In this document: positions 1 through 64,000 of the stretch, one piece after another
How the letters are laid out: every line of letters starts with the position of its first letter
How positions within the stretch are numbered: position 1 is the stretch's first letter
Source: Sulfurimonas aquatica
Lineage (GTDB): Bacteria > Campylobacterota > Campylobacteria > Campylobacterales > Sulfurimonadaceae
Assembly (NCBI RefSeq): GCF_017357825.1
Contig: NZ_CP046072.1
Coordinates: 1,054,001 to 1,118,000 of the forward strand
Reading direction: 5' to 3'
DNA length: 64,000 nt
The notes under the pieces: generated by a model
The model's input: only the letters and a program-made list of their open reading frames with translations
What the model was told of the DNA's origin: nothing
Database searches by the model: none
Position numbers and translations under genes: made by a program

Positions 1-353
1 ACAAGAGAAACTTTTTTAGAGAGTATGATTTTTTTTATTTCATCTATCGTTTTTTTGTCTTTATCACCCTTTTTTATATATGAAAATTTTCTGTTCATAT
101 CTCCATGTATGCCCCGACTATTATTGATAATACTCTCTTTATTTAAATTTGGTATTATCCATAAGTTTTTAGAGGTGATTTTATAGTGAGTTTCTAAAAT
201 TGAAGCTGCAAAGTAACCTCCAGGTTCATTTCCATGAATTCCTGCAATAACTAAAAGAGTAGTATTAGAATCAGGATTCTCTTTTTTAATTAACTGTATC
301 TTTGCATTTAGAGAGCTAAGGAGTAAAAAAGAGATTAATAGTACAAATTTCAT
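1..353 (-). CDS. Zinc carboxypeptidase, Pgp1/Csd4-like (partial, 3' end outside window)
   Basis: Only the first ~117 codons are present; the gene runs off the left edge. The protein starts with a short hydrophobic signal sequence and then carries GIHGNEPGG, the HxxE zinc-binding pair of M14/M99 carboxypeptidases and desuccinylase relatives, followed by RGIHGDMNRKF. In Campylobacterota, periplasmic members of this kind (Pgp1, Csd4) trim peptidoglycan tripeptide to dipeptide and set helical cell shape. The ATG at 351-353 directly abuts the stop codon of the upstream gene, which is an L,D-carboxypeptidase acting one step earlier, so the two are probably co-transcribed. The assignment to the shape-determining subgroup is inferred from that neighbour; a general M14-type peptidase is the alternative. 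Confidence 0.75.
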   Translation of the reverse strand, partial: MKFVLLISFLLLSSLNAKIQLIKKENPDSNTTLLVIAGIHGNEPGGYFAASILETHYKITSKNLWIIPNLNKESIINNSRGIHGDMNRKFSYIKKGDKDKKTIDEIKKIILSKKVSL

Positions 354-1337
354 CTATTTCTCAGTTATAATTTTCATTTTATTGTTCTCTAACTTAACTA
401 TTAAAACTTTATCTCCAGTAAACTCGAAACTATTAGATTTATAAATTTCATAAAAAGTGATTTTGTACATGTTTTTACTGTTAGGATAAGGTATTACATT
501 AATATTGTTAAAGATTATGCTCTTGCTCTCTCTCTTTTTAAACACTCTTGTTTTATATGTATTGAATCTTTGAATATCCATGCCATCAAATCTTATAAAT
601 TCTGGTGCATAAAAATTTAAATAAGATTCTATATCACTGTAGAGCCATGCATATCTCCATTCATATAGTTGGCTAAGTAGATTAGAGAAGATTTCTTTGT
701 TTTCATTTTCACTGATTTTTTGCTCATCAATTATTAAAATTGTTTTTTCAATATCAATATTTCTATCCAAACACTCTATACTTTGATTATTTATAGCTAT
801 ACAACCTTTGGTATATTCATCCCTTTCTTGTTCAGTAGGAAGCCCATGTATCCATATTCCTGATCCATTTTTACCCTTATATTTATCATAAATATTAGGA
901 TAAGATGTAACAAACGCCATAGGCCCATAAAAAGAGTCTACTTTAGATATTTTTTTTATGAGATTATAAATTCCTACGGGAGTTTTCAGGTCACCTTCTT
1001 TGTACTTATCACCTTTAACCTCTCCAGTGAAAGCTCCATACTCTTTTTTTAATATATATCTTTTTTTATGATCTTGCATGTAAAGAGAGAGAGTAGGGCC
1101 TGATTTATCACAAGCTAAAACATTTGTGTAAGATTCTATATAGCCGAATCGTGTATCAATGTTCTTTAATTGACTATCCCAATACTCTTTGTTTGTTAAA
1201 TCTTTATCTAGAGTCTTTTCAATATTTTCTATACCGTGTATTCTGTATTGAGTGAGCGTATCTGAGAAAACTTCCATAGAGAAAATAGTTAATAATAAAA
1301 GAAGTTTGAAAAATTTAAAATTATTTATCTTGAGCAT
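354..1337 (-). CDS. pgp2: Periplasmic L,D-carboxypeptidase, Pgp2/Csd6-like
   Basis: A 327-residue protein with a signal peptide (about residues 1-25), a YkuD-type catalytic domain and a C-terminal NTF2-like region (about 215-327). The active-site signature is visible as IWIHGLP with His164 and KGCIAI with Cys179. The domain order matches Campylobacter Pgp2 and Helicobacter Csd6, which convert peptidoglycan tetrapeptide to tripeptide by removing the terminal D-Ala and contribute to cell curvature. Its start overlaps the end of era by 17 bases, and the following gene is a Pgp1/Csd4-like zinc carboxypeptidase that would use its product. Confidence is high for the enzyme class and moderate for the shape role, which is family knowledge. 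Confidence 0.85.
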   Translation of the reverse strand: MLKINNFKFFKLLLLLTIFSMEVFSDTLTQYRIHGIENIEKTLDKDLTNKEYWDSQLKNIDTRFGYIESYTNVLACDKSGPTLSLYMQDHKKRYILKKEYGAFTGEVKGDKYKEGDLKTPVGIYNLIKKISKVDSFYGPMAFVTSYPNIYDKYKGKNGSGIWIHGLPTEQERDEYTKGCIAINNQSIECLDRNIDIEKTILIIDEQKISENENKEIFSNLLSQLYEWRYAWLYSDIESYLNFYAPEFIRFDGMDIQRFNTYKTRVFKKRESKSIIFNNINVIPYPNSKNMYKITFYEIYKSNSFEFTGDKVLIVKLENNKMKIITEK

Positions 1338-2214
1338 TGCTATATCCTATCTCTTTTAAAAAGTTAACGTCCTTTGTCCAGCCTTTTTTGACTGTTACTT
1401 GAAGTTGTAAGTATGCTTTTTGCCCACTAAGTCTTTCAACTTTTTCGCGTGCTGATTTTCCTATTCTTTTTATACAATCACCACCCTTACCAATAATAAT
1501 CCCTTTTTGAGACTCTTTTTCTATGATAATTGTTGCGTATATCCTATCTATTCCATTGTCTTCTTCGATAGAATCTATAATTACATCAGACTCATAAGGA
1601 ACTTCATCACTTACATTCTCAAAAATTCCCTCACGAATAAAGCCCGCATAAATGTCGCGTACTAATTCACTTGTTAAATCTTCGGGGTCAAACAGAAAAG
1701 GTGAGTCTGGCAAGTTTTTAGCGATAGTGTTTAATAAGTCTACATGACCAACTTTTTTAGGAATTGCAACAGGAATAAGCGCTTCAAAGTGTTCAGAAAA
1801 TTGATTGTATGCATTAATGCACTTAAAAAGTTTTTCTTGCTTTACTTGGTCGATTTTACTTATCACAATAATATGCTTGACCTTGCCATTATTGATCTTT
1901 AAAAACTTTTCATAATGTTCAATGCCATCTGTTACAGGCGCTAAGTAAACTATTAAGTCACAATCTCCCATTGCTTTGAGCGCTTCATCAAGCATATATT
2001 GATTGAGAATTTTTTCTTTCTCGTGTAGTCCAGGAGTATCGACAAATATAATTTGTGTATCTTCATGCATCACGATAGCGTTAGAACGTTTTCTCGTTGC
2101 ATTGGCTTTTTGGCTAACCATCGCTATTTTCTCACCAAGAAGTGAGTTCATTAGAGTACTTTTACCTGCGTTTGGACGGCCAATGAGTGATACGAAACCA
2201 GCTTTTGTTGACAT
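1321..2214 (-). CDS. era: GTPase Era, 16S rRNA maturation/30S assembly
   Basis: A 297-residue GTPase of normal length for Era. The N-terminal G domain shows the P-loop GRPNAGKS (about residues 12-19), DTPGLH (G3) and SKID (G4). The C-terminal KH domain shows IIIGKGGDCIKRIG, which binds the 3' end of 16S rRNA. Era checks 30S subunit assembly and is essential in most bacteria. The start at 2212-2214 is supported by an AAGG motif eight bases upstream. It lies downstream of hslU in the same direction with a 66-base gap, and its 3' end overlaps the Pgp2-like gene. Confidence 0.97.
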   Translation of the reverse strand: MSTKAGFVSLIGRPNAGKSTLMNSLLGEKIAMVSQKANATRKRSNAIVMHEDTQIIFVDTPGLHEKEKILNQYMLDEALKAMGDCDLIVYLAPVTDGIEHYEKFLKINNGKVKHIIVISKIDQVKQEKLFKCINAYNQFSEHFEALIPVAIPKKVGHVDLLNTIAKNLPDSPFLFDPEDLTSELVRDIYAGFIREGIFENVSDEVPYESDVIIDSIEEDNGIDRIYATIIIEKESQKGIIIGKGGDCIKRIGKSAREKVERLSGQKAYLQLQVTVKKGWTKDVNFLKEIGYSNAQDK

Positions 2215-2280
2215 ATGAAATACCTTGTTTGTTTATTTTTTTATAAAAGGCGATAAAGCCTAACTTGACGCTAAACTATA

Positions 2281-3609
2281 TTATAAAATATAACGCGATA
2301 AATCGTCATCTTCAACAACTTCATCTAGTTTATCATGAACTAATTTTGACGTTATAACAACCTCTTCACCATTATGCTCATCGGCATCAAAACTAATCTC
2401 TTCAAGAATCTTTTCAAGAATAGTATGCAGACGTCTAGCACCTATGTCTTCTGTGAGCTCATTGGCACGATACGCTAGTTTAGCAATAGAACGAATAGCT
2501 TCATCTTCAAAAGTCAGTTTCATTCCCTCAACGCCTAAAAGCGCTTCGTATTGTTTTAAAAGTGAGTTTGTAGTTTGCGTTAAAATTTTGTATAACGTCT
2601 CTTCGGTTAATGATTCAAGTTCAACGCGAAGTGGAAAACGTCCCTGAAGTTCAGGGATTAAATCACTGGGTTTACTTACATGAAACGCTCCAGCAGCTAT
2701 AAAAAGTATGTGGTCGGTATTAATCGTTCCATACTTAGTTGAAACGCTACTGCCCTCTACGATTGGTAAGAGGTCGCGTTGTACACCCTCTTTAGAAGGG
2801 TCGTTTCTACCTTGTGATTTTTCACTTAGAGCTATTTTGTCAATCTCATCTAAAAAGATAATACCACCATCTTCAGCACGTCGTAGAGCTTCTGCGTTTA
2901 CGCTTGTCATATCAAGTAGTTTTGTACTTGCTTCTTGTCGGAGTAAAACTTTTGCATCTTTTACGGTAACTTCTTTTTTATTATCTTCCTTATTGATGCT
3001 TGCGAAAACTTTAGAAAAACTCTCTTGTACTTTTGCCATTTCGGGAGGAAGGTTAGTGTCATTAAACTCTACGTTTATTTTATCAAACTCCAACTCAATT
3101 ATCTTATTATCCATCTCACCATTTTGTACTCTAGTTTCCATAGCTTGAAGCAGTCTTTGATAATCATCTTGTTTAGATTCACTTGCAGATTCTGGTAGGG
3201 GAGGAAGAAGTTTTTCAACTATTTTATTTAGTATATAGTTTTCTATTTTATCTTGGTTGGCTTCTTCTTGTTCGGCTTTAACGATAGCAATGGAATTTAC
3301 AACTAAGTCTCTTATCATAGACTCTACGTCGCGACCAACAAAACCAACTTCAGTATATTTACTCGCTTCTACTTTTATGAAAGGAACTTTCATCATCTTC
3401 GCAAGGCGACGAGATATTTCAGTTTTTCCAACACCAGTTGAACCTATCATCAGGATATTCTTAGGCATTATCTCATTTTGAAGTTCACTCTCTAGTTGCA
3501 TTCTTCTATATCGAGTTCTTAAAGCAAGAGCGATTGTTTTTTTAGCATTTTTTTGTGAAATTACATAATTGTCCAGGTAGGCAACTATCTCTTTGGGTGT
3601 TAAGTTCAT
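2281..3609 (-). CDS. hslU: HslU, ATPase/unfoldase subunit of the HslUV protease
   Basis: A 442-residue AAA+ ATPase. It has Walker A GSTGVGKTE (about residues 56-64), Walker B FLDEIDKIA, an inserted I-domain in the middle and the C-terminal sensor-2 region GARRLHT. The N-terminus LTPKEIVAYLDNYVISQ is typical of HslU. HslU hexamers unfold substrates and feed them to the HslV peptidase rings in the cytoplasm. The ATG overlaps the hslV stop codon by one base (TAATG), a translational-coupling arrangement. Confidence 0.98.
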   Translation of the reverse strand: MNLTPKEIVAYLDNYVISQKNAKKTIALALRTRYRRMQLESELQNEIMPKNILMIGSTGVGKTEISRRLAKMMKVPFIKVEASKYTEVGFVGRDVESMIRDLVVNSIAIVKAEQEEANQDKIENYILNKIVEKLLPPLPESASESKQDDYQRLLQAMETRVQNGEMDNKIIELEFDKINVEFNDTNLPPEMAKVQESFSKVFASINKEDNKKEVTVKDAKVLLRQEASTKLLDMTSVNAEALRRAEDGGIIFLDEIDKIALSEKSQGRNDPSKEGVQRDLLPIVEGSSVSTKYGTINTDHILFIAAGAFHVSKPSDLIPELQGRFPLRVELESLTEETLYKILTQTTNSLLKQYEALLGVEGMKLTFEDEAIRSIAKLAYRANELTEDIGARRLHTILEKILEEISFDADEHNGEEVVITSKLVHDKLDEVVEDDDLSRYIL

Positions 3610-4151
3610 TATTTTTGTTCTTCTAGTGTAAGTGTCTTAATATTGTGGTTAGTATATATACATAGGTCGGCGGCTATGGTTAAACTCTCTTTTACTAGAG
3701 CTTCTTCATCTAAGTCTGAGTATTTTTTTAGCGCGCGCGCAGCTGAAATTGCATAGTTTCCACCACTTCCAATTGATGCGATTTCTCCATCTTCAGGTTC
3801 AACTACATCACCATTACCAGTAAGTATAAAGATATGATCCTTATTTAGAACAATCATCATAGCTTCAAGGCGACGTAGAACCTTATCTTTTCTCCAAGCC
3901 TTAGAAAACTCAACAACAGACTTAATTAAGTCTCCTTTTTTATGTTCTAAAAACTCTTCAAACATATCAAACAAGTTAAATGCGTCAGCAGTGCTTCCAG
4001 CAAATCCCGCTAGGATTTTGCCGTGATAAAGCGTTCGAATCTTCGTTGCGTTACCTTTTAAAACAGTGTCTCCAAAGGTCACTTGTCCATCGCCACCAAT
4101 AACGGCTTTATTCTTGCCTTTATAGGCTAGTATAGTAGTGGCATCAAACAT
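3609..4151 (-). CDS. hslV: HslV, proteolytic subunit of HslUV
   Basis: A 180-residue proteasome-like peptidase. After a short propeptide (MFDA) the sequence reads [20 protein letters not shown], so the nucleophile is the N-terminal threonine exposed after processing. Length and the motif [10 protein letters not shown] are standard for HslV. It forms a double hexamer with HslU for ATP-dependent degradation in the cytoplasm. The gene is coupled by one-base overlaps to rplI upstream and to hslU downstream, so the three are translated as a unit. Confidence 0.98.
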
Positions 4152-4597
4152 TATTCGCCTTGAACGTCTACATGCAGAGTTGCATGAAGTCCATGACCAA
4201 GTTTAAAGTCTAAGTCATGCTCGCCAACACTCTTAATAGCAGATTTTTCATTGATGTGTTTTTTGTCAATTTCAATTCCATGCTGTTCCTGAAGTGCTGA
4301 GGCAATCTCCTCTTTAGTTACAGAACCAAAAAGGTGACCGTTTTGACCAAGTTTTTTAGTAATAATAACTTCAGCCTTATCAAGTTTTTTTGCTATATCC
4401 TTAAGCTCATTTACCTCTTTTTCAAGGTTTTGAGCAACTATAAGCTCATCTTGTGCATGTTGTTCTAAAATCTCTGGAGTAGCTTGTCTTGCAAACCCTT
4501 TTCCTATTAAAAAATTTTTTCCATAACCATCTTTTACTTCTTTAACTTCACCTTTTTTACCAAGGCTTTTTACATCTTTTATTAATAGTACTTTCAT
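4151..4597 (-). CDS. rplI: 50S ribosomal protein L9
   Basis: A 148-residue ribosomal protein. The N-terminal rRNA-binding domain is recognisable from [20 protein letters not shown] and the GYGKNFLI element. A long central helix and a C-terminal domain ([22 protein letters not shown]) follow. It sits next to hslV rather than with rpsR/rpsF, an arrangement seen in Campylobacterota. One-base overlaps link it to the genes on both sides. Confidence 0.97.
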
Positions 4598-5328
4598 TAT
4601 CTCTCTTTCTCCCCAGGGTATGCAACGATACCATAAGTTAAGTTTCCAATATTTGAATATCCCATATCTGTTAGAATTCTCGCAACATGCGCAGAACGGC
4701 TACCAACATGGCAATATAAAATAATGTTTTCTTCTTTAGTCAGTTTTACTTCATCAAGAGTTTGAAAAAAACTACTTGTTGGAACAAGAGCATCTGCTCC
4801 TTTTATATGTCCCATTTCCCACTCCATATGCTCACGTACGTCAACAAGTTTAAAGTCAACCATTTTCAGCTCACGTGCTTCTAACAAAGATGTCATTTCA
4901 TCACCATCAATTTCACTCTGACTTAGAAGCATCTCAGCTTCTTTTTGTGTCAATCCACGAGAGTGTGTATGTGCTGTTTCTAGCATTCCAAGTTCTACTC
5001 GTTTTGCCGCTGCAAACTCTGGTGTACAAAAAATTCCACAGTGACATGCACCAAGCTCTGGAATCTCTTTTTCTATAGCCGGAGTACAAGGACAAGTTCT
5101 GTTATCAACACTTTGAGGTTTTCCATCAACTTCTTCAACCATAAAACATGGACAAAAAAGTTTATTGTACATCATCTTGTTACGAGCAAGACCCATCTGT
5201 ACACCTTCATTTACTTCATCTTCTGGATTATATTCCCAACCAAATTGTTCAATAACTTTATCGGTAAATTTAATAGTTTTTTGCATTCTCTCTTGAAATT
5301 CTGGTGAGTTCATATCTATTTTAATCAT
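4597..5328 (-). CDS. Ferredoxin-thioredoxin reductase catalytic domain fused to a rhodanese domain
   Basis: A 243-residue two-domain protein. Residues ~20-115 carry the ferredoxin-thioredoxin reductase beta-subunit cysteine pattern: CPC at 59-61, CPC at 79-81 and CHC at 95-97, with an extra Cys101. In the known family this pattern holds a [4Fe-4S] cluster beside a redox-active disulfide. Residues ~145-243 form a rhodanese domain with the active loop YCHVGSRS (Cys206, Arg211), which normally carries a persulfide. The start is supported by an AAAGGA site. It lies between rplI and argG. Seen: the fusion and all expected cysteines. Inferred: electron delivery from ferredoxin to a sulfur or thiol substrate in a sulfur-metabolising cell. 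The physiological partner is unknown. Confidence 0.85.
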
Positions 5329-5349
5329 AATTTTAATTCCTTTAGTTTT

Positions 5350-6585
5350 TTAGTGGTTTCTTTTTTTCCCAGCAATAATACGTCTAAGTGCATTTAATTT
5401 GATAAAGCCTTCAGCATCTTTTTGATTGTATACTTCATCTTCTTCAAAAGTTGAGTGCTCTTCAGAATATAATGACATGTCAGATTCTCGACCTACAACT
5501 TCAACATTACCTTTGTATAGTTTTAGTTTAACATTACCTTGAACATACTTCTGTGTAGTATCAATAGCGGCTTGTAGCATTTCACGCTCTGGTGAGAACC
5601 AAAAACCATTATAGATAAGTTCTGAATACTTAGCAATCATTCCATCTTTCATATGTGCTTCTTCTCGATCTAAACAGATTGATTCTATAGCGCGGTGAGC
5701 TTTAAGCATGATAGTTCCACCTGGCGTTTCATAGCAACCACGTGCTTTCATCCCAACAAAGCGATTTTCAACTATGTCAATTCTACCGATACCGTGTTTA
5801 TTTCCATAAGCATTGAGAGTTCTAAGAATAGTAGCTGGGGACATCTCTTCACCATTAATTGAAATAGGGTCACCATTTTTATAGCCAAGTGTAATATACT
5901 CTTTTTCATCTGGTGCGTTTTCAGGTGAAGAGGACCATAACCACATAGACTCTTCTGGCTCATTCATTGGGTTTTCTAAGTGAAGACCTTCATAAGAAAT
6001 ATGTAAAAGGTTAGCATCCATAGAGTAAGGGCTAACTGTTGGGTTTCCATCTTTATCTAAGTGTTTTTGATCAATTTTAATACCGTGTTCTCTTGCATAA
6101 GCTAAAAGTTTTTCGCGTGAGTTAAGATCCCACTCTCTCCATGGAGCAATAACTGTAATGTCTGGATTAAGACCAAGGTATCCAAGTTCAAATCTAACTT
6201 GATCGTTACCTTTTCCAGTAGCACCATGACTTACAGCGTCTGCACCCATTTTATTTGCAATTTCTATCTGTTTTTTAGCGATGAGAGGGCGTGCAATAGA
6301 TGTACCTAAAAGATACTCACCTTCGTAAATAGCATTTGCTCTAAACATAGGAAATACATAATCTTTTACAAACTCTTCTTGTATGTCAAGAATAAAAATA
6401 TTTTCAGGCTTTATACCATTGTCAAGTGCTTTTTGACGGGCAGGTTCAACCTCTTCACCTTGACCTAGGTCCGCTGTAAATGTAATAACTTCGGCTTTAT
6501 ATTCATCTTGTAGCCATTTTAAAATAATACTTGTATCTAAACCGCCTGAGTATGCCAGAACAACTTTTTTAACTTCTTTTTTCAT
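5350..6585 (-). CDS. argG: Argininosuccinate synthase
   Basis: A 411-residue enzyme (normal ~400) that condenses citrulline and aspartate with ATP in arginine biosynthesis. The nucleotide loop [10 protein letters not shown] is at the N-terminus, and [15 protein letters not shown] and [13 protein letters not shown] are diagnostic for ArgG. I chose the ATG at 6583-6585 (MKKEVKKVV) because AAGG lies six to seven bases before it; an in-frame ATG at 6598-6600 lacks a ribosome site. No other arg genes are nearby. Confidence 0.97.
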
Positions 6586-6721
6586 ATAAAACCTTGTCAT
6601 TAGAGAAATAATAGTCGTGATTATATCTAAAGATAGGTGAGTATTTACTTATGTAAGGATATTGTGCTTCTTTATATAAGCATAAATAAAGTTAAAAGAG
6701 TAGAAATTATGAGAGTGTGAG

Positions 6722-6769
6722 AGTTAAAAAATTAAGAACTTAAAAGGGCAGCGTTTTACCCTTTTAAGT
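6722..6769 (-). terminator. Rho-independent terminator of flaG
   Basis: A perfect 11-bp inverted repeat (ACTTAAAAGGG at 6738-6748, CCCTTTTAAGT at 6759-6769) with a 10-base loop spans the flaG stop codon. On the minus strand it is followed by a T-rich tract (TTCTTAATTTTTT). This is a typical intrinsic terminator for the leftward flaG transcript. Confidence 0.8.
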
Positions 6770-7139
6770 CAAATAACATTCCTGTTACTTCTTGCATTTT
6801 TGGTAAAAAATCAGCAGCTTGTTCTGCTGGGAATCTTCTTATTAACTTACTTGTTTCTGATTCTATTACAGATACATAAAATACATCTTGGGAATCAACA
6901 CCAAATTTGATATTCGTATTCATAGGCTTCATAGCATTGTTGAGTTGGTCAACTAACTCTTGAACTTGTTCCTTAGAATTTAACTTTTGCGGTGTAGTAT
7001 TATCTTGACTCTCTTTGACTAAGTCAACCTGTTTAGGTTGTTGTACTTGTTGTTGAACCTGCTGAGTAGCTCTTCCTTGAGTCTCAACTGCAGTTGTTTG
7101 GGACTGTTGTTGTCTTGCAACATTTGCTATGCCATCCAT
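6756..7139 (-). CDS. flaG: FlaG family flagellar protein
   Basis: A 127-residue protein. The first ~70 residues are Gln/Thr-rich and low in complexity. The C-terminal ~60 residues form the FlaG domain (LVDQLNNAMKP..IKFGVD..VSVIESET..LIRRFPAEQ..LPKMQE..GMLFD). FlaG influences filament length, and in Campylobacterota it is a late flagellar gene. The start is supported by AAAAGGAG seven to eight bases upstream. It is monocistronic: a sigma-28 promoter lies upstream and a hairpin terminator overlaps its stop codon. Confidence 0.9.
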   Translation of the reverse strand: MDGIANVARQQQSQTTAVETQGRATQQVQQQVQQPKQVDLVKESQDNTTPQKLNSKEQVQELVDQLNNAMKPMNTNIKFGVDSQDVFYVSVIESETSKLIRRFPAEQAADFLPKMQEVTGMLFDLKG

Positions 7140-7176
7140 GACTTGCTCCTTTTAAAGAATAGATATTATACACAGC

Positions 7177-7203
7177 ATATCGACAAAGAAAAAAATAACT
7201 TTA
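7177..7203 (-). promoter_or_regulatory. Sigma-28 (FliA) promoter of flaG
   Basis: On the minus strand TAAA (7200-7203) is followed, after exactly 15 bases, by GTCGATAT (7177-7184). The flagellar sigma-28 consensus is TAAA-N15-GCCGATAA, so six of eight -10 positions match and the spacing is exact. It lies ~38 bases upstream of flaG, a class-3 flagellar gene, which fits. Confidence 0.75.
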
Positions 7204-7242
7204 GTAAATCTATAAAGAAATTTAATTTTTTATGAATTTTAT

Positions 7243-7248
7243 GATAAT
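7243..7248 (+). promoter_or_regulatory. Likely -10 box of the MFS transporter gene, giving a very short leader
   Basis: GATAAT at 7243-7248 lies nine bases before the ATG at 7258. Normal -10 to +1 spacing would place transcription start at about 7255-7256. There is no Shine-Dalgarno motif in between, so the mRNA would be nearly leaderless. Confidence 0.4.
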
Positions 7249-7257
7249 CTTGCACTA

Positions 7258-8466
7258 ATGAAAGAATATATATCCCTCCTGCAAACGCAACCAATCCTTA
7301 AACGGCTCTCTTTAATACAACTTATTTCATATTTTGGAGCATGGTTTAGTAATGTTGCAATTTATACACTTTTACTAGACATGGATGTTGCTCCAAGTGT
7401 AATCGCTCTTGTCGCAATGCTTCATTTTTTAGCTGGTGTAATTCAAGCGCCTTTTTCAGGTTCCATTATAGATAGTTTCGCTCCAAAAAAGTTGATGCTA
7501 ACGCTTATATTTACAGAGATAATTGCAACATTTTGTCTTATTTTTGTATCTTCATTATCTGACTTATGGCTTTTATACATACTTATACTTGTTAAAATGG
7601 CAGCAGCATCTTTTTACTTTACAACTGAAATGTCGCTACTTCCAAAGTTATTAGATGGGGATAAACTTCAAAAAGCAAATGAGATTCATTCTATTATTTG
7701 GTCACTTTCATACACACTAGGTATGGCTCTGAGTGGCTTTGTAGTTTATTGGTTTGGAGTGAAGTTAGCCTTTATTTTAGACGCGTTTATGTTTGTCATC
7801 GCATTTATCTTACTTTTCAATCTTGAGATTAAAGTAGAGATGATAAAAACGGGTGAAAACTTTCTGCAAATGATGCGGGGTACTTTTGGTTATCTCAAAG
7901 GACACCCTTTAGCAATGCACCTTATGATACTTCATTCATTTGTAGGTCTAACGGCATTTGATGCTTTAGTCGCACTGATGGTTGATAAATACTACTCTGC
8001 AATCATTGCAACATCATTGGCACTAGGTTTACTCCACTCTGCACGTGCAGTTGGCTTAGTGATTGGACCTATGGTCATCTCTAAATGGATTAATAACAAA
8101 CGCTTGATATATATTTTTATATTCCAAGGTTTTGCTATTTGGTTATGGGCATATGTGATGCATAATTTTTATCTTTCACTTTTAGCCAGCATAGTTGTGG
8201 GTTTCTTTACAACAACGCTTTGGTCTTACACTTACACGCTACTTCAAAAGAATATAGAAGAGAAATATTATGGCCGCATTGTTGCATACAATGACATGTT
8301 GTTTCTAAGTTCAGCAACTCTTACCTCTTTCATGATAGGTTATCTTTCAACGCATGAGTATTCATTAGAGAGTATTAGCGTCTATATTGGCATTGGTTTT
8401 CTTCTTGGAGCAATCTATTTCGCATGGATTTTAAAGAGTCAAAAGATAAAGGATATAAAAGAATGA
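7258..8466 (+). CDS. MFS family transporter
   Basis: A 402-residue integral membrane protein with about 12 hydrophobic segments. The layout fits the major facilitator superfamily, of the EntS/Bcr-like efflux type (N-terminal region QLISYFGAWFSNVAIYTLLLDM, later MVISKWINNKRLIYIF). Substrate cannot be read from sequence. The start at 7258 has no ribosome site, but a GATAAT box lies just upstream. Its TGA overlaps the ATG of the next small membrane protein (ATGA), so the two are coupled. Confidence 0.85.
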   Translation: MKEYISLLQTQPILKRLSLIQLISYFGAWFSNVAIYTLLLDMDVAPSVIALVAMLHFLAGVIQAPFSGSIIDSFAPKKLMLTLIFTEIIATFCLIFVSSLSDLWLLYILILVKMAAASFYFTTEMSLLPKLLDGDKLQKANEIHSIIWSLSYTLGMALSGFVVYWFGVKLAFILDAFMFVIAFILLFNLEIKVEMIKTGENFLQMMRGTFGYLKGHPLAMHLMILHSFVGLTAFDALVALMVDKYYSAIIATSLALGLLHSARAVGLVIGPMVISKWINNKRLIYIFIFQGFAIWLWAYVMHNFYLSLLASIVVGFFTTTLWSYTYTLLQKNIEEKYYGRIVAYNDMLFLSSATLTSFMIGYLSTHEYSLESISVYIGIGFLLGAIYFAWILKSQKIKDIKE

Positions 8467-8705
8467 CATTTGCAATACTCGGTGGGATACTATTAAACAT
8501 AGGGGCGTTTTTAACCTTTAAAGGAAAGATATATCAGGCAGTTATAGTCTATCTTTTTGCCGATGTCTGTTGGATAGTAATGGCTTATGAAAGAGATGAT
8601 TTTATAGGTGTGGTTTTGATTATTATTGGAGTGATTTTTGGTACCTTGGCATTTTGGAAAATGAAAAGTGGAAGCATGAGTAAAACGTTAAATGAAAGTG
8701 AATAA
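8463..8705 (+). CDS. Small two- to three-helix membrane protein
   Basis: An 80-residue hydrophobic protein starting MTFAILGGILLNIGAFLTF. I chose the ATG at 8463 because it forms an ATGA overlap with the MFS stop; an upstream in-frame ATG at 8424 lies inside the MFS gene. Three hydrophobic stretches (about 4-20, 25-40, 46-63) suggest a compact integral membrane protein, and the C-terminus is polar. I do not recognise a family. Translational coupling suggests a link to the transporter. Confidence 0.7.
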   Translation: MTFAILGGILLNIGAFLTFKGKIYQAVIVYLFADVCWIVMAYERDDFIGVVLIIIGVIFGTLAFWKMKSGSMSKTLNESE

Positions 8706-8776
8706 TATTAATTTTATTGCAATAACTCTATTTAATTATCATTTAGCTAGTATACGAAAAAATAAAAAGTTAGAAA

Positions 8777-9058
8777 ATGAATAGTAAAATATATAAATCA
8801 AAAGATGGTGAAATAAGTTTAGAAAACTTAAGAAGACTCTACTCAGCGGTAGTTATAGATATGCAGGGTGAAGTGGCTGAGATGAGTTTAGAGTGGTTTG
8901 ACCTTTATGGTGAAAAAGTAGAGCTACACCATTATGTGTTGGTATTTGATTACACTCTTCCTGGTGAAGACATTCGAGATAAAAAAGTTTTAGAGTTCGC
9001 TACAAAAGATGAACTTCTTGAGAGTATGGCAGAGGTAGCAGACTTATTTCAAAATTAA
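8777..9058 (+). CDS. Conserved-looking hypothetical protein, soluble, 93 aa
   Basis: A 93-residue acidic, soluble protein with no signal peptide or membrane segment. It starts MNSKIYKSKDGEISLENLRR and ends EVADLFQN. Predicted strands and helices alternate, and I do not recognise a domain. The leader has no clear Shine-Dalgarno motif. The stop codon overlaps the reading frame of the following MATE transporter, which opens inside this gene, so the two probably form an operon. Confidence 0.65.
   Translation: MNSKIYKSKDGEISLENLRRLYSAVVIDMQGEVAEMSLEWFDLYGEKVELHHYVLVFDYTLPGEDIRDKKVLEFATKDELLESMAEVADLFQN
9031..9048 (+). promoter_or_regulatory. Candidate translation start site of the MATE gene: AGAGG then ATT
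   Basis: AGAGG at 9031-9035 precedes ATT at 9046-9048 by ten bases, inside the 3' end of the upstream gene. The MATE frame is open from 9022 and contains no ATG, GTG or TTG until 9145, although family-typical sequence already begins at about 9061. An ATC at 9058 overlapping the upstream TAA (TAATC) is the other candidate. Confidence 0.45.
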
Positions 9059-10371
9059 TCTCACCCGATACTAAAAAAGTTTTCTCTCTAGCACTTCCTG
9101 CTGCACTTAAACACTTAGTTAACATACTCCAGATTCTTATCGATATGCTTATGGTAGGTACCATTAGTACAGCCGCACTTGCAGCCGTTGGAATGAGTAT
9201 GCAGTTTATGATGATAATCAATGTACTCATGACTCTTTATGTCGTGGGCGGAAACGCTCTTATCTCGCGTTTTATAGGTCAAAGACGAAAACGCAGGGCT
9301 TCAGCGCTATTATATTCACTCACTATTTTTGCAATAATTTTATCTATTTTTATTAGTATAGGTGGGTATTTTTCTAGTGAAGCTATATATTCACTTATGG
9401 GTGCTCAAGCTGACGTGGTAGAGCAGGGAAAGATATATTTTGAAGTACTCTCTCTTGGAATAGTGGTGATATTTATAGATAACCTACTCTATAACGCACT
9501 CTCTGCAGCAGGAGATACAAAGAGTTCCCTTTATATAAAACTTCTCTCAGCGGCACTCAACGCCTTTTTAAACTATGTTTTGATTTTTGGTCATTTTGGT
9601 TTTGATGCTATGGGAATAGAGGGAGCCGCAATTGCTACAATACTTGCATATAGCTTTAATGTTATAGCCTATTATATACTTATTAAAAAGATGAATTCAA
9701 AACTAGATTTTTTACCTCTTATTCGTATGAAAGATATGAAGCGAGTTTGGAATATTGGCTGGAGTGCAGCCCTTGATAGAGGAATATCAAGTATGAGCTT
9801 TCTTGTTTTTGTCTCTATTATCACTGCATATGGTACGGCTGAACTTGCTGGATATCAAGTAGGTCTTCGTATCGAGGGCATCGCTTTTATGCCTGGATTT
9901 GGATTTTCTATTGCTGCGATGGCATTAGTTGGTCAAAATATAGGAGCACTCTCCTATGATAAAGCCTATAGAATGGGAATTATAAGTGGGAGAATGGCAT
10001 ATATATTTATGGGAAGTGTAGGCTTTATATTAGTCATTTATCCTGAGTTTCTTATAAGCTTTTTTACGAAAGATGCACTAACGATAGCCGTTGCTTCAAA
10101 GTATCTTATACTAGTTGGTTTAGCACAGATTCCTTTAGCGATTATGTTCGTCTACTCAGGTGCGTTAAGAGGGGCGGGGGCGACAAAAATAACCCTTATA
10201 GTCAACGTTTCGTCTCTTTGGATACTTCGCGTTATACCATCTTATATCGCTTATGAGTTAGGTTATGGGATTATTGCTATATTTATAATTATGAATATAG
10301 AAACCCTGATAAAGGGTCTTATATATTGGTATATTTATTCCAAAAAGAGTTGGCTGTATACTAAGGTTTAA
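9046..10371 (+). CDS. MATE family efflux transporter, probable non-AUG start
   Basis: A 12-helix MATE transporter exporting cationic compounds with Na+ or H+ in known members. Family features include SPDTKKVFSLALPAALKHL at the N-terminus, VGGNALISRFIGQ, and the repeat-like GFGFSIAAMALVGQNIGA in the second half. The first ATG in frame (9145) would delete most of helix 1. The open frame runs upstream to 9022 without a standard start codon, so I place the start at ATT 9046 behind AGAGG, giving ~441 aa, a normal MATE length. ATC 9058 is the alternative. The function call is firm; the start is inferred. Confidence 0.8.
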   Translation: MSKLISPDTKKVFSLALPAALKHLVNILQILIDMLMVGTISTAALAAVGMSMQFMMIINVLMTLYVVGGNALISRFIGQRRKRRASALLYSLTIFAIILSIFISIGGYFSSEAIYSLMGAQADVVEQGKIYFEVLSLGIVVIFIDNLLYNALSAAGDTKSSLYIKLLSAALNAFLNYVLIFGHFGFDAMGIEGAAIATILAYSFNVIAYYILIKKMNSKLDFLPLIRMKDMKRVWNIGWSAALDRGISSMSFLVFVSIITAYGTAELAGYQVGLRIEGIAFMPGFGFSIAAMALVGQNIGALSYDKAYRMGIISGRMAYIFMGSVGFILVIYPEFLISFFTKDALTIAVASKYLILVGLAQIPLAIMFVYSGALRGAGATKITLIVNVSSLWILRVIPSYIAYELGYGIIAIFIIMNIETLIKGLIYWYIYSKKSWLYTKV

Positions 10372-10389
10372 AAGTTCTTGAAACCTTAG
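10361..10389 (+). terminator. Hairpin after the MATE gene, possible terminator
   Basis: A perfect 9-bp inverted repeat (CTAAGGTTT 10361-10369, AAACCTTAG 10381-10389) with an 11-base loop covers the MATE stop codon and lies between convergent genes. No clear T-run follows on the plus strand, so termination is only likely. Confidence 0.4.
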
Positions 10390-10407
10390 CGAAAATAGAA
10401 AAAGAGT

Positions 10408-10653
10408 CTATCTTCCTCCTTTTTTAGAACCTTTATACATATTTGCAGAACCAGAGCCCGAGCCATAGTTTGAACCTGAAGTAGATTGAGAAGCATTCTT
10501 GTTTTTATATCTTTTTTGCTCACCAGAACCTTGTCCATCTTGGCTCTTGCTTCTCTCTTGCATCTGTTTCATTTTAGCCTCATGCTCAGCATAACTATCT
10601 TCTGCAAAACAGCCAGCTATGATGAAAAGTGAGATTAGTAAAATTATTTTCAT
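10408..10653 (-). CDS. Small Gly/Ser-rich lipoprotein
   Basis: An 81-residue protein with a lipoprotein signal: a hydrophobic stretch IILLISLFIIAGC ends in the lipobox cysteine at about residue 15. The mature part is charged (EHEAKMKQMQERSK) and then low in complexity, rich in Gly, Ser, Asn and Lys (SGSNYGSGSGSANMYKGSKKGG). No recognisable domain. The basic, flexible tail would suit surface or peptidoglycan contact, but no function can be assigned. It is monocistronic, between the convergent MATE gene and hemF. Confidence 0.7.
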   Translation of the reverse strand: MKIILLISLFIIAGCFAEDSYAEHEAKMKQMQERSKSQDGQGSGEQKRYKNKNASQSTSGSNYGSGSGSANMYKGSKKGGR

Positions 10654-10733
10654 AATCTTGTCCTTTATATTTGAATAAAGGCATTATAACTAAGCAGAGT
10701 GTAGTATAAATGTAGTCTTAGTGAAGAATTTTA

Positions 10734-11771
10734 CTAAGATTTAATATGATTATTTACAGTATCTGGAATAGTGTTGCCACTCGCTTGCATACTTAGCGCT
10801 TGAGGATATTTCCTATAGTGCACTCTTACTATCTCGGCAAGTTTCTCTTTTGTTCTCACATCCACGCTTCCATCTTCATCTATGGCATCTGCTAAAGCTT
10901 TAACAAGTTTGTCTTGAGGAGTTTCTACTTTAGAAGCCCATGATTGTAGGAGTTCTTTATTTACATGTGAAGGAAGTGAACCCATGATGCCTACGTCATT
11001 TTGATTATGGATGAGAAGACCAGACGTTGTTCCTCTATCAAGCGTGAGTACTTGAAAAAGATAGAGCGTATGGTAGTCGCGTTGCTTTTGCATATCTTCA
11101 TTTGAGATGCTTTTTCTAGACTTAAGAGCGTTAGTTATTATGTCAATGTATATATCTATCACGCCCTCTCCAAACTGTTCGGCAAAATTATAATCATTTT
11201 GTTTACTGTCACTCTTATAGTTTTCTAGGTAAAAGTGAGAAACGCCACGATGGCGTTTAAGGGCTGGAATGTAAAAGTATTTATCACCTTGGGGAGCCGC
11301 CTCTTCAAACGTCTCTAAAGATAGCCTACTAAGTTCGGCGTCAAAAATGTTTTTATCATGTTGATTGTAGATACTTGGATTTAAGTCTGCCATTAAACGC
11401 CAATAAGCGCTTCCATCTCTAAGCTGGGTTAAACTAATATGTATATGAATAGAGGGTACATGAGGATTTTTAGGATGTATGATCGTTGATATCGCAGTAG
11501 CGCTTTTGAGGCTTTTCTCAGGCATCTCATCATAATGAACTTGAGAGACGTTTACGCTTGCGGTATTGAAAAGTTCTTCATCTCTTGCTTCAAATCTACT
11601 TCCACCACCATGTATGCCATTGTCTCTGAGCCAAGTTACTTCTTCAAACTCTTTGTTTGCGCCTAAATCTTTAGAGAGTTTATTGAGTTTTGTTACAAAC
11701 CTATTTTGTAAACTTCTAACAAGTTTGTATGCTCCAAGGGCGTCATCAGAGTTTGACATAATCATATTCAT
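10734..11771 (-). CDS. hemF: Oxygen-dependent coproporphyrinogen III oxidase
   Basis: A 345-residue HemF (typical ~300-340). Diagnostic stretches are GIHGGGSRFEARDEELFNTASVNVS, IHPKNPHVPSIHIHI and WRLMADLNPS. The enzyme uses O2 to decarboxylate coproporphyrinogen III to protoporphyrinogen IX in haem synthesis. Campylobacterota mostly rely on the oxygen-independent HemN, so an aerobic enzyme suggests the organism meets oxygen routinely. The start MNMIMSNSDD is the first ATG; an inner ATG four codons on cannot be excluded. Confidence 0.93.
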   Translation of the reverse strand: MNMIMSNSDDALGAYKLVRSLQNRFVTKLNKLSKDLGANKEFEEVTWLRDNGIHGGGSRFEARDEELFNTASVNVSQVHYDEMPEKSLKSATAISTIIHPKNPHVPSIHIHISLTQLRDGSAYWRLMADLNPSIYNQHDKNIFDAELSRLSLETFEEAAPQGDKYFYIPALKRHRGVSHFYLENYKSDSKQNDYNFAEQFGEGVIDIYIDIITNALKSRKSISNEDMQKQRDYHTLYLFQVLTLDRGTTSGLLIHNQNDVGIMGSLPSHVNKELLQSWASKVETPQDKLVKALADAIDEDGSVDVRTKEKLAEIVRVHYRKYPQALSMQASGNTIPDTVNNHIKS

Positions 11772-11886
11772 TATATTTTACCTAGTATATTTTTTCTAAT
11801 TCTAACATAATAGGGAGACTCTTTTGTAGAAGATTTAATCTTATTTATGAGATAATCAAACATATTTTAGAAGATAAGGCAGCAGG

Positions 11887-12675
11887 GTGTTTACAAAACT
11901 AATGTTACAAGTTGGAGAGAAGTCTTTGTCTTCTTTGTCATCCGTATATGAAGTTTTTCATTTTACTTTTATATGTTTTGCTCATATGCTAAATCCTAAA
12001 AGTTATAATCCTGCAATGCGAATGGTGCTAATAAAGCAGATATATTTTACCGCTGTTGGGATTATTCCACTTTTTACTACAATGGCGTTTATATTTGGTT
12101 CGGTCATTATTGGCGTTGTTATTTTACTTGCTACAAAGTACTCTCTTCAAGATCAAATAGGTTCCATTATCATTACCTTTGTTATAGATGAGTTTTCTCC
12201 ATTTTTTACAGCGCTTTTAATCTCGCTGCGTTCAGGCGCTGCGGTCAATACGGAAATAGCGGTAATGAGCGTAAACAGAGAACTAGATACTTTAAAAGCT
12301 TATAAGATAGACCTCATAGATTATCTTTTCTTGCCTCGTATCATCAGTGGAATAATCAGCGTTACGTCACTCTCCATACTTTTTGCCGTTATTATGCTCA
12401 CTAGTGGTTATATCTTTACATTTTTTTATATGAGCATGGACTTTCTCGCATATAAATACCTTCTTATAAACGCCATTGAAGTAAAAGATATTTTAGTCTT
12501 ACTCATTAAGGGAGTCTCTTATGGTTTAGTTGTTATGTTAATACCTATATACAGTGGATTTCACACACAGGGAAGTTACACTAATATACCTATATCAGTC
12601 TTAAATGGCATGGTCAAGCTTTTTATTGCTATATTTTTTATCGAGGTGGCATCATTACTAATTCAATCACTTTAA
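11887..12675 (+). CDS. mlaE: MlaE-type ABC lipid-transport permease
   Basis: A 262-residue permease of the MlaE/YrbE family with about five to six membrane segments. Family signatures are present: SFLVG-like helices, FTALLISLRSGAAVNTEIAVMSVNRELDTLKAYKID, and FLPRIISGII. In the Mla system MlaE, with MlaF (ATPase) and MlaD (MCE protein), moves phospholipids between the outer and inner membrane. It starts with GTG preceded by AAGG. The Campylobacter equivalents are the iamB-iamA-MCE genes. It heads an operon with a degenerate ATPase, MlaD, a lipoprotein and ligA. Confidence 0.9.
   Translation: MFTKLMLQVGEKSLSSLSSVYEVFHFTFICFAHMLNPKSYNPAMRMVLIKQIYFTAVGIIPLFTTMAFIFGSVIIGVVILLATKYSLQDQIGSIIITFVIDEFSPFFTALLISLRSGAAVNTEIAVMSVNRELDTLKAYKIDLIDYLFLPRIISGIISVTSLSILFAVIMLTSGYIFTFFYMSMDFLAYKYLLINAIEVKDILVLLIKGVSYGLVVMLIPIYSGFHTQGSYTNIPISVLNGMVKLFIAIFFIEVASLLIQSL
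12643..12656 (+). promoter_or_regulatory. Candidate translation start site of the degenerate MlaF gene: GAGG then ATC/ATT
   Basis: GAGG at 12643-12646 is followed by ATC at 12651 and ATT at 12654 (seven-base spacing for ATT), inside the 3' end of mlaE. There is no ATG, GTG or TTG in this frame between here and GTG 12792, although ABC-ATPase-like sequence already runs through that interval. Confidence 0.45.
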
Positions 12676-13127
12676 GACTCTTCGCAAATAAAGAAAATAT
12701 ACGAGAGTATATAGATTCACAAGAAGACTATTCTCTTATTTCAAGTAAACTACCACTTATTTACAATCTTGATATTGTAGAAAATATTGCACTTATAAAA
12801 GAGGTGCATGAGCATATGGACACTCCAGTAGCTCAAGGCATAGCTAGAGAGTATTTAGATAAAATTGGTATATCGCATATATCTTTGTATCGCGCGCCTA
12901 GTTGTTCATCATTAGAGATATTTTACACTATGTTTATTCGAGCTATAATGACAAAAGAAAAAAAAATATTGATTGAAAGGCCTCATAAAATGATAGATAA
13001 TCTCCAAGAGATAAATACTATTTTAAAAATGCTAGAGTCGATTAATGATGATAAAGAGATTGTAATATTAGACACTTATGACAATGAATTTTACTATGAA
13101 GGATGCATATGCAATATAATAAGATAA
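12654..13127 (+). CDS. Degenerate MlaF-like ABC ATPase subunit without Walker A
   Basis: Between mlaE and mlaD, where MlaF should be, lies an open frame of ~157 codons. Its sequence follows the ABC-ATPase order: a Q-loop-like stretch (LPLIYNLDIVENIAL), a helical segment, a vestigial signature region (APSCSSLEIFYTMFIRAI instead of LSGGxxQR..ARA) and a Walker-B-like strand KKILIERP where DEP is expected. No P-loop exists, because the upstream sequence is mlaE itself. The first standard start (GTG 12792 or ATG 12804) would remove ~50 residues of homologous sequence, so I favour ATT 12654. Seen: position and degenerate motifs. Inferred: a non-catalytic structural partner, or a decaying gene. The family link is a reading by eye. 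Confidence 0.6.
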   Translation: MTNSITLRLFANKENIREYIDSQEDYSLISSKLPLIYNLDIVENIALIKEVHEHMDTPVAQGIAREYLDKIGISHISLYRAPSCSSLEIFYTMFIRAIMTKEKKILIERPHKMIDNLQEINTILKMLESINDDKEIVILDTYDNEFYYEGCICNIIR

Positions 13128-14044
13128 AGTTTGCCGTTGGCGTTTTTGTAACCATACTCCTTATAGTTATGGTTAGCTCTTTTTATTTTGTTTTAAATGA
13201 GAAGGGTTTTTTTGATAAACGCTATAACTTTTCTTTTAATATAAAGAGCGCAAAATCTTTTAGCGTTGGTATGCCTTTGGAGTTTTCAGGCTTTAATATA
13301 GGTGTAGTTGATGATATATCTCTTAATGATAACGCGACTGTTGAGATAGTTTTTTCAGTAGATGAGCAAAATCGAAAATGGTTAAGAGAAGGAAGTTATC
13401 TTCGAATTGTAAAACCCCTCATAGGCTCACCCTATATAGAAGTAAATTCTGACCTTAGTAGAGATATTTTAGCGGAAGACTCTCGTCTAGAGATTATCCA
13501 AAGTGACGATATTAACGATATGATCTCAAAGCTTGACCCTATGGTTAAAAAAATAATTACTATTATAGATAGTATAGAGACAATTACGTCAAGTTTAGCG
13601 AGTGGGGACTCTGACTTGATGAAGACCTTTGCCAATTTGAACAAGTTTAGTGAAAAACTCTCAAAGAGTGACTCACTCCTTACAAGTGTAACGGGGGATG
13701 AAAAATCTACAAAAGCTTTGATTGACGCACTCAACGAGCTTAATCAAAGTATGAAAAATATTAAAAATATCACTAATGATGTTAGTAAAATAAGCACTAG
13801 TTTCGATGAAAAGGTAATCGAACCCGCTTCACAATCAACAAATAATTTAAATGAGATTATGCTTGATATTCGAGAAAAGTTAAAGGTTATCGATGCAACT
13901 GTACACTCTGTTGGCGGCTATGATGAGGATTTAGTTGAGGTTAAAGAGCAGATATCTGTGGCCATAGAAAAATCAAATCAGCTTATGGACAAGGTTGACT
14001 CTCTTATGCAAGACTCTCAAACCAAAGAGGTGCAACTACCATGA
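13109..14044 (+). CDS. mlaD: MlaD-like MCE domain protein
   Basis: A ~311-residue protein with one N-terminal membrane helix (FAVGVFVTILLIVMVSSFYFVL) and an MCE domain (FNIKSAKSFSVGMPLEFSGFNIGVVDDI). A long helical, coiled-coil-like C-terminus follows. MCE proteins form hexameric rings in the periplasm that bind or channel lipids beneath the MlaE/F complex. I chose the ATG at 13109 because AAGG at 13099-13102 is six bases away; the in-frame ATG at 13103 touches that motif. It overlaps the degenerate ATPase gene by 19 bases, and its stop overlaps the next start (ATGA). Confidence 0.9.
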   Translation: MQYNKIKFAVGVFVTILLIVMVSSFYFVLNEKGFFDKRYNFSFNIKSAKSFSVGMPLEFSGFNIGVVDDISLNDNATVEIVFSVDEQNRKWLREGSYLRIVKPLIGSPYIEVNSDLSRDILAEDSRLEIIQSDDINDMISKLDPMVKKIITIIDSIETITSSLASGDSDLMKTFANLNKFSEKLSKSDSLLTSVTGDEKSTKALIDALNELNQSMKNIKNITNDVSKISTSFDEKVIEPASQSTNNLNEIMLDIREKLKVIDATVHSVGGYDEDLVEVKEQISVAIEKSNQLMDKVDSLMQDSQTKEVQLP

Positions 14045-14697
14045 TAAAAGTAGCTTCTTTAATCTTTATAATCACTCTTTTTAGCGCATGCTCCTTTAAA
14101 AAACCAAAAAATGAGTGGCAACATAGTAGTACAAACTCTTTTAGCGTTTATAGTGAAAACTTTTTAAAAGATAATAATCTAATCGCGCAAAACAGTCTTA
14201 AACGCTCAATCTCTTATGCAAAAAAGAGTGCTGATTTAGAGACACTCTCCAAAATATATCTAGGGGAGTGTGCTCTAAAAATCTCCGTTGGTTTAGAAGA
14301 TAAGTGTCAAAAATATTTAAATATAAAAAGTTTAGTAAAGAGTGTGGAGTTAGACGCTTATTATAATTTTCTCTCTTTAAATGTAAAAGAAGAAGAGATT
14401 AGATTGCTTCCTGAGCAATACAAAGAGTTTGCAGAATATGTAGTGAAAAATGATTTTAATAAAGCTAGTGAAGCGATACTTGAGATAGAAAAAATTAGTT
14501 CTAAACTCATAGCAGCAGCACTTATAAAAGACAAACTGACTAACGTTGTGAGAGAAAAAGTACTTTATGAAGCATCGTTTTATGGTTATAAAAAAGCGGT
14601 TTTGTTCTGGCTTGAAGAACTTAAGAGATATACCACAGATACAGATGAGATTTTAAAAATAGAAAAAAAGTTAAATATTTTAAGGACAAAAGAGTAA
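14041..14697 (+). CDS. Lipoprotein of the Mla/MCE operon
   Basis: A 218-residue protein with a lipoprotein signal peptide (ASLIFIITLFSAC, cysteine at about residue 17). The mature part is helical and charged, with two further cysteines (GECALKIS, LEDKCQKY). I recognise no domain. Position as the fourth gene after mlaE and mlaD, with an ATGA overlap to mlaD, matches the lipoprotein found in the corresponding Campylobacter operon. It may anchor or extend the MCE complex to the outer membrane, which is inference. Confidence 0.75.
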   Translation: MIKVASLIFIITLFSACSFKKPKNEWQHSSTNSFSVYSENFLKDNNLIAQNSLKRSISYAKKSADLETLSKIYLGECALKISVGLEDKCQKYLNIKSLVKSVELDAYYNFLSLNVKEEEIRLLPEQYKEFAEYVVKNDFNKASEAILEIEKISSKLIAAALIKDKLTNVVREKVLYEASFYGYKKAVLFWLEELKRYTTDTDEILKIEKKLNILRTKE

Positions 14698-16647
<1,950 letters not shown>

Positions 16648-16745
16648 CTTAAAAATAAAATCTATATTAGAATCTTTACAAAACTCACTATTACTTCACT
16701 TCTTAGTGTTAAAATACTGGAATTAAATAACTAAGGGCTTATTTT

Positions 16746-17408
16746 ATGATAAAAATTATATTGAGTATATGGGTGCTAACATCTGCACTTTTAGCTGTAG
16801 AGTGTGGTAATAGTTACGATAGAAATGGCTGTGATGAGGTTTCATTTGGACTTGGATCAGATATGGCAATACAGCAGTATCAAGTGATATATGATGATGA
16901 TCAAGATGGCGTTAGAGAGAGTATAGACAGATGTTTAGATACTCCACTCAAAGCAAAGGTTGATAAATATGGTTGTCATAAAGTTGAAGAACCTAAGGTA
17001 GAAGTTGTTGAAGAGGTAGTTGAAGAGGAGATTCTTGAAGAAGTAGCTGAAACTCAAGATGTTCAAGTTGTTACTTTAGAGGTCTATTTTAAAACGGCAA
17101 AGTATGACATCTTAAAAGAGTATCACGGTGAGGTTGAAGAGTTTGCAGAGTTCTTGATGGAAAATCCTGATTTTAAAGCAAGAATTGTAGGTCATACTGA
17201 CTCAAGATCTAAATATACAAACAACATGGAACTCTCTAAAAATAGAGCAAATGCAGTAAAAGATGCATTGATTGCACTTGGTGTAGAGGCATCAAGACTT
17301 AGTTCTGATGGTGTCGGTCCAAATGAGCCAGTTGCAACAAACTCAACTGCATCAGGGCGTGCACAAAACCGTCGTATAGAAGTTACACTTACAAGAGATG
17401 GAGAATAA
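16746..17408 (+). CDS. OmpA family outer-membrane/peptidoglycan-binding protein of the secretion operon
   Basis: A 220-residue secreted protein. It has a signal peptide (about 1-18) and a calcium-type thrombospondin-3-like stretch (DDDQDGVRESIDRCLDTP). An acidic Glu/Val-rich linker leads to a canonical OmpA C-terminal domain (VGHTDSRSKYTNNMELSKNRANAVKDAL) retaining the Asp and Arg that bind diaminopimelate. OmpA-like proteins of this kind accompany Lap/Bpf-type adhesin secretion operons. The next gene, a TolC-type channel, starts three bases after its stop codon. Confidence 0.88.
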   Translation: MIKIILSIWVLTSALLAVECGNSYDRNGCDEVSFGLGSDMAIQQYQVIYDDDQDGVRESIDRCLDTPLKAKVDKYGCHKVEEPKVEVVEEVVEEEILEEVAETQDVQVVTLEVYFKTAKYDILKEYHGEVEEFAEFLMENPDFKARIVGHTDSRSKYTNNMELSKNRANAVKDALIALGVEASRLSSDGVGPNEPVATNSTASGRAQNRRIEVTLTRDGE

Positions 17409-17410
17409 AA

Positions 17411-19201
17411 ATGATTAAAAAAATTATACTTTCATGTGTAGCAACACTATCATTACTTCAAGCACAAACTCTGCGCCAGAGTGTCGAGGTTGTTTTAGAT
17501 ACAAACCCTATTGTTTTAGAGCGTTTATCTAACTTTAGAGAAACATCTAAGGACTTAAGCATTGCTCGTGCGGAGTACTTGCCAACTCTAGACTTAGTTT
17601 CAAGTCTAGGTTATGAAGCTACAGATAACGAAAATTCTAATATATTGGCTAAAGATACTTCACTTACATATTATGAGAACTCTTTAACGCTTATGCTTAA
17701 CCTTTTTGATGGATTTAGCACAAACCGTAAGGTTGATTATCAAAAGGCAAGAATTGTAGCAGCTGCTTATAACTTTATAGAAAAGGCAAATGACACGGCG
17801 TTTGAGACTACAAGACGTTATATCGAAGTTATAAAGCAACGTGAACTTTTAGGTACTGCAAAAGAGAATGTATCTATAAATGAAGAGATTTTCGCAAAAG
17901 TAAAAGAGTTATATAACGCAGGTCTTACAACAAAGTCTGAAATGAGAAAAATAGAATCATCACTATTCCTTGCTCGCTCGAACCTAGTTGTTCAAGAGAA
18001 CAATACTATTGATGCCGTATTTAATTTTAAAAAGAACTATGGTGAGAGAATAGATTTAGACACTTTAGAGATTCCTAGTTTTAATGTACTTTTACCTAAA
18101 ACTTTGAATGAAGCAACTGCATACGCTGTTCGTAATAATCCATCTATTATGGTAAGTCAGTATAACATTAAATCATCTCAGCACTTAAAAAGACAAAAAG
18201 AGAAAAATTATTACCCAAAAATTGATGCGATGGTACAACAAAACCTTGATAAAAATACATATGGTTTAGAAGATGAGAGAAATAGATTCCGTGCAGGCTT
18301 AGTGTTAACTTATAATCTCTATCGTGGTGGAGCGGACGCAGATACAGTTTCAAAAGCTGTAAGTACTATTTATAGAGATGTCCAAACAAAAAATGAGTTA
18401 CAACGCCAGATCATTGAAGGGCTTGAGCTTTCATGGTCAGCATATACTATGATAGAAAAACAACTTATTGAACTCCTCAGATATAGAGACTTTAGTATTG
18501 AAACACTAGATCTTTATAAAGAGGAGTATGATATAGGAAGACGTACACTTCTTGACCTGCTATCAGCTCAAAATGACCTAATAAATGCAAAGTCTCAAAT
18601 CATTAGAGCAAACTACGATAGCCTTTTTGCTAAGTACCGTATTTTAGACTCTATGGGACTACTTGTAGCTGGAATCATGGGTAATGACTACAAGTACATG
18701 GAGAGAGTTGGAATAGTTGGCGTTGACGCAGTTGAGAATGAAGATACTCTTCCTGTAAATTATGATAATGACAAAGATAATATTCCTATGTTAACTGACA
18801 TGTGTCAAGCATCTGCTGTTGATAGTGATGTCTTATCAAATGGTTGTGTAAACAGATCGAGTAATTTTTCAAAAGTAAAACATTTTGGTCTTATCCAATT
18901 TGATAGAGATGAAAATAATGTCAGCTCAATCGATGCTCTAAATAGTGTAATAAGTCAACTAATAGAAAATAATGAAAACCTCTCTAGAGTATTAGTAATG
19001 GCACATGCATCTAGTACAAGTGATAGAAAGAACGATTTAAATGCTTCAAAATCTTATGCAAACATGGTAAAAAATAGTATAGTTGATGCTGGTATAGATG
19101 ATAAACTTATAAAAGTTGTCTCAGATGGTAGTAACGCTCCAATCTCTAGTGATGAATCACTTAATGATAGAGTCAACATTATAATGTACTTAAAGCAGTA
19201 G
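17411..19201 (+). CDS. TolC family outer-membrane channel fused to a C-terminal OmpA-like domain
   Basis: A 596-residue protein with a signal peptide (about 1-19) and a TolC/LapE-like channel region up to ~425 with the usual two helical repeats. An extension follows: a Ca-binding-like DNDKDN stretch (~455-470) and then an OmpA-like domain (about 480-596; FDRDENNVSS..VLVMAHASSTSD..LNASKSYANMV). In that domain the canonical GHTD Asp appears as Ser and the Arg as Lys or shifted, so peptidoglycan binding may be lost. Ordinary TolC proteins end near 450. It probably forms the outer-membrane pore for the ABC exporter downstream. Confidence 0.88.
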   Translation: MIKKIILSCVATLSLLQAQTLRQSVEVVLDTNPIVLERLSNFRETSKDLSIARAEYLPTLDLVSSLGYEATDNENSNILAKDTSLTYYENSLTLMLNLFDGFSTNRKVDYQKARIVAAAYNFIEKANDTAFETTRRYIEVIKQRELLGTAKENVSINEEIFAKVKELYNAGLTTKSEMRKIESSLFLARSNLVVQENNTIDAVFNFKKNYGERIDLDTLEIPSFNVLLPKTLNEATAYAVRNNPSIMVSQYNIKSSQHLKRQKEKNYYPKIDAMVQQNLDKNTYGLEDERNRFRAGLVLTYNLYRGGADADTVSKAVSTIYRDVQTKNELQRQIIEGLELSWSAYTMIEKQLIELLRYRDFSIETLDLYKEEYDIGRRTLLDLLSAQNDLINAKSQIIRANYDSLFAKYRILDSMGLLVAGIMGNDYKYMERVGIVGVDAVENEDTLPVNYDNDKDNIPMLTDMCQASAVDSDVLSNGCVNRSSNFSKVKHFGLIQFDRDENNVSSIDALNSVISQLIENNENLSRVLVMAHASSTSDRKNDLNASKSYANMVKNSIVDAGIDDKLIKVVSDGSNAPISSDESLNDRVNIIMYLKQ

Positions 19202-19216
19202 AACTAAGTTTTACAT

Positions 19217-19230
19217 AGGAGTTTCATATC
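19217..19230 (+). promoter_or_regulatory. Ribosome binding site and ATC start of the LapB-like gene
   Basis: AGGAG at 19217-19221 is followed after exactly six bases by ATC at 19228-19230. The same frame is closed by TAG at 19216 and has no ATG, GTG or TTG until TTG 19444, yet encodes ~72 residues of family-typical N-terminal domain from here. Confidence 0.6.
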
Positions 19231-21378
19231 GAAGCTAACATTAATAGAGAGTCTCTTATAGAGACTCTAAGTCTTTATACAAAAGTTTATCATAAACATT
19301 TTAGCGTTGAATCGCTTAGTGCTGGACTCCCAAAGGAGTTAGGAAAAAGTGATTTAGAACTTTTTAGCGTAAAAGATTCAAAATCCCTCTTTACTCGTGC
19401 TTCACTAAACGCTGGATTAAAATCAAAACTTATAGAAATAGATTTGCATAACATATCTACTCTTCAGCTGCCTATGATACTGCTACTCTCATCAAAAGAG
19501 TCTTGCATCATAGATTCTTTGAGTGAGGATAAGAGCAGAGCAAAGATAATAACATCAGACAATCAAGACATACTAGAACAATGGGTTAATTTAGATGAGT
19601 TAAACAAGAATTACCTTGGCTTTTCATATATGATTAAAAAAATCTATAAGTATGAGAATGAGCAAACAAATACACTGAAAATAGACCAAAAACACTGGTT
19701 TTTCTCAACCATAAAACTTTCTAAAAACATATATAAGGACGTATTTTTAGCATCTATACTTATAAATCTTTTTATACTAGCAACGCCACTTTTTACTATG
19801 AGTGTTTATGATAGAGTAATACCAAATAACTCAATAGAAACGCTTACTGTCTTTGCGGTTGGCGTTTTAGTAGTTTATATAATCGACTTTATATCAAAAT
19901 ATATACGTTCGACCCTTCTTGAAGTAGCTGCGAAAAAGAGTGACGTCATCATCTCTTCAATAATTTTTGAAAAAGTTATGGATATAAAAATGAGTAGTTT
20001 TCCCTCTTCGGTTGGTTCGTTTGCAAACAATCTCAAAGACTTTGATACCCTAAGATCTTTTTTTACTAACTCTACTCTGACGGCACTAATTGATTTTCCT
20101 TTTGCGATTCTCTTTTTAAGCGTTATATATTACATTGGTGGCAATATTGTTATCGTTCCTCTTACAACCATAGTTATACTTCTTATTTTCGCACTTCTTA
20201 TTAAAGGGCCAATTCAAAAGTATATAGAAGAACTCCATCAAGTCTCTGCACAAAAGAGCTCTATCATTGTAGAATCACTTCAAAACATAGAAACGCTAAA
20301 AACTTTAGGAATGTCTTCTCATATGCAGTGGTCTTGGGAAGAGACAGTGGGACAATCTGCTTCTATCGGTCTTAAGTCACGTATTTTATCATCACTCATT
20401 CCAAACGTAACAAGTTTTTTTATGCAGTTAAACAGTGTACTTGTAGTTGTTTACGGCGTTTTTCTTATAAAAGACTTTGAACTTACTATGGGTGGACTAA
20501 TCGCCGTAGTTATTTTGACTTCTCGTGTTTTAGCTCCTATGGGACAGGCAACTGGGCTTATCACAAACTATGAAGATGCGAAAACTTCTTATAAAATCAT
20601 AGATGATATTATCAACCTTCCAAGTGAAAGAGCGGAAGCTTCTAAGTATGTGGAGTATCCAAGTTTTGAAGGTGATATAGAGTTTAAAAATGTAAGTTTT
20701 GCTTATCCTGGAACTGACGTTTTAGTCTTAAACGACGTCTCATTTTCCATTAAAAGTGGAGAGAGAGTAGGGATAATTGGCAGGATTGGTTCTGGAAAAA
20801 GCACTATAGAAAAGTTAATACTACGTTTGTATGAGCCAACGGAGGGAACAATTCTACTCGATGGAATAGACATCAACCAAATTAACCCTGCAGATTTGCG
20901 TCGAAATATTGGCTACGTCTCTCAAGAGATACAGCTCTTTAAAGGGACGCTTAGAGATAACATCATCTATAGAGCTTCGTATGCAAGTGATGAAGAGCTA
21001 AAACGCTCTAGCAAAATCAGTGGAGTTGAAGAGTTTGTTAAAAGACATCCTCTTGGATTTGATATGCCAATTGGTGAGAGAGGAACGGGAATCTCTGGTG
21101 GTCAAAAACAAGCCATTGGAATAGCAAGGTCTTTTCTTTACAATGTATCCATAATGCTTTTTGACGAGCCTTCAAACGCCATGGACCAACTTACAGAGAA
21201 TAACCTAATAAACTCTTTTAAAAAGAACCTTAGAGGTAAAACGGCACTTGTGGTAACTCAAAAAATGAGTATGCTTGAAGTTGTTGAGAGAGTTATAGTG
21301 ATGAGTGAGGGAAGAGTCTATCTAGATGGAAAAAAAGCAGACGTAATTAAAGCTCTTCAAGGTGGAAAAAGTGCATAA
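19228..21378 (+). CDS. LapB-like type I secretion ABC transporter (permease-ATPase), probable ATC start
   Basis: From ATC 19228 the protein is 716 residues, the usual LapB length. It has an N-terminal C39-like domain without the catalytic Cys (ESLSAGLPKELGKSDLELF), six membrane helices (~155-420) and a complete ATPase: Walker A IGRIGSGKST, signature SGGQKQAIGIARS and Walker B IMLFDEPSNAMD. Standard start rules would choose TTG 19444 and lose most of the C39-like domain. Exporters of this class secrete large RTX adhesins, whose substrate contacts the C39-like domain. It lies between the TolC-OmpA gene and the HlyD adaptor. No adhesin gene is visible in the window. Confidence 0.88.
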   Translation: MEANINRESLIETLSLYTKVYHKHFSVESLSAGLPKELGKSDLELFSVKDSKSLFTRASLNAGLKSKLIEIDLHNISTLQLPMILLLSSKESCIIDSLSEDKSRAKIITSDNQDILEQWVNLDELNKNYLGFSYMIKKIYKYENEQTNTLKIDQKHWFFSTIKLSKNIYKDVFLASILINLFILATPLFTMSVYDRVIPNNSIETLTVFAVGVLVVYIIDFISKYIRSTLLEVAAKKSDVIISSIIFEKVMDIKMSSFPSSVGSFANNLKDFDTLRSFFTNSTLTALIDFPFAILFLSVIYYIGGNIVIVPLTTIVILLIFALLIKGPIQKYIEELHQVSAQKSSIIVESLQNIETLKTLGMSSHMQWSWEETVGQSASIGLKSRILSSLIPNVTSFFMQLNSVLVVVYGVFLIKDFELTMGGLIAVVILTSRVLAPMGQATGLITNYEDAKTSYKIIDDIINLPSERAEASKYVEYPSFEGDIEFKNVSFAYPGTDVLVLNDVSFSIKSGERVGIIGRIGSGKSTIEKLILRLYEPTEGTILLDGIDINQINPADLRRNIGYVSQEIQLFKGTLRDNIIYRASYASDEELKRSSKISGVEEFVKRHPLGFDMPIGERGTGISGGQKQAIGIARSFLYNVSIMLFDEPSNAMDQLTENNLINSFKKNLRGKTALVVTQKMSMLEVVERVIVMSEGRVYLDGKKADVIKALQGGKSA

Positions 21379-22696
21379 AAATAGATTACACTCTGAAGAT
21401 TATGAATATATAAACTCACTCTCACAGGCAGTTTTACAAAAGTCTCCTTTTAATCTTCGCATAGTTCTATATCTTTGGACATTAGTTGTTGTAGTCTTTT
21501 TACTCTGGGCTAACTTGGCAAAGATAGATGAGCTTGTTCGTGCGGATGGAGAGATAGTTCCCGGTGGAGATAATCAACTCATTCAAAATCTTGAGGGCGG
21601 AATAATTGAAGAGATATTAGTTTCAGAAGCTCAAATGGTAAAAAAAGGGGATGTCTTAGTTAAGATTGACAATAGAAAGTCAACATCTACCTATGCATCA
21701 AGCAGATTAAAGTCTCAAGAACTCCAAGCACAGATATTTCGTCTTAAAGCAGAAGCTACAGGTTCTGATTTAGAAGTTGATAAGAAGTTTAGAAAAAAAT
21801 ACCCAGAGCTTTATAAACGCGAAAAGAAACTCTACAGTATAAATAAAAGTTACATTGACTCTCAGAGTAATATTCTTAAACAACAGAAGTACCAAACAGA
21901 GAGTGAATTAAGAGAGTCTCGTACAAGAGTAAAAGATTTAAAGCGTAGTTTAGCGCTTATTAAAGAAGAGATAGTCATAAATGAGCCTATGGTTGAAAAG
22001 GGCATAAAGTCTAAAATAGACTTCTTAAAACTTCAACGCGAAGAGAATGACATACGTGAACGCTATAACTCAGCAAGAGAGTTAATCCCGCGTTTAAAAT
22101 CTTCTCTTAGAGAGATAGAAGAAAAAAAGTCAGAGATTAAGCAACGTTTTATGAGTGAGGCGCAAGAGAAGTTAAATGAACTTACTTCAGAGCTTTTAAG
22201 GATAGAAAATAAATCTGACGCCCTGCAAGATCAGGTAAAAAGAACCGTGGTTATCTCTCCTGTAAATGGGCATGTGCAAAAACTATTTGTGCACACTCTT
22301 GGTGGCGTTATAAAGCCAGGAGACGACATAGTTGAGATAGTTCCCTCGGATGCCGCTCTTTGGGTAGAAGTAAATGTTAAACCGGCAGACATCGCATTTA
22401 TATATCCATCGCAAGAGGCAATGGTAAAGATAAGCGCTTATGATTTTGCAATCTTTGGTGCGCTAAAAGGCGAGGTAGTAAGCATAAGCGCAGACACTAT
22501 TATGGATTCAAAAGAAAATAGATTTTATAAAGTCAAAATTAAAACACAGGTGAGTCAGTTCTCTAAAGAGAGAAAAATAATTCTTATGCCTGGTATGACT
22601 GTAAACGCAGATATCATTACTGGCAAAAAAACCGTAATGGATTATATTTTAAAGCCAATACTTAAGACTAAGCAGTATATGTTTAGCGAGCGATAA
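21371..22696 (+). CDS. HlyD family periplasmic adaptor of the type I secretion system
   Basis: A ~441-residue membrane fusion protein. It has an N-terminal membrane helix (IVLYLWTLVVVVFLLWANLAKID), a biotinyl-lipoyl half-motif (ADGEIVPGGDNQLIQNLEGGI), a long coiled-coil hairpin (~120-270) and the family-typical VISPVNGHVQKL..VHTLGGVIKPGD. It bridges the inner-membrane ABC exporter and TolC. I prefer the GTG at 21371, nine bases after AAGG, over GTG 21362, which touches that motif. It overlaps the exporter gene by eight bases. Confidence 0.9.
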   Translation: MHKNRLHSEDYEYINSLSQAVLQKSPFNLRIVLYLWTLVVVVFLLWANLAKIDELVRADGEIVPGGDNQLIQNLEGGIIEEILVSEAQMVKKGDVLVKIDNRKSTSTYASSRLKSQELQAQIFRLKAEATGSDLEVDKKFRKKYPELYKREKKLYSINKSYIDSQSNILKQQKYQTESELRESRTRVKDLKRSLALIKEEIVINEPMVEKGIKSKIDFLKLQREENDIRERYNSARELIPRLKSSLREIEEKKSEIKQRFMSEAQEKLNELTSELLRIENKSDALQDQVKRTVVISPVNGHVQKLFVHTLGGVIKPGDDIVEIVPSDAALWVEVNVKPADIAFIYPSQEAMVKISAYDFAIFGALKGEVVSISADTIMDSKENRFYKVKIKTQVSQFSKERKIILMPGMTVNADIITGKKTVMDYILKPILKTKQYMFSER

Positions 22697-22698
22697 GT

Positions 22699-23259
22699 AT
22701 GAGTATATATCTTTTAAGTGATAAGAAAAACTATCTTGAGTACTGGAGTACTCATATAGCTGATGCTAAGGTTATAACCCTTAACAGTCTGGCTAATTTA
22801 AAAGTTTCAGACATCTTAATAGTTGATAGCTTTTTATATGATGAAAATTTAAAGATAGCAGCAAAAACAGTAGTCTTAGATAATGAACCAAATTTTGAGA
22901 AGTGTATCTATCTCTTACAACATGGTGTAAAAGCTTACGGCAATGTTTATATGCATCAAACACATATTCTCTCGGCACTTGAGAGCGTGAAAAATTCAAA
23001 AGTATGGATGTATCCAGATTTTATTGGTGGTATGATAGGACTTTCAAATAAAGATGTTAAAGATTTGTCAGAGGAGAAGTTAAGCGTTTTGACTAAACGC
23101 GAGTATGAAATTACTCAGTTGATACTTGATGGTTTAACAAATAAAGAGATAGCGATAAAACTAACTATCTCTACAAATACAATTAAAGTCCATACAAAAC
23201 ACATCTATGAAAAACTAGATGTAAATGATAGACTCTCCTTGTACTCGCTTTTACGATAG
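22699..23259 (+). CDS. LuxR-type transcriptional regulator with a divergent receiver-like domain
   Basis: A 186-residue protein. The C-terminal ~60 residues are a LuxR/GerE helix-turn-helix (LTKREYEITQLILDGLTNKEIAIKLTISTNTIKVHTKHIYEKL). The N-terminal ~115 residues follow the alpha/beta order of a response-regulator receiver, but the usual acidic pair near residue 8 is reduced (LLSDKK), so phosphorylation is uncertain. It is the last gene of the secretion operon, starting two bases after the adaptor, and may control that operon or its adhesin. Its end overlaps the convergent yqeY by nine bases. Confidence 0.8.
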   Translation: MSIYLLSDKKNYLEYWSTHIADAKVITLNSLANLKVSDILIVDSFLYDENLKIAAKTVVLDNEPNFEKCIYLLQHGVKAYGNVYMHQTHILSALESVKNSKVWMYPDFIGGMIGLSNKDVKDLSEEKLSVLTKREYEITQLILDGLTNKEIAIKLTISTNTIKVHTKHIYEKLDVNDRLSLYSLLR

Positions 23260-23694
23260 AAGAGTTTTGACTACCTCGTTGATGCGTTTGCCATCAGCTT
23301 TTCCTCCAAGTGTTTTACTCGCACTTCCCATTACTTTTCCCATATCTTTCATAGTCGTAGCACCAACTTTAGAGATTATCTCTTTTAGGGCAGCTGTAAG
23401 TTCATCATCACTTAATTGCGCTGGCAAGTAAGGCTGATAAAACGCTATCTCGTCAAGCTCTATTTTCATTAAGTCTTCACGTCCAGCATCTTTGTACTGA
23501 CTTGCTGCATCATCACGGCGTTTAACTTGGGATTGGATAATTTTTATAATATCATCATCACTTAACTCTTTTCTCTCATCTACTTCTATCTGTTTAAAAG
23601 CACTAGTAAGTAAACGCAGAGCATCTCTTTTTGTTGTCTCTTTTGCTTTCATAGCGCTTTTTACATCTTCGTTGATTCTTTCTCTTAATGTCAT
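23251..23694 (-). CDS. yqeY: YqeY/GatB-like domain protein
   Basis: A 147-residue protein matching the YqeY family end to end. Typical elements are LRERINEDVKSAMKAKE, RDALRLLTSAFKQIEVDERKEL, QVKRRDDAASQYKDAGR and PAQLSDDEL. YqeY resembles the tRNA-binding tail domain of GatB amidotransferase and is often near rpsU or dnaG; its exact role is unknown. It is monocistronic and divergent from flgH. Confidence 0.9.
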   Translation of the reverse strand: MTLRERINEDVKSAMKAKETTKRDALRLLTSAFKQIEVDERKELSDDDIIKIIQSQVKRRDDAASQYKDAGREDLMKIELDEIAFYQPYLPAQLSDDELTAALKEIISKVGATTMKDMGKVMGSASKTLGGKADGKRINEVVKTLLS

Positions 23695-23710
23695 ATTTAT
23701 GGGCCTTTTC

Positions 23711-23727
23711 TTGGAACTAAAATTGCT
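23711..23727 (+). promoter_or_regulatory. Sigma-54 (RpoN) promoter of flgH
   Basis: TTGGAAC (23711-23717) and TTGCT (23723-23727) match the -24/-12 sigma-54 elements, with the required ten bases between GG and GC. It lies ~41 bases before flgH, a hook-basal-body gene of the RpoN class in Campylobacterota. A TATAAT at 23728-23733 overlaps the region and could act as a second, housekeeping promoter. Confidence 0.75.
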
Positions 23728-23767
23728 ATAATTATAACAGAAATAAAGAGACAGATGGAACTAACTT

Positions 23768-24493
23768 ATGAAAAGAACTATTATCACTATTTACACACTA
23801 TCTTTTGTTATACTTACTTTTAATGGATGTACTGCTGCATTAATGGATCCTGAGATAAACTTTGAACCACCTGCTTATGTAGAGCAGATGCCAGCACGAG
23901 ACGATGAGCAGAACTTCTCTTCAACTGGTAGTATCTTTGGTCAAGGGGATAACCCACTTTTTTCAGACCATAAAGCTATGAATGTAAGTGATATAGTTAC
24001 TGTAGTTATTTCAGAGACAGCGCAGAGTTCAAATACTGGCGCAAAACAGCTCTCAGAGACTGACACGGCGACTTTAGGTGGCGGACTCTTCTCAAGTGCA
24101 GGTGGAGCAAACGGCAGAGTAGCAGGTGGCATAGCTGGTCTCAATGGCTATACTGATGTTGGGTTTAATACAAACTCTGTAAGTACCTTTCAAGGTCAAG
24201 GTTCAGCAACAAAAGACGCTAGCTTTACAACGACTGTTTCTGCTAGAATAGTAAAAGTACTAAAAAATGGGAACTATTTTATAAGTGGTAAACGCGAGAT
24301 GCTTATAGATGATCAAAAGCAGATCATCCAGATAAGTGGCGTTATACGACCTTATGATATAGATCAAAACAACAATATCAACAGTGCTCAGATGAGTGAT
24401 GCAAAGATATTGTATAAAACAGAGGGGGATATGGATCGTGCAACAGAACAAGGATGGGGAAGTAAAATGGTGCAAGCAATTTGGCCGTTTTAG
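23768..24493 (+). CDS. flgH: Flagellar L-ring protein FlgH
   Basis: A 241-residue outer-membrane lipoprotein. The lipobox is at FNGC (Cys at about residue 21), and the FlgH motifs GSIFGQGDNPLFSDHKAMNVSDIVTVVI, GNYFISGKREM and QISGVIRPYDI are present. FlgH forms the L-ring around the flagellar rod. A sigma-54 promoter lies just upstream. The following transglutaminase-like gene begins inside its 3' end in another frame, so the two are likely co-transcribed. Confidence 0.95.
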   Translation: MKRTIITIYTLSFVILTFNGCTAALMDPEINFEPPAYVEQMPARDDEQNFSSTGSIFGQGDNPLFSDHKAMNVSDIVTVVISETAQSSNTGAKQLSETDTATLGGGLFSSAGGANGRVAGGIAGLNGYTDVGFNTNSVSTFQGQGSATKDASFTTTVSARIVKVLKNGNYFISGKREMLIDDQKQIIQISGVIRPYDIDQNNNINSAQMSDAKILYKTEGDMDRATEQGWGSKMVQAIWPF

Positions 24494-26027
24494 TCTCGTA
24501 TATTTATTTTTAGTAACAGTAGTGTCTGCAGAGAGTTTTGCAGATTTTAAACAAGCAGAAGCTCAGGCTTTTTCAAAGTACAAAGACGCACGCGATGCAG
24601 AATTTAACAACTACCTAAAAGCTCAATGGAAAGAGTACAACGCACAACTGAGTAAACCTCTTTATGAAAAACCAAAACCAAAAAACATAACACCTACAAT
24701 TCAAAAGCAGATAAAAAGCATAGGGCCAAAGATCAATATAGTCATTAAGAAGCCTAAGGTTGTAGCTAAGAAAATAGAAGAGCTTACTCCTCCTCCAAAA
24801 GAGATAAAAAAAGAGCCTATAGAAGAACCTAAAGAAATTGTCAAAAAACCAAAAGTGATAGTTAAAGAGATAATAGAAGAACCAAAAAAACCAATAGTAA
24901 AAAAAGTTGAAAAAGTACAAGAGATTGTAGTGAGTAAAGATATTAACTTTAACTTTTTCGGACAAAAACTTGGATTTAACATAGATGGTAGTTTTAAAAG
25001 AGCAAAGTTCTATCCTTATGATCAAAGTGGTATATTAAACTTTTTTGACACTATCGCATCAGGTGATTATGAACATACAGTAGCTGAGATAAAAGCGACA
25101 GCTTCAAGACTTAATCTAAATGACTGGGGCGTTTATCAGTTGGTAACACAGTTCTCAAATAATGTAACGGCAAATAAAGATGACAATAAACTATTGAGTT
25201 GGTTTATCTTTAATAAGTTAGGATATGAAGTAAAAGTAGGTCTTGCAAACAAACATGTGATTCTGATGCACTATAGTAAAAAAATAATCTACTCAACGCC
25301 AAACTATAATTTTAATAATAAGAAATTTTATGTAGTTGCAAATTATGCTAAAGGCTCAGTTGGTAAGCTTTACACATATAAACAGAGTTATCCTGGTGCG
25401 AACAAGGCGATGGATTTAGAACTCAGTTCTCTTCCAAATTTTGAAGCAAATCTAAAAAGTAAAAGTGTTTCATTTAGACAGCTTGGAAAAGAGTATAGTG
25501 CTTCGTATCACTATGACCAAAACCTTATAGACTTCATGGCAACGTATCCTCAGGCTGATTATGAGACATACTTTAACTCCCCAATGAATGAGTCCACATA
25601 TAAAGAGATAGCAACAGATCTTAAAAAATATGTTAATAATCAACAAGCAAGTGTTGCTATAAACTTTGTTTTAAATTTTGTACAAAAAGCATTTAAATAT
25701 GAAAGAGACCATCAGCAGTTTGGAAGAGAAAAAGTCATGTTTGCAGATGAAACTCTCTACTATAGCAAGTCAGATTGTGAAGATAGAGCAATACTCTTCT
25801 CATATCTTGTAAAAGAACTCTTTGGTGTTGGTGTCATAGGTGTGAAATACTCAGACCATATGGCAACCGCTCTATATATCCCTATGGAGGGTGATAGTGT
25901 AAAAGCAGGAAGACGTAAGTTTGTAATAGCAGACCCTACTTACATAAATGCAAATATTGGTCAAAGTATGCCTAAATATAAAAGAAAAACTCCAGATAGT
26001 TTTATAGTTGTCAAAAGAGATGATTAA
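24438..26027 (+). CDS. Secreted transglutaminase-like cysteine protease candidate
   Basis: A ~529-residue exported protein. It has a signal peptide (FSLVYLFLVTVVSA), an Ala/Lys-rich coiled segment and a Lys/Pro/Glu-rich linker (~residues 65-150). A transglutaminase-like domain at the C-terminus keeps a plausible triad: Cys447 in SDCEDRA, His474 in SDHMATA and Asp499 in IADPTY. Periplasmic enzymes of this fold include LapG, which releases surface adhesins; others modify peptidoglycan or peptides. The start is uncertain: I chose GTG 24438 behind a G-rich stretch, but ATG 24396 is possible, both within flgH. Followed six bases later by a GGDEF/EAL gene. A LapG-like role is inference from context. 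Confidence 0.7.
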   Translation: MQQNKDGEVKWCKQFGRFSLVYLFLVTVVSAESFADFKQAEAQAFSKYKDARDAEFNNYLKAQWKEYNAQLSKPLYEKPKPKNITPTIQKQIKSIGPKINIVIKKPKVVAKKIEELTPPPKEIKKEPIEEPKEIVKKPKVIVKEIIEEPKKPIVKKVEKVQEIVVSKDINFNFFGQKLGFNIDGSFKRAKFYPYDQSGILNFFDTIASGDYEHTVAEIKATASRLNLNDWGVYQLVTQFSNNVTANKDDNKLLSWFIFNKLGYEVKVGLANKHVILMHYSKKIIYSTPNYNFNNKKFYVVANYAKGSVGKLYTYKQSYPGANKAMDLELSSLPNFEANLKSKSVSFRQLGKEYSASYHYDQNLIDFMATYPQADYETYFNSPMNESTYKEIATDLKKYVNNQQASVAINFVLNFVQKAFKYERDHQQFGREKVMFADETLYYSKSDCEDRAILFSYLVKELFGVGVIGVKYSDHMATALYIPMEGDSVKAGRRKFVIADPTYINANIGQSMPKYKRKTPDSFIVVKRDD

Positions 26028-26032
26028 TTAAT

Positions 26033-27247
26033 ATGGAGATGTTAGTAGAGACTTTAAGCCATCTTCCAAGTAACAGGGAGCTTATTGAGAGATTGAAAAC
26101 ATCAAAAAAGGTGAACTATTTTTTAATAAATATAGATAATTTCTCAAATATCAATAATGCATATGGATATGAGAGTGGGGATATAGTTCTCTCGGATGTA
26201 GTGAAATTTTTAAATATGATCAAGCCCCAAAACTCAAAAATATATAGATTTACCTCTGATAAGTTCGTTTTACTTGATGATAGAGACTTAGAAGAAGATG
26301 AGCTTAATAAAATTGCTGAACTAATATTGTCATTCTTCTCTCAAACAGAGATTTATATAAATGATGAGATCTATATCAAAGTCTCTTTAAGTATTGGAAT
26401 ATCTGTCGATGAGGGTTTAGATAACATAACCCAAGCAGAGATGGCTATTAAAGATCTTCGTAGCTCTAAACGCAACCATTATGCTATTTATAACTCCTCT
26501 TCACTCTTTATAAAAAAAGCAAAACAAAATATATACTGGATACAAAAGATTAAAGAGGCAGTAGATAATGAAGAGATAATCGCTTATTATCAACCGATAA
26601 TAGATAACAAGAGTGAAAAAATCACGAAGTATGAATGTCTAGCACGAATAAGTGATGAAGATGAGATTATCTCTCCCTTTGTTTTTTTAGAAGCTGCAAA
26701 GGTCACAGGAAACCTTCCTTATGTGACCCGCTCCATCATAAGTCAAAGTTTTGCGAAGTTTAGTGGTACGGATTATGAATTTTCTATCAATATTACGGGA
26801 GAGGACTTAGTATTAGACTATTTAGAAACTGTCTTAATGAAGAACTCTCTAAAGTATGGTATTGACCCATCTAGAGTTGTTTTAGAGATGCTTGAAGACA
26901 TTACTACACTTGAGTATAGTACTATGTTAAAACAGTTAAATTCACTCAGGCAAAAAGGTTTTAAAGTCTCTATAGATGATTTTGGAGCTGAAAGCTCTAA
27001 CCTTTCACGACTTCTTGAAATAGAACCTGATTATCTTAAAATCGATGGTGTTTTCATAAAAAATATATTGAGTGATAAAAAGAGTCAAATTATAGTTGAA
27101 GCAATAATTATGATGTGTAAGAACTCTAAGATAGAAATTATTGCTGAATATGTTCACTCTAAAGAGGTTTTTGAGAAGATTAAAGAGTTTGGCATAGAGT
27201 TCTCCCAAGGTTATTACTTTGGAGAGCCTAGCCCTAATATAAAATAG
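26033..27247 (+). CDS. GGDEF/EAL protein, degenerate GGDEF, probably active EAL or c-di-GMP sensor
   Basis: A 404-residue cytoplasmic protein without membrane helices. The N-terminal GGDEF domain is degenerate at the signature (RFTSDKFVLL instead of GGDEF), so no cyclase activity is expected. The C-terminal EAL domain keeps catalytic-type residues: ECLAR in place of EALxR, IDDFGAESSNLS, DYLKIDG, and IIAEYV..QGYYFGEP. It may degrade c-di-GMP or only sense it. It starts directly after the transglutaminase-like gene, and protease plus GGDEF/EAL pairs recall LapG/LapD, although LapD is membrane-bound and this protein is not. Confidence 0.85.
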   Translation: MEMLVETLSHLPSNRELIERLKTSKKVNYFLINIDNFSNINNAYGYESGDIVLSDVVKFLNMIKPQNSKIYRFTSDKFVLLDDRDLEEDELNKIAELILSFFSQTEIYINDEIYIKVSLSIGISVDEGLDNITQAEMAIKDLRSSKRNHYAIYNSSSLFIKKAKQNIYWIQKIKEAVDNEEIIAYYQPIIDNKSEKITKYECLARISDEDEIISPFVFLEAAKVTGNLPYVTRSIISQSFAKFSGTDYEFSINITGEDLVLDYLETVLMKNSLKYGIDPSRVVLEMLEDITTLEYSTMLKQLNSLRQKGFKVSIDDFGAESSNLSRLLEIEPDYLKIDGVFIKNILSDKKSQIIVEAIIMMCKNSKIEIIAEYVHSKEVFEKIKEFGIEFSQGYYFGEPSPNIK

Positions 27248-27388
27248 CAGAATAATAAGCTAATTCCTTCTCTTTCCAAATACAGCTTCTATATTCAAGA
27301 ACAATACGAAATTTTATATTTAATAAAATCAGTTATTTACTAAATATTTTAGATATAATCCGTGAAAATAAATGAAGGAAAATATCAT

Positions 27389-28489
27389 ATGTATTATGGA
27401 TTTAAGTTTAAAAGTAGACTGAGTATTGTTACAACATTATTTGTTGCATTATTATTATCGGGTTGTTTAGCATCTTTATTGGATGTTCCAGGGAGTGCAT
27501 ACAATAATGAAACAGAGCAATTAAGTAAGTTGCTTAAAGAAGGCGATAATGTAAATGGTTTTAATGATGCCGGTGTTGCAGGTATACATTATGCTGCAAA
27601 AGCAGGAAACTTAAAGGCATTACGTATTTTATTGGATAATGGTGCTGATGTTAATTTAAAGGCTATTAACAAATATAATGGATGGAGCCCTTTACATTTT
27701 GCGATGACTATTCCAAAGTATAACAGTAGTAGATATCAATATAAAAAACTAGATGTAGTAAAACTACTTGTGCAAAAAGGTGCTAAATTAGATTATAAGG
27801 GCCCTAATGGTGAATCACTACTCCATATAGCCAGTGCTCAAGCATATAAAGGCTCAGATAAAATTACTGCATATTTAATAAGCTCAGGTCTTAACATAAA
27901 TGAAAAAGATTCAAAAGGTAAAACTCCTTTTGATTATGCATTGAAAAATCTTAGCTTTTCTAATATCACTGTTTTAATGAAAAATGGAGTTAATTTTAAT
28001 AACTATAAGGGTCCTGATGGGAGTAGTCTATTTCACTTAGCTGCAGGAGAAGTTCTTAGAACAAACAGTGCATTGGACTTTATAGACTACCTTATTTCTC
28101 AAGGATACGATATTAATAAAGTTGATGAAAATAAGAAAACAGCATTGCATTATGTATATAAAATTGATATAGATGAAAAAAATAAAAAATATCTACAATT
28201 AAAAACAGATGCTGTCGCTACTTTGATTAAAAAAGGAGCTAACTTAACTGCACAAGATAATTATGGTAATACTGTTGGGCATTATGCTGCATGCGATGGT
28301 AATATTGGAGTTGTTTCAATTTATAGAGCACTTTATAAAAAATATAATTTATCAAATGTAAGAAATAAGAAAAATCAAACAATTGAAGAGTTATATAAAG
28401 GGTATGCAAATTGGCATAATAAAGTGGCAGACCCAAATACAAGTGTAAAAGAAATGCTTCTACTTAAATATCCACCTTCATGTATATAG
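27389..28489 (+). CDS. Ankyrin-repeat lipoprotein
   Basis: A 366-residue lipoprotein. The signal peptide ends in the lipobox LLLSGC (Cys at about 26). At least five to six ankyrin repeats follow (e.g. GVAGIHYAAKAGNLKALRIL, GWSPLHFAM, GESLLHIAS, GSSLFHLAA, KTALHYVY, GNTVGHYAA). Ankyrin repeats bind proteins; an exported version may act in the periplasm or at the surface. The ATG at 27389 is supported by AAGGA; an in-frame GTG at 27362 lies before that site. Monocistronic. Confidence 0.88.
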   Translation: MYYGFKFKSRLSIVTTLFVALLLSGCLASLLDVPGSAYNNETEQLSKLLKEGDNVNGFNDAGVAGIHYAAKAGNLKALRILLDNGADVNLKAINKYNGWSPLHFAMTIPKYNSSRYQYKKLDVVKLLVQKGAKLDYKGPNGESLLHIASAQAYKGSDKITAYLISSGLNINEKDSKGKTPFDYALKNLSFSNITVLMKNGVNFNNYKGPDGSSLFHLAAGEVLRTNSALDFIDYLISQGYDINKVDENKKTALHYVYKIDIDEKNKKYLQLKTDAVATLIKKGANLTAQDNYGNTVGHYAACDGNIGVVSIYRALYKKYNLSNVRNKKNQTIEELYKGYANWHNKVADPNTSVKEMLLLKYPPSCI

Positions 28490-28497
28490 TAGTTAGT

Positions 28498-28513
28498 AGG
28501 GCTTTATAGCCCT
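28498..28513 (+). terminator. Small hairpin after the ankyrin lipoprotein gene
   Basis: AGGGCT (28498-28503) and AGCCCT (28508-28513) form a 6-bp stem with a four-base loop between convergent genes. No strong T-run follows, so this is a weak terminator candidate. Confidence 0.35.
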
Positions 28514-28550
28514 TAAATATTGAGTTTTGAAAGGTTTTTTAGTAGTAAAG

Positions 28551-29522
28551 TTATTGTTTTAGGCAGTAATTATCTTTTTTAATTATGTCTTGTACTATGT
28601 TATAGCCATGATTCAAAGCTAATGCAATAGAGCCACCTAGAGGGCCGGCAATGTCTCCGGCTATATATATACCATCAGAGTTTATGTGATTTTCATCAAC
28701 TACTGGTTTGCCTTTTTCATCAACAACGATAGGCGTCTTGCTCAAGAACTCCTTAGGCGTTGAACCTCCTAACGCATAAATTATTCGATCATACACTAAA
28801 GAACTATTATCGGAAAAATTTACCCTACATTTTCCCTCTTCATCAGTTACGCTGAGTATGTCTACTCCAAGTTTTAATTGTATGACGCCTTCTTTAACGC
28901 TATCTAGAAGATTTTTAGTGTTTTTTGGATTAGCTCTTGTAATCTTATCTCGTCTATATGTAAATGTTACTTTATTGTCAGTACGTATGAGGTATGCATA
29001 CTCCGCAGCGCTATCTCCACCACCTACTACAAGTACATCCTCGTGACCTGGACAATCTGTAATATTAAAGTTAATGCGATCTTTCAAGCTTTTTGGTAAA
29101 TCATAATCAGGCTTGTTTGGTTTTCCCATCTTACCAATTGCAACTACAATATATTTTGCTATAAAGGTTTCATTTGTATTAGTCTTGATATGAAAATGGT
29201 TCCCCTCTTTGCTTATTTCATCTATCTCGGTTGAAAATTTTGTATCAATTCTATGATCTAGAAGTGATTTATTAAATGTCTCTAATGTACCATTCTTTGT
29301 GCCATCTTCAAACTCTATATTTCCTTTTAAATCAACTTTGAGACCTTTCCAATCACGGTCTACGGGCTTTCTGTCATCAAAGTATTTTCTAATGGTTTCT
29401 GAATGATTTTGACCTTTTTCAAAAAGAATAATATTATTGATACAACATAAAACACTCTCAACCGCAGTTGCTATTCCCGCTGGACCAGCGCCAATAATCG
29501 CTATATCATATATTTTTTGCAT
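28551..29522 (-). CDS. Thioredoxin-reductase-like FAD/NAD(P) oxidoreductase (YpdA-type)
   Basis: A 323-residue flavoprotein with two Rossmann motifs: IIGAGPAGIATAVES for FAD at the N-terminus and VVGGGDSAAEYAYL for NAD(P), plus the late FAD motif YIAGDIAG. The CxxC pair of true thioredoxin reductase is absent at the expected position. It therefore resembles YpdA or ferredoxin-NADP reductase-type members. The electron acceptor cannot be read from sequence. A hydrophobic, Ser-rich flanking context is absent, so it is cytoplasmic. Monocistronic. Confidence 0.8.
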   Translation of the reverse strand: MQKIYDIAIIGAGPAGIATAVESVLCCINNIILFEKGQNHSETIRKYFDDRKPVDRDWKGLKVDLKGNIEFEDGTKNGTLETFNKSLLDHRIDTKFSTEIDEISKEGNHFHIKTNTNETFIAKYIVVAIGKMGKPNKPDYDLPKSLKDRINFNITDCPGHEDVLVVGGGDSAAEYAYLIRTDNKVTFTYRRDKITRANPKNTKNLLDSVKEGVIQLKLGVDILSVTDEEGKCRVNFSDNSSLVYDRIIYALGGSTPKEFLSKTPIVVDEKGKPVVDENHINSDGIYIAGDIAGPLGGSIALALNHGYNIVQDIIKKDNYCLKQ

Positions 29523-29698
29523 CGTACATCCTTTAAAAGTGTAAGTAAATTATAGTGATTGATAATATCTAATAAAAGTGTAAAAAGTTATAAAAAAATA
29601 AATATAGTATAAGAGTTAAAAAATGATATATAGAGAGAACACAGTTCATGTAAATAGGGCTTTAGGCCCCTTTATTAGATAGTTATAGAAAAAAGATT

Positions 29699-31237
29699 TT
29701 AGTAGTTAAACGCCACTTTATATGTAGGATCGTCTTCTTCATAGCTACAGTGCGGCCCCGCTTGTTTTAATATCTCTTTACAGTCAGGACTTAGGTGACG
29801 AAGCAGTAAGTTCTTTCCTGCTTCTTCATACTTTTTAACCATGGCGTCTATAGCCTCTACCCCTGAGAAGTCAAGTACTTTTGCGTTTTTAAAGTCGATA
29901 ACAACGCGAGGAGGGTCTTGGTCGATGTCAAAGTTATCTGAAAACGTTGTAGCCGACGCAAAGAAAAGCGGACCCTCTAACGTGTAGACCTTTGTTCCAT
30001 CTTCTTCAGTATGCGTTTTTGCCCATATACGAGCGTGTTTCCACGCAAACACTAGCGCAGAGATAATAACGCCAGCGATCACCGCTACGGCTAGGTCTTC
30101 AACAACTGTGATGATAGTCACTACAATCATTACAAAAACGTCAGCTCTAGGCATATGTTTGAGATGTGAAAAGCTTGACCACTCAAAAGTTCCAATGCTC
30201 ACCATAAACATTATCCCAACTAAAACGCCAACTGGAATAGTGTTGAGAACATCTGTCATTGAAATCACTAAAACTAGTAAACCAACAGAGGCTACAAAAG
30301 ATGAAAGGCGACCTAGACCACCAGACGTAAAGTTAATGATAGATTGACCAATCATTGCGCATCCCGCCATACCTCCAAAGAATCCAGCAGTCATGTTTCC
30401 ACATCCAAGCGCGATACACTCTTTGTTGCCACTTCCTCTCTCGCCACTCATCTCATCAAGTACGGCTAGCGTTAAGAGTGACTCTATGAGCCCAACAAGT
30501 GCCATGATGATAGCATATGGAAGAACCATAATGATAGCGTCCATACTAAAAAGAGTATCTGGAATGATAAGGTGAGGAAGTTGTCCTTTAAACTCACTCA
30601 AGTTTGCTAAAGAGCCTACCGTTATAGTATCTATTTTCATAAAGTAAACAACCAGCGTAAGTAGAACAATTGCAACAAGTCCAGATGGTACAGCTTTTGT
30701 ATACTTTGGTAAAAGATACATTATAAGCATTGTAATTCCTACAATTACATACATAGTCGCACCTTGTCCATCAAAGAATTTAAACTGTGCCATTGCAATG
30801 ACAATCGCAAGGCCATTTACAAAACCATACAGGGCAGGTTGAGGCACTAAACGGATAAACTTACCAAGTTTAAGAACTCCAACTAAAACTTGAATTGCTC
30901 CTGCTATAATAGTTGCTAAAAGAACATAGTTAAGCATATGAAGGTAGAGATCATCACCACTTAAACCAGCAAGTGTTAGTTTTTCATTGGCTTGCATAAC
31001 AAGTCCAACCATAACGACAGCAACGCTTCCCGTAGCACCAGAAATCATTCCTGGTTTACCTCCAATGATAGAAGTAATAAGACCAATAATAAATGCAGCA
31101 TAAAGACCAACAATAGGACTCAGACCTGCAATGAAACTAAATGCGATAGCTTCTGGGACAAGAGCAACAGCAACTACTAAACCAGATAAAACATCATTTT
31201 TGATATTTGCTGATGTGTATTTTTTTAAATCAAACAA
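29699..31237 (-). CDS. SulP family anion transporter with STAS domain
   Basis: A 512-residue protein with ~11-12 membrane helices in residues ~15-410 and a C-terminal STAS domain (~425-505; VVIDFKNAKVLDFSGVEAIDAM). The entry motif VALVPEAIAFSFIAGLSPIVGLYAAF is the SulP signature. Substrates in this family are sulfate, bicarbonate or other anions; PEAIAFSF with the ~500-residue length is common in bicarbonate- and sulfate-type bacterial members, so the anion is undetermined. Monocistronic. Confidence 0.9.
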   Translation of the reverse strand: MFDLKKYTSANIKNDVLSGLVVAVALVPEAIAFSFIAGLSPIVGLYAAFIIGLITSIIGGKPGMISGATGSVAVVMVGLVMQANEKLTLAGLSGDDLYLHMLNYVLLATIIAGAIQVLVGVLKLGKFIRLVPQPALYGFVNGLAIVIAMAQFKFFDGQGATMYVIVGITMLIMYLLPKYTKAVPSGLVAIVLLTLVVYFMKIDTITVGSLANLSEFKGQLPHLIIPDTLFSMDAIIMVLPYAIIMALVGLIESLLTLAVLDEMSGERGSGNKECIALGCGNMTAGFFGGMAGCAMIGQSIINFTSGGLGRLSSFVASVGLLVLVISMTDVLNTIPVGVLVGIMFMVSIGTFEWSSFSHLKHMPRADVFVMIVVTIITVVEDLAVAVIAGVIISALVFAWKHARIWAKTHTEEDGTKVYTLEGPLFFASATTFSDNFDIDQDPPRVVIDFKNAKVLDFSGVEAIDAMVKKYEEAGKNLLLRHLSPDCKEILKQAGPHCSYEEDDPTYKVAFNY

Positions 31238-31461
31238 GTTTTTAGCACCTTAAATAGAGTATTTTAAAATTTCGCAATTATATCTAAATAGTAATGAACT
31301 TCTTCTTTTTAGGATTAATAGAACTTATAAACTTATATATAGTGATGCTTATAAACACAACTATTATAAATAGAAGGGCATTAATAACAAAATATCATAT
31401 TATGAAAATTGATCTTTTTATTGTATAATTTCTTATATAAATTATAAAAGGAATTAATACT
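31238..31461. other. AT-rich intergenic region with one weak micro-ORF and a -10 box
   Basis: This is the front half of a 429-base gap. On the minus strand, 31284-31385 could encode a 33-residue single-helix peptide (FIIVVFISITIYKFI, then a KKKK tail) but only from an ATT codon with no ribosome site. On the plus strand, TATAAT at 31424-31429 probably drives the small ORF at 31462. Nothing else is visible. Confidence 0.4.
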
Positions 31462-31599
31462 ATGAATCATGTATATTTATCAGAAACAGTAATTAACAAT
31501 GCATTAGCTACTCATGTTATAACATCAGTAGAAGCGGAGATGTTAAAAAAGAAAGTCGATTGTCAGGTGAGTATATATAAAGCTACTCACAAGCTTTAA
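31462..31599 (+). CDS. Small hypothetical protein, 45 aa
   Basis: A 45-codon frame (MNHVYLSETVINNALATH at the start, YKATHKL at the end) that was too short for usual callers. It has an AAAAGGA ribosome site ten bases before the ATG and a TATAAT box 33 bases upstream, so expression signals are better than for most random frames. The peptide is soluble and mixed in composition. No family is recognised. It stands alone between the SulP gene and the PsiE-like gene. Confidence 0.45.
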   Translation: MNHVYLSETVINNALATHVITSVEAEMLKKKVDCQVSIYKATHKL

Positions 31600-31640
31600 A
31601 TATTTAACTATAAAACAATCTATATCTACTTTTTTTAGAG

Positions 31641-31646
31641 TATAAT
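31641..31646 (+). promoter_or_regulatory. -10 box of the PsiE-like gene
   Basis: A perfect TATAAT lies 20 bases before the ATG at 31667, with AAGG (31657-31660) between them as ribosome site. Confidence 0.55.
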
Positions 31647-31666
31647 TTGAAAAAATAAGGTTGTCC

Positions 31667-32050
31667 ATGAAGCATGTTTTTAAAATAGAAAAACTCCCTA
31701 TATTTATCAAGTTTTTCATTACTTTAATTCTATACTATAGTGTTAAAGATTTTACTTTAATTAACTCGTTTACAAAATTGGCAGTAGCTCTGCTAGAGTT
31801 TATCATCATCTTAGAGTTAGTTCGAATGCTAATAGATTTTCTTTTTAGTGATGAGAACCGTATTAATCTAAGACTTATGATAGATTCAACCATAGTCTTC
31901 TTTATTCGCGACGTTTTACTTATCGTTACTGAAAAATTTGATTCGATTAAAATATTTTCTATGCTTGGCATAATATTGTTACTATTTATATTTAGAATTA
32001 TCGCTATGAAATACAGTCCCTCTCATATGGAAAGCAAAAAAATAGCATGA
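31667..32050 (+). CDS. PsiE family membrane protein
   Basis: A 127-residue protein with four hydrophobic segments and the PsiE-like pattern LLEFIIILELVRMLIDFL..LRLMIDSTIVFFIRDVLLIVTE. PsiE was named as a phosphate-starvation-inducible protein; its biochemical role is unknown. The ATG at 31667 is six bases after AAGG; the upstream TTG 31661 touches that motif and is less likely. The Sel1-repeat gene follows 26 bases downstream. Confidence 0.8.
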   Translation: MKHVFKIEKLPIFIKFFITLILYYSVKDFTLINSFTKLAVALLEFIIILELVRMLIDFLFSDENRINLRLMIDSTIVFFIRDVLLIVTEKFDSIKIFSMLGIILLLFIFRIIAMKYSPSHMESKKIA

Positions 32051-32076
32051 AAAATATTTATAAAAGGTTGGTTTAA

Positions 32077-32703
32077 ATGAAAAAATTAGTATTGGCGTTT
32101 AGTTTACTTTTTAGTATAACTCTCTATGGAGACTTGTATGAAAAGGCTCTTGATGAGTATGAAAATGGCAATGTAAAAATAGCTGCGGGCTTATATTTAA
32201 AATCTTGTGATAATGGAAACAGTAATGCCTGTTATAAATTAGGAATGATGCATGTTAAAGGCGAAGGCGTAAGCCAAAACAATAAAATAGCAGGTAGCCT
32301 TTTTGTAAAATCATGTGACAATGGTAATGCTGATGCATGTTTTAACCTAGGTATAATTTATGAAGATGGAAAAGCAGTAGTAAAAGATAAACTAAAGGCT
32401 AAAAAGTTTTATGAAAAAGCTTGTGAAGGTGATAGTTCAGATGGATGTTTGTATCTAGGAAAAATGTACTTAAAGGGAAAAGTAGTAAAACAAGACTATA
32501 AAAGAGTGATTGAACTTTACAATAAATCATGTAATTTAGAAAATGGCGAGAGTTGTTATAGTTTAGGTCTTATGTACTTAGAAGGTGAAGGTGTAAGAAA
32601 GAATAAAAGTACTGCTAAAGAATACTTTGGAATTGCCTGTGATAATGGAAATAATAAAGGGTGTAAACAATACCGTACTCTCGATAATGTAAACACCAAG
32701 TAA
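32077..32703 (+). CDS. Secreted Sel1-repeat protein
   Basis: A 208-residue exported protein with a signal peptide (about 1-18) and about five Sel1-like repeats. Each repeat has the paired-cysteine pattern seen in Helicobacter Hcp proteins (SCDNGNSNACYKLGMMHVKGEGV; SCDNGNADACFNLG; ACEGDSSDGCLYLG; SCNLENGESCYSLG). Such repeats form disulfide-stabilised helix pairs that mediate protein binding, probably in the periplasm or outside the cell. The partner is unknown. Confidence 0.9.
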   Translation: MKKLVLAFSLLFSITLYGDLYEKALDEYENGNVKIAAGLYLKSCDNGNSNACYKLGMMHVKGEGVSQNNKIAGSLFVKSCDNGNADACFNLGIIYEDGKAVVKDKLKAKKFYEKACEGDSSDGCLYLGKMYLKGKVVKQDYKRVIELYNKSCNLENGESCYSLGLMYLEGEGVRKNKSTAKEYFGIACDNGNNKGCKQYRTLDNVNTK

Positions 32704-32723
32704 AATAGACTAGATAAAACTAG

Positions 32724-33515
32724 TTATCTCTCGATCTTTTTTCGCCACTTTTGTACAAAAAGTGATGTGATAATTACCATACTCATCATTATCGACACTG
32801 CGTAGTAAGTACCTATTTCACCAGTTGCAAAAGGTAGGCCAGTCGTATTCATACCAAAAAAACCAACTAGAAGGTTTAGCGGAAGGAATATAGCTGAGAT
32901 AATGGTTAGAATATAGATCATTTTATTCATTTTATCATTAGATTTTGCATTGTAAAAACTGTATAAATAGTCTAGTTTAGAGAGTTGTAGCATTGCTGAA
33001 CGCATTGTTCTTTCCATATGCTCATGTATGTCTACATAATGATTCATAGGAAATCCATCAACATCTTTGTTGTAGTCAATAAACTCTTCCATAGTAGTTG
33101 CAGTTCTAAGTAGTACTCTTTCTATACGTAATATTTCTAGTTTTACAGCTAGCCAATTATTTAAAAAATCACTATCCGCCATATCTGAGTATAAACTCTC
33201 TTCCATATCTGAAATAGTCTCTGCATATTTTAAAAATGATTTGAGTAATTTATCAAGTACCTTATCAACTAAAGTGTAGGGACCCATATAGACGCCATTT
33301 AACTCTTCGAACTTATTCTCTTTTATATTATAGAAATAACTATTCTCCTTTGTAAGGATAAAACCTAAAGAAACATTGTTTAATTCATCAGTTATAACAG
33401 GAATACGAAGAATAAGCATGTCGTATGTCTCATTTTCGTCAAAAATTGCAGGGTGTTTTTCATTATGTAAATCTTCTAAATGAAGCTTATCAATTAACTC
33501 TTCTACATTTTGCAT
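32724..33515 (-). CDS. CorA-like magnesium/divalent cation transporter
   Basis: A 263-residue protein. Two C-terminal membrane helices flank the diagnostic GMN motif (GFFGMNTTGLPFA, at about 225-237), followed by a positively charged end (QKWRKKIER). The cytoplasmic N-domain is shorter than in classical CorA (~315 aa). GMN marks the selectivity loop of CorA/Mrs2/ZntB channels. Mg2+ is the likely ion, but Zn2+ (ZntB-like) is possible. Monocistronic, convergent with the Sel1-repeat gene. Confidence 0.85.
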   Translation of the reverse strand: MQNVEELIDKLHLEDLHNEKHPAIFDENETYDMLILRIPVITDELNNVSLGFILTKENSYFYNIKENKFEELNGVYMGPYTLVDKVLDKLLKSFLKYAETISDMEESLYSDMADSDFLNNWLAVKLEILRIERVLLRTATTMEEFIDYNKDVDGFPMNHYVDIHEHMERTMRSAMLQLSKLDYLYSFYNAKSNDKMNKMIYILTIISAIFLPLNLLVGFFGMNTTGLPFATGEIGTYYAVSIMMSMVIITSLFVQKWRKKIER

Positions 33516-33642
33516 AATCTATCCTTTAGTTACTGTAATCTAGTATTTCTTTATATTATTGGTATTTAGAGCATTGTATCTTAGGATTAGAAAACCAGGT
33601 ACTTGACACAATAAAATTTAGTTTCTATTTGTTAAAAGGGGC

Positions 33643-33648
33643 TATAAT
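33643..33648 (+). promoter_or_regulatory. -10 box of the ATPase-less exporter operon
   Basis: TATAAT at 33643-33648 lies 29 bases upstream of the ATG at 33678, with TGAGGA in between as ribosome site. It is the only clear promoter element ahead of the three-gene export operon. Confidence 0.5.
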
Positions 33649-33677
33649 TCTTCAATTTGTTTTGAGGAAAATAATTT

Positions 33678-34637
33678 ATGGATATTAAAAAGAAACTTAT
33701 CTCTAATGTCGTTAGTATAGTTAAAGAGGATAAACAAAATATCTTTTATCTTATATACTACTCTGTGATAGAAGCGATTCTATTGCTTTTTATCCCTTTA
33801 GCAACATCATTTATAATAAATAGTATTTTGTCTCACTCAACAATATCTATCGCAGTTCTAGGTACTATCGTTGTTATCAGCTTTATTTTAACCACTTTAC
33901 TGCAAGTAGCAAAGCAGTATATCATTGAAAAATTTGAACAGAAAATTTTTGTAACTACAGGAATTAAAATAGCATCAATGGCTATGAAAATGAGAGCCTC
34001 GAGTGAAAATGTAAAAAATTTAATAGATAAGCATATGAACTATTTTTTTGACATTGGAGCGATACAAAAAATATTTCCAATACTACTTCTAGATGGAACT
34101 GCTCTTGTAGTGAAGTTACTCTTTAGTCTACTCTTGTTATTTGTGTTTGATATTACACTGTTTTTAGTAGGGTTATTCTTTTTTGTAGTATTCGTGATTT
34201 TATTATTTGTACTTGGTCGCAATGGAATTACCTATAGTATAGAGCGTTCAAACACTAAACATGATGCTATATATTATTTACAAAATATCCCCGAGATGGA
34301 GGGTGAAGAAGATAGTATACTCAAAGAGTTTGACGAGCATTTGATTAGGTTTGTTAACGCAAGAGTGAAAATATTTCATGTTGTAATGAGACAGCTAACA
34401 CTTACCTTTATAATTGAAGGTTTGGTTTTTAGTTCATTTTTGATTATCGGAGGTTACTTAGTTATCAATAGTACTCTCCCCTTAGGTGAGTTTGTCGCAG
34501 CAGAGATAATTGTCGTCTCCATTACAAGTGCACTCAAAGATTTTATGAAGCAGATAGATTATATCTATGATATGACAGAAGGATTTTATAAAGTAGAGAA
34601 ATTATCTCTTACATTACAAGGAGATGAACATGTCTAA
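33678..34637 (+). CDS. ABC exporter transmembrane domain without ATPase domain
   Basis: A 319-residue membrane protein that aligns by eye with the six-helix exporter domain of ABC type I secretion proteins: paired hydrophobic helices ~25-75, ~130-185 and ~245-290, and the closing helix VVSITSALKDFMKQIDYIYDMTEGFYKVEKL. It stops at residue 319, where the nucleotide-binding domain would start; Walker A, signature and Walker B are all absent. The next gene overlaps its stop, so no ATPase remnant follows. Its neighbours are an HlyD adaptor and TolC. It may borrow an ATPase, act passively, or be a scaffold. Confidence 0.8.
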   Translation: MDIKKKLISNVVSIVKEDKQNIFYLIYYSVIEAILLLFIPLATSFIINSILSHSTISIAVLGTIVVISFILTTLLQVAKQYIIEKFEQKIFVTTGIKIASMAMKMRASSENVKNLIDKHMNYFFDIGAIQKIFPILLLDGTALVVKLLFSLLLLFVFDITLFLVGLFFFVVFVILLFVLGRNGITYSIERSNTKHDAIYYLQNIPEMEGEEDSILKEFDEHLIRFVNARVKIFHVVMRQLTLTFIIEGLVFSSFLIIGGYLVINSTLPLGEFVAAEIIVVSITSALKDFMKQIDYIYDMTEGFYKVEKLSLTLQGDEHV

Positions 34638-35910
34638 GTACAAATATGAAGCATTAGAGATGCTACATCTTCATCCCTTCGTTAGAAAAGTATGGCTAGT
34701 TAGTTCAATAGTCTTTTTTATCTTTGTTTCAATGCTTTTTTTACCCTGGGAGCAGACTATAAAAGGTGAAGGAAAACTTATTGCAACAGACCCTATGCAA
34801 AGAGATTATAACATTTTAGCTACGATAGATGGTTTTGTAGATGAAGTATATGTACATGAAAATCAGTTTGTTAAAAAGGGTACACCGCTTTTTAGACTTG
34901 TTGACCTAGACAAAGAATATGATGAGAAATTAAAATCTATTCACCTTAGCTCTCAAGAACAGTATGTAGATTTTCAGAAGCAGGTAGAAAATATTCAAGA
35001 AAAAGGTGATAATTTAGAGAACTACCTCAGAGTTGGACTAAATGTTTATACTCAAAAATTCCAACAGATTAAAAATAAGATAGAGAGTTTACGTCTTAAG
35101 AAGGTCTCTTTAGAAAAAAATCATGAGATAGAGAAACTGAATGTTTCAAGATTGGAAACACTCTATAAAGAGGGAATAGAGTCTAAGAGAAATTTTGATT
35201 TAGCGCAAAATATTTATGTAAAAGCAGAAGCAGAGTTAAAAAAGATAGATATTGATATAGAGATAGAAAATAATAATCTAGATATTATCAAACAAGAAAA
35301 AGAGAAGTTTTTAAAAGAGACACAAAACAAGATTAAACTCTTAGATAACTCTAGTTTAAACTCTAAAGCAAAATTGAAATCTATTTCTCAAGATATTCAA
35401 AGAAATAGTTTAAATGTGCAGCGTTACGAGAGTGGGACTGTTGTAGCTCAAAGAGATGGCTTTATTGTACGAGTACTACAAAATGAAAAAAATCGCCTAA
35501 TAAAAAAAGGTGATCCTATCATTCATTTTTCACCCTTGATTTCAGATAAAAGTATTCTCTTAAAGATTTCAGACTTTAATATGCCACTCTTAAAAGAGGG
35601 CTTACCAGCTAGAATCATGTTTTATGGTTGGCCAGCACTACAAATATCTGGTTGGCCAAAAATCCGTTATGGAACATTTGCCGGAGTAGTAGAAAAAGTA
35701 GAGCCGATTTCACATGAGAAAGGTTTTTACTATGCAAGGGTTGTAGAAGATCCTAAAGAACCATGGCCTAAAGGTGATAACTTGAGAGTAGGGACTCAGT
35801 CTACTATATGGGTGAGGCTAAATACTGTGCCAATTTGGTACCAAATGTGGAGACTCATGAATGCTTTTCCCCCACAGATGCTTACTCCAGTTGTAGAGAA
35901 GAAAAAGTGA
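34630..35910 (+). CDS. HlyD family periplasmic adaptor of the ATPase-less exporter
   Basis: A 426-residue membrane fusion protein. It has an N-terminal membrane helix (LVSSIVFFIFVSMLFLPW), a lipoyl-like half (GEGKLIATDPMQRDYNILATIDGFVDEVYVHENQFVKKG), a long coiled-coil hairpin (~100-260) and the second half RDGFIVRVLQN. The C-terminal VPIWYQMWRLMNAFPPQML is typical of this adaptor subgroup. I chose ATG 34630, six bases after AAGGAG; ATG 34624 touches that motif. It overlaps the upstream gene by eight bases and the downstream TolC by four (GTGA). Confidence 0.88.
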   Translation: MSKYKYEALEMLHLHPFVRKVWLVSSIVFFIFVSMLFLPWEQTIKGEGKLIATDPMQRDYNILATIDGFVDEVYVHENQFVKKGTPLFRLVDLDKEYDEKLKSIHLSSQEQYVDFQKQVENIQEKGDNLENYLRVGLNVYTQKFQQIKNKIESLRLKKVSLEKNHEIEKLNVSRLETLYKEGIESKRNFDLAQNIYVKAEAELKKIDIDIEIENNNLDIIKQEKEKFLKETQNKIKLLDNSSLNSKAKLKSISQDIQRNSLNVQRYESGTVVAQRDGFIVRVLQNEKNRLIKKGDPIIHFSPLISDKSILLKISDFNMPLLKEGLPARIMFYGWPALQISGWPKIRYGTFAGVVEKVEPISHEKGFYYARVVEDPKEPWPKGDNLRVGTQSTIWVRLNTVPIWYQMWRLMNAFPPQMLTPVVEKKK

Positions 35911-37265
35911 GATACTTCTTAGCTCTACAGCTCCTCTTAGTAGAACTTGTAAGTGCGAATGAGCTCTTTAAAAAAGAGATGATTCTTGAGTATTTTAAAG
36001 AGTCTAATCCATTTGTATATAGCGCCATAGCAAATGAGAATAGATATAAAAATCGAGACCTCTACTATCAAGGTGAGTTAGATAACAAACTCTTTTTAAA
36101 GTATGACAAAAAAGAGTACCCAGTCAGTGAAGCTGAGTTTTTTGACATAGGTGTGCAAAAGCCACTTGAAAATGGCATAGAACTAACTTTGGCATATAGA
36201 AAGGCAGAAGGTACACAAGAGTCTAACAACATCAAAACAGGTGATGATGGGGAGGCTAGGGTTGGAGTAAAACTACCGCTATTTTCTTTAGCCCATGGTA
36301 TGAACGATAGAAAGTTAAATATTGAGACTGCAAGGTTACAGAGGGTTAACCTGAGTAATGATTCCAAAAATAATTTAAGAATTCTATATTTTAAGACCTA
36401 CTCTGAATATGCAAAAGTTCTTTACTATAAAGCTGTGATAGAACTTCAAAAAGAACTTTTAAACAAGGCAAAAAAGAGAGAGAGTATAGTTAGTGATAGA
36501 GTAAATGTTGGTTCTGTGGCAGAAGTAGCCCTTTTAGAAGCACAACAACAAATTATCAACAGAGAGCAGTCTCTCATCTCATCAGAAAATGAGTTCTCAT
36601 ATGCACTAGAGAACTTTTTAAAGTATCTTAATATTTCACGCGAAGAGTTTGAAAGTCAGTATAGACTCTTTAAGCTTGAAGAGATAGAACATGCAAAAGT
36701 TGATTATGATGAGTTCTTAGGGATGGCGTTAGAGAATAGGCCAGATTTAAAAAAGTATGACATAGAACTAAAAAAAATTAAGTTGGAGCAAAAACAGACT
36801 AACTTACTAAACTATCCAAAAATGGACCTATCTTTTTATGGAGTGCACGACTTTGAATATGAGAGTGGATTTAAAGTGGCGTTGGATATGGATTTTCCAA
36901 TAGAGAGACGAAAGTACGACGCGAAAGTTCTGGAAAATAAAAATAGTGTTTTAATGATGCAAACAGATAAGGCTAAAGAGATATTAAATATCAAAACAAA
37001 TCTCCTTAACATTGTAAACTCGTTAAATACAATAGAGATGAATTTGGCTAGTTCAAAAAAAGAGATAGAGCTTCTTGAAACATTAGAAAAAGCAGAAAAT
37101 AAAAAGTATGTTTTAGGAATGAGTAATCTATTTATGGTTAATCAACGCGAAGTATATACCTTGGAAGTGAAGAAAAAAGCGCTCAAATATAACTTTAAGT
37201 ATCTTCTACTTGAACAAGAAGCACAAAGAGAAGCGGGCTTCTCTTTTAAAGAGTTAAGACTGTAG
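35907..37265 (+). CDS. TolC family outer-membrane protein of the ATPase-less exporter
   Basis: A 452-residue TolC-like protein with a signal peptide (FLALQLLLVELVSA) and two TolC helical repeats (e.g. RVNVGSVAEVALLEAQQQIINREQ and LENRPDLKKYDIELKKIKLEQKQT). The GTG at 35907 overlaps the adaptor stop as GTGA; an earlier in-frame ATG at 35808 would put the signal peptide ~33 residues inside the protein. It forms the outer-membrane exit for the preceding adaptor. Its last 12 bases overlap the convergent valS. Confidence 0.88.
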   Translation: MRYFLALQLLLVELVSANELFKKEMILEYFKESNPFVYSAIANENRYKNRDLYYQGELDNKLFLKYDKKEYPVSEAEFFDIGVQKPLENGIELTLAYRKAEGTQESNNIKTGDDGEARVGVKLPLFSLAHGMNDRKLNIETARLQRVNLSNDSKNNLRILYFKTYSEYAKVLYYKAVIELQKELLNKAKKRESIVSDRVNVGSVAEVALLEAQQQIINREQSLISSENEFSYALENFLKYLNISREEFESQYRLFKLEEIEHAKVDYDEFLGMALENRPDLKKYDIELKKIKLEQKQTNLLNYPKMDLSFYGVHDFEYESGFKVALDMDFPIERRKYDAKVLENKNSVLMMQTDKAKEILNIKTNLLNIVNSLNTIEMNLASSKKEIELLETLEKAENKKYVLGMSNLFMVNQREVYTLEVKKKALKYNFKYLLLEQEAQREAGFSFKELRL

Positions 37266-39884
37266 AGATTCTAACTGCTCTTTAACTTTTATAAGCTTAG
37301 CTTCCGCATCCGCTAAAGCCTCACGGTTTTTCGTAAGCACATCTTCGGGTGCATTTGCGACGAAACGCTCATTTTTAAGCATGCCATTTAGTTTGTCTAT
37401 CTCTTTTTGAAGTTTCTCATCTTGTTTTGTAAGTTTTGAGATAATAGAGCTCAAGTCTATAGAATCAGTTGGTATAAATGTCTCACAAAAGTCAGAGATG
37501 TCACTCACGGCGTTTTCTATCTTAGTCTGAGTAAACTCTACCTCTGTTACTTTAGCAAGTTTTATAATGAAAGGAAGCATCATATTTTGCTCATCTTCAC
37601 TTATACCATCTATCTTTACAAATGCTTTTTCTATTTTTTGGTTTGCCAAATCAACAAGTACTTTTGCACGACGAATAGATACGATAGCGTCCATGATAAC
37701 GTTGAACTTTTTCTCTTCAGCTTCTCGTTGTTTTGTTTTATGAGGATAAGGCATAATCATGATAGAGTCGCTATCTTCTAAAGACGTTCCAGATAACTCA
37801 TGGTAAAGATACTCTGTAACAAAAGGCATAAATGGGTGAAGTAGTTTCATTGCCTCTTTAAAGATAGCTCCAAGTTCAACTATAGAAGCTTTGTCAGCTT
37901 TAGATAGCTCGATTCCCCAACCACAAAACTCATTCCATATAAATCTATATATGATAGTCGCGGCATCATTAAATTTGTACTCATCCAGTGCTGCGCGAAC
38001 CTCTTTAGTAGCTACGTTTAAACGCGATGTCATATACTTACCAAGTTCAGTCTCTACACAAAAGCCTGCCATGTCTGGGAATACATCTACATTCATCTGC
38101 AAGAATTTCGCAGCGTTGTATAATTTATTTGTGAAGTTACGGTTTAACTCAAGCTTTTCCGTACTCATTCTGATGTCACGACCTTGCGCCGCTGAAATTG
38201 CAAGAGTAAAACGCAGGATATCTGCAGAGTATTGATTTACCATGTCAAGAGGGTCGATGACGTTACCCTTAGACTTAGACATCTTATCGCCTTTTTCATC
38301 ACGAACGAGAGCATGAAGGTAGATGTGCTTAAATGGAAGCTCGCCATTGAAGTTTTCACCCATCATCATCATTCTAGCTACCCAGAAGAAAAGAATGTCA
38401 AATCCAGTGATAAGAAGAGTGTTTGGATAGAAGTCTTTCATATCGTCTGAGCGAAAAAGTTTGTCCATCTCAACATCACCATTACCCCAACCTAGAGTTG
38501 AGAACGGCCATAGAGCAGATGAGAACCAAGTATCTAAAACATCAGGGTCTTGTGTTACATTTTTACAAGCACACTTTGGACAAGCTTCAGGTGCATCTTC
38601 TTGAGAAACAAACTCGTGGTCGCACTCATCACAGTAAAATACTGGAATCTGATGTCCCCACCATAACTGACGAGAGATACACCAGTCACGAAGTTCACCC
38701 ATCCAAGAGTTGTAAGAGTTTATCCAGTGAGGAGGGAAAAACTGTGCTTCACCTGCATTTGTCTTCTCTATAGATTTAGCGGCTACGTCTTTTTTAACAA
38801 ACCACTGTCTTGAGATATATGGCTCAACGATATTTTTACATCTGTAACAGTGTCCTACTTGATGCTTATGGTCCTCTATCTTAACGATAAAGCCTTCTTC
38901 TTGAAGTCTGTTTACGATAGTCTCACGAGCCTCTAAACGCTCTAAACCTTTAAACTCGCCAGCATAGTCGTTTAATATACCTTTTTCATCAAAAACTGTA
39001 ATGAACTCTAGGTCATGGCGTTTACCAACTTCGTAGTCATTCTGATCATGTGCAGGTGTAACTTTAACTACACCAGTTCCAAACTCCATATCAACATGAG
39101 AATCAGCGATGATAGCAACTTCTCTATCAAGTAATGGAAGTTTTATTTTTTTACCGATTAGGTGAGTGTAACGCGAGTCATCAGGATGAACCATAACTGC
39201 AGTATCACCAAAATACGTCTCAGGACGAGTAGTTGCAACTTCAACACTACCACTTCCATCAGCAAAAGGGTAAGTGATATGGTAGAACTTACCATCATGG
39301 TCTTCGTGTTCTACTTCGATGTCAGATAATGCACCATCGTGTGTACACCAGTTAACCATGTAGTTTCCACGAACGATTAGTCCTTGGTTATAAAGATGAA
39401 CAAAAGACTCTTTTACAGATTTTTGGAGTCCCTCATCCATAGTAAAACGCTCTCTCTCCCAAGCTGGAGATACTCCCATCTTACGAAGTTGGTCTGTCAT
39501 AATCCCAGCAGACTCTTCTTTCCAAGCCCAAGCACGTTCTAAAAATTTCTCACGACCTAACTCTTCTTTAGTCGTTCCCTCAGCTAAAAGTTGCTTCTCA
39601 ACTACATTTTGAGTAGCGATACCCGCATGGTCCGTTCCTGGTTGCCATAGTGTTTTATATCCGTCCATACGCTTGTAACGAGTGATGATGTCTTGAAGTG
39701 TAAACGTAAGTGCATGACCGATGTGTAGACGACCTGTGACGTTTGGCGGTGGCATCATGATAGAGAATTTTTTATCTTCTCTTTGGATGGCTTTGTTTCC
39801 ATCTACTTCAAAGTACTTTCTATCTTCCCAAATTTTATAATATTTGTTTTCTGTCTCTTGTGGATTGTAAGCTTCTGATGCCAT
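37254..39884 (-). CDS. valS: Valyl-tRNA synthetase
   Basis: An 876-residue class I synthetase. The HIGH motif is in PPPNVTGRLHIGHAL (about 48-62) and KMSKS in DKMSKSKGNVIDP. The editing domain contains ATTRPETYFGDTAVMVHP, and the C-terminal ~65 residues form the ValS coiled-coil arm. It charges tRNA-Val and edits Thr. Length is normal. It is monocistronic and overlaps the 3' end of the convergent tolC-like gene. Confidence 0.98.
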   Translation of the reverse strand: MASEAYNPQETENKYYKIWEDRKYFEVDGNKAIQREDKKFSIMMPPPNVTGRLHIGHALTFTLQDIITRYKRMDGYKTLWQPGTDHAGIATQNVVEKQLLAEGTTKEELGREKFLERAWAWKEESAGIMTDQLRKMGVSPAWERERFTMDEGLQKSVKESFVHLYNQGLIVRGNYMVNWCTHDGALSDIEVEHEDHDGKFYHITYPFADGSGSVEVATTRPETYFGDTAVMVHPDDSRYTHLIGKKIKLPLLDREVAIIADSHVDMEFGTGVVKVTPAHDQNDYEVGKRHDLEFITVFDEKGILNDYAGEFKGLERLEARETIVNRLQEEGFIVKIEDHKHQVGHCYRCKNIVEPYISRQWFVKKDVAAKSIEKTNAGEAQFFPPHWINSYNSWMGELRDWCISRQLWWGHQIPVFYCDECDHEFVSQEDAPEACPKCACKNVTQDPDVLDTWFSSALWPFSTLGWGNGDVEMDKLFRSDDMKDFYPNTLLITGFDILFFWVARMMMMGENFNGELPFKHIYLHALVRDEKGDKMSKSKGNVIDPLDMVNQYSADILRFTLAISAAQGRDIRMSTEKLELNRNFTNKLYNAAKFLQMNVDVFPDMAGFCVETELGKYMTSRLNVATKEVRAALDEYKFNDAATIIYRFIWNEFCGWGIELSKADKASIVELGAIFKEAMKLLHPFMPFVTEYLYHELSGTSLEDSDSIMIMPYPHKTKQREAEEKKFNVIMDAIVSIRRAKVLVDLANQKIEKAFVKIDGISEDEQNMMLPFIIKLAKVTEVEFTQTKIENAVSDISDFCETFIPTDSIDLSSIISKLTKQDEKLQKEIDKLNGMLKNERFVANAPEDVLTKNREALADAEAKLIKVKEQLESLQS

Positions 39885-40086
39885 ATATAACTGCCTTAAA
39901 TTATCTAATTAAAATTTCGCGATTATATCTTAAATGATGTGAGAATCAGCTTATGTAGAACTGCCAAATTATAGGTTCACTTAAGGATAAGATGCTTAAA
40001 TTAATTTTTTTTCATAAAAAAAACTATTTTCCAAGAAAATTGTGATAGAATCTGAATAGTTACAACTTAAAAATAGAAGTATTATA

Positions 40087-41220
40087 ATGAATAAAATAGA
40101 CTTATATAACGAACTATTATTATCAGGTATCAAAATAAAAGCATATAGCCCTTTAGCTAGGAAACTGATACTTATAAATATGTTACTTTATATTAGTGCT
40201 GTATTGCTCTGTTTTTTTACTATCTATAATGTTTTTATCGCTTCTAATCTTTACTTAGGAGTAGTTGATGGAGTCGCATTAGTTGGGATAATATATGCTT
40301 ATTTTGACATCAGGATTAGTAAAACACTCAAAAGAGCTTCAATAGTTGCAACTGTAAATATGTTTGTTTTTATGTCTATGTTAGTTTATATCTTCCAAGG
40401 TAAGGACTTTACGCTTATATGGACTGTGTTTTTACCACTCTTTGCTATTTTTATAAACGGCAGTCGTGCAGGTTTAATCATCTCTACTTTATTTTATATG
40501 ATCATTTTTACTTTAGCATACACGGGCTTAGGTGAGTGGCAAGATGGAATGTGGAATAAAGAGAGTTTCTCGCGTTTAATAGCCGCGAGCATTGGTTTGA
40601 CTCTTATAACTTACTTTTTTGAAAAAAGTCTTGAAAATGCTTATGAAGCACTCTCTGAAAATAGAAATATAGAACAACAGTATATGCATAAACTTGAAAT
40701 TACTGCAGTTACTGACCCCTTAACGAAACTTTTTAATCGCCGCCACCTATTAGAACATTTCGATATAAAGTTTAATCATGCTAAAGAGAATCGTACATAT
40801 TTTGTTATGTTTATTCTTGATTTGGACCATTTTAAAGAGTATAACGACACTTATGGGCATATTGCTGGGGATGAAGCACTCAAAGCAATTGCGCAAGTAC
40901 TTCAAAATGGAATGAGGCGCGAAGCCGATAGCACTTTTAGACTTGGTGGTGAAGAGTTTTGTGGGCTGTTTATTACCAATGAGATGAGTAAGGTTAATAC
41001 TACTATTGAAAATATAAGAGAATCTATTGAATTACTTAATATAGAGCATGAAGAAGCTAAAGAAAATACTTTAACTGCTTCATTTGGGGTCTGTGTTATT
41101 AACGAATACAAAACAAAAAGTTTTGACAAGATGTATAAGATAGCTGATGATGCACTCTACAAAGCAAAAGAGTGTGGACGTAATTGTGTTATTGGAGCAG
41201 ATGTAATTAGCACACTTTAA
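40087..41220 (+). CDS. Membrane-bound diguanylate cyclase (GGDEF)
   Basis: A 377-residue protein with about six N-terminal membrane segments (residues ~25-190) and a C-terminal GGDEF domain. The active site is intact (RLGGEEFCGLF), and the I-site RxxD lies exactly five residues before it (READSTFRLGGEEF), so product inhibition by c-di-GMP is expected. The membrane part has no recognised ligand-binding domain but resembles 6-helix sensor modules. Monocistronic, with a short leader. Confidence 0.92.
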   Translation: MNKIDLYNELLLSGIKIKAYSPLARKLILINMLLYISAVLLCFFTIYNVFIASNLYLGVVDGVALVGIIYAYFDIRISKTLKRASIVATVNMFVFMSMLVYIFQGKDFTLIWTVFLPLFAIFINGSRAGLIISTLFYMIIFTLAYTGLGEWQDGMWNKESFSRLIAASIGLTLITYFFEKSLENAYEALSENRNIEQQYMHKLEITAVTDPLTKLFNRRHLLEHFDIKFNHAKENRTYFVMFILDLDHFKEYNDTYGHIAGDEALKAIAQVLQNGMRREADSTFRLGGEEFCGLFITNEMSKVNTTIENIRESIELLNIEHEEAKENTLTASFGVCVINEYKTKSFDKMYKIADDALYKAKECGRNCVIGADVISTL

Positions 41221-41231
41221 TAGTTAAAAGG

Positions 41232-41237
41232 TATAAT
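41232..41237 (+). promoter_or_regulatory. -10 box of the UvrD-type helicase gene
   Basis: TATAAT at 41232-41237, 29 bases before the ATG at 41267, with GAGGAG (about 41255-41260) as ribosome site. Confidence 0.5.
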
Positions 41238-41266
41238 CACACTCTTAAAAATAATGAGGAGTTGTT

Positions 41267-43348
41267 ATGCCACTGTCGCGTTTAAATGAAGAACAGTATG
41301 CCGCTGCAACTTCTTCTTTTGCTGAAAACCTCATTATCGCTTCTGCTGGAACTGGTAAAACTTCTACTATAGTTGGTCGTATAGGTCACTTAGTCAACAA
41401 CGGCGTTAAACCAAACGAGATCCTTTTGCTTACCTTTACAAACAAGGCGGCAGCTGAGATGGTGGCTCGCGTGGCAGAGTACTTTGGAAAAGATGTCGCA
41501 TCAAAAATAGATGCGGGAACCTTTCACGCGGTGAGTTATAGATGGCTAAAAAAACATGATAAAAAAGTTGTTTTAAAACAGCAACGCGAACTCAAAACTC
41601 TCTTTAGATCTGTGTTTGAAAAACGCTCATTTGAACGCATAGACGCAGACGTAACGCCATATGGTGGAAATCATCTATATGATCTTTACTCTTTTTATCA
41701 AAATACGGAATTAAACAATAATTTTGAAGATTGGGTAAAAGAGAAGTATGAAGACCATGAAGGTTTCGCGCTCATTTATGCCGACGTGGTTGATGAGTTT
41801 GAGAGTCTCAAAAAAGAGTATGGTTTTGTAAATTTTAATGACCTTCTTTTGCACTTTCGTGAGATGTGCCAAACTAATGACTTAGGCTACAAAGAAGTTC
41901 TCGTAGATGAATACCAAGATACGAACGCTCTTCAAGGAACCCTTATAGACGCCATGAATCCGCCATCGCTCTTCTGCGTTGGCGATTATGACCAGAGCAT
42001 CTACGCATTTAATGGTGCGGACATAAGCATCATAGGTTCATACACGAAGAAGTTTCCAAACGCCAAAGTTCATACCCTTACTAAGAACTATCGCTCATCA
42101 AGACCTATACTCTCACTTGCAACAAAGGTGATAGAGCATAATGAACGCATCTATCCTAAACAGTTGGAAGTAACTCGCGTTGATTCAGCTCAAGCTCCCA
42201 AACTTTTAACATATGATGAGCTTTTTGATCAGTACCACGCAATGGCGGCTCAGATAAGAGACTCTCAAACGCCAAGAGAAGAGATAGCCGTTATCTTTCG
42301 AAACAACTCTTCAGCAGATGGCATAGAAGTAGGGCTTAGGGAATTAGATATTCCTTGTAAACGCAAGGGTGGGACTAGCTTTTTTGACTCTAGGGAGATA
42401 AAAGCGATTTTAGACCTTTATACTCTGCTTGTAAACGAATCAGACATGATGGCGTTTATACATCTCTTTGAATTTGCGCGTGGGATAGGTTCAGCTATGG
42501 CTAAAGAACTTTACTTGGCGTTTAAGGCTCTAGGGCAGGGGAGTATGTTTTATGGTTTATACGCTCCAGACGAGTCTTTGAAAAATCCTTTTGAAAAACG
42601 TAAGTTAAACCATCAACTAGGTTTGTTTGATGACTTTATAGAACTAGGTGCTGTAGGAAAGTATGCAAAACTAGGTTTTGAAGATAAGTTTATGCGAAAC
42701 CCTATTTTAAAGCATCCTAGACTTACAAAAGACTCTGCAACTTTTGTTCATAACTTCTACCTTCTCTTTCGTGATTTAAAGGGAGTCAAAAAGCCTCTTG
42801 ACGTTGTTAAAAAGATTTCTAATTCTGAGTTATACAAATATATATCTGAAGTTTTAGCGACTAAAAGAGCGACACTTAAAGATGGCTCTATAGATGAGAA
42901 ACAAAAGGCGGAGTCACTCACTCGCATAGAGAGAAAAAAACTTCTACTTCAAGAGTTGTGCAAACCATACTCAGAACATGAACGCTTTTTAAACGCCATG
43001 ATACTTGGCTCTTCAGACTTAACTCAAGGCGAGGGCGTAAATCTGCTAAGCGTACACGCCTCTAAGGGTCTAGAGTACAAAGAGGTTTACGTAGTCGACC
43101 TAATGGATGGACGTTTTCCAAATCGTAAGTTGATGCAAAGAGGTGGAAGTCTTGATGAAGAGAGACGACTCTTTTACGTAGCCGTAACTCGGGCCAAGGA
43201 TATTTTGTATTTGAGTTATGCAAAGTATGATAAGATAAAAAAACAGAACTTCTTACCATCGCAGTTTCTGTATGAAGCGGGACTCGTTCCAAAAGACGAG
43301 GCTTACGAAGCGATGGTTATGAAAGACGCAGATAAAGATGAAGATTAA
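41267..43348 (+). CDS. UvrD/Rep/PcrA-type ATP-dependent DNA helicase
   Basis: A 693-residue superfamily 1A helicase. Visible motifs: Q-motif LNEEQYAAA, Walker A ASAGTGKTST (motif I), LTFTNKAAAEMVARV (Ia), DEYQDTNALQ (II), GDYDQSIYAFNGA (III), LTKNYRSS (IV), VNLLSVHASKGLEYKEVYVVD (V) and EERRLFYVAVTRAKD (VI). It unwinds DNA 3' to 5' in repair and replication restart. It is slightly shorter than E. coli UvrD and lacks an obvious C-terminal extension. Confidence 0.94.
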   Translation: MPLSRLNEEQYAAATSSFAENLIIASAGTGKTSTIVGRIGHLVNNGVKPNEILLLTFTNKAAAEMVARVAEYFGKDVASKIDAGTFHAVSYRWLKKHDKKVVLKQQRELKTLFRSVFEKRSFERIDADVTPYGGNHLYDLYSFYQNTELNNNFEDWVKEKYEDHEGFALIYADVVDEFESLKKEYGFVNFNDLLLHFREMCQTNDLGYKEVLVDEYQDTNALQGTLIDAMNPPSLFCVGDYDQSIYAFNGADISIIGSYTKKFPNAKVHTLTKNYRSSRPILSLATKVIEHNERIYPKQLEVTRVDSAQAPKLLTYDELFDQYHAMAAQIRDSQTPREEIAVIFRNNSSADGIEVGLRELDIPCKRKGGTSFFDSREIKAILDLYTLLVNESDMMAFIHLFEFARGIGSAMAKELYLAFKALGQGSMFYGLYAPDESLKNPFEKRKLNHQLGLFDDFIELGAVGKYAKLGFEDKFMRNPILKHPRLTKDSATFVHNFYLLFRDLKGVKKPLDVVKKISNSELYKYISEVLATKRATLKDGSIDEKQKAESLTRIERKKLLLQELCKPYSEHERFLNAMILGSSDLTQGEGVNLLSVHASKGLEYKEVYVVDLMDGRFPNRKLMQRGGSLDEERRLFYVAVTRAKDILYLSYAKYDKIKKQNFLPSQFLYEAGLVPKDEAYEAMVMKDADKDED

Positions 43349-43366
43349 TTTTAAAGGAGTGAGACA

Positions 43367-43828
43367 ATGGTAAATAGAAGAGTAATGGTTATATCGGTAA
43401 CGGGAGTGGCTTTTGTACTCTCAGTATTGTTGGCATTTGCATATACAAACGCGACAAAAGCAGAAGAAAAAGTTGTAGTTAAAGAGTCGAAAATTCTAAA
43501 AAAAGCTATAAATATGCAGGGTATGACTTGTGATGGTTGTGAAGAACTTATAACAAGTGTAGGCTCAAAGATACCAGGCGTGACAAATATAAGCGCGTCT
43601 AGTCCAAAACAGCTTACTATAGTAGAGTATAATAACTCTATTACTGATATAGACACTATCATGACCGCAATAGCAAAAACGGGCTATAAAACTTTGAGTG
43701 CTGAGGATTTTAATGAGAATCATCTTCCTAAAGTAAAAGAAGAGATTAAAAAAGAGACTAAAGAGATACCATCTACTGTTGGTGAAATGAAATGTGGTGC
43801 TGGAAAATGTGGCTCTTCTATGGAGTAG
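43367..43828 (+). CDS. Membrane-anchored heavy-metal-associated (HMA) domain protein
   Basis: A 153-residue protein. It has an N-terminal membrane anchor or signal (VMVISVTGVAFVLSVLLAFAY) and then a MerP-like HMA domain with the metal motif GMTCDGC (about 52-58). A charged linker leads to a C-terminal KCGAGKCG cluster that could be a second metal site. It probably binds Cu+, Hg2+ or a similar ion on the periplasmic side. It starts 18 bases after the helicase stop. No metal ATPase is adjacent. Confidence 0.82.
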   Translation: MVNRRVMVISVTGVAFVLSVLLAFAYTNATKAEEKVVVKESKILKKAINMQGMTCDGCEELITSVGSKIPGVTNISASSPKQLTIVEYNNSITDIDTIMTAIAKTGYKTLSAEDFNENHLPKVKEEIKKETKEIPSTVGEMKCGAGKCGSSME

Positions 43829-43871
43829 TAGATACTCTTTGTATAAACAGATAAATGATTAAAAGAGAAAA

Positions 43872-45146
43872 ATGCAAACATTAAAACAGTTACAATCAGG
43901 TGAGCTAAAAGGTATTAAAGAACTTAAAGTCTCAGAGGAGCTAACTACTTTTCCCCAAGAGATTTTTGACTTAGCTGATACTCTAGAGATACTTGATTTA
44001 AGTCATAACAAATTAAAGAGTATCCCAAAAAATATAAGCAGACTGAAAAAACTAAAAATTGCGTTTTTCTCATTTAACGACTTTACTCATGTTCCCGCAG
44101 AATTTAAAGAGTGTGAAAATCTTTATATGCTTGGACTTAAATCCAACAAGATAGAGAAGTTTGATGAGGATATCTTGCCAACAACAATAAGTTGGCTCAT
44201 ACTCACTGATAACAGATTGACGTCTCTTCCAAATTCTATAGGCAAACTCACAAAACTTCAAAAATTCCCTTTAGCCGGCAATAGACTTACGGCTTTACCA
44301 GAGAGTATGCAAGCGTGTACGAATTTAGAGCTTATGCGTTTATCTGCAAATAACTTTGGAGAACTTCCCTCTTGGTTATTTAAACTTCCTAAACTCTCAT
44401 GGTTGGCATTTTCTGGTAATCCATGTTCAGTGAGCCATGAGTTGCAATCAAAAGAGATAGCACTCGAAGATATTCAAGTCAAAGAGCTACTAGGTGAGGG
44501 TGCTTCGGGAGAGATATATAAAGCTTACTCAAAAGAGTTAGGTAATGAAGTTGCATTGAAACTCTTTAAGGGTGCCGTGACAAGTGATGGATACGCAAAA
44601 GATGAGATGAATGCGTATCTACATGTAAAAGAGCATCCAAATCTCATAAAAGTACTAGCGAAGATAAAAGATGAAGAGAAGTTAGGCGTAGTTCTAGAGT
44701 ATATCAGTTCTGATTATGTAAATCTTGGCAATCCTCCAAACTTTGATACCTGTTCGCGTGATACTTATGAAGATGGAACTCTCTTTGATATAGAGACTAT
44801 TCGTTCAGTTGTAAGTTCCATAGCCTCAGTGGCTAAACATATGCATGAACATAACCTTATGCATGGAGACCTTTACGCTCATAATATTTTGCTAAATGCC
44901 AATAATAGTTGTTACTTAGGTGATTTTGGAGCCGCTAGTTTTTATGAGAATAAGAATAATATGCATGAAAAGTTAGAAGTAAGAGCCTTTGGCTGCCTTT
45001 TAGAAGAGCTGCTTTTAAGAAGTAGCTCTAAAGAGTGCAGCAGTTTTAAAATGCTTGATGATTTAAAAGATAAGTGCATGAGTGAAGACGTAGATAGTAG
45101 ACCTCTTTTTAAAGAGATGCAGATTTATGAGGAGTATATATTATGA
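43872..45146 (+). CDS. Leucine-rich-repeat protein fused to a eukaryotic-like protein kinase
   Basis: A 424-residue cytoplasmic protein. Residues ~15-195 are about seven leucine-rich repeats (LEILDLSHNKLKSIPKNI; LILTDNRLTSLPNSIGKL; PLAGNRLTALPESM). Residues ~205-420 form a kinase domain: G-loop LGEGASGEIYKA, Lys in VALKLFK, catalytic loop HGDLYAHNILL (HGD in place of HRD) and DFG in GDFGAAS. All catalytic residues seem present. The substrate is unknown. Its TGA overlaps the start of an SLC13 transporter gene (ATGA), so the kinase and transporter are coupled. Confidence 0.88.
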   Translation: MQTLKQLQSGELKGIKELKVSEELTTFPQEIFDLADTLEILDLSHNKLKSIPKNISRLKKLKIAFFSFNDFTHVPAEFKECENLYMLGLKSNKIEKFDEDILPTTISWLILTDNRLTSLPNSIGKLTKLQKFPLAGNRLTALPESMQACTNLELMRLSANNFGELPSWLFKLPKLSWLAFSGNPCSVSHELQSKEIALEDIQVKELLGEGASGEIYKAYSKELGNEVALKLFKGAVTSDGYAKDEMNAYLHVKEHPNLIKVLAKIKDEEKLGVVLEYISSDYVNLGNPPNFDTCSRDTYEDGTLFDIETIRSVVSSIASVAKHMHEHNLMHGDLYAHNILLNANNSCYLGDFGAASFYENKNNMHEKLEVRAFGCLLEELLLRSSSKECSSFKMLDDLKDKCMSEDVDSRPLFKEMQIYEEYIL

Positions 45147-46498
45147 GTGAGTACAAAGATCAGTTTTTAAAGATAGGAGTAGGAATTATTTTTGGGTTGA
45201 TTGCATATATGCTAGCCTCACTTATATTTAATACTACTCAAGCAATGCTATTAGGTCTTATTACTCTCTTAGTAGTGCTATGGACAAACGAAGCGCTCCC
45301 TTTAGGTGTTGTCTCACTACTTCCCATTGTACTCTTTCCAATGTTTGACATTATAGATACAAAAGCAACTGCTATAAATTATGCAAATCCCATTATCTAT
45401 CTTTTCTTAGGTGGATTTATGCTTGCTATTGGCGTTGAAAAAACAAAGTTGCATATTTATATAGCGGACAAAATGTTAGACATCTTTCCTTCCACACCAA
45501 GAGGCATGATATTTTCATTTGCTCTAACTGCGGGACTACTCAGTTCAATCCTCTCAAATACCACAACAACTCTTCTTTTAATCTCCATAGCACTCTTTAT
45601 AACGGAAGATGTAAAGTTAAAGATGCGATTTGCTTTAGCGGTAGCTTATGGAGCAAGCATAGGGGGAATTTTAACGCCCATAGGAACTGCTCCAAATATG
45701 ATTCTTTTAGGAATTATGCAAGAGCATAACTTAGAGACTATCGCTTTTTTTCAGTGGATATGGATGACTCTTCCCCTTGTACTTATCATGCTTACTAGTG
45801 TGACATTTCTACTCTCTTTGGGGCTTGAGAAAAAACAGATACCAAGAGAGCAGAGTTCACATACTCTAGATAAAAAACAGAAGAAAGTTCTTTTTCTACT
45901 TGCATCATTAGGAATATTACTATTGATAAATGCACAGATAAAACCATATTGGAGCGGTCTTGGCCTAAATGAGAGTGGAATTCTTCTTAGTTTTGGACTG
46001 CTACTTTTTATGCCACCCTTTAATATTTTAGAGTGGAAGAGCGATAATATTAAAATTCCATATGAGATTATTTTTCTTTTTGGTGCCGGTTTTTCCATTG
46101 CAATAGCATTTGAAACTATAGGCTTGGCTGATGAGGTTGCGTCTTATCTTTTAAGTATTACTCATTTGCCACCTATTATTTTGCTCTTTAGCGTGGCATT
46201 TCTAATTACTTTTACAACAGAGATAACATCAAATACGGCATTAACATCCATAATGCTTCCTGTAATTTACTCAGTTGCGCAACAAGCGGGGATAAATATG
46301 ACACTCTTTATGATGGTAGCGGCTATCTGTGCTAGTTACGCATTTATGTTGCCAATAGCCACGCCTCCAAACGCCATTGCTATGAGTAGTGGAGTTGTGC
46401 ACGTAAAAGATATGATTCGTTATGGGGTTGTACTTAACCTTCTTGGTATCTTTTTTATTGTTATGATAGGAGAGTATTTTTGGAGAATTGTTTTATAG
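45143..46498 (+). CDS. SLC13/DASS family anion transporter
   Basis: A 451-residue membrane protein with about 11-12 helices. The paired substrate/Na+ motifs of the DASS family are seen as SSILSNTTTTLLL and TSNTALTSIMLP, with PIGTAPNMI and ATPPNAIAMSSG. Family members import di- or tricarboxylates, sulfate or phosphate with Na+. The substrate is not readable. The start forms an ATGA overlap with the LRR-kinase gene and has AGGAG seven bases upstream. Confidence 0.9.
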   Translation: MSEYKDQFLKIGVGIIFGLIAYMLASLIFNTTQAMLLGLITLLVVLWTNEALPLGVVSLLPIVLFPMFDIIDTKATAINYANPIIYLFLGGFMLAIGVEKTKLHIYIADKMLDIFPSTPRGMIFSFALTAGLLSSILSNTTTTLLLISIALFITEDVKLKMRFALAVAYGASIGGILTPIGTAPNMILLGIMQEHNLETIAFFQWIWMTLPLVLIMLTSVTFLLSLGLEKKQIPREQSSHTLDKKQKKVLFLLASLGILLLINAQIKPYWSGLGLNESGILLSFGLLLFMPPFNILEWKSDNIKIPYEIIFLFGAGFSIAIAFETIGLADEVASYLLSITHLPPIILLFSVAFLITFTTEITSNTALTSIMLPVIYSVAQQAGINMTLFMMVAAICASYAFMLPIATPPNAIAMSSGVVHVKDMIRYGVVLNLLGIFFIVMIGEYFWRIVL

Positions 46499-46562
46499 CA
46501 AAACTATTATCTTCATATTAGAAAAGTTTTGTTAAAATTTGTAAATTATACAAGGTTGAGAG

Positions 46563-46868
46563 ATGATAGTTCATATAGTAATGTTTAAGTTTCAAAAAGA
46601 GGATATGGCGTTAAATATCGCAAAAGTAAAGCATAAGTTAGAAAAGCTTGAGCAGTTAATTCCTGAGTTGAAGTCTATAGAAGTGGGTGTGAATTTTGAC
46701 GAATCAGATCGTGCGTTTGATCTCTCTTTATACTCAACGTTTGAAACTCAAGAAGATTTGGAAATCTATGCGGGACATGAAGAACACCTTAAAGTTGTAG
46801 AACTTATAAAGAGTGTAACATTAGAGTCTAAAGTCGTAGATTATGTTTTAGACTATGCTTCAGAGTAG
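46563..46868 (+). CDS. Dabb (stress-responsive A/B barrel) domain protein
   Basis: A 101-residue protein that matches the dimeric alpha-beta barrel pattern of Dabb proteins: MIVHIVMFKFQKEDM at the start, LEQLIPELKSIEVGVNFD and YAGHEEHLKVVELI in the middle. Such proteins are small soluble dimers, some stress-induced, with no single known activity. A hairpin follows the gene before the convergent cytochrome gene. Confidence 0.88.
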   Translation: MIVHIVMFKFQKEDMALNIAKVKHKLEKLEQLIPELKSIEVGVNFDESDRAFDLSLYSTFETQEDLEIYAGHEEHLKVVELIKSVTLESKVVDYVLDYASE

Positions 46869-46886
46869 GGTTATAAAACCCTTCTC
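46863..46886. terminator. Hairpin between convergent genes
   Basis: GAGTAGGGTT (46863-46872) pairs with AACCCTTCTC (46877-46886), nine of ten positions, with a four-base loop. It lies between the Dabb gene and the cytochrome c gene and could act in both directions; T-runs are weak. Confidence 0.45.
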
Positions 46887-46889
46887 ATA

Positions 46890-47297
46890 TTAAAACTTTA
46901 CATTTTCGTATCTATCATAGAGCCACTCCGCTACAGCTTGTTTTTCATCTTCGTTTATTTTACCTTTGAGTGATGGCATTGTTCCAAATTTCTCAATCGC
47001 TCCACTGTTACACATGCTATTGTCAAGATTTGGATTGATTATATAATCTTTTACAAAAAGTATAAAAAGATAGCGATTTACATCCTCTTCTTCATCAGTT
47101 GTTTGTATGTTCTCTTTTAAGCGATTAGAGACTTCAACCATTGGTGGAGCCACAAGAGTGTTTATATGGGCTAGGGCATACTCAGAAGTCATCATCTCTG
47201 CATGACAAGATTGACATTTATTTTTAAAAACCTCATATCCATCAGTTGCAAAAAGTGTTGAACCAAGGAGTAGAGTAGTTAGTAGTATATTTTTCAT
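46890..47297 (-). CDS. Periplasmic monohaem cytochrome c
   Basis: A 135-residue exported protein with a signal peptide (about 1-18). One haem-binding CxxCH is seen in NKCQSCHAE (about 28-36), and a likely Met ligand lies in FGTMPSLKG (~110). An extra Cys in NSMCNSG is not part of a haem site. Size and motif fit class I electron-carrier cytochromes. The redox partner is unknown. Monocistronic. Confidence 0.85.
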   Translation of the reverse strand: MKNILLTTLLLGSTLFATDGYEVFKNKCQSCHAEMMTSEYALAHINTLVAPPMVEVSNRLKENIQTTDEEEDVNRYLFILFVKDYIINPNLDNSMCNSGAIEKFGTMPSLKGKINEDEKQAVAEWLYDRYENVKF

Positions 47298-47449
47298 AAT
47301 ATAGGCTTCCTTTTTTTATATATTAAAGTATACAGATCGTCTGTTAAGAGAGTGTTAATAGTCTCTTTGTGACGAAAAAATAAAATAAAAAAAAGACTTA
47401 ATCAGAAATATTAGCTCTCAGATAATACAAATAGCTAAATTTTAAATGA

Positions 47450-47455
47450 TATAAT
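47450..47455 (+). promoter_or_regulatory. -10 box of the 63-residue membrane protein gene
   Basis: TATAAT at 47450-47455, 30 bases before the ATG at 47486, with AAGGA (47473-47477) as ribosome site. Confidence 0.5.
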
Positions 47456-47485
47456 CTTATAACAATTATAAATAAGGATAATAAA

Positions 47486-47677
47486 ATGAGTGAGCCTACC
47501 TTAGAATCAATGAGTGACTATAATGGACTAAAGGGTGAAAAAAGAAGAGTTGTATGGGCTGTAATAATAGCTGGAGTTATACTCTCTATTGTTTATACTG
47601 TTGTTGCTACTATCTATGGTGATGTTGATGATAGTATAAAAACAGAAAATATTACAAAAAACATACCATTTAAGTAA
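47486..47677 (+). CDS. Small single-helix membrane protein
   Basis: A 63-residue protein with a polar N-terminus, one central membrane helix (VVWAVIIAGVILSIVYTVVATIY, about 28-50) and an acidic then basic tail. No family is recognised. It has clear expression signals (TATAAT, AAGGA) and lies 51 bases before the M48 protease gene, so the two may share a transcript. Confidence 0.65.
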   Translation: MSEPTLESMSDYNGLKGEKRRVVWAVIIAGVILSIVYTVVATIYGDVDDSIKTENITKNIPFK

Positions 47678-47728
47678 TAAAAAAATGATAAGATTAGAAC
47701 TAAATTTTAACTACTAAAGGTCAAGTCT

Positions 47729-48937
47729 ATGTTGATGACAATTACAGGTATATATACCTTATATCTACTCATTACTTTATATACAAGTGTAATGCAGATT
47801 GGGTTTATAAATCACTCAAAAACAAAAGAGGCAGTTTTACTTACTCCAGCAGAGTTTTTAAAAGCTGGTAACTATGGTGTTGCTAAAGAGAAGCTCTCTA
47901 TCGTAAACGCATTTGTGGACTACTTGATATTTATTGCATGGATAGGTTTTGGGATTAAAGCATTACAAAACAATATCTTATTTGAGAATGACGTAATTTA
48001 TAATATAGCAATCGTTATGGGATTTGTAGTGATTAACTCTCTTGTATCTCTACCGTTTGCATACTATGAAAAGTTTGTTTTAGATACTCAGTTTGGCTTT
48101 AACAAGTCCACAATGGGCCAGTGGATAAAAGATACACTTATATCTTTTGTGATGACATTAGTTTTTGGCTCAGTGGTTGTTTGGGGTGTTTATGAAATTA
48201 TCTCCAATTTCACACTCTGGTGGTTATGGAGTTTTGTTTTTATATTTGCAGTAGTTATTCTTATAAATATGTTATATCCAGCGTTTAGAGCAATGTTTTT
48301 TGACAAATTAACACCACTTCAAGATGAAACTCTTGATGATGAGATAAAGACTCTTATGGATAAAACTGGTTTTGTAAGTTCAGGAGTCTTTGTAAGTGAT
48401 GCTTCTAAGCGCGATGCAAGACTCAATGCATATTTTGGTGGGTTTGGTAAGGCAAAACGTGTTGTTCTTTTTGATACTTTGATAGAAAAACTGACAACTA
48501 AAGAATTACTTGCTGTTTTAGGACATGAACTTGGACACTTTGCTCATGGAGATATATATAAAAATATAGCACTTGTTGGTAGTATGCTCTTAGCAATGTT
48601 TGCTATATTTGGCAATCTACCAGATACTCTTTATCTTGAGTTAGGTTTGAGTAGCGAGCCATATGTACTTATGATACTGCTTATGCTTTTTATACCGGTT
48701 TTAGGTTTTATAATGATGCCAATAATGGGAATAGTAAGTAGACATAATGAGTATGCCGCAGATAGAATGGGAAGTGAACTTGGAGGAGAAGCAGGTGCAA
48801 TAGAACTTGCAAATGCTCTTAAAAAACTAGTGACTGAGAATAAAAGTTATCCTTTATCTCATCCAGTGTATATATTTTTTCACTATACACATCCACCAGT
48901 ATTAGAGCGTTTAAGAGAGTTAGGTGTAGATATTTAA
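47729..48937 (+). CDS. M48 (Ste24-like) membrane zinc metalloprotease
   Basis: A 402-residue integral membrane protease. The zinc motif HELGHFAHGD lies at about 263-272, and the third ligand in NEYAADRMG at ~340. At least six hydrophobic helices surround it, as in CAAX protease Ste24. The conserved FVLDTQFGFNKST of this family is present. It probably degrades membrane or periplasm-facing proteins. Length is normal for the family. Confidence 0.9.
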   Translation: MLMTITGIYTLYLLITLYTSVMQIGFINHSKTKEAVLLTPAEFLKAGNYGVAKEKLSIVNAFVDYLIFIAWIGFGIKALQNNILFENDVIYNIAIVMGFVVINSLVSLPFAYYEKFVLDTQFGFNKSTMGQWIKDTLISFVMTLVFGSVVVWGVYEIISNFTLWWLWSFVFIFAVVILINMLYPAFRAMFFDKLTPLQDETLDDEIKTLMDKTGFVSSGVFVSDASKRDARLNAYFGGFGKAKRVVLFDTLIEKLTTKELLAVLGHELGHFAHGDIYKNIALVGSMLLAMFAIFGNLPDTLYLELGLSSEPYVLMILLMLFIPVLGFIMMPIMGIVSRHNEYAADRMGSELGGEAGAIELANALKKLVTENKSYPLSHPVYIFFHYTHPPVLERLRELGVDI

Positions 48938-49156
48938 CTAACTTTTATTCTGTTGGAGTGCTTTAAGTTGGCGCATTGACTCTAAAGTAGATCTACTTTT
49001 GTTTACAGAAGATCTTCTATTTTCAAGGTTTTGAGCATAAATAGTATTTTTTAGTTCAGCTATTTTTAGAGAAGCTGATATATATTCTCTATCAGTTGCA
49101 TATGCTGAAGCTGAAAAAACAGTAAGAGTAAGTAATATTAATATATTTTTGTTCAT
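48938..49156 (-). CDS. Small secreted hypothetical protein
   Basis: A 72-residue protein with a signal peptide (ILILLTLTVFSASAYA) and a 50-residue charged helical mature part (SLKIAELKNTIYAQNLENRRSS..SMRQLKAL), probably a short coiled coil. No family is recognised. It starts 150 bases from prmC in divergent orientation and ends directly beside the M48 protease gene. Confidence 0.6.
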   Translation of the reverse strand: MNKNILILLTLTVFSASAYATDREYISASLKIAELKNTIYAQNLENRRSSVNKSRSTLESMRQLKALQQNKS

Positions 49157-49290
49157 TTTGATTCCTTATTGAGGGAATTATATATAAATATCTACTAATT
49201 ATCTATTATTATTTAACAGGCATGATTTATTCTAAGGTTTTTTTAAGATATTGATGATTTGAAAGTATAGATAGCATATAGATATTTTGT

Positions 49291-49296
49291 TATAAT
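49291..49296 (+). promoter_or_regulatory. -10 box of prmC, giving a very short leader
   Basis: TATAAT at 49291-49296 ends ten bases before the TTG at 49307. Transcription would start at about 49303-49304, leaving a leader of three to four bases and no ribosome site. Confidence 0.45.
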
Positions 49297-49306
49297 TTTA
49301 AAAAAG

Positions 49307-50143
49307 TTGTATATATTGAAAAATCCGATAGTCAAAAATATATTAAAAGATATTACCCTCCAATTAACAGAATTTATTCCTAGAGCATCTCGTGAAGCAC
49401 AACTTTTATTAATGTATTTTTTAGAAGTTGATGAGCTTTGGTTGATAACAAATCAAAATACTCAAGTAAAAAACATAGATAAACTGATAGGGTGGGTTAA
49501 ACGCCGTACTGAAAATGAGCCTCTAGAGTATATTACAAATCGTGTGAGTTTTTATAGTGAAGAATTTTTTATAAAAGAGGGTGCTTTAATTCCTCGTCCT
49601 GAAACAGAGTTACTCCTAGAAGATGTTTTTAAAAATCTTCCAAATAAAGATGAAAAGATAAGCTTCGTTGAAGTCGGAGTTGGAAGCGGGATAATATCTA
49701 TAATACTTGCAAAGCATTATAAAAATGCTTCTTTTATAGCAGTAGATATATCCCAAGGTGCCTTAGAGATTGCAGCAGTAAACATAAAAAAATTTGCTCT
49801 TGAAGATAGAATAGAGTTGCGTTTAGGTTCACTTCTTGATAATGTAGATGAGAAAATTGATTATCTGGTATCTAACCCTCCTTATATTGCCGATGATGAA
49901 GAGTTAGAGTCAAATCTCTCTTATGAACCTCAAAATGCTCTTTTTGGGGGAAAAATTGGTGATGAAATCATTCAAGAACTTCTTGATAGAGTCTTAAAAC
50001 AAAAGATTAAGTTTTTTACTTGTGAGATGGGTTATGATCAAAAAGATAAAATACAACATTATTTAAGAGATAAAAATTATGAGAGTTTAGAGTTCTATAA
50101 AGATCTAAGTGATTTTGATAGAGGCTTTACACTAAAGGTATAG
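49307..50143 (+). CDS. prmC: Peptide chain release factor N5-glutamine methyltransferase PrmC
   Basis: A 278-residue methyltransferase. It has the SAM motif FVEVGVGSGIISIILA (~115-130) and the catalytic NPPYIADDE, the NPPY signature that binds the Gln of the GGQ loop in release factors. An N-terminal helical domain (LTLQLTEFIPRASREAQLLL) is typical. The start appears to be TTG 49307; an in-frame TTG at 49316 is an alternative, and neither has a Shine-Dalgarno motif. The DUF4149 gene follows with a one-base gap. Confidence 0.92.
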   Translation: MYILKNPIVKNILKDITLQLTEFIPRASREAQLLLMYFLEVDELWLITNQNTQVKNIDKLIGWVKRRTENEPLEYITNRVSFYSEEFFIKEGALIPRPETELLLEDVFKNLPNKDEKISFVEVGVGSGIISIILAKHYKNASFIAVDISQGALEIAAVNIKKFALEDRIELRLGSLLDNVDEKIDYLVSNPPYIADDEELESNLSYEPQNALFGGKIGDEIIQELLDRVLKQKIKFFTCEMGYDQKDKIQHYLRDKNYESLEFYKDLSDFDRGFTLKV

Positions 50144-50144
50144 A

Positions 50145-50627
50145 TTGAAAAAAAATATTTATGTAGATTTCAGTTATTTGATAATTTTAGCGGCTTCATT
50201 TGGTGGAGTTATAGTTCTCGGTGCTTTTGTCGCTCCTGTGGTTTTTAACACTGATAAAATACTTACAGAGATAGCATTAGATAATTATAATGCGGGAATT
50301 ATTATGGGTGAAATATTTCGTAGATTTTCATATTGGAGCTACTTCTTAGGAGCTTTTGTGGCACTATATGAAGCATATCAATATAAGACTGGAGAGAGAG
50401 ATGCTATTAGTTTTGGAGCAGCTGTGACAGTTTTGTTTGCATCTCTTATGTTTAGTGCCGTTTATTCACCAAATATACTCTCTATGCAAGCAATGGGTGT
50501 AGAAGCAACTCAGAGTGATACTTTTAAGAATATTCATACAGCGAGTGAAATAGACTTTAAAATTCTTGCGGTTGCTTTAATCATTCTTTTTGTAAGAAGA
50601 CTCATGCTTCTTCGCACAACAAAATAA
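50145..50627 (+). CDS. DUF4149-like membrane protein
   Basis: A 160-residue integral membrane protein with four helices. It resembles the DUF4149/TMEM205-like family (SFGGVIVLGAFVAPVVFN near the N-terminus, EIFRRFSYWSY in the middle). Its role is unknown; some relatives lie near haem genes. It starts with TTG at 50145, one base after the prmC stop, so it is translationally coupled to prmC. Confidence 0.78.
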   Translation: MKKNIYVDFSYLIILAASFGGVIVLGAFVAPVVFNTDKILTEIALDNYNAGIIMGEIFRRFSYWSYFLGAFVALYEAYQYKTGERDAISFGAAVTVLFASLMFSAVYSPNILSMQAMGVEATQSDTFKNIHTASEIDFKILAVALIILFVRRLMLLRTTK

Positions 50628-50643
50628 ATAACTGACTAAGCTT

Positions 50644-50937
50644 TTATCTCTCTCCAAATTTATCATTCCACCATTCAGTTGGTGAGTATGTAGCCTTTTT
50701 AATACTCTCTTCATCAAATGGGTACTCATAAGCATTACAGTAAGCTAGTACAGTTTCATAAGCATCATTGATCTGCATACTCATCTGTGTGGCTTTATCT
50801 TGATTACCATCATGTTTATCAGGATGCCATTTCTTCATAAGTAGTTTGTACTTGTTTTTGATTTCTTTTAAAGAGGAAGTCTCTCGAAGACCAAGGAGTG
50901 ATTTGGCCTTCATGAGTTTTTCGTAAGGAGTTGACAA
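50644..50937 (-). CDS. Small J-domain protein
   Basis: A 97-residue protein that is almost only a J domain: KSLLGLRETSSLKEIKNKYKLLMKKWHPDKHDG with the HPD motif at about 38-40. It lacks the G/F-rich and zinc-finger regions of DnaJ. J domains activate Hsp70 (DnaK) ATPase, so this is a specialised co-chaperone. The start appears to be TTG 50937, four bases after the ftsZ stop; ATG at codon 9 is an alternative. Confidence 0.85.
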   Translation of the reverse strand: MSTPYEKLMKAKSLLGLRETSSLKEIKNKYKLLMKKWHPDKHDGNQDKATQMSMQINDAYETVLAYCNAYEYPFDEESIKKATYSPTEWWNDKFGER

Positions 50938-50940
50938 TTT

Positions 50941-52056
50941 TTAGTCTTGTTGTTGTCTCATATATGCTGGAATATCTAAGTAATCTGCATCTAAATCACC
51001 ACCAACAACTAAACGTGGACGGATTTTAGCACGAGGTGGAGCTACTGGAGTCTCACTTACAAAATCTTCATTATTTGATAAATCTTTTTCAAAACCAGTT
51101 GCTACTATAGTTATTTTTACATAGTTTTCAGGGAGAGACTCATCAGTAGATGTTCCCCAGATAACTTCAGCCTCTTCATGAGCACTATCATGAACTACTT
51201 CCATCGCTTCTGCCATCTCTGTCATAGGAAATTCAGGATGCATGTTAAAGTGTACTAAAACACCCATAGCACCATTTATCGACATGTTGTCGAGTAGTGG
51301 AGACTCTATAGCTGCTTTAATAGCTTCATAGGCTGCATTGTCACCTTCGTGCTCACCAACACCCATAAGTGCCATACCTTTATGGCTCATTACTGTTTGT
51401 AAATCGGCGAAGTCAAGATTGATATCATTATCTCCACTTGAGAGAATAACACCAGATGTTCCACTTACAGCTTGAGCTAAAACGCTGTCTACTATTTTGA
51501 AACTCTCTTTCATTCCTAATTTTCTATCGATGATTGAAAGAAGTTTATCATTTGGAATGACAACTATAGAGTCACTCTCTTTTTTAAGTTCAGCAAGTCC
51601 AGCTTCTGCAAGTTTTAGGCGTTTACGACCTTCAAACATAAATGGTTTTGTTACTATTGAAATTGTAAGTGCACCAACTTCTTTAGCAATTTGTGCAACA
51701 ACAGGAGCAGCACCAGTTCCTGTACCACCACCAAGACCAGCAGAGATAAATACGATATCAGCACCCTCTAGCGCGGTTCTGATATCGTCATAGTTCTCTA
51801 ATGCAGAGTCTTTACCGATGTTTGGCTTCATACCAGCACCAAGACCCTTTGTGAGTTTTGCACCAATTTGTATTTTTGATGCTGCAGAGTTTTCATTCAA
51901 AACCTGTGCATCAGTATTTACTAGCATCATCTCAATACCAGTAACACCCTCTTTAATCATATGACCAATCATATTACCACCACCGCCACCAACACCGACA
52001 GCTATGATTCTTGCACCGCTTAAACTATTTGCTTCTTCAACTATAAATGGTTCCAT
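50941..52056 (-). CDS. ftsZ: Cell division GTPase FtsZ
   Basis: A 371-residue tubulin homologue. The GTP-binding signature is GGGTGTGAAPVV (~105-117), preceded by GVGGGGGNMIGHM near the N-terminus. The C-terminal conserved peptide is DIPAYMRQQQ. I chose the ATG at 52054-52056 (MEPFIVEE), with AAGGAG eight bases upstream, over ATG 52095, which lies in ftsA. It forms the division ring and is downstream of ftsA with an 11-base gap. Confidence 0.98.
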   Translation of the reverse strand: MEPFIVEEANSLSGARIIAVGVGGGGGNMIGHMIKEGVTGIEMMLVNTDAQVLNENSAASKIQIGAKLTKGLGAGMKPNIGKDSALENYDDIRTALEGADIVFISAGLGGGTGTGAAPVVAQIAKEVGALTISIVTKPFMFEGRKRLKLAEAGLAELKKESDSIVVIPNDKLLSIIDRKLGMKESFKIVDSVLAQAVSGTSGVILSSGDNDINLDFADLQTVMSHKGMALMGVGEHEGDNAAYEAIKAAIESPLLDNMSINGAMGVLVHFNMHPEFPMTEMAEAMEVVHDSAHEEAEVIWGTSTDESLPENYVKITIVATGFEKDLSNNEDFVSETPVAPPRAKIRPRLVVGGDLDADYLDIPAYMRQQQD

Positions 52057-52067
52057 TATTGCACTCC

Positions 52068-53423
52068 TTAAAATAACTGGGTAGCCCAGTTCCAAAACTT
52101 ACTAAAGCCACCAGCTTCATCACTCTTTTTCTCTTTTGAACTATCTAGATTTACCATTTTTATCTCTTGTGCATCCTCTTCCGAAGGTGCAACAGGTATC
52201 TGAGCCGATGTAAGATCTATAGATTTATTATCAGTTGGCTTCTCATTTGTATGTCTTACTCTTTTGTTTGCATCTATCTCATATGGAGTATATGCAACTG
52301 CTGAGTACATAACAAGGCCAATAGCACTAGAGTATTCAGCCTCTCTTAGATTGTCAAAAAGACCATTCATCTCTACAGGTTTTGCTAAACGCACAGGCAT
52401 AGAACCAAATGTCGCTATTGCTAAATCTCTGATGCCTTCCATTTTTGAAAAACCACCAGTTAAAACAATTCCAGCACCGATTTGCCCTTTAAGGCCACTG
52501 TTATCTATAAACTGAGCTAGTATCATAAGTGTCTCTTCTACTCTTGCGAAGATAACATTATGAACTACATCGAGTGAGACTTCATGTGTTGACTCTTCAT
52601 CACCTATAACAGGAAGTTCTATCAGATCATTACTTGGCGTTAGTAGTGAACCATAAGTGAGTTTCACCTTGTCTGCTACATTTAATGGTGTGTGAAGTGC
52701 CATAGATAAGTCACTTGTTACATGGTTTGAGCCTACACCAAGAAACTCATTGTATCGTATAGAATTTCCTGAGTGAATTGCAATGTTACTTGTGTTTCCA
52801 CCCATGTCTATCACAGCAACACCAAGCTCTTTTTCATCTTCATTAAGTGTTGCTATAGAAGAAGCATAAGAGTTAAGGACTATGTTTTCAACTTCAACGC
52901 CAGCGCCAAGAACTGCTTTTTTTAGATTATTTAGATTTGACTTTTGTGTTGTAATGATGTGTGTTTCAACTTCTAAACGCGAAGCGTTCATACCAAGTGG
53001 ATCTTCTATGAAATCTTGATCATCTACTTTAAAGTTAAAAGGAAGGGCATGTAGAACTTCATATTCATTAGGTATATTAGCATTGTATAAAGAGGTGTGC
53101 ATGACGCGCTCTATCTCTTTAAAGCTAATCTCTTTTGTCTGAATATTTACAATACCATTAGAGTTTAAACTTTTTGTATATGCTCCACTAATCGAAACGA
53201 TAGCACTTTTTACATCACTACCTGCAACACGTTTTGCATCTTCAACAGCAGTCTCTATACTTCTTGAAGCTAGTTCGATATTTGTGATACTACCGCGTTT
53301 AAGGCCCTGTGCTTTTGTAGTACCAGCACCAGTGATAGATATACTACCATCATTTTCAATTTGAGCGATGATAGCACATATTTTTGTTGAGCCAATATCA
53401 ATGGCTAAAACAGTTCTACTCAA
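52068..53423 (-). CDS. ftsA: Cell division protein FtsA
   Basis: A 451-residue actin-like ATPase. Diagnostic stretches are LAIDIGSTKICAIIA (phosphate 1), VIDMGGNTSNIAI (phosphate 2) and GIVLTGGFSKMEG (adenosine). A C-terminal amphipathic tail (FSKFWNWATQLF) would bind the membrane and tether FtsZ. A ~50-residue low-complexity segment precedes that tail. It overlaps nothing and lies one base after the PpiD-like gene. Confidence 0.97.
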   Translation of the reverse strand: MSRTVLAIDIGSTKICAIIAQIENDGSISITGAGTTKAQGLKRGSITNIELASRSIETAVEDAKRVAGSDVKSAIVSISGAYTKSLNSNGIVNIQTKEISFKEIERVMHTSLYNANIPNEYEVLHALPFNFKVDDQDFIEDPLGMNASRLEVETHIITTQKSNLNNLKKAVLGAGVEVENIVLNSYASSIATLNEDEKELGVAVIDMGGNTSNIAIHSGNSIRYNEFLGVGSNHVTSDLSMALHTPLNVADKVKLTYGSLLTPSNDLIELPVIGDEESTHEVSLDVVHNVIFARVEETLMILAQFIDNSGLKGQIGAGIVLTGGFSKMEGIRDLAIATFGSMPVRLAKPVEMNGLFDNLREAEYSSAIGLVMYSAVAYTPYEIDANKRVRHTNEKPTDNKSIDLTSAQIPVAPSEEDAQEIKMVNLDSSKEKKSDEAGGFSKFWNWATQLF

Positions 53424-53424
53424 T

Positions 53425-54891
53425 TTAGAGTCCTTGGATAAATATCTCAGTCTTGTATCTATTTTTCAAACTTTTAATAAGCGCTTCATTGAAGATACCA
53501 CTCTTGAGTGAAGCAATCGTATTATCTGTTTCGTTATTAGATTTATCAAGCATTTTTTGTTCCAATATATGGTAAAGAACAATTTTTCCGCTATTTAATT
53601 CTATGTAAGATCTTTTCTTATCACTTACAAATAAATTTTGTAAAAATTCACTTGCTTGTGCTACTTCTAAATTAGTTAATTTTGAAGAATCACTTGCTGT
53701 TATAAACTCTGTAGTAGTCCCTGAAAATGTCTCTAATGAGTTGTTTGCTAACTCTTGGAGTTTTGTTTTTTTAGTTTGAGATATATAGATTGCTAAAACT
53801 TCATTTTTTGCATCTTTAAAAGTCTTTGCTATTGATGGATTAGTTTTTATAAGTTCAAAAGTATAATAAGTTCCGTTTACTAAAATAGGCTTCATGTAAG
53901 GAGAACTTATTGACAGCTTAGATATTTTTTCTATAGTATCTTCATTGAAAGGATTGTTTGATTTTGAAATTGTAGCAGTGTTGAAAGCCACACCTGAGTC
54001 AAGTTCTCCTTTCTTATATGCTATATATGTTCTTAGTGCTTTATCCTTCGTCGCTTTTTCATTAAGCTCATCTATAATGCTTGATTTTGCTGATTCTAAA
54101 GGAAGTATTTTTCCATCCTCACCTTTAAAATGAGTTTTATTGTTAGTGTAATATTGTGAAATTGTAAGATCATCAAACTTCTCTGTAACTTTGTCTTGTT
54201 TGATATATTTTACATCATAACTTACTTCACTCATAAAGTTTTGAGATCTACTCTGCCAAAATGGTTTAAGTTTTTCATCTGAAGTGTCAATTGTAATATC
54301 TGCTGATGTAAGTACTTTATAATTAATTTTATCAGCTATATTTAAAATAGTAGAGAGTATTTTAGCTTCGTTTTTAGTTTCTTTTACTGGTAGCAGTGAT
54401 AGAGTTTTTTGGATAAGAAGCTCTTTTGTTAAACTTTGCTCGTACTCTTTTGTACTTAGTCTATTTTGAGATAGAACTTGCTTATATGTCTCTTTATCAA
54501 ATGAACCATCTTTGAAGAAGTACTCTTGAGTTTTTAGTGAAGCGATAAGATCTTTATCAGATATTTGTAAATCATAAGAGTGTGCTAGATTTACTAAGAG
54601 TGATTGTTGAATAAGTTGATCAAGTGCTTGTTTTTGAAGACCAAACTGTTTTGCTTTTTCTTCATCAAAATTACCTTGAAACATCTCATTGTATCTTGCA
54701 TATAAACGTGAGTAGCTTTTTTGAAGTTCACCCATTGTGATTTCAACTTCTCCAACCTTGGCAACAGCTCCAGCTTTGTCACCATAACTATACTGTCCCC
54801 ATCCAACAAATCCTGCACCAACAAACGCGATTGTTGAAACCCATATAGTTATTATAAGCCACTTTTTATGTCTTTGCATCCATGTAATCAT
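53425..54891 (-). CDS. PpiD-like membrane-anchored periplasmic chaperone (SurA_N)
   Basis: A 488-residue protein with an N-terminal membrane anchor (WLIITIWVSTIAFVGAGFVGW). A SurA/PpiD-type N-domain follows (VAKVGEVEITMGELQKSYSRLY..QALDQLIQQSLLVNLAHSYDLQISD). I do not see a clear parvulin active-site sequence, as in inactive PpiD-type domains, so it is probably a chaperone at the SecYEG exit rather than an isomerase. It heads the ftsA-ftsZ cluster. Confidence 0.85.
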   Translation of the reverse strand: MITWMQRHKKWLIITIWVSTIAFVGAGFVGWGQYSYGDKAGAVAKVGEVEITMGELQKSYSRLYARYNEMFQGNFDEEKAKQFGLQKQALDQLIQQSLLVNLAHSYDLQISDKDLIASLKTQEYFFKDGSFDKETYKQVLSQNRLSTKEYEQSLTKELLIQKTLSLLPVKETKNEAKILSTILNIADKINYKVLTSADITIDTSDEKLKPFWQSRSQNFMSEVSYDVKYIKQDKVTEKFDDLTISQYYTNNKTHFKGEDGKILPLESAKSSIIDELNEKATKDKALRTYIAYKKGELDSGVAFNTATISKSNNPFNEDTIEKISKLSISSPYMKPILVNGTYYTFELIKTNPSIAKTFKDAKNEVLAIYISQTKKTKLQELANNSLETFSGTTTEFITASDSSKLTNLEVAQASEFLQNLFVSDKKRSYIELNSGKIVLYHILEQKMLDKSNNETDNTIASLKSGIFNEALIKSLKNRYKTEIFIQGL

Positions 54892-54997
54892 ATATAAAAA
54901 ACCTTATCTTTGATATTTGTGTAATTCTATGTAAATTCGTATTAAAGCTTGATAAAAAAAAGTTTAATATCTGTGAAGTGGGTAAGAAAGGTACTTT

Positions 54998-55588
54998 TTA
55001 CTCGTAATCGTAGTTACTTACCTGACTATCTAGCATAAGTAGTCGGCAGCTTTTTTCTAATACCGCAAGTTTTTTCGCCATCTCATGAATATCTCGGTTA
55101 TAAGCATAAACGCCATAACCTCTGATAACCATAATATTTGTTTTTTGACTTTGAAAATAGTAGGCTATTTCACTGGCAGCTCTATCATACCAATCTTCAA
55201 ACTGTTTTGGATCTACAATCTCTATAGAACCGATCTCTTTAAAACCAAAGTAATCTTTTGGCGTAATTACATTATGCTGGAGTGAATAGGCTGTTGTAAA
55301 TTGAGGCATGCTAAAACAGATGAATTTTGCTTCACTAATTTGTGAGTATATACTATAGTGAATTCCTGCATCTATACTTGCTTGATTCCAACGATAATCT
55401 TTTTTATAATAGAGCTCAATCAATGAGTTTTCATGTAGGGCATCAAAGACAGCCTCATTTGTATTTATTAAAAAGCGATTCGTCTCAGTTTTAGCTGATA
55501 GTGAACCGTGATAAATACCAAAGAAATCCTTTCTAAACATAGATAGTGCTAAGCTAGAAAGAATCTCTTTGAGGTGTGGTTTATTCAT
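54998..55588 (-). CDS. Class II aldolase/adducin-like protein lacking the zinc site
   Basis: A 196-residue protein with the class II aldolase/adducin fold pattern: HGSLSAK at the start, IHYSIYSQISEAKFICFSMPQFTTAYSL in the middle and MVIRGYGVYAYNRDIHEMAKKLAVLEKSCRLLML at the end. Where active members have HxH (VHTHP), this one has CFS; where they have nHG, it has GYG; and the catalytic-site Glu is replaced (ASIDAG). All zinc ligands therefore seem lost. It lies between dnaJ (three bases away) and the PpiD-like gene, so a folding, regulatory or structural role is more likely than aldol cleavage. Confidence 0.75.
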   Translation of the reverse strand: MNKPHLKEILSSLALSMFRKDFFGIYHGSLSAKTETNRFLINTNEAVFDALHENSLIELYYKKDYRWNQASIDAGIHYSIYSQISEAKFICFSMPQFTTAYSLQHNVITPKDYFGFKEIGSIEIVDPKQFEDWYDRAASEIAYYFQSQKTNIMVIRGYGVYAYNRDIHEMAKKLAVLEKSCRLLMLDSQVSNYDYE

Positions 55589-55591
55589 GAC

Positions 55592-56716
55592 TTATTTAAA
55601 CCAACTCTTCATCTTTTCAATAGCTGAGTCAAGTACGCCTTCATGCGGTTTTGATTCTATGCCAAAAGAGTCTTGAAGCTTACTAAGAAGTTCAAATTGC
55701 TCATCATTGAGTGTCTTTGGATATTGTAGGTTAATAATTGCGATTAAATTTCCTTTACCATGACCATGTACATCATCTATACCCTCATCTCTAAAAGTAA
55801 AACGCTGTTTGTCTCTTGTTCCAACATTAAGTTTGAGCTCTAACTCACCTGTTAGTGATGGAATGGTTAGTGTTTCACCAGTGATAGCTTGAGTGAAAAA
55901 TACAGGAATTTCAATATAAACATCATTGTCATCTCTAATAAAGTGCTTATCTTGTTCAACTTCAAAAGTAACATATAAATCGCCTCTTTGACCTTTTTTG
56001 CCAATATTTCCTTTTCCTGAGACACGAAGTCTATTTCCACTGTCGATACCTTTAGGTACTTTAATGCTAACGCTTTCTTTAACCTCTTCATAACCACTTC
56101 CACGACAGCTTTTACATGTATCTGTTGCCGCACTTCCTGTTCCTTGACAGACTGGACAAGTTTGAGAAAAAGTCATAAAACCTTGTTTCATATAAACTTG
56201 GCCTTGTCCTTTACACTGTTTACAAGTAGAAAGTTTTCCATCTTTGGCACCAGTTCCGCTACAATCTTTACAAGATTTTTTGTATGAATAATCGACTTCT
56301 TTTTCACATCCAAATATAGCTTCACTAAAACTAATTCTCATGTCAATATTCATATCTAGCGGGTACTTATCCATATCTGCTGGATTTTGACGACGGCGAG
56401 AACCTCCTCCGCCAAAGCCACTAAACATATCTTCAAACATAGAACCTAAATCATCAAAACCACCAGATGAACGGCCTCCGCCACCCATACCTTGTAGGCC
56501 CTCTTTACCGTAACGGTCATAGATACTTCTCTGTTTGTCATCGCTAAGACATTGATACGCTTCATTACAGAGTTTGAACTTATGTTCAGCTTCTTTATCA
56601 TCAGGATTCTTGTCAGGATGGTACTTCTTAGCCATTGATCTATAGGCCTTTTTAATAGTTGTCTTATCTGCACTTTGTGTGACTTCTAATATTTCGTAGT
56701 AACTTAAATCTTCCAT
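55592..56716 (-). CDS. dnaJ: Chaperone DnaJ (Hsp40)
   Basis: A 374-residue co-chaperone of full type I architecture. It has an N-terminal J domain with HPDKN, a G/F-rich region ([26 protein letters not shown]), and four CxxCxGxG zinc repeats ([33 protein letters not shown]). The C-terminal substrate-binding domains follow. It stimulates DnaK. dnaK and grpE are not in the window. The start is close to a divergent mltA promoter. Confidence 0.97.
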
Positions 56717-56797
56717 TTTCTTCCATCTAATTGTAATATTTTTGGAATTATACCGTTTTTGTAGTTTACTTCAAACCTCTATAAATAATTTAGATGG

Positions 56798-56803
56798 TAT
56801 AAT
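56798..56803 (+). promoter_or_regulatory. -10 box of mltA giving a leaderless mRNA
   Basis: TATAAT at 56798-56803 is followed by seven bases (CACTCTT) and then the ATG at 56811. Standard spacing places transcription start at the A of the ATG. No ribosome site is present. Confidence 0.6.
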
Positions 56804-56810
56804 CACTCTT

Positions 56811-58022
56811 ATGAAAATAGCTATCTATATTTTTTCCATTGTAATGCTCTTTTTAGGCTGTTCTAAAGAGCAAAATGAATTGATTAATAAATTTATCGAT
56901 ATTACTTTTTTTGAAAAATCTATAGACTCAAATACATCAATACCCATGGTGAGTACTTCAGAAATAAATGCCACTCTCAAACCGAAAATTTTATCAAAAA
57001 AGCTTCCTAAAACTTACCTTATTGAGAGTAGTTATGATGAGTTGCCAAATTTTCATAATGAAAATTATGAGGAGGCTCTGAAGCAGTTTAAAAATAATTG
57101 TAGAACTAAAAAAAGCAAAAAACTTTACGGAGAACTTTGCTTACTTGCTGAAAATGTAAATGATTCAAAAGAGTTCATAACTAATTCATTTAAACCCTAT
57201 TTTATTACAACTAAAAATGCTAAAGAGGAGGGACTATTAACAGGGTATTATGAACCAGAACTTCGTGCATCTCTAAAGAAAAGTAAAAAATATAAGTACC
57301 CCATATATACAACACCAAATGATTTAATCACAGTTGATTTAAGCTCTATCTACCCTAAGTTAAAAAACTATAGACTTCGTGGAAAAGTAGAGGGAAATAA
57401 GCTTATTCCATATGATACTAGAGCTCAGAGTAAAACAAAGGGTATTGATGCTGAAGTACTCTGTTACTGTGACTCTAAAATAGATAGATTTTTTTTAGAG
57501 ATACAAGGTTCAGGTCGTGTAAAACTTGAAGATAATAGAACTATGTATATAGGTTACGATAATCAAAATGGACATAGGTACAGAGCGATAGGAAGATACT
57601 TAGTACAAAAGAATGAGTTGCGTTTAAAAGATGTATCTCTTCAAAGCATAAAAGAGTGGTTAGTAGAAAATCCAAGTAGACTTGATGAAGTTTTAAATTA
57701 TAATAAATCAATGGTTTATTTCAAACAAAGAGATCAAGCAGCCACTGGTTCTTTAGGTTTAGAGTTGACACCGGAGCGTTCAGTTGCAGTTGATAGAAGG
57801 TATATACCACTAGGGAGTATGCTCTACTTAAACGCCGACTTAAAAGAGAAAAAGATTTCTAAACTAGTTTTTGCTCAAGATACCGGTGGAGCTATTAAGG
57901 GTTCTATTAGAGCAGACCTCTTTTTAGGTGCAGGTGAAAAAGCATTAGAAGTAGCGGGAAGATTAAAAGCACCCCTAAAACTTTGGATATTACTTCCAAA
58001 AGATGAGAAAAAGAGTATATGA
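56811..58022 (+). CDS. mltA: Membrane-bound lytic murein transglycosylase A, lipoprotein
   Basis: A 403-residue lipoprotein. The lipobox is MLFLGC (Cys at about 17). The MltA domain (GLLTGYYEPEL..) and the C-terminal 3D domain (KLVFAQDTGGAIKGSIRADLF), with the catalytic-type Asp in QDTGG and the RADLF motif, are present. It cleaves peptidoglycan glycan strands with 1,6-anhydro ends in the periplasm. The ATG at 56811 gives a clean signal peptide; ATG 56742 would add 23 residues before it. Its TGA overlaps recR (ATGA). Confidence 0.92.
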   Translation: MKIAIYIFSIVMLFLGCSKEQNELINKFIDITFFEKSIDSNTSIPMVSTSEINATLKPKILSKKLPKTYLIESSYDELPNFHNENYEEALKQFKNNCRTKKSKKLYGELCLLAENVNDSKEFITNSFKPYFITTKNAKEEGLLTGYYEPELRASLKKSKKYKYPIYTTPNDLITVDLSSIYPKLKNYRLRGKVEGNKLIPYDTRAQSKTKGIDAEVLCYCDSKIDRFFLEIQGSGRVKLEDNRTMYIGYDNQNGHRYRAIGRYLVQKNELRLKDVSLQSIKEWLVENPSRLDEVLNYNKSMVYFKQRDQAATGSLGLELTPERSVAVDRRYIPLGSMLYLNADLKEKKISKLVFAQDTGGAIKGSIRADLFLGAGEKALEVAGRLKAPLKLWILLPKDEKKSI

Positions 58023-58588
58023 ACAGTTCATTAGAAAAATTTAATCGCTTAGTCGATGCACTTCAAGAGTTACCAACAGTTGGGAAAAAGTCAGCAACAA
58101 GGCTTGCTTATCATATGATTATGAATGATACATTTGTAGGTATGCGTATATCACATGCTATTGAAGATGCTCTTGGTAGTCTAAAAAAGTGTAGTGAGTG
58201 TGGAGGGATGAGTGAAGATGAACTCTGCTATATCTGCTGTGATGAATCACGCGACTCAACACTTTTATGTATGGTTGAAAATGCTAAAGATATACTTCTA
58301 CTTGAAGAGAATGGTCTTTTTGATGGAAAATATTTTGTTCTTGACTCGCTTGAGGAGTTAAGTATTGCTCACTTAGAAGAGCTTGTTAAACGCGGGGTTG
58401 ATGAGATACTATTTGCTATCACACCATCTATATCAAATGACGCGGTAATTCTTTATATAGAAGATAAGTTAAGTGCATATAATGTCAATTTTTCTAAAAT
58501 TGCTCAAGGTGTTCCTACTGGAGTGAGCTTAGAAAATATTGATCTATTATCTCTTACTCGTGCGTTGGAAGACAGAGTGAGGGTATAG
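58019..58588 (+). CDS. recR: Recombination mediator RecR
   Basis: A 189-residue protein, about ten shorter than E. coli RecR. It shows the helix-hairpin-helix LPTVGKKSATRLAYH, the C4 zinc finger KCSECGGMSEDELCYICCDESRD and a Toprim domain (LLCMVENAKDILLLEENGLFDGKYFVL). RecR with RecO loads RecA on gapped DNA. Coupled to mltA by an ATGA overlap and followed directly by pldA, so the three form one operon. Confidence 0.95.
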   Translation: MNSSLEKFNRLVDALQELPTVGKKSATRLAYHMIMNDTFVGMRISHAIEDALGSLKKCSECGGMSEDELCYICCDESRDSTLLCMVENAKDILLLEENGLFDGKYFVLDSLEELSIAHLEELVKRGVDEILFAITPSISNDAVILYIEDKLSAYNVNFSKIAQGVPTGVSLENIDLLSLTRALEDRVRV

Positions 58589-59479
58589 ATGAAGTTAATA
58601 ATAGCCTTTTTTCTGACACTGTCACTTTATGCTGCAGAGATGCAAAATGATAAAAATTTAGATTTAGATGTTTTAAAACCTAAACACGATAGAGCAAAAG
58701 TTGCAATGAATAACTGGCTAGATGGTAATTTCGGCCTTAAGCCTTATAAAACAAACTATATTTTGCCATATGGGATTCAAGAAAATAAATATGATTCTTT
58801 TACAAGCGATGACTATATTAATGTTGAGGCAGAACTACAGGTAAGTTTTAAACTCCAAGTAGCAAAAGATTTTTTTAATTTAGATGAGAGATATTTTTTC
58901 TCATATACACATAGGGCATTTTGGCAAATATATACAGAATCATCACCTTTTCGTGAAACAAATTATTCTCCTGAAGTCTTTGTTGTGATTCCAATCAATG
59001 ACGAGTCTATTTTTAAGTTAAGAAGCGTTCAGTTGGCTTATGCACATACTTCAAATGGTCAAGGTGAATCTCATGACAAAACGCTCTATACCTACCATTA
59101 TCAAGATCCTTTAAATCAATCACGTAGTCTAAATATGCTTTACGCAAAGCTTACTTTTCAGCATGATACTCTTGTAACCGACCTTGAAGTTATTCATAGA
59201 ATGAAAGAAAATATAGAGAATGATGACAATCCAAGTATATTGTATTATATAGGTTTTGCTGAACTAAAACTCAATTATTTTTTAGGCGATCACATGATGA
59301 CACTAAAAGGACGATTAAGTCCATACTCTGAAAAAGGCTCTGTTGAATACACTCATTCTTATCCTGCAATTAATGACACTTACTTCTATCTTAAGGTTTT
59401 TTCTGGTTATGGAGAGAGCTTGATAGATTATGATAAACATATTTCTAAAGCTTCATTTGGATTTAGTTTCTCGAGATGA
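58589..59479 (+). CDS. pldA: Outer-membrane phospholipase A
   Basis: A 296-residue outer-membrane beta-barrel enzyme with a signal peptide (about 1-16). The OMPLA catalytic site is seen as LAYAHTSNGQGES (His and Ser in HxSNG) and the Asn in SRSLNMLYAKL. It hydrolyses phospholipids that reach the outer leaflet, as dimers activated by calcium. In this window it may complement the Mla lipid-transport operon in outer-membrane lipid asymmetry, which is inference. It starts one base after recR. Confidence 0.92.
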   Translation: MKLIIAFFLTLSLYAAEMQNDKNLDLDVLKPKHDRAKVAMNNWLDGNFGLKPYKTNYILPYGIQENKYDSFTSDDYINVEAELQVSFKLQVAKDFFNLDERYFFSYTHRAFWQIYTESSPFRETNYSPEVFVVIPINDESIFKLRSVQLAYAHTSNGQGESHDKTLYTYHYQDPLNQSRSLNMLYAKLTFQHDTLVTDLEVIHRMKENIENDDNPSILYYIGFAELKLNYFLGDHMMTLKGRLSPYSEKGSVEYTHSYPAINDTYFYLKVFSGYGESLIDYDKHISKASFGFSFSR

Positions 59480-59561
59480 TTTAAATTTACCTTTTTTATA
59501 GCTAGATATACTAGTAAAAAGTAATATAATAATATAAACTATTGAACATAGAGGTATTATT

Positions 59562-62261
59562 ATGCAACATATCATGGGAAAAAGCTGGCACAGCTTAGAA
59601 GTTGATAAAATTGTAGAGCTACTAGAGAGTGATTTAAATGATGGTTTAGGGCCACTTAGCATAAAACATAGAGAAGAGCAGTTTGGAAAAAACCAATTAA
59701 AAGCTAAAAAAAGAGATTCAAAACTCAAAAAATTCTTTATGCAATTTCATAACGCGCTTATTTACATACTTCTATCCGCTTCACTAATTACAGCATTACT
59801 ACATGAGTGGATAGATAGTGGAGTAATATTTGGCGTTGTTATCGTAAATGTAATCATTGGCTATGTTCAAGAGGTAAAAGCGGAAGAGGCAATTAACTCA
59901 TTAAAAGAGATGATGAATACCCCAGCAGTTGTCTTAAGGGATGGGGTGAAAATTGCCGTCTCATCTGTTGACATAGTTCCAGGCGATATAGTGCTTTTAG
60001 AGTCTGGCTCAAAGGTTCCTGCAGATTTGAGGCTTATTGAATGTAATGACTTAAAAGTTGATGAGTCTATGCTTACGGGTGAGTCAATGAGCGTTATGAA
60101 AAACATAAGTTTACATAATCAGGACATCACGATAAACGATAGAAAAAATATGGCCTATTCTGGGACATATGTTACTTATGGTAGAGCAAAAGGAATTGTT
60201 GTCGCTACTTCAAGTCATACAGAGCTCGGTAAAATTGCTCATCTTATTGAGGAAACTACTTCTATGCAAACGCCACTGACTAAGAAAATATCTGCGTTTA
60301 GTAAAGTTTTACTCTATATAATTTTAGCACTAGCTACTTTTACTTTTTTTGTTGGAATGTGGCATGGAAACTCTGCGGTAGAGACATTTATGGCATCTGT
60401 AGCTTTAGCTGTTGGTGCTATACCTGAGGGCTTGCCGGCTGCTGTGACCATTACACTGGCTATTGGTGTGAGTCGTATGGCTACAAAAAATGCCATTATA
60501 AGAAAGTTGCCTGCAGTGGAGACTCTAGGGAGTGTTACTACAATATGTTCCGATAAGACAGGTACACTTACTCAAAATAAGATGAGTGTAACAAATCTAT
60601 ATGCATCGGGAGTATCTTATAGTGTAACAGGCAATGGTTATGAGCCAAGAGGAGAGTTTTTTAAAGATAACAAAAAGATTGATAGTTTAGATGATAGTTT
60701 AAAAGAGGTTTTAAGAGCAGGTTATCTCTGTAATGAATCTTATCTTGTTAAAAAAGATACTGAGTATAGTATACATGGAGATCCAACAGAGGGCTCTTTG
60801 GTAGTCTGTGCATTAAAAGCTGGCTTTGAGGAGCATCTTCTTAATACAAAGTTTCCTAGGGTTGATATACTCCCTTTTGAGTCAGACAGACAATATATGG
60901 TTACACTGAATAGAGATGTTGAAAATAGTGAAAATATTTTATATCTTAAAGGCTCAATAGAAAAAACTCTACAAATATGTGATTTTGAAGTGAAAGATTC
61001 AGAGATAGTGGAGATTAATAAAGAGCTTATTCTAAAGAGGGTGGATGAATATGCGTCAAAAGGTTTAAGGGTTTTAGCTATTGCTAAAAAAGTTGTCTCA
61101 GGCGATAAAATAGATAATAGATTACTTGATAATAAGTTTATATTTTTAGGCCTTCAAGCAATGATGGATCCTCCACGACAAGAAGCTATCGATGCAGTAA
61201 AAGAGTCTATAGGTGCCGGTATTAAAATTATTATGATCACTGGAGATCATGCACTTACCGCGTTTAGTATTGCAAAAATGATGTCTATCATACCTAAAGA
61301 AACACCTTTTGAGGGTTCCGTAATTACCGGTAAAGAACTTTTTAACTTAACAGATACGGAGTTAATAGAAAAAGTTGCTTATGTGAGAGTCTTTGCGAGA
61401 GTAGAGCCAGAACAAAAACTTCGTATAGTCGACGCGCTTCAAGAAAGAGGTGAAATAGTAGCAATGACTGGTGATGGTGTGAATGACGCACCAGCACTCA
61501 AACAAGCCGATATCGGCATAGCTATGGGTATGGGTGGAACTGAGGTTGCAAAAGAGGCCGCTGATATGATTTTAAGTGATGATAATTTTAGCTCAATAGC
61601 TCATGCCGTAAAAGAAGGAAGAAATGTATTTGATAACTTAGTGAAATTTATCACATGGACACTGCCTACAAATTTAGGGGAGGGGCTGGTGATACTTTTT
61701 GCCATTATGCTCGGAATAACACTCCCTATACTTCCAGTTCAGATTTTATGGATAAATATGTCTACAGCAATACTCTTGGGTCTTATGCTTGTTTTTGAGC
61801 CAAAAGAAGCAAATATTATGCAGAGAAAACCAAGAGATCCTAAAAAACCGATACTTACAAAAAGTATCATAATACAGATGTTGGTTGTAGGGTTTTATAT
61901 GTTGATAGCATCTTATTTTATGTTTAACATAGCATTGAAAAATGGACACAGCGTTGAATATGCTAGAACTATCGCTGTAAATATATTTGTATTTGTTGAA
62001 CTCTTTTATCTTTTTTCTTGTAAAGAACTAGAGAGATCCGTCTTTAAAACTAATATTTTTAATAATAAATTATTGCTTTTAGGCGTTGCAATGATGATAT
62101 TTGTTCAAATACTATATACACATACCAACTTTATGAACATTACATTTAAGAGTGAGGCATTAGATATCCTAACATGGAGTCAGATTATAATTATATCTGT
62201 TGGTGTTTTATTTGTTGTAGAGATTAAAAGAACGATTGAAGCGAAACTACTAAATGCGTAA
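59562..62261 (+). CDS. P2-type cation-transporting ATPase
   Basis: An 899-residue P-type ATPase with ten membrane helices. It has the phosphorylation site CSDKTGTLTQNK, the actuator motif LTGESM, the ion-binding M4 motif PEGLPAAVT and the hinge GDGVNDAPALKQADIGIAMG. The N-terminal cation ATPase domain (SLEVDKIVELLESDLNDGLG) is complete. PEGLPA is typical of P2A/P2B Ca2+ and related pumps. The ion could be Ca2+, Mg2+ or another divalent cation. Monocistronic. Confidence 0.93.
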   Translation: MQHIMGKSWHSLEVDKIVELLESDLNDGLGPLSIKHREEQFGKNQLKAKKRDSKLKKFFMQFHNALIYILLSASLITALLHEWIDSGVIFGVVIVNVIIGYVQEVKAEEAINSLKEMMNTPAVVLRDGVKIAVSSVDIVPGDIVLLESGSKVPADLRLIECNDLKVDESMLTGESMSVMKNISLHNQDITINDRKNMAYSGTYVTYGRAKGIVVATSSHTELGKIAHLIEETTSMQTPLTKKISAFSKVLLYIILALATFTFFVGMWHGNSAVETFMASVALAVGAIPEGLPAAVTITLAIGVSRMATKNAIIRKLPAVETLGSVTTICSDKTGTLTQNKMSVTNLYASGVSYSVTGNGYEPRGEFFKDNKKIDSLDDSLKEVLRAGYLCNESYLVKKDTEYSIHGDPTEGSLVVCALKAGFEEHLLNTKFPRVDILPFESDRQYMVTLNRDVENSENILYLKGSIEKTLQICDFEVKDSEIVEINKELILKRVDEYASKGLRVLAIAKKVVSGDKIDNRLLDNKFIFLGLQAMMDPPRQEAIDAVKESIGAGIKIIMITGDHALTAFSIAKMMSIIPKETPFEGSVITGKELFNLTDTELIEKVAYVRVFARVEPEQKLRIVDALQERGEIVAMTGDGVNDAPALKQADIGIAMGMGGTEVAKEAADMILSDDNFSSIAHAVKEGRNVFDNLVKFITWTLPTNLGEGLVILFAIMLGITLPILPVQILWINMSTAILLGLMLVFEPKEANIMQRKPRDPKKPILTKSIIIQMLVVGFYMLIASYFMFNIALKNGHSVEYARTIAVNIFVFVELFYLFSCKELERSVFKTNIFNNKLLLLGVAMMIFVQILYTHTNFMNITFKSEALDILTWSQIIIISVGVLFVVEIKRTIEAKLLNA

Positions 62262-62276
62262 GAAAGGCATTATACT

Positions 62277-63071
62277 TTATAGTTGAAAACTATGAAGCAT
62301 ATGCTTTTTAATATCCTCTTTTTTTAGCACAGCATTTACAAAAAGCTCATTTGCTAAAATACCTTGACCTAAAAGCATATCTGCACCATCTTTATAAATA
62401 ATATTTTTACTCTTTGCCATTTTTAAGAATGGCGTTAACTTACCATAAATGGCATCTGCTACATACCTTGTGTTGTTTAGCAGTATTTCTACTAGCTCTT
62501 TTGGTGCTGGGAGTTCTTCATCTTTTAATCCAGCACTAGTAGTGTTGACAATTAAGTCATATTTACTACTTTCATAATTACTCCAATGAAAACATTCACA
62601 TCCAAGTTCTTTAAAGTAAGAGAGTCTTCCTTCACTTCTATTCATTATGCTAACTGAAAAGTTTTCTTGTAAAAATCTCGCCGCTAATGCCTTGGCCGTA
62701 CCACCGGCTCCAAGAATAAGGATGTTTTTAATATTTTTAAACTCTTCAATAGAGTAGATAAAACCATCAGCATCTGTGTTATAGCCAATAAGCTTACCAT
62801 TTTCATTTACAAGAGTGTTTACAACGCCCACTGTTTTTGCAAAGCCTCGTATCTCATCACAAGCTTCAAACGCAGCTTCTTTATGTGGGACAGTAACATT
62901 AGCACCACTAAGCCCCAGTGAGAAAAAAGTCTCTTTGAGTTTAGAACCATCAAGTAGATGGGTTCTAGTGTAACAAGCAGGATAGTTTAGATTTTTAAAA
63001 ACAGTGTTATGCATAAGAGGAGAGCGAGAGTGTGACACGGGGTCACCAAATATAGAGAAGAGTTTTTGCAT
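62277..63071 (-). CDS. aroE: Shikimate dehydrogenase
   Basis: A 264-residue enzyme. Diagnostic motifs are FGDPVSHSRSPLMHN (substrate), NVTVPHKEAAF with the catalytic Lys, GYNTDADGF, and NADPH loop ILGAGGTAKAL. It reduces 3-dehydroshikimate to shikimate in aromatic amino acid synthesis. It overlaps trpE by one base, so aromatic synthesis genes are clustered here. Confidence 0.95.
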   Translation of the reverse strand: MQKLFSIFGDPVSHSRSPLMHNTVFKNLNYPACYTRTHLLDGSKLKETFFSLGLSGANVTVPHKEAAFEACDEIRGFAKTVGVVNTLVNENGKLIGYNTDADGFIYSIEEFKNIKNILILGAGGTAKALAARFLQENFSVSIMNRSEGRLSYFKELGCECFHWSNYESSKYDLIVNTTSAGLKDEELPAPKELVEILLNNTRYVADAIYGKLTPFLKMAKSKNIIYKDGADMLLGQGILANELFVNAVLKKEDIKKHMLHSFQL

Positions 63072-64000
63072 TAGTCTTTATCTAAATCTTCAAGAGAATG
63101 GATAAGCGCTCCGAGTTTATTCTCTACCTCTTGGTATTCTGACTCTTTTTGTGAATCAGCTACGATTCCTGCTCCAGCTTGAAGAATTACACAATCTTCT
63201 TTAACCATAGCTGTTCTTATTGTGATAGTACTATCCATATTACCATCAAAACCAAAGTAGCCTATGCTACCACTATAAAAACCGCGTTTAAGACCTTCAT
63301 ACTCAGCTATAAGCTCCATAGCGCGTATCTTTGGAGCACCCGTCATAGTTCCTGCTGTAAACGTAGCCATAAATAAATCAAACATATCTTTGTCATCATC
63401 AAGCTGGGCAACAACATCTGAAACTATGTGCATAACATGAGAGAAGCGTTCTATATGCATCATGTCTTCAACTTTTACAGTGCCCGTCTTTGCAACGCGG
63501 CTTACGTCATTTCTACCCAAGTCTATTAGCATAAGATGTTCAGATAACTCTTTAGGATCAGCTAATAGTTCAAGTTCTAGCTCTTTATCTAACTCTTTTG
63601 TTTTTCCGCGTTTGCGAGTTCCTGCAATTGGACGAAGAAGAAGTTCCCCATCTTGAAGGCGAACCATTACTTCAGGGGATGAGCCAACAATGCTAAAATC
63701 TTCATATTCCATCAAAAACATATAAGGAGAGGGGTTTTTACCTCGTAAAATTCTATAAAAGCTAAAAGGGTCAACTTTAATGTTTCGTGTAAATCTATTA
63801 GTCATGAGTATCTGAAATACATCACCACTTTTTATCATCTCTTTTGACTTGTCAATCATTTCAAAGAACTTTTCTTTTGAATGAGCAAAAGTTCCTTTGT
63901 CTTTACCAATATTATGAACTCTATGCTTATATGTATAGGTCCCTTTTAAGTCATCATGAATAGCTTCAAATTTTTCACTATACTCTTTTAACGTGCTTAC
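63071..64000 (-). CDS. trpE: Anthranilate synthase component I (partial, 5' end outside window)
   Basis: The C-terminal ~309 residues are present; the frame is open to the right edge, so the start lies outside. The chorismate-binding domain is complete: SGDVFQILMTNRF, PYMFLMEYEDF..GSSPEVMVRL, PIAGTRKRG, LIDLGRNDVSRV, GTMTGAPKIRAMELI and GYFGFDG. PIAGTR rather than PIKGT indicates TrpE (anthranilate synthase) rather than PabB. It makes anthranilate with TrpG in tryptophan synthesis. The adjoining aroE supplies a precursor step. Confidence 0.93.
   Translation of the reverse strand, partial: VSTLKEYSEKFEAIHDDLKGTYTYKHRVHNIGKDKGTFAHSKEKFFEMIDKSKEMIKSGDVFQILMTNRFTRNIKVDPFSFYRILRGKNPSPYMFLMEYEDFSIVGSSPEVMVRLQDGELLLRPIAGTRKRGKTKELDKELELELLADPKELSEHLMLIDLGRNDVSRVAKTGTVKVEDMMHIERFSHVMHIVSDVVAQLDDDKDMFDLFMATFTAGTMTGAPKIRAMELIAEYEGLKRGFYSGSIGYFGFDGNMDSTITIRTAMVKEDCVILQAGAGIVADSQKESEYQEVENKLGALIHSLEDLDKD

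What the first reader, a model, noticed from the sequence alone, without database searches (positions are those of the whole stretch)
33678..37265. Three-gene type I-like export operon with no ATPase domain
The ABC component has the six-helix exporter domain but ends exactly where the nucleotide-binding domain should begin, and the HlyD adaptor gene overlaps its stop. HlyD and TolC partners are intact and the gene junctions are tightly coupled. This could be a new energy-independent or ATPase-sharing tripartite exporter.
Basis: partly seen in the sequence, partly recalled or inferred. Interest (0 to 1): 0.6.

Follow-up and report, generated by a model that had tools for sequence, protein, structure and literature searches.

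The report
Tripartite exporter without an ATPase
A three-gene bacterial export pump keeps the membrane part, the periplasmic adaptor and the outer-membrane channel of a well-known secretion machine but has lost its ATP-burning engine, and its relatives suggest that this happened long ago and that the pump still matters to its owners, probably running on another energy source.

Summary
Confirmed and strengthened. The operon at 33678-37265 encodes a 319-aa ABC-exporter transmembrane protein with no NBD, an HlyD-type adaptor and a TolC-family channel. It is not a recent truncation: TM-only orthologues (43-63% identical) occur in 21 of 135 genomes of the genus (own included); in a scan of genome contigs 16 of 17 loci (some of them the same contigs) carry TM-HlyD-OMF in that order; dN/dS is 0.03-0.08. 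The closest outside relatives found (Bacteroidota, sphingomonads; same order in 15 of 16 loci) are full length, but their NBDs are wrecked: Walker-B Asp 0/15, LSGGQ 0/15, Q-loop Gln 0/16. TMD trees set TM-only plus dead-NBD proteins apart from canonical exporters (100/98). The TM-only branch also lost six residues at intracellular loop 2, where an NBD docks (38 aa in 26/27 versus 44 in 28/28). This parallels SbmA, which became proton-driven after losing NBD and coupling helices. Best reading: an ATP-independent, probably proton-motive-force-driven tripartite exporter. Energy source, substrate and direction are inferred. 'ATPase sharing' is disfavoured: four solo NBDs without a recognised permease beside them are near-universal in the genus. 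I found no published description in an open-licence library.

The parts
33678..34637 (+). TM-only ABC-exporter protein, 319 aa, no NBD
34230..34343 (+). Intracellular loop 2 region (residues 185-222): 38 aa here versus 44 aa in all 28 full-length relatives and controls compared (coupling helix 2 region shortened by six)
34503..34505 (+). Codon of Glu276 in TM6: acidic in 27/27 TM-only and 16/16 dead-NBD relatives, 0/12 canonical controls
34630..35910 (+). HlyD/EmrA-type periplasmic adaptor, 426 aa (likely start at ATG 34630, overlapping the TM stop by 8 nt)
35149..35184 (+). RxxxLxxxxxxS (RLS) TolC-docking motif at the adaptor hairpin tip, R174/L178/S185 invariant in 17/17
   Evidence: motif definition from PMC3391258
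35907..37265 (+). TolC-family outer-membrane channel (OEP), 452 aa (likely start at GTG 35907)

Best explanation
This is an ATP-independent tripartite exporter. The TM-only protein is the transmembrane half of a type I secretion-like ABC exporter whose NBD lost catalysis in sister lineages and, in Campylobacterota, was deleted together with part of the loop it docked on. It would form a dimer with the ABC-exporter fold, dock the HlyD-type adaptor, and pass substrate through the TolC-like channel. Alternating access would be driven by protonation of conserved membrane glutamates (Glu276 in the whole clade; Glu32, Glu247, Glu271 and Glu301 characteristic of the TM-only branch), that is by proton/substrate antiport. 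Shown here: gene order, family conservation, purifying selection, dead or absent NBD, shortened loop, intact adaptor docking motif. Inferred: dimer, complex, export direction, proton coupling, substrate.
For: Conserved TM-only family with HlyD and OMF; dN/dS 0.033-0.082 in five TM pairs; dead-NBD relatives with the same operon order in 15 of 16 loci; TMD clade 100/98, or 100/99 with five long-branch controls removed; the adaptors of TM-only and dead-NBD operons also belong together (167-234 bits on eight versus at most 39 for canonical HlyDs); six-residue loss at loop 2; clade-specific Glu276; precedents: SbmA lost NBD and coupling helices and is proton-driven (PMC13316013), and NBD-less MsbA still exports ethidium on a pH gradient, with a transport-inactive variant mutated at acidic residues in TMH 1, 3 and 5 (PMC4979069). 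The adaptor's best Foldseek match is EmrA.
Against: No biochemical evidence. Total acidic residues in the TM core are not higher than in canonical exporters (mean 3.9 TM-only, 1.2 dead-NBD, 4.5 canonical), so the glutamate argument rests on conserved positions only, and the alignment register to the distant controls is uncertain. E32 and E247 are not strictly conserved (25 E, 1 D, 1 K; 24 E, 3 Q, of 27), and E271 is also E in 3 of 12 controls. Whether the glutamates line the cavity was not tested. Loop 1 is not shortened. The match of the adaptor to EmrA does not prove a shared energy source, and the adaptor's global model is poor (pTM 0.40). A dead NBD in the relatives could still be structural; Riemerella keeps a complete P-loop.
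Confidence: 0.55

Rival explanations
1. The TM protein is energised in trans by an NBD encoded elsewhere (ATPase sharing).
For: The genome encodes solo ABC ATPases; five of those examined have no permease recognised in the neighbours I scanned: an LptB, an FtsE-like, a LolD-like, a Nik/Opp-like one and a 191-aa one beside dUTPase. A near-universal ATPase could still be co-opted. The SbmA paper reports YddA TMD and NBD genes split between operons.
Against: Loop 2, the NBD docking loop, is shortened by six residues in 26 of 27 (five in one), and both loop tips are the least conserved stretches of the family (0.44 and 0.40 versus 0.56-0.86 elsewhere). Four of those five NBDs were tested and are in 122-129 of 135 genus genomes (76-77 of 79 better ones), whereas the operon is in 21 of 135; LptB, a scored equivalog, was not tested. 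No NBD gene lies in the flanks of the 21 loci. The sister lineages carry a dead NBD of their own.
Confidence: 0.15
2. An unenergised conduit or channel: the TM protein gates a continuous path and the substrate moves down its own gradient.
For: No energy domain is encoded; HlyD and OMF are intact. No result here separates this from proton coupling.
Against: Conserved intramembrane and juxtamembrane glutamates are better explained by coupling or gating than by a passive pore; homologous TMDs are alternating-access transporters (established knowledge; PMC13316013).
Confidence: 0.2
3. Recent truncation or pseudogene of an ordinary type I secretion ABC gene.
For: A remnant of the TM gene (G009, L016) and one copy with an in-frame TGA (G092, L028) show that the operon decays in some genomes.
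Against: 21 of 135 genus genomes and 16 of 17 contig loci carry the TM-only form with its adaptor; dN/dS 0.033-0.082; it occurs in one-contig genomes.
Confidence: 0.02
4. A half-transporter that pairs with a full-length canonical ABC exporter of the same cell.
For: Heterodimeric exporters with one degenerate site are known (review passage on TmrAB, PMC8277102; PMC7756269 seen only as a search listing and abstract start).
Against: No NBD gene was found among the flanking genes of the 21 loci (phmmer, E up to 1e-5, up to 7 genes upstream and 10 downstream where the locus reaches); a partner would still need two NBDs to form a sandwich (recalled); loop 2 is shortened.
Confidence: 0.05

Closest known systems
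SbmA/BacA (SLiPT family) and its ABC ancestor YddA (PMC13316013)
   Same: Transmembrane domain of a type IV ABC exporter that lost the NBD and coupling-helix contact; conserved glutamates in the TMD; derived from full-length ABC proteins.
   Different: SbmA is a peptide importer with an added TM0 and, as far as I recall, no HlyD/TolC partners; its ancestor is YddA-like. The present family comes from a type I secretion/NHLM-like exporter (best NCBIfam match TIGR03796) and showed no SbmA/BacA Pfam match at E up to 1.
Type I secretion systems (HlyB-HlyD-TolC; LssB subfamily)
   Same: ABC-exporter TMD, HlyD-family adaptor with an RLS motif, TolC-family channel, one operon.
   Different: No NBD here; in the sister lineages the NBD is present but lacks Walker-B Asp, LSGGQ and Q-loop Gln.
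MsbA-MD, the laboratory NBD-less MsbA (PMC4979069)
   Same: A bare ABC-exporter TMD; driven by a pH gradient in cells and proteoliposomes.
   Different: An engineered truncation of an active ABC exporter, less efficient than the full protein; the present family would be a natural, conserved counterpart with tripartite partners.
EmrAB-TolC (MFS-type tripartite pump)
   Same: A tripartite pump with an EmrA-like adaptor (best Foldseek match).
   Different: The inner-membrane component is MFS, not an ABC fold. Its proton dependence is recalled, not from a call.
HlyBD2-OMP2 of Blastomonas fulva (PMC9505733)
   Same: A sphingomonad tripartite cluster whose hlyB (1659 bp), adaptor and OMP were matched by the authors to N. 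aromaticivorans; possibly the dead-NBD sister family (judged by lengths and host group only; not aligned here).
   Different: Described as an ordinary ABC efflux system; the passages I saw do not mention the state of the NBD.

Membership tests
Type I secretion ABC exporter (T1SS) | NBD with Walker A, Walker B and LSGGQ | tested here: not met
   No NBD in the gene, and none in the 21 genus copies, whose open frames are 310-364 aa
Type I secretion ABC exporter (T1SS) | Type IV ABC-exporter TMD fold | tested here: met
   VIA-align Z up to 22.4; Foldseek E 2.9e-4 to ComA, then TM287/288, Sav1866, HlyB/D, with low TM-scores; NCBIfam TMD match
Type I secretion ABC exporter (T1SS) | HlyD-family adaptor able to dock TolC (RLS motif) | tested here: met
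   TIGR01843 E 6.5e-20 but below its curated cut-off (71.5 versus 208.65 bits); PF13437 HlyD_3 above cut-off; RxxxLxxxxxxS invariant in 17/17
Type I secretion ABC exporter (T1SS) | TolC-family outer-membrane partner | tested here: met
   PF02321 OEP E 2.6e-27
Type I secretion ABC exporter (T1SS) | Dedicated polypeptide substrate | not tested
   No neighbour conserved across the 21 loci beyond the three genes, so no candidate to test
SbmA-like peptide transporters (SLiPT) | ABC-exporter TMD without an NBD | tested here: met
SbmA-like peptide transporters (SLiPT) | Coupling helices lost | tested here: inconclusive
   Loop 2 shortened by six in 26/27 (five in 1/27); loop 1 length 34-42, overlapping the 32-37 of full-length proteins
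SbmA-like peptide transporters (SLiPT) | Sequence membership (SbmA/BacA family model) | tested here: not met
   No such model among Pfam or NCBIfam matches at E up to 1
SbmA-like peptide transporters (SLiPT) | Glutamate ladder | tested here: inconclusive
   Conserved Glu at 32, 247, 271, 276, 301, but no overall acidic enrichment over canonical exporters; positions not compared with the SbmA ladder
SbmA-like peptide transporters (SLiPT) | Proton-driven transport | not testable with these tools
   Needs transport assays
Heterodimeric ABC exporter with one degenerate site | Second ABC half encoded alongside | tested here: not met
   Only TM, HlyD and OMF are shared in 21 of 21 loci; no NBD gene in their flanks

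The most novel reading that the evidence does not exclude
Type I secretion-type ABC exporters have, independently of SbmA, become secondary (proton-driven) transporters: a lineage in at least three phyla in which the NBD lost its catalytic residues (Bacteroidota, sphingomonads) or was deleted with part of its docking loop (Campylobacterota), giving a proton-driven tripartite exporter built on the ABC fold, a kind of tripartite pump of which I found no description.
Probability: 0.42. Interest if true: 0.82.

Novelty: new variant of a known kind. Interest (0 to 1): 0.66.

Why it matters
Tripartite pumps and type I secretion are classed by their energised inner-membrane component: ABC, RND or MFS. 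This family has the ABC fold without its ATPase, retained under purifying selection. Together with its dead-NBD sister lineages it looks like a natural series from ATP-driven to ATP-independent transport, which makes the question 'can an ABC exporter TMD work, and export, without its ATPase?' testable outside engineered MsbA and the importer SbmA. It also warns that 'ABC transporter ATP-binding protein' annotations in such operons can be wrong about the energy source.

Tried and rejected
Recent truncation: rejected. A dedicated orphan NBD: four solo NBDs without a recognised permease neighbour are near-universal in the genus, so not dedicated; a fifth (LptB) was not tested. A substrate gene: single genes next to the operon in ten loci have no common theme (porins, NAD-binding/DUF2867, P-type ATPase, molybdopterin oxidoreductase, M50 peptidase, AraC regulator, PHO4 phosphate transporter), and beyond the three genes sharing is lineage-local. 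Simple enrichment of acidic residues in the TM core: not found against canonical controls. The H-loop His was dropped as a criterion because two of the six controls also lack it. A bare LSxGQ text pattern also occurs in 13 of 16 dead-NBD proteins; where one search shows it (Novosphingobium) it lies at the start of TM6, not at the signature, so I used aligned positions. Order of branching within the dead clade: not settled (88/77 and 80/45 nodes; dead-NBD proteins as one clade not rejected, AU p 0.248), so 'death before deletion' is an inference from the series, not from the tree. Canonical rows have long branches; five were removed (and TM-only rows thinned to 13) without changing the main split. 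PDB profile search with the TM family: no significant relative (best E 0.55). SbmA was not among the 50 rows shown by either fold search, which shows nothing. Rfam: no match in the window. Promoter scan: nothing convincing. The SecA_DEAD T1SS-like loci of PMC4452313 have no ABC transporter homologue by their authors' account and are a different thing (abstract and two sections read). Sulfurovum indicum S0-induced HlyD/TolC genes (PMC10045233, passages) could not be tied to this family.

Literature searches, all in the open-licence PMC library: (on SbmA). No description of such a system found; subscription papers are mostly not held. Seen: PMC13316013 (abstract, one section, passages), PMC4979069, PMC9505733, PMC8277102 (first 300,000 characters held), PMC10045233 and PMC3391258 (passages), PMC11026475 (abstract; not used).
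Full report
What is there. Three genes at 33678-37265 run in one direction between a CorA-like gene (32724-33515, minus) and a valyl-tRNA synthetase gene (37254-39884, minus). Gene 1 encodes 319 aa; its best family match is the transmembrane part of NHLM/T1SS-type exporters (TIGR03796, E 3.6e-11, model 138-447 of 710). Gene 2 is an HlyD-family adaptor and gene 3 a TolC-family OMF. From the sequence gene 2 most likely starts at ATG 34630 and gene 3 at GTG 35907, so both junctions overlap. The AlphaFold2 model of gene 1 (17-row alignment, pLDDT 72.7, pTM 0.64) matches ABC exporters in the PDB: weakly as a whole by Foldseek (best E 2.9e-4, TM-score 0.47, rmsd 12), well by VIA-align (Z 22.4, rmsd 3.3, 306 residues, P-glycoprotein). 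The adaptor model has one TM helix, a long hairpin (residues 95-267, pLDDT about 87-95 over most of it) and low confidence elsewhere (pTM 0.40); best Foldseek match EmrA, E 9.1e-15. Its hairpin tip holds an RxxxLxxxxxxS motif, invariant in 17 of 17 rows, the TolC-binding motif described in PMC3391258.

It is a family, not a broken gene. In the genus, 26 of 135 genomes matched at E up to 1e-3; 21 (own included) carry a near-full-length TM-only gene in an open frame of 310-364 aa at 43-63% identity to the window's; four are canonical-looking T1SS proteins (593-605 aa frames, 21-25%), one is a remnant; one of the 21 has an in-frame TGA. One member genome's contig (G026:C145, 39,546 bases) has the length and match position of a GenBank contig labelled Sulfurimonas sp. 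(L040), so the window's genus is most likely Sulfurimonas. In an even draw over the phylum 6 of 397 genomes (own included) match at E up to 1e-10, so it is patchy. One pattern scan of genome contigs gave 17 loci in MAGs and genomes labelled Sulfurimonas, Sulfurovum, Sulfuricurvum, Arcobacter, Hydrogenimonas and 'Epsilonproteobacteria'; 16 have TM-HlyD-OMF (in one the TM gene is cut at a contig end) and one is only a fragment (several contigs occur in both searches). All 20 other genus copies have HlyD directly downstream; of the 14 seen with short flanks, three show the start of the OMF and the rest could not be judged. In 21 loci compared for neighbours (four left out: two duplicate contigs, the fragment and the remnant) these three genes are the only ones shared by all, other shared genes being in at most seven loci, and no NBD gene lies in the flanks. 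dN/dS is 0.033-0.082 for five TM pairs and 0.053-0.075 for five HlyD pairs. In G009 only a 71-codon piece of the TM gene remains, between the same genes that flank the intact operon in L012: the operon can be lost.

Where it came from. tblastn in plasmids found 8 records, in Persicobacter, Riemerella, Aureibacter and Novosphingobium; a second round added sphingomonads. I fetched 16 relatives, not every record listed (three sphingomonad records at 53-59% were left, and duplicate Riemerella records); 15 are full length and one, Sphingopyxis, is truncated within the NBD with an IS3 transposase following. In 15 of the 16 loci the order is ABC-HlyD-TolC; the Sphingopyxis locus lacks the partners. 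Six controls, two of them from this genome, keep Walker A, the Walker-B Asp, a signature (ISQGQ in one) and the Q-loop Gln. The relatives have Walker-B Asp in 0 of 15, LSGGQ in 0 of 15, Q-loop Gln in 0 of 16; a Lys at the P-loop position survives in 4 of 16 (both Persicobacter, Riemerella, Aureibacter) and a complete P-loop only in Riemerella (the truncated Sphingopyxis frame counts only where it reaches). Riemerella and Croceicoccus keep a Glu at the catalytic-Glu position. Pfam still sees an NBD above its cut-off in 4 of 9 of these proteins, so the domain is decayed, not absent. In TMD trees the 27 TM-only proteins are one clade (100/100), and TM-only plus dead-NBD proteins (43) split from 12 canonical ones at 100/98, 100/99 after removing five long-branch controls; all 12 canonical rows have a P-loop and an LSGGQ-type signature, and 10 of 12 match a strict Walker-B pattern. 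The adaptors agree: the TM-only adaptor profile scores 167-234 bits on eight adaptors of dead-NBD operons and at most 39 on canonical ones.

What changed in the TM-only branch. Loop 2 between TM4 and TM5 is 38 residues in 26 of 27 TM-only proteins (39 in one) but 44 in 16 of 16 dead-NBD and 12 of 12 canonical proteins; the two loop tips are the least conserved parts of the family. Loop 1 is not shorter. This resembles what PMC13316013 reports for SbmA: loss of NBD and of the coupling helices. Glu276 in TM6 is acidic in 27/27 and 16/16 but 0/12 canonical; Glu32 (25 E, 1 D of 27), Glu247 (24 E of 27), Glu271 (27/27 acidic) and Glu301 (27/27) are not acidic in the dead-NBD proteins, though three of 12 canonical proteins have E at 271. 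Against this, the total number of acidic residues in the TM core is not raised over canonical exporters (3.9 versus 4.5; dead-NBD 1.2).

How it most likely works. With no NBD in cis and a shortened docking loop for one in trans, ATP drive is unlikely. I looked for a partner: 29 ABC_tran matches in the genome. The solo NBDs I scanned are LptB, nitrate-, MacB-, FtsE-, phosphonate/importer-, Mod-, LolD-, Znu-, MlaF-, PstB-, Nik/Opp- and Wzt-like, and one 191-aa orphan beside dUTPase. Most have a permease-type neighbour; five do not in the neighbours scanned (LptB, FtsE-like, LolD-like, Nik/Opp-like and the 191-aa one). Four of these were sought across the genus and are in 122, 123, 129 and 122 of 135 genomes (191-aa, LolD-like, Nik/Opp-like, FtsE-like), so none is a dedicated partner, though a universal ATPase could still be borrowed. 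An ABC TMD can run on protons: SbmA does and NBD-less MsbA does in the laboratory. I therefore favour a proton-driven exporter (about 0.55), with an unenergised conduit (0.2) and an NBD in trans (0.15) as rivals. Substrate and direction are unknown; export is inferred from the HlyD and TolC partners.

Novelty. Eight literature searches found no description, within an open-licence library only. The Blastomonas HlyBD2-OMP2 system may be a dead-NBD relative annotated as an ordinary ABC pump; I did not align it. I class the find as a new variant of a known kind: known partners and fold, changed energy source.

Noticed in passing
window 19444-22696 (+): A canonical LssB-type T1SS ABC protein with an intact NBD (frame continues upstream of the start shown) and a following HlyD-like gene, about 11 kb from the ATPase-less operon; used as a control.
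   Followed up: partly
L016 about 7856-8071 (minus): A 71-codon remnant of the TM gene between the same genes that flank the intact operon in L012: a natural deletion of the operon.
   Followed up: yes
L074 2608-3183 (minus): A 191-aa orphan ABC ATPase beside dUTPase, in 122 of 135 genus genomes, of unknown function.
   Followed up: partly
L087, L088, L094 (upstream of the ABC gene); L084 (downstream of the operon): LysR-type regulators (two annotated 'hydrogen peroxide-inducible genes activator') lie next to several sphingomonad dead-NBD loci.
   Followed up: no
L094 (Sphingopyxis sp. 113P3 plasmid): The dead-NBD ABC frame ends early within the NBD region, an IS3 transposase is annotated just downstream, and no HlyD or TolC partner was found in the stretch.
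   Followed up: partly
window 31661-32703 (+): A PsiE-like membrane protein gene followed by a Sel1-repeat protein gene upstream of the CorA-like gene.
   Followed up: no
L038, L042, L043, L045: In these Sulfurovum loci a 511-512-aa gene lies just downstream of the operon (the L038 copy is a PHO4 phosphate transporter) and, in L042, a phosphate-porin-like gene lies upstream.
   Followed up: partly
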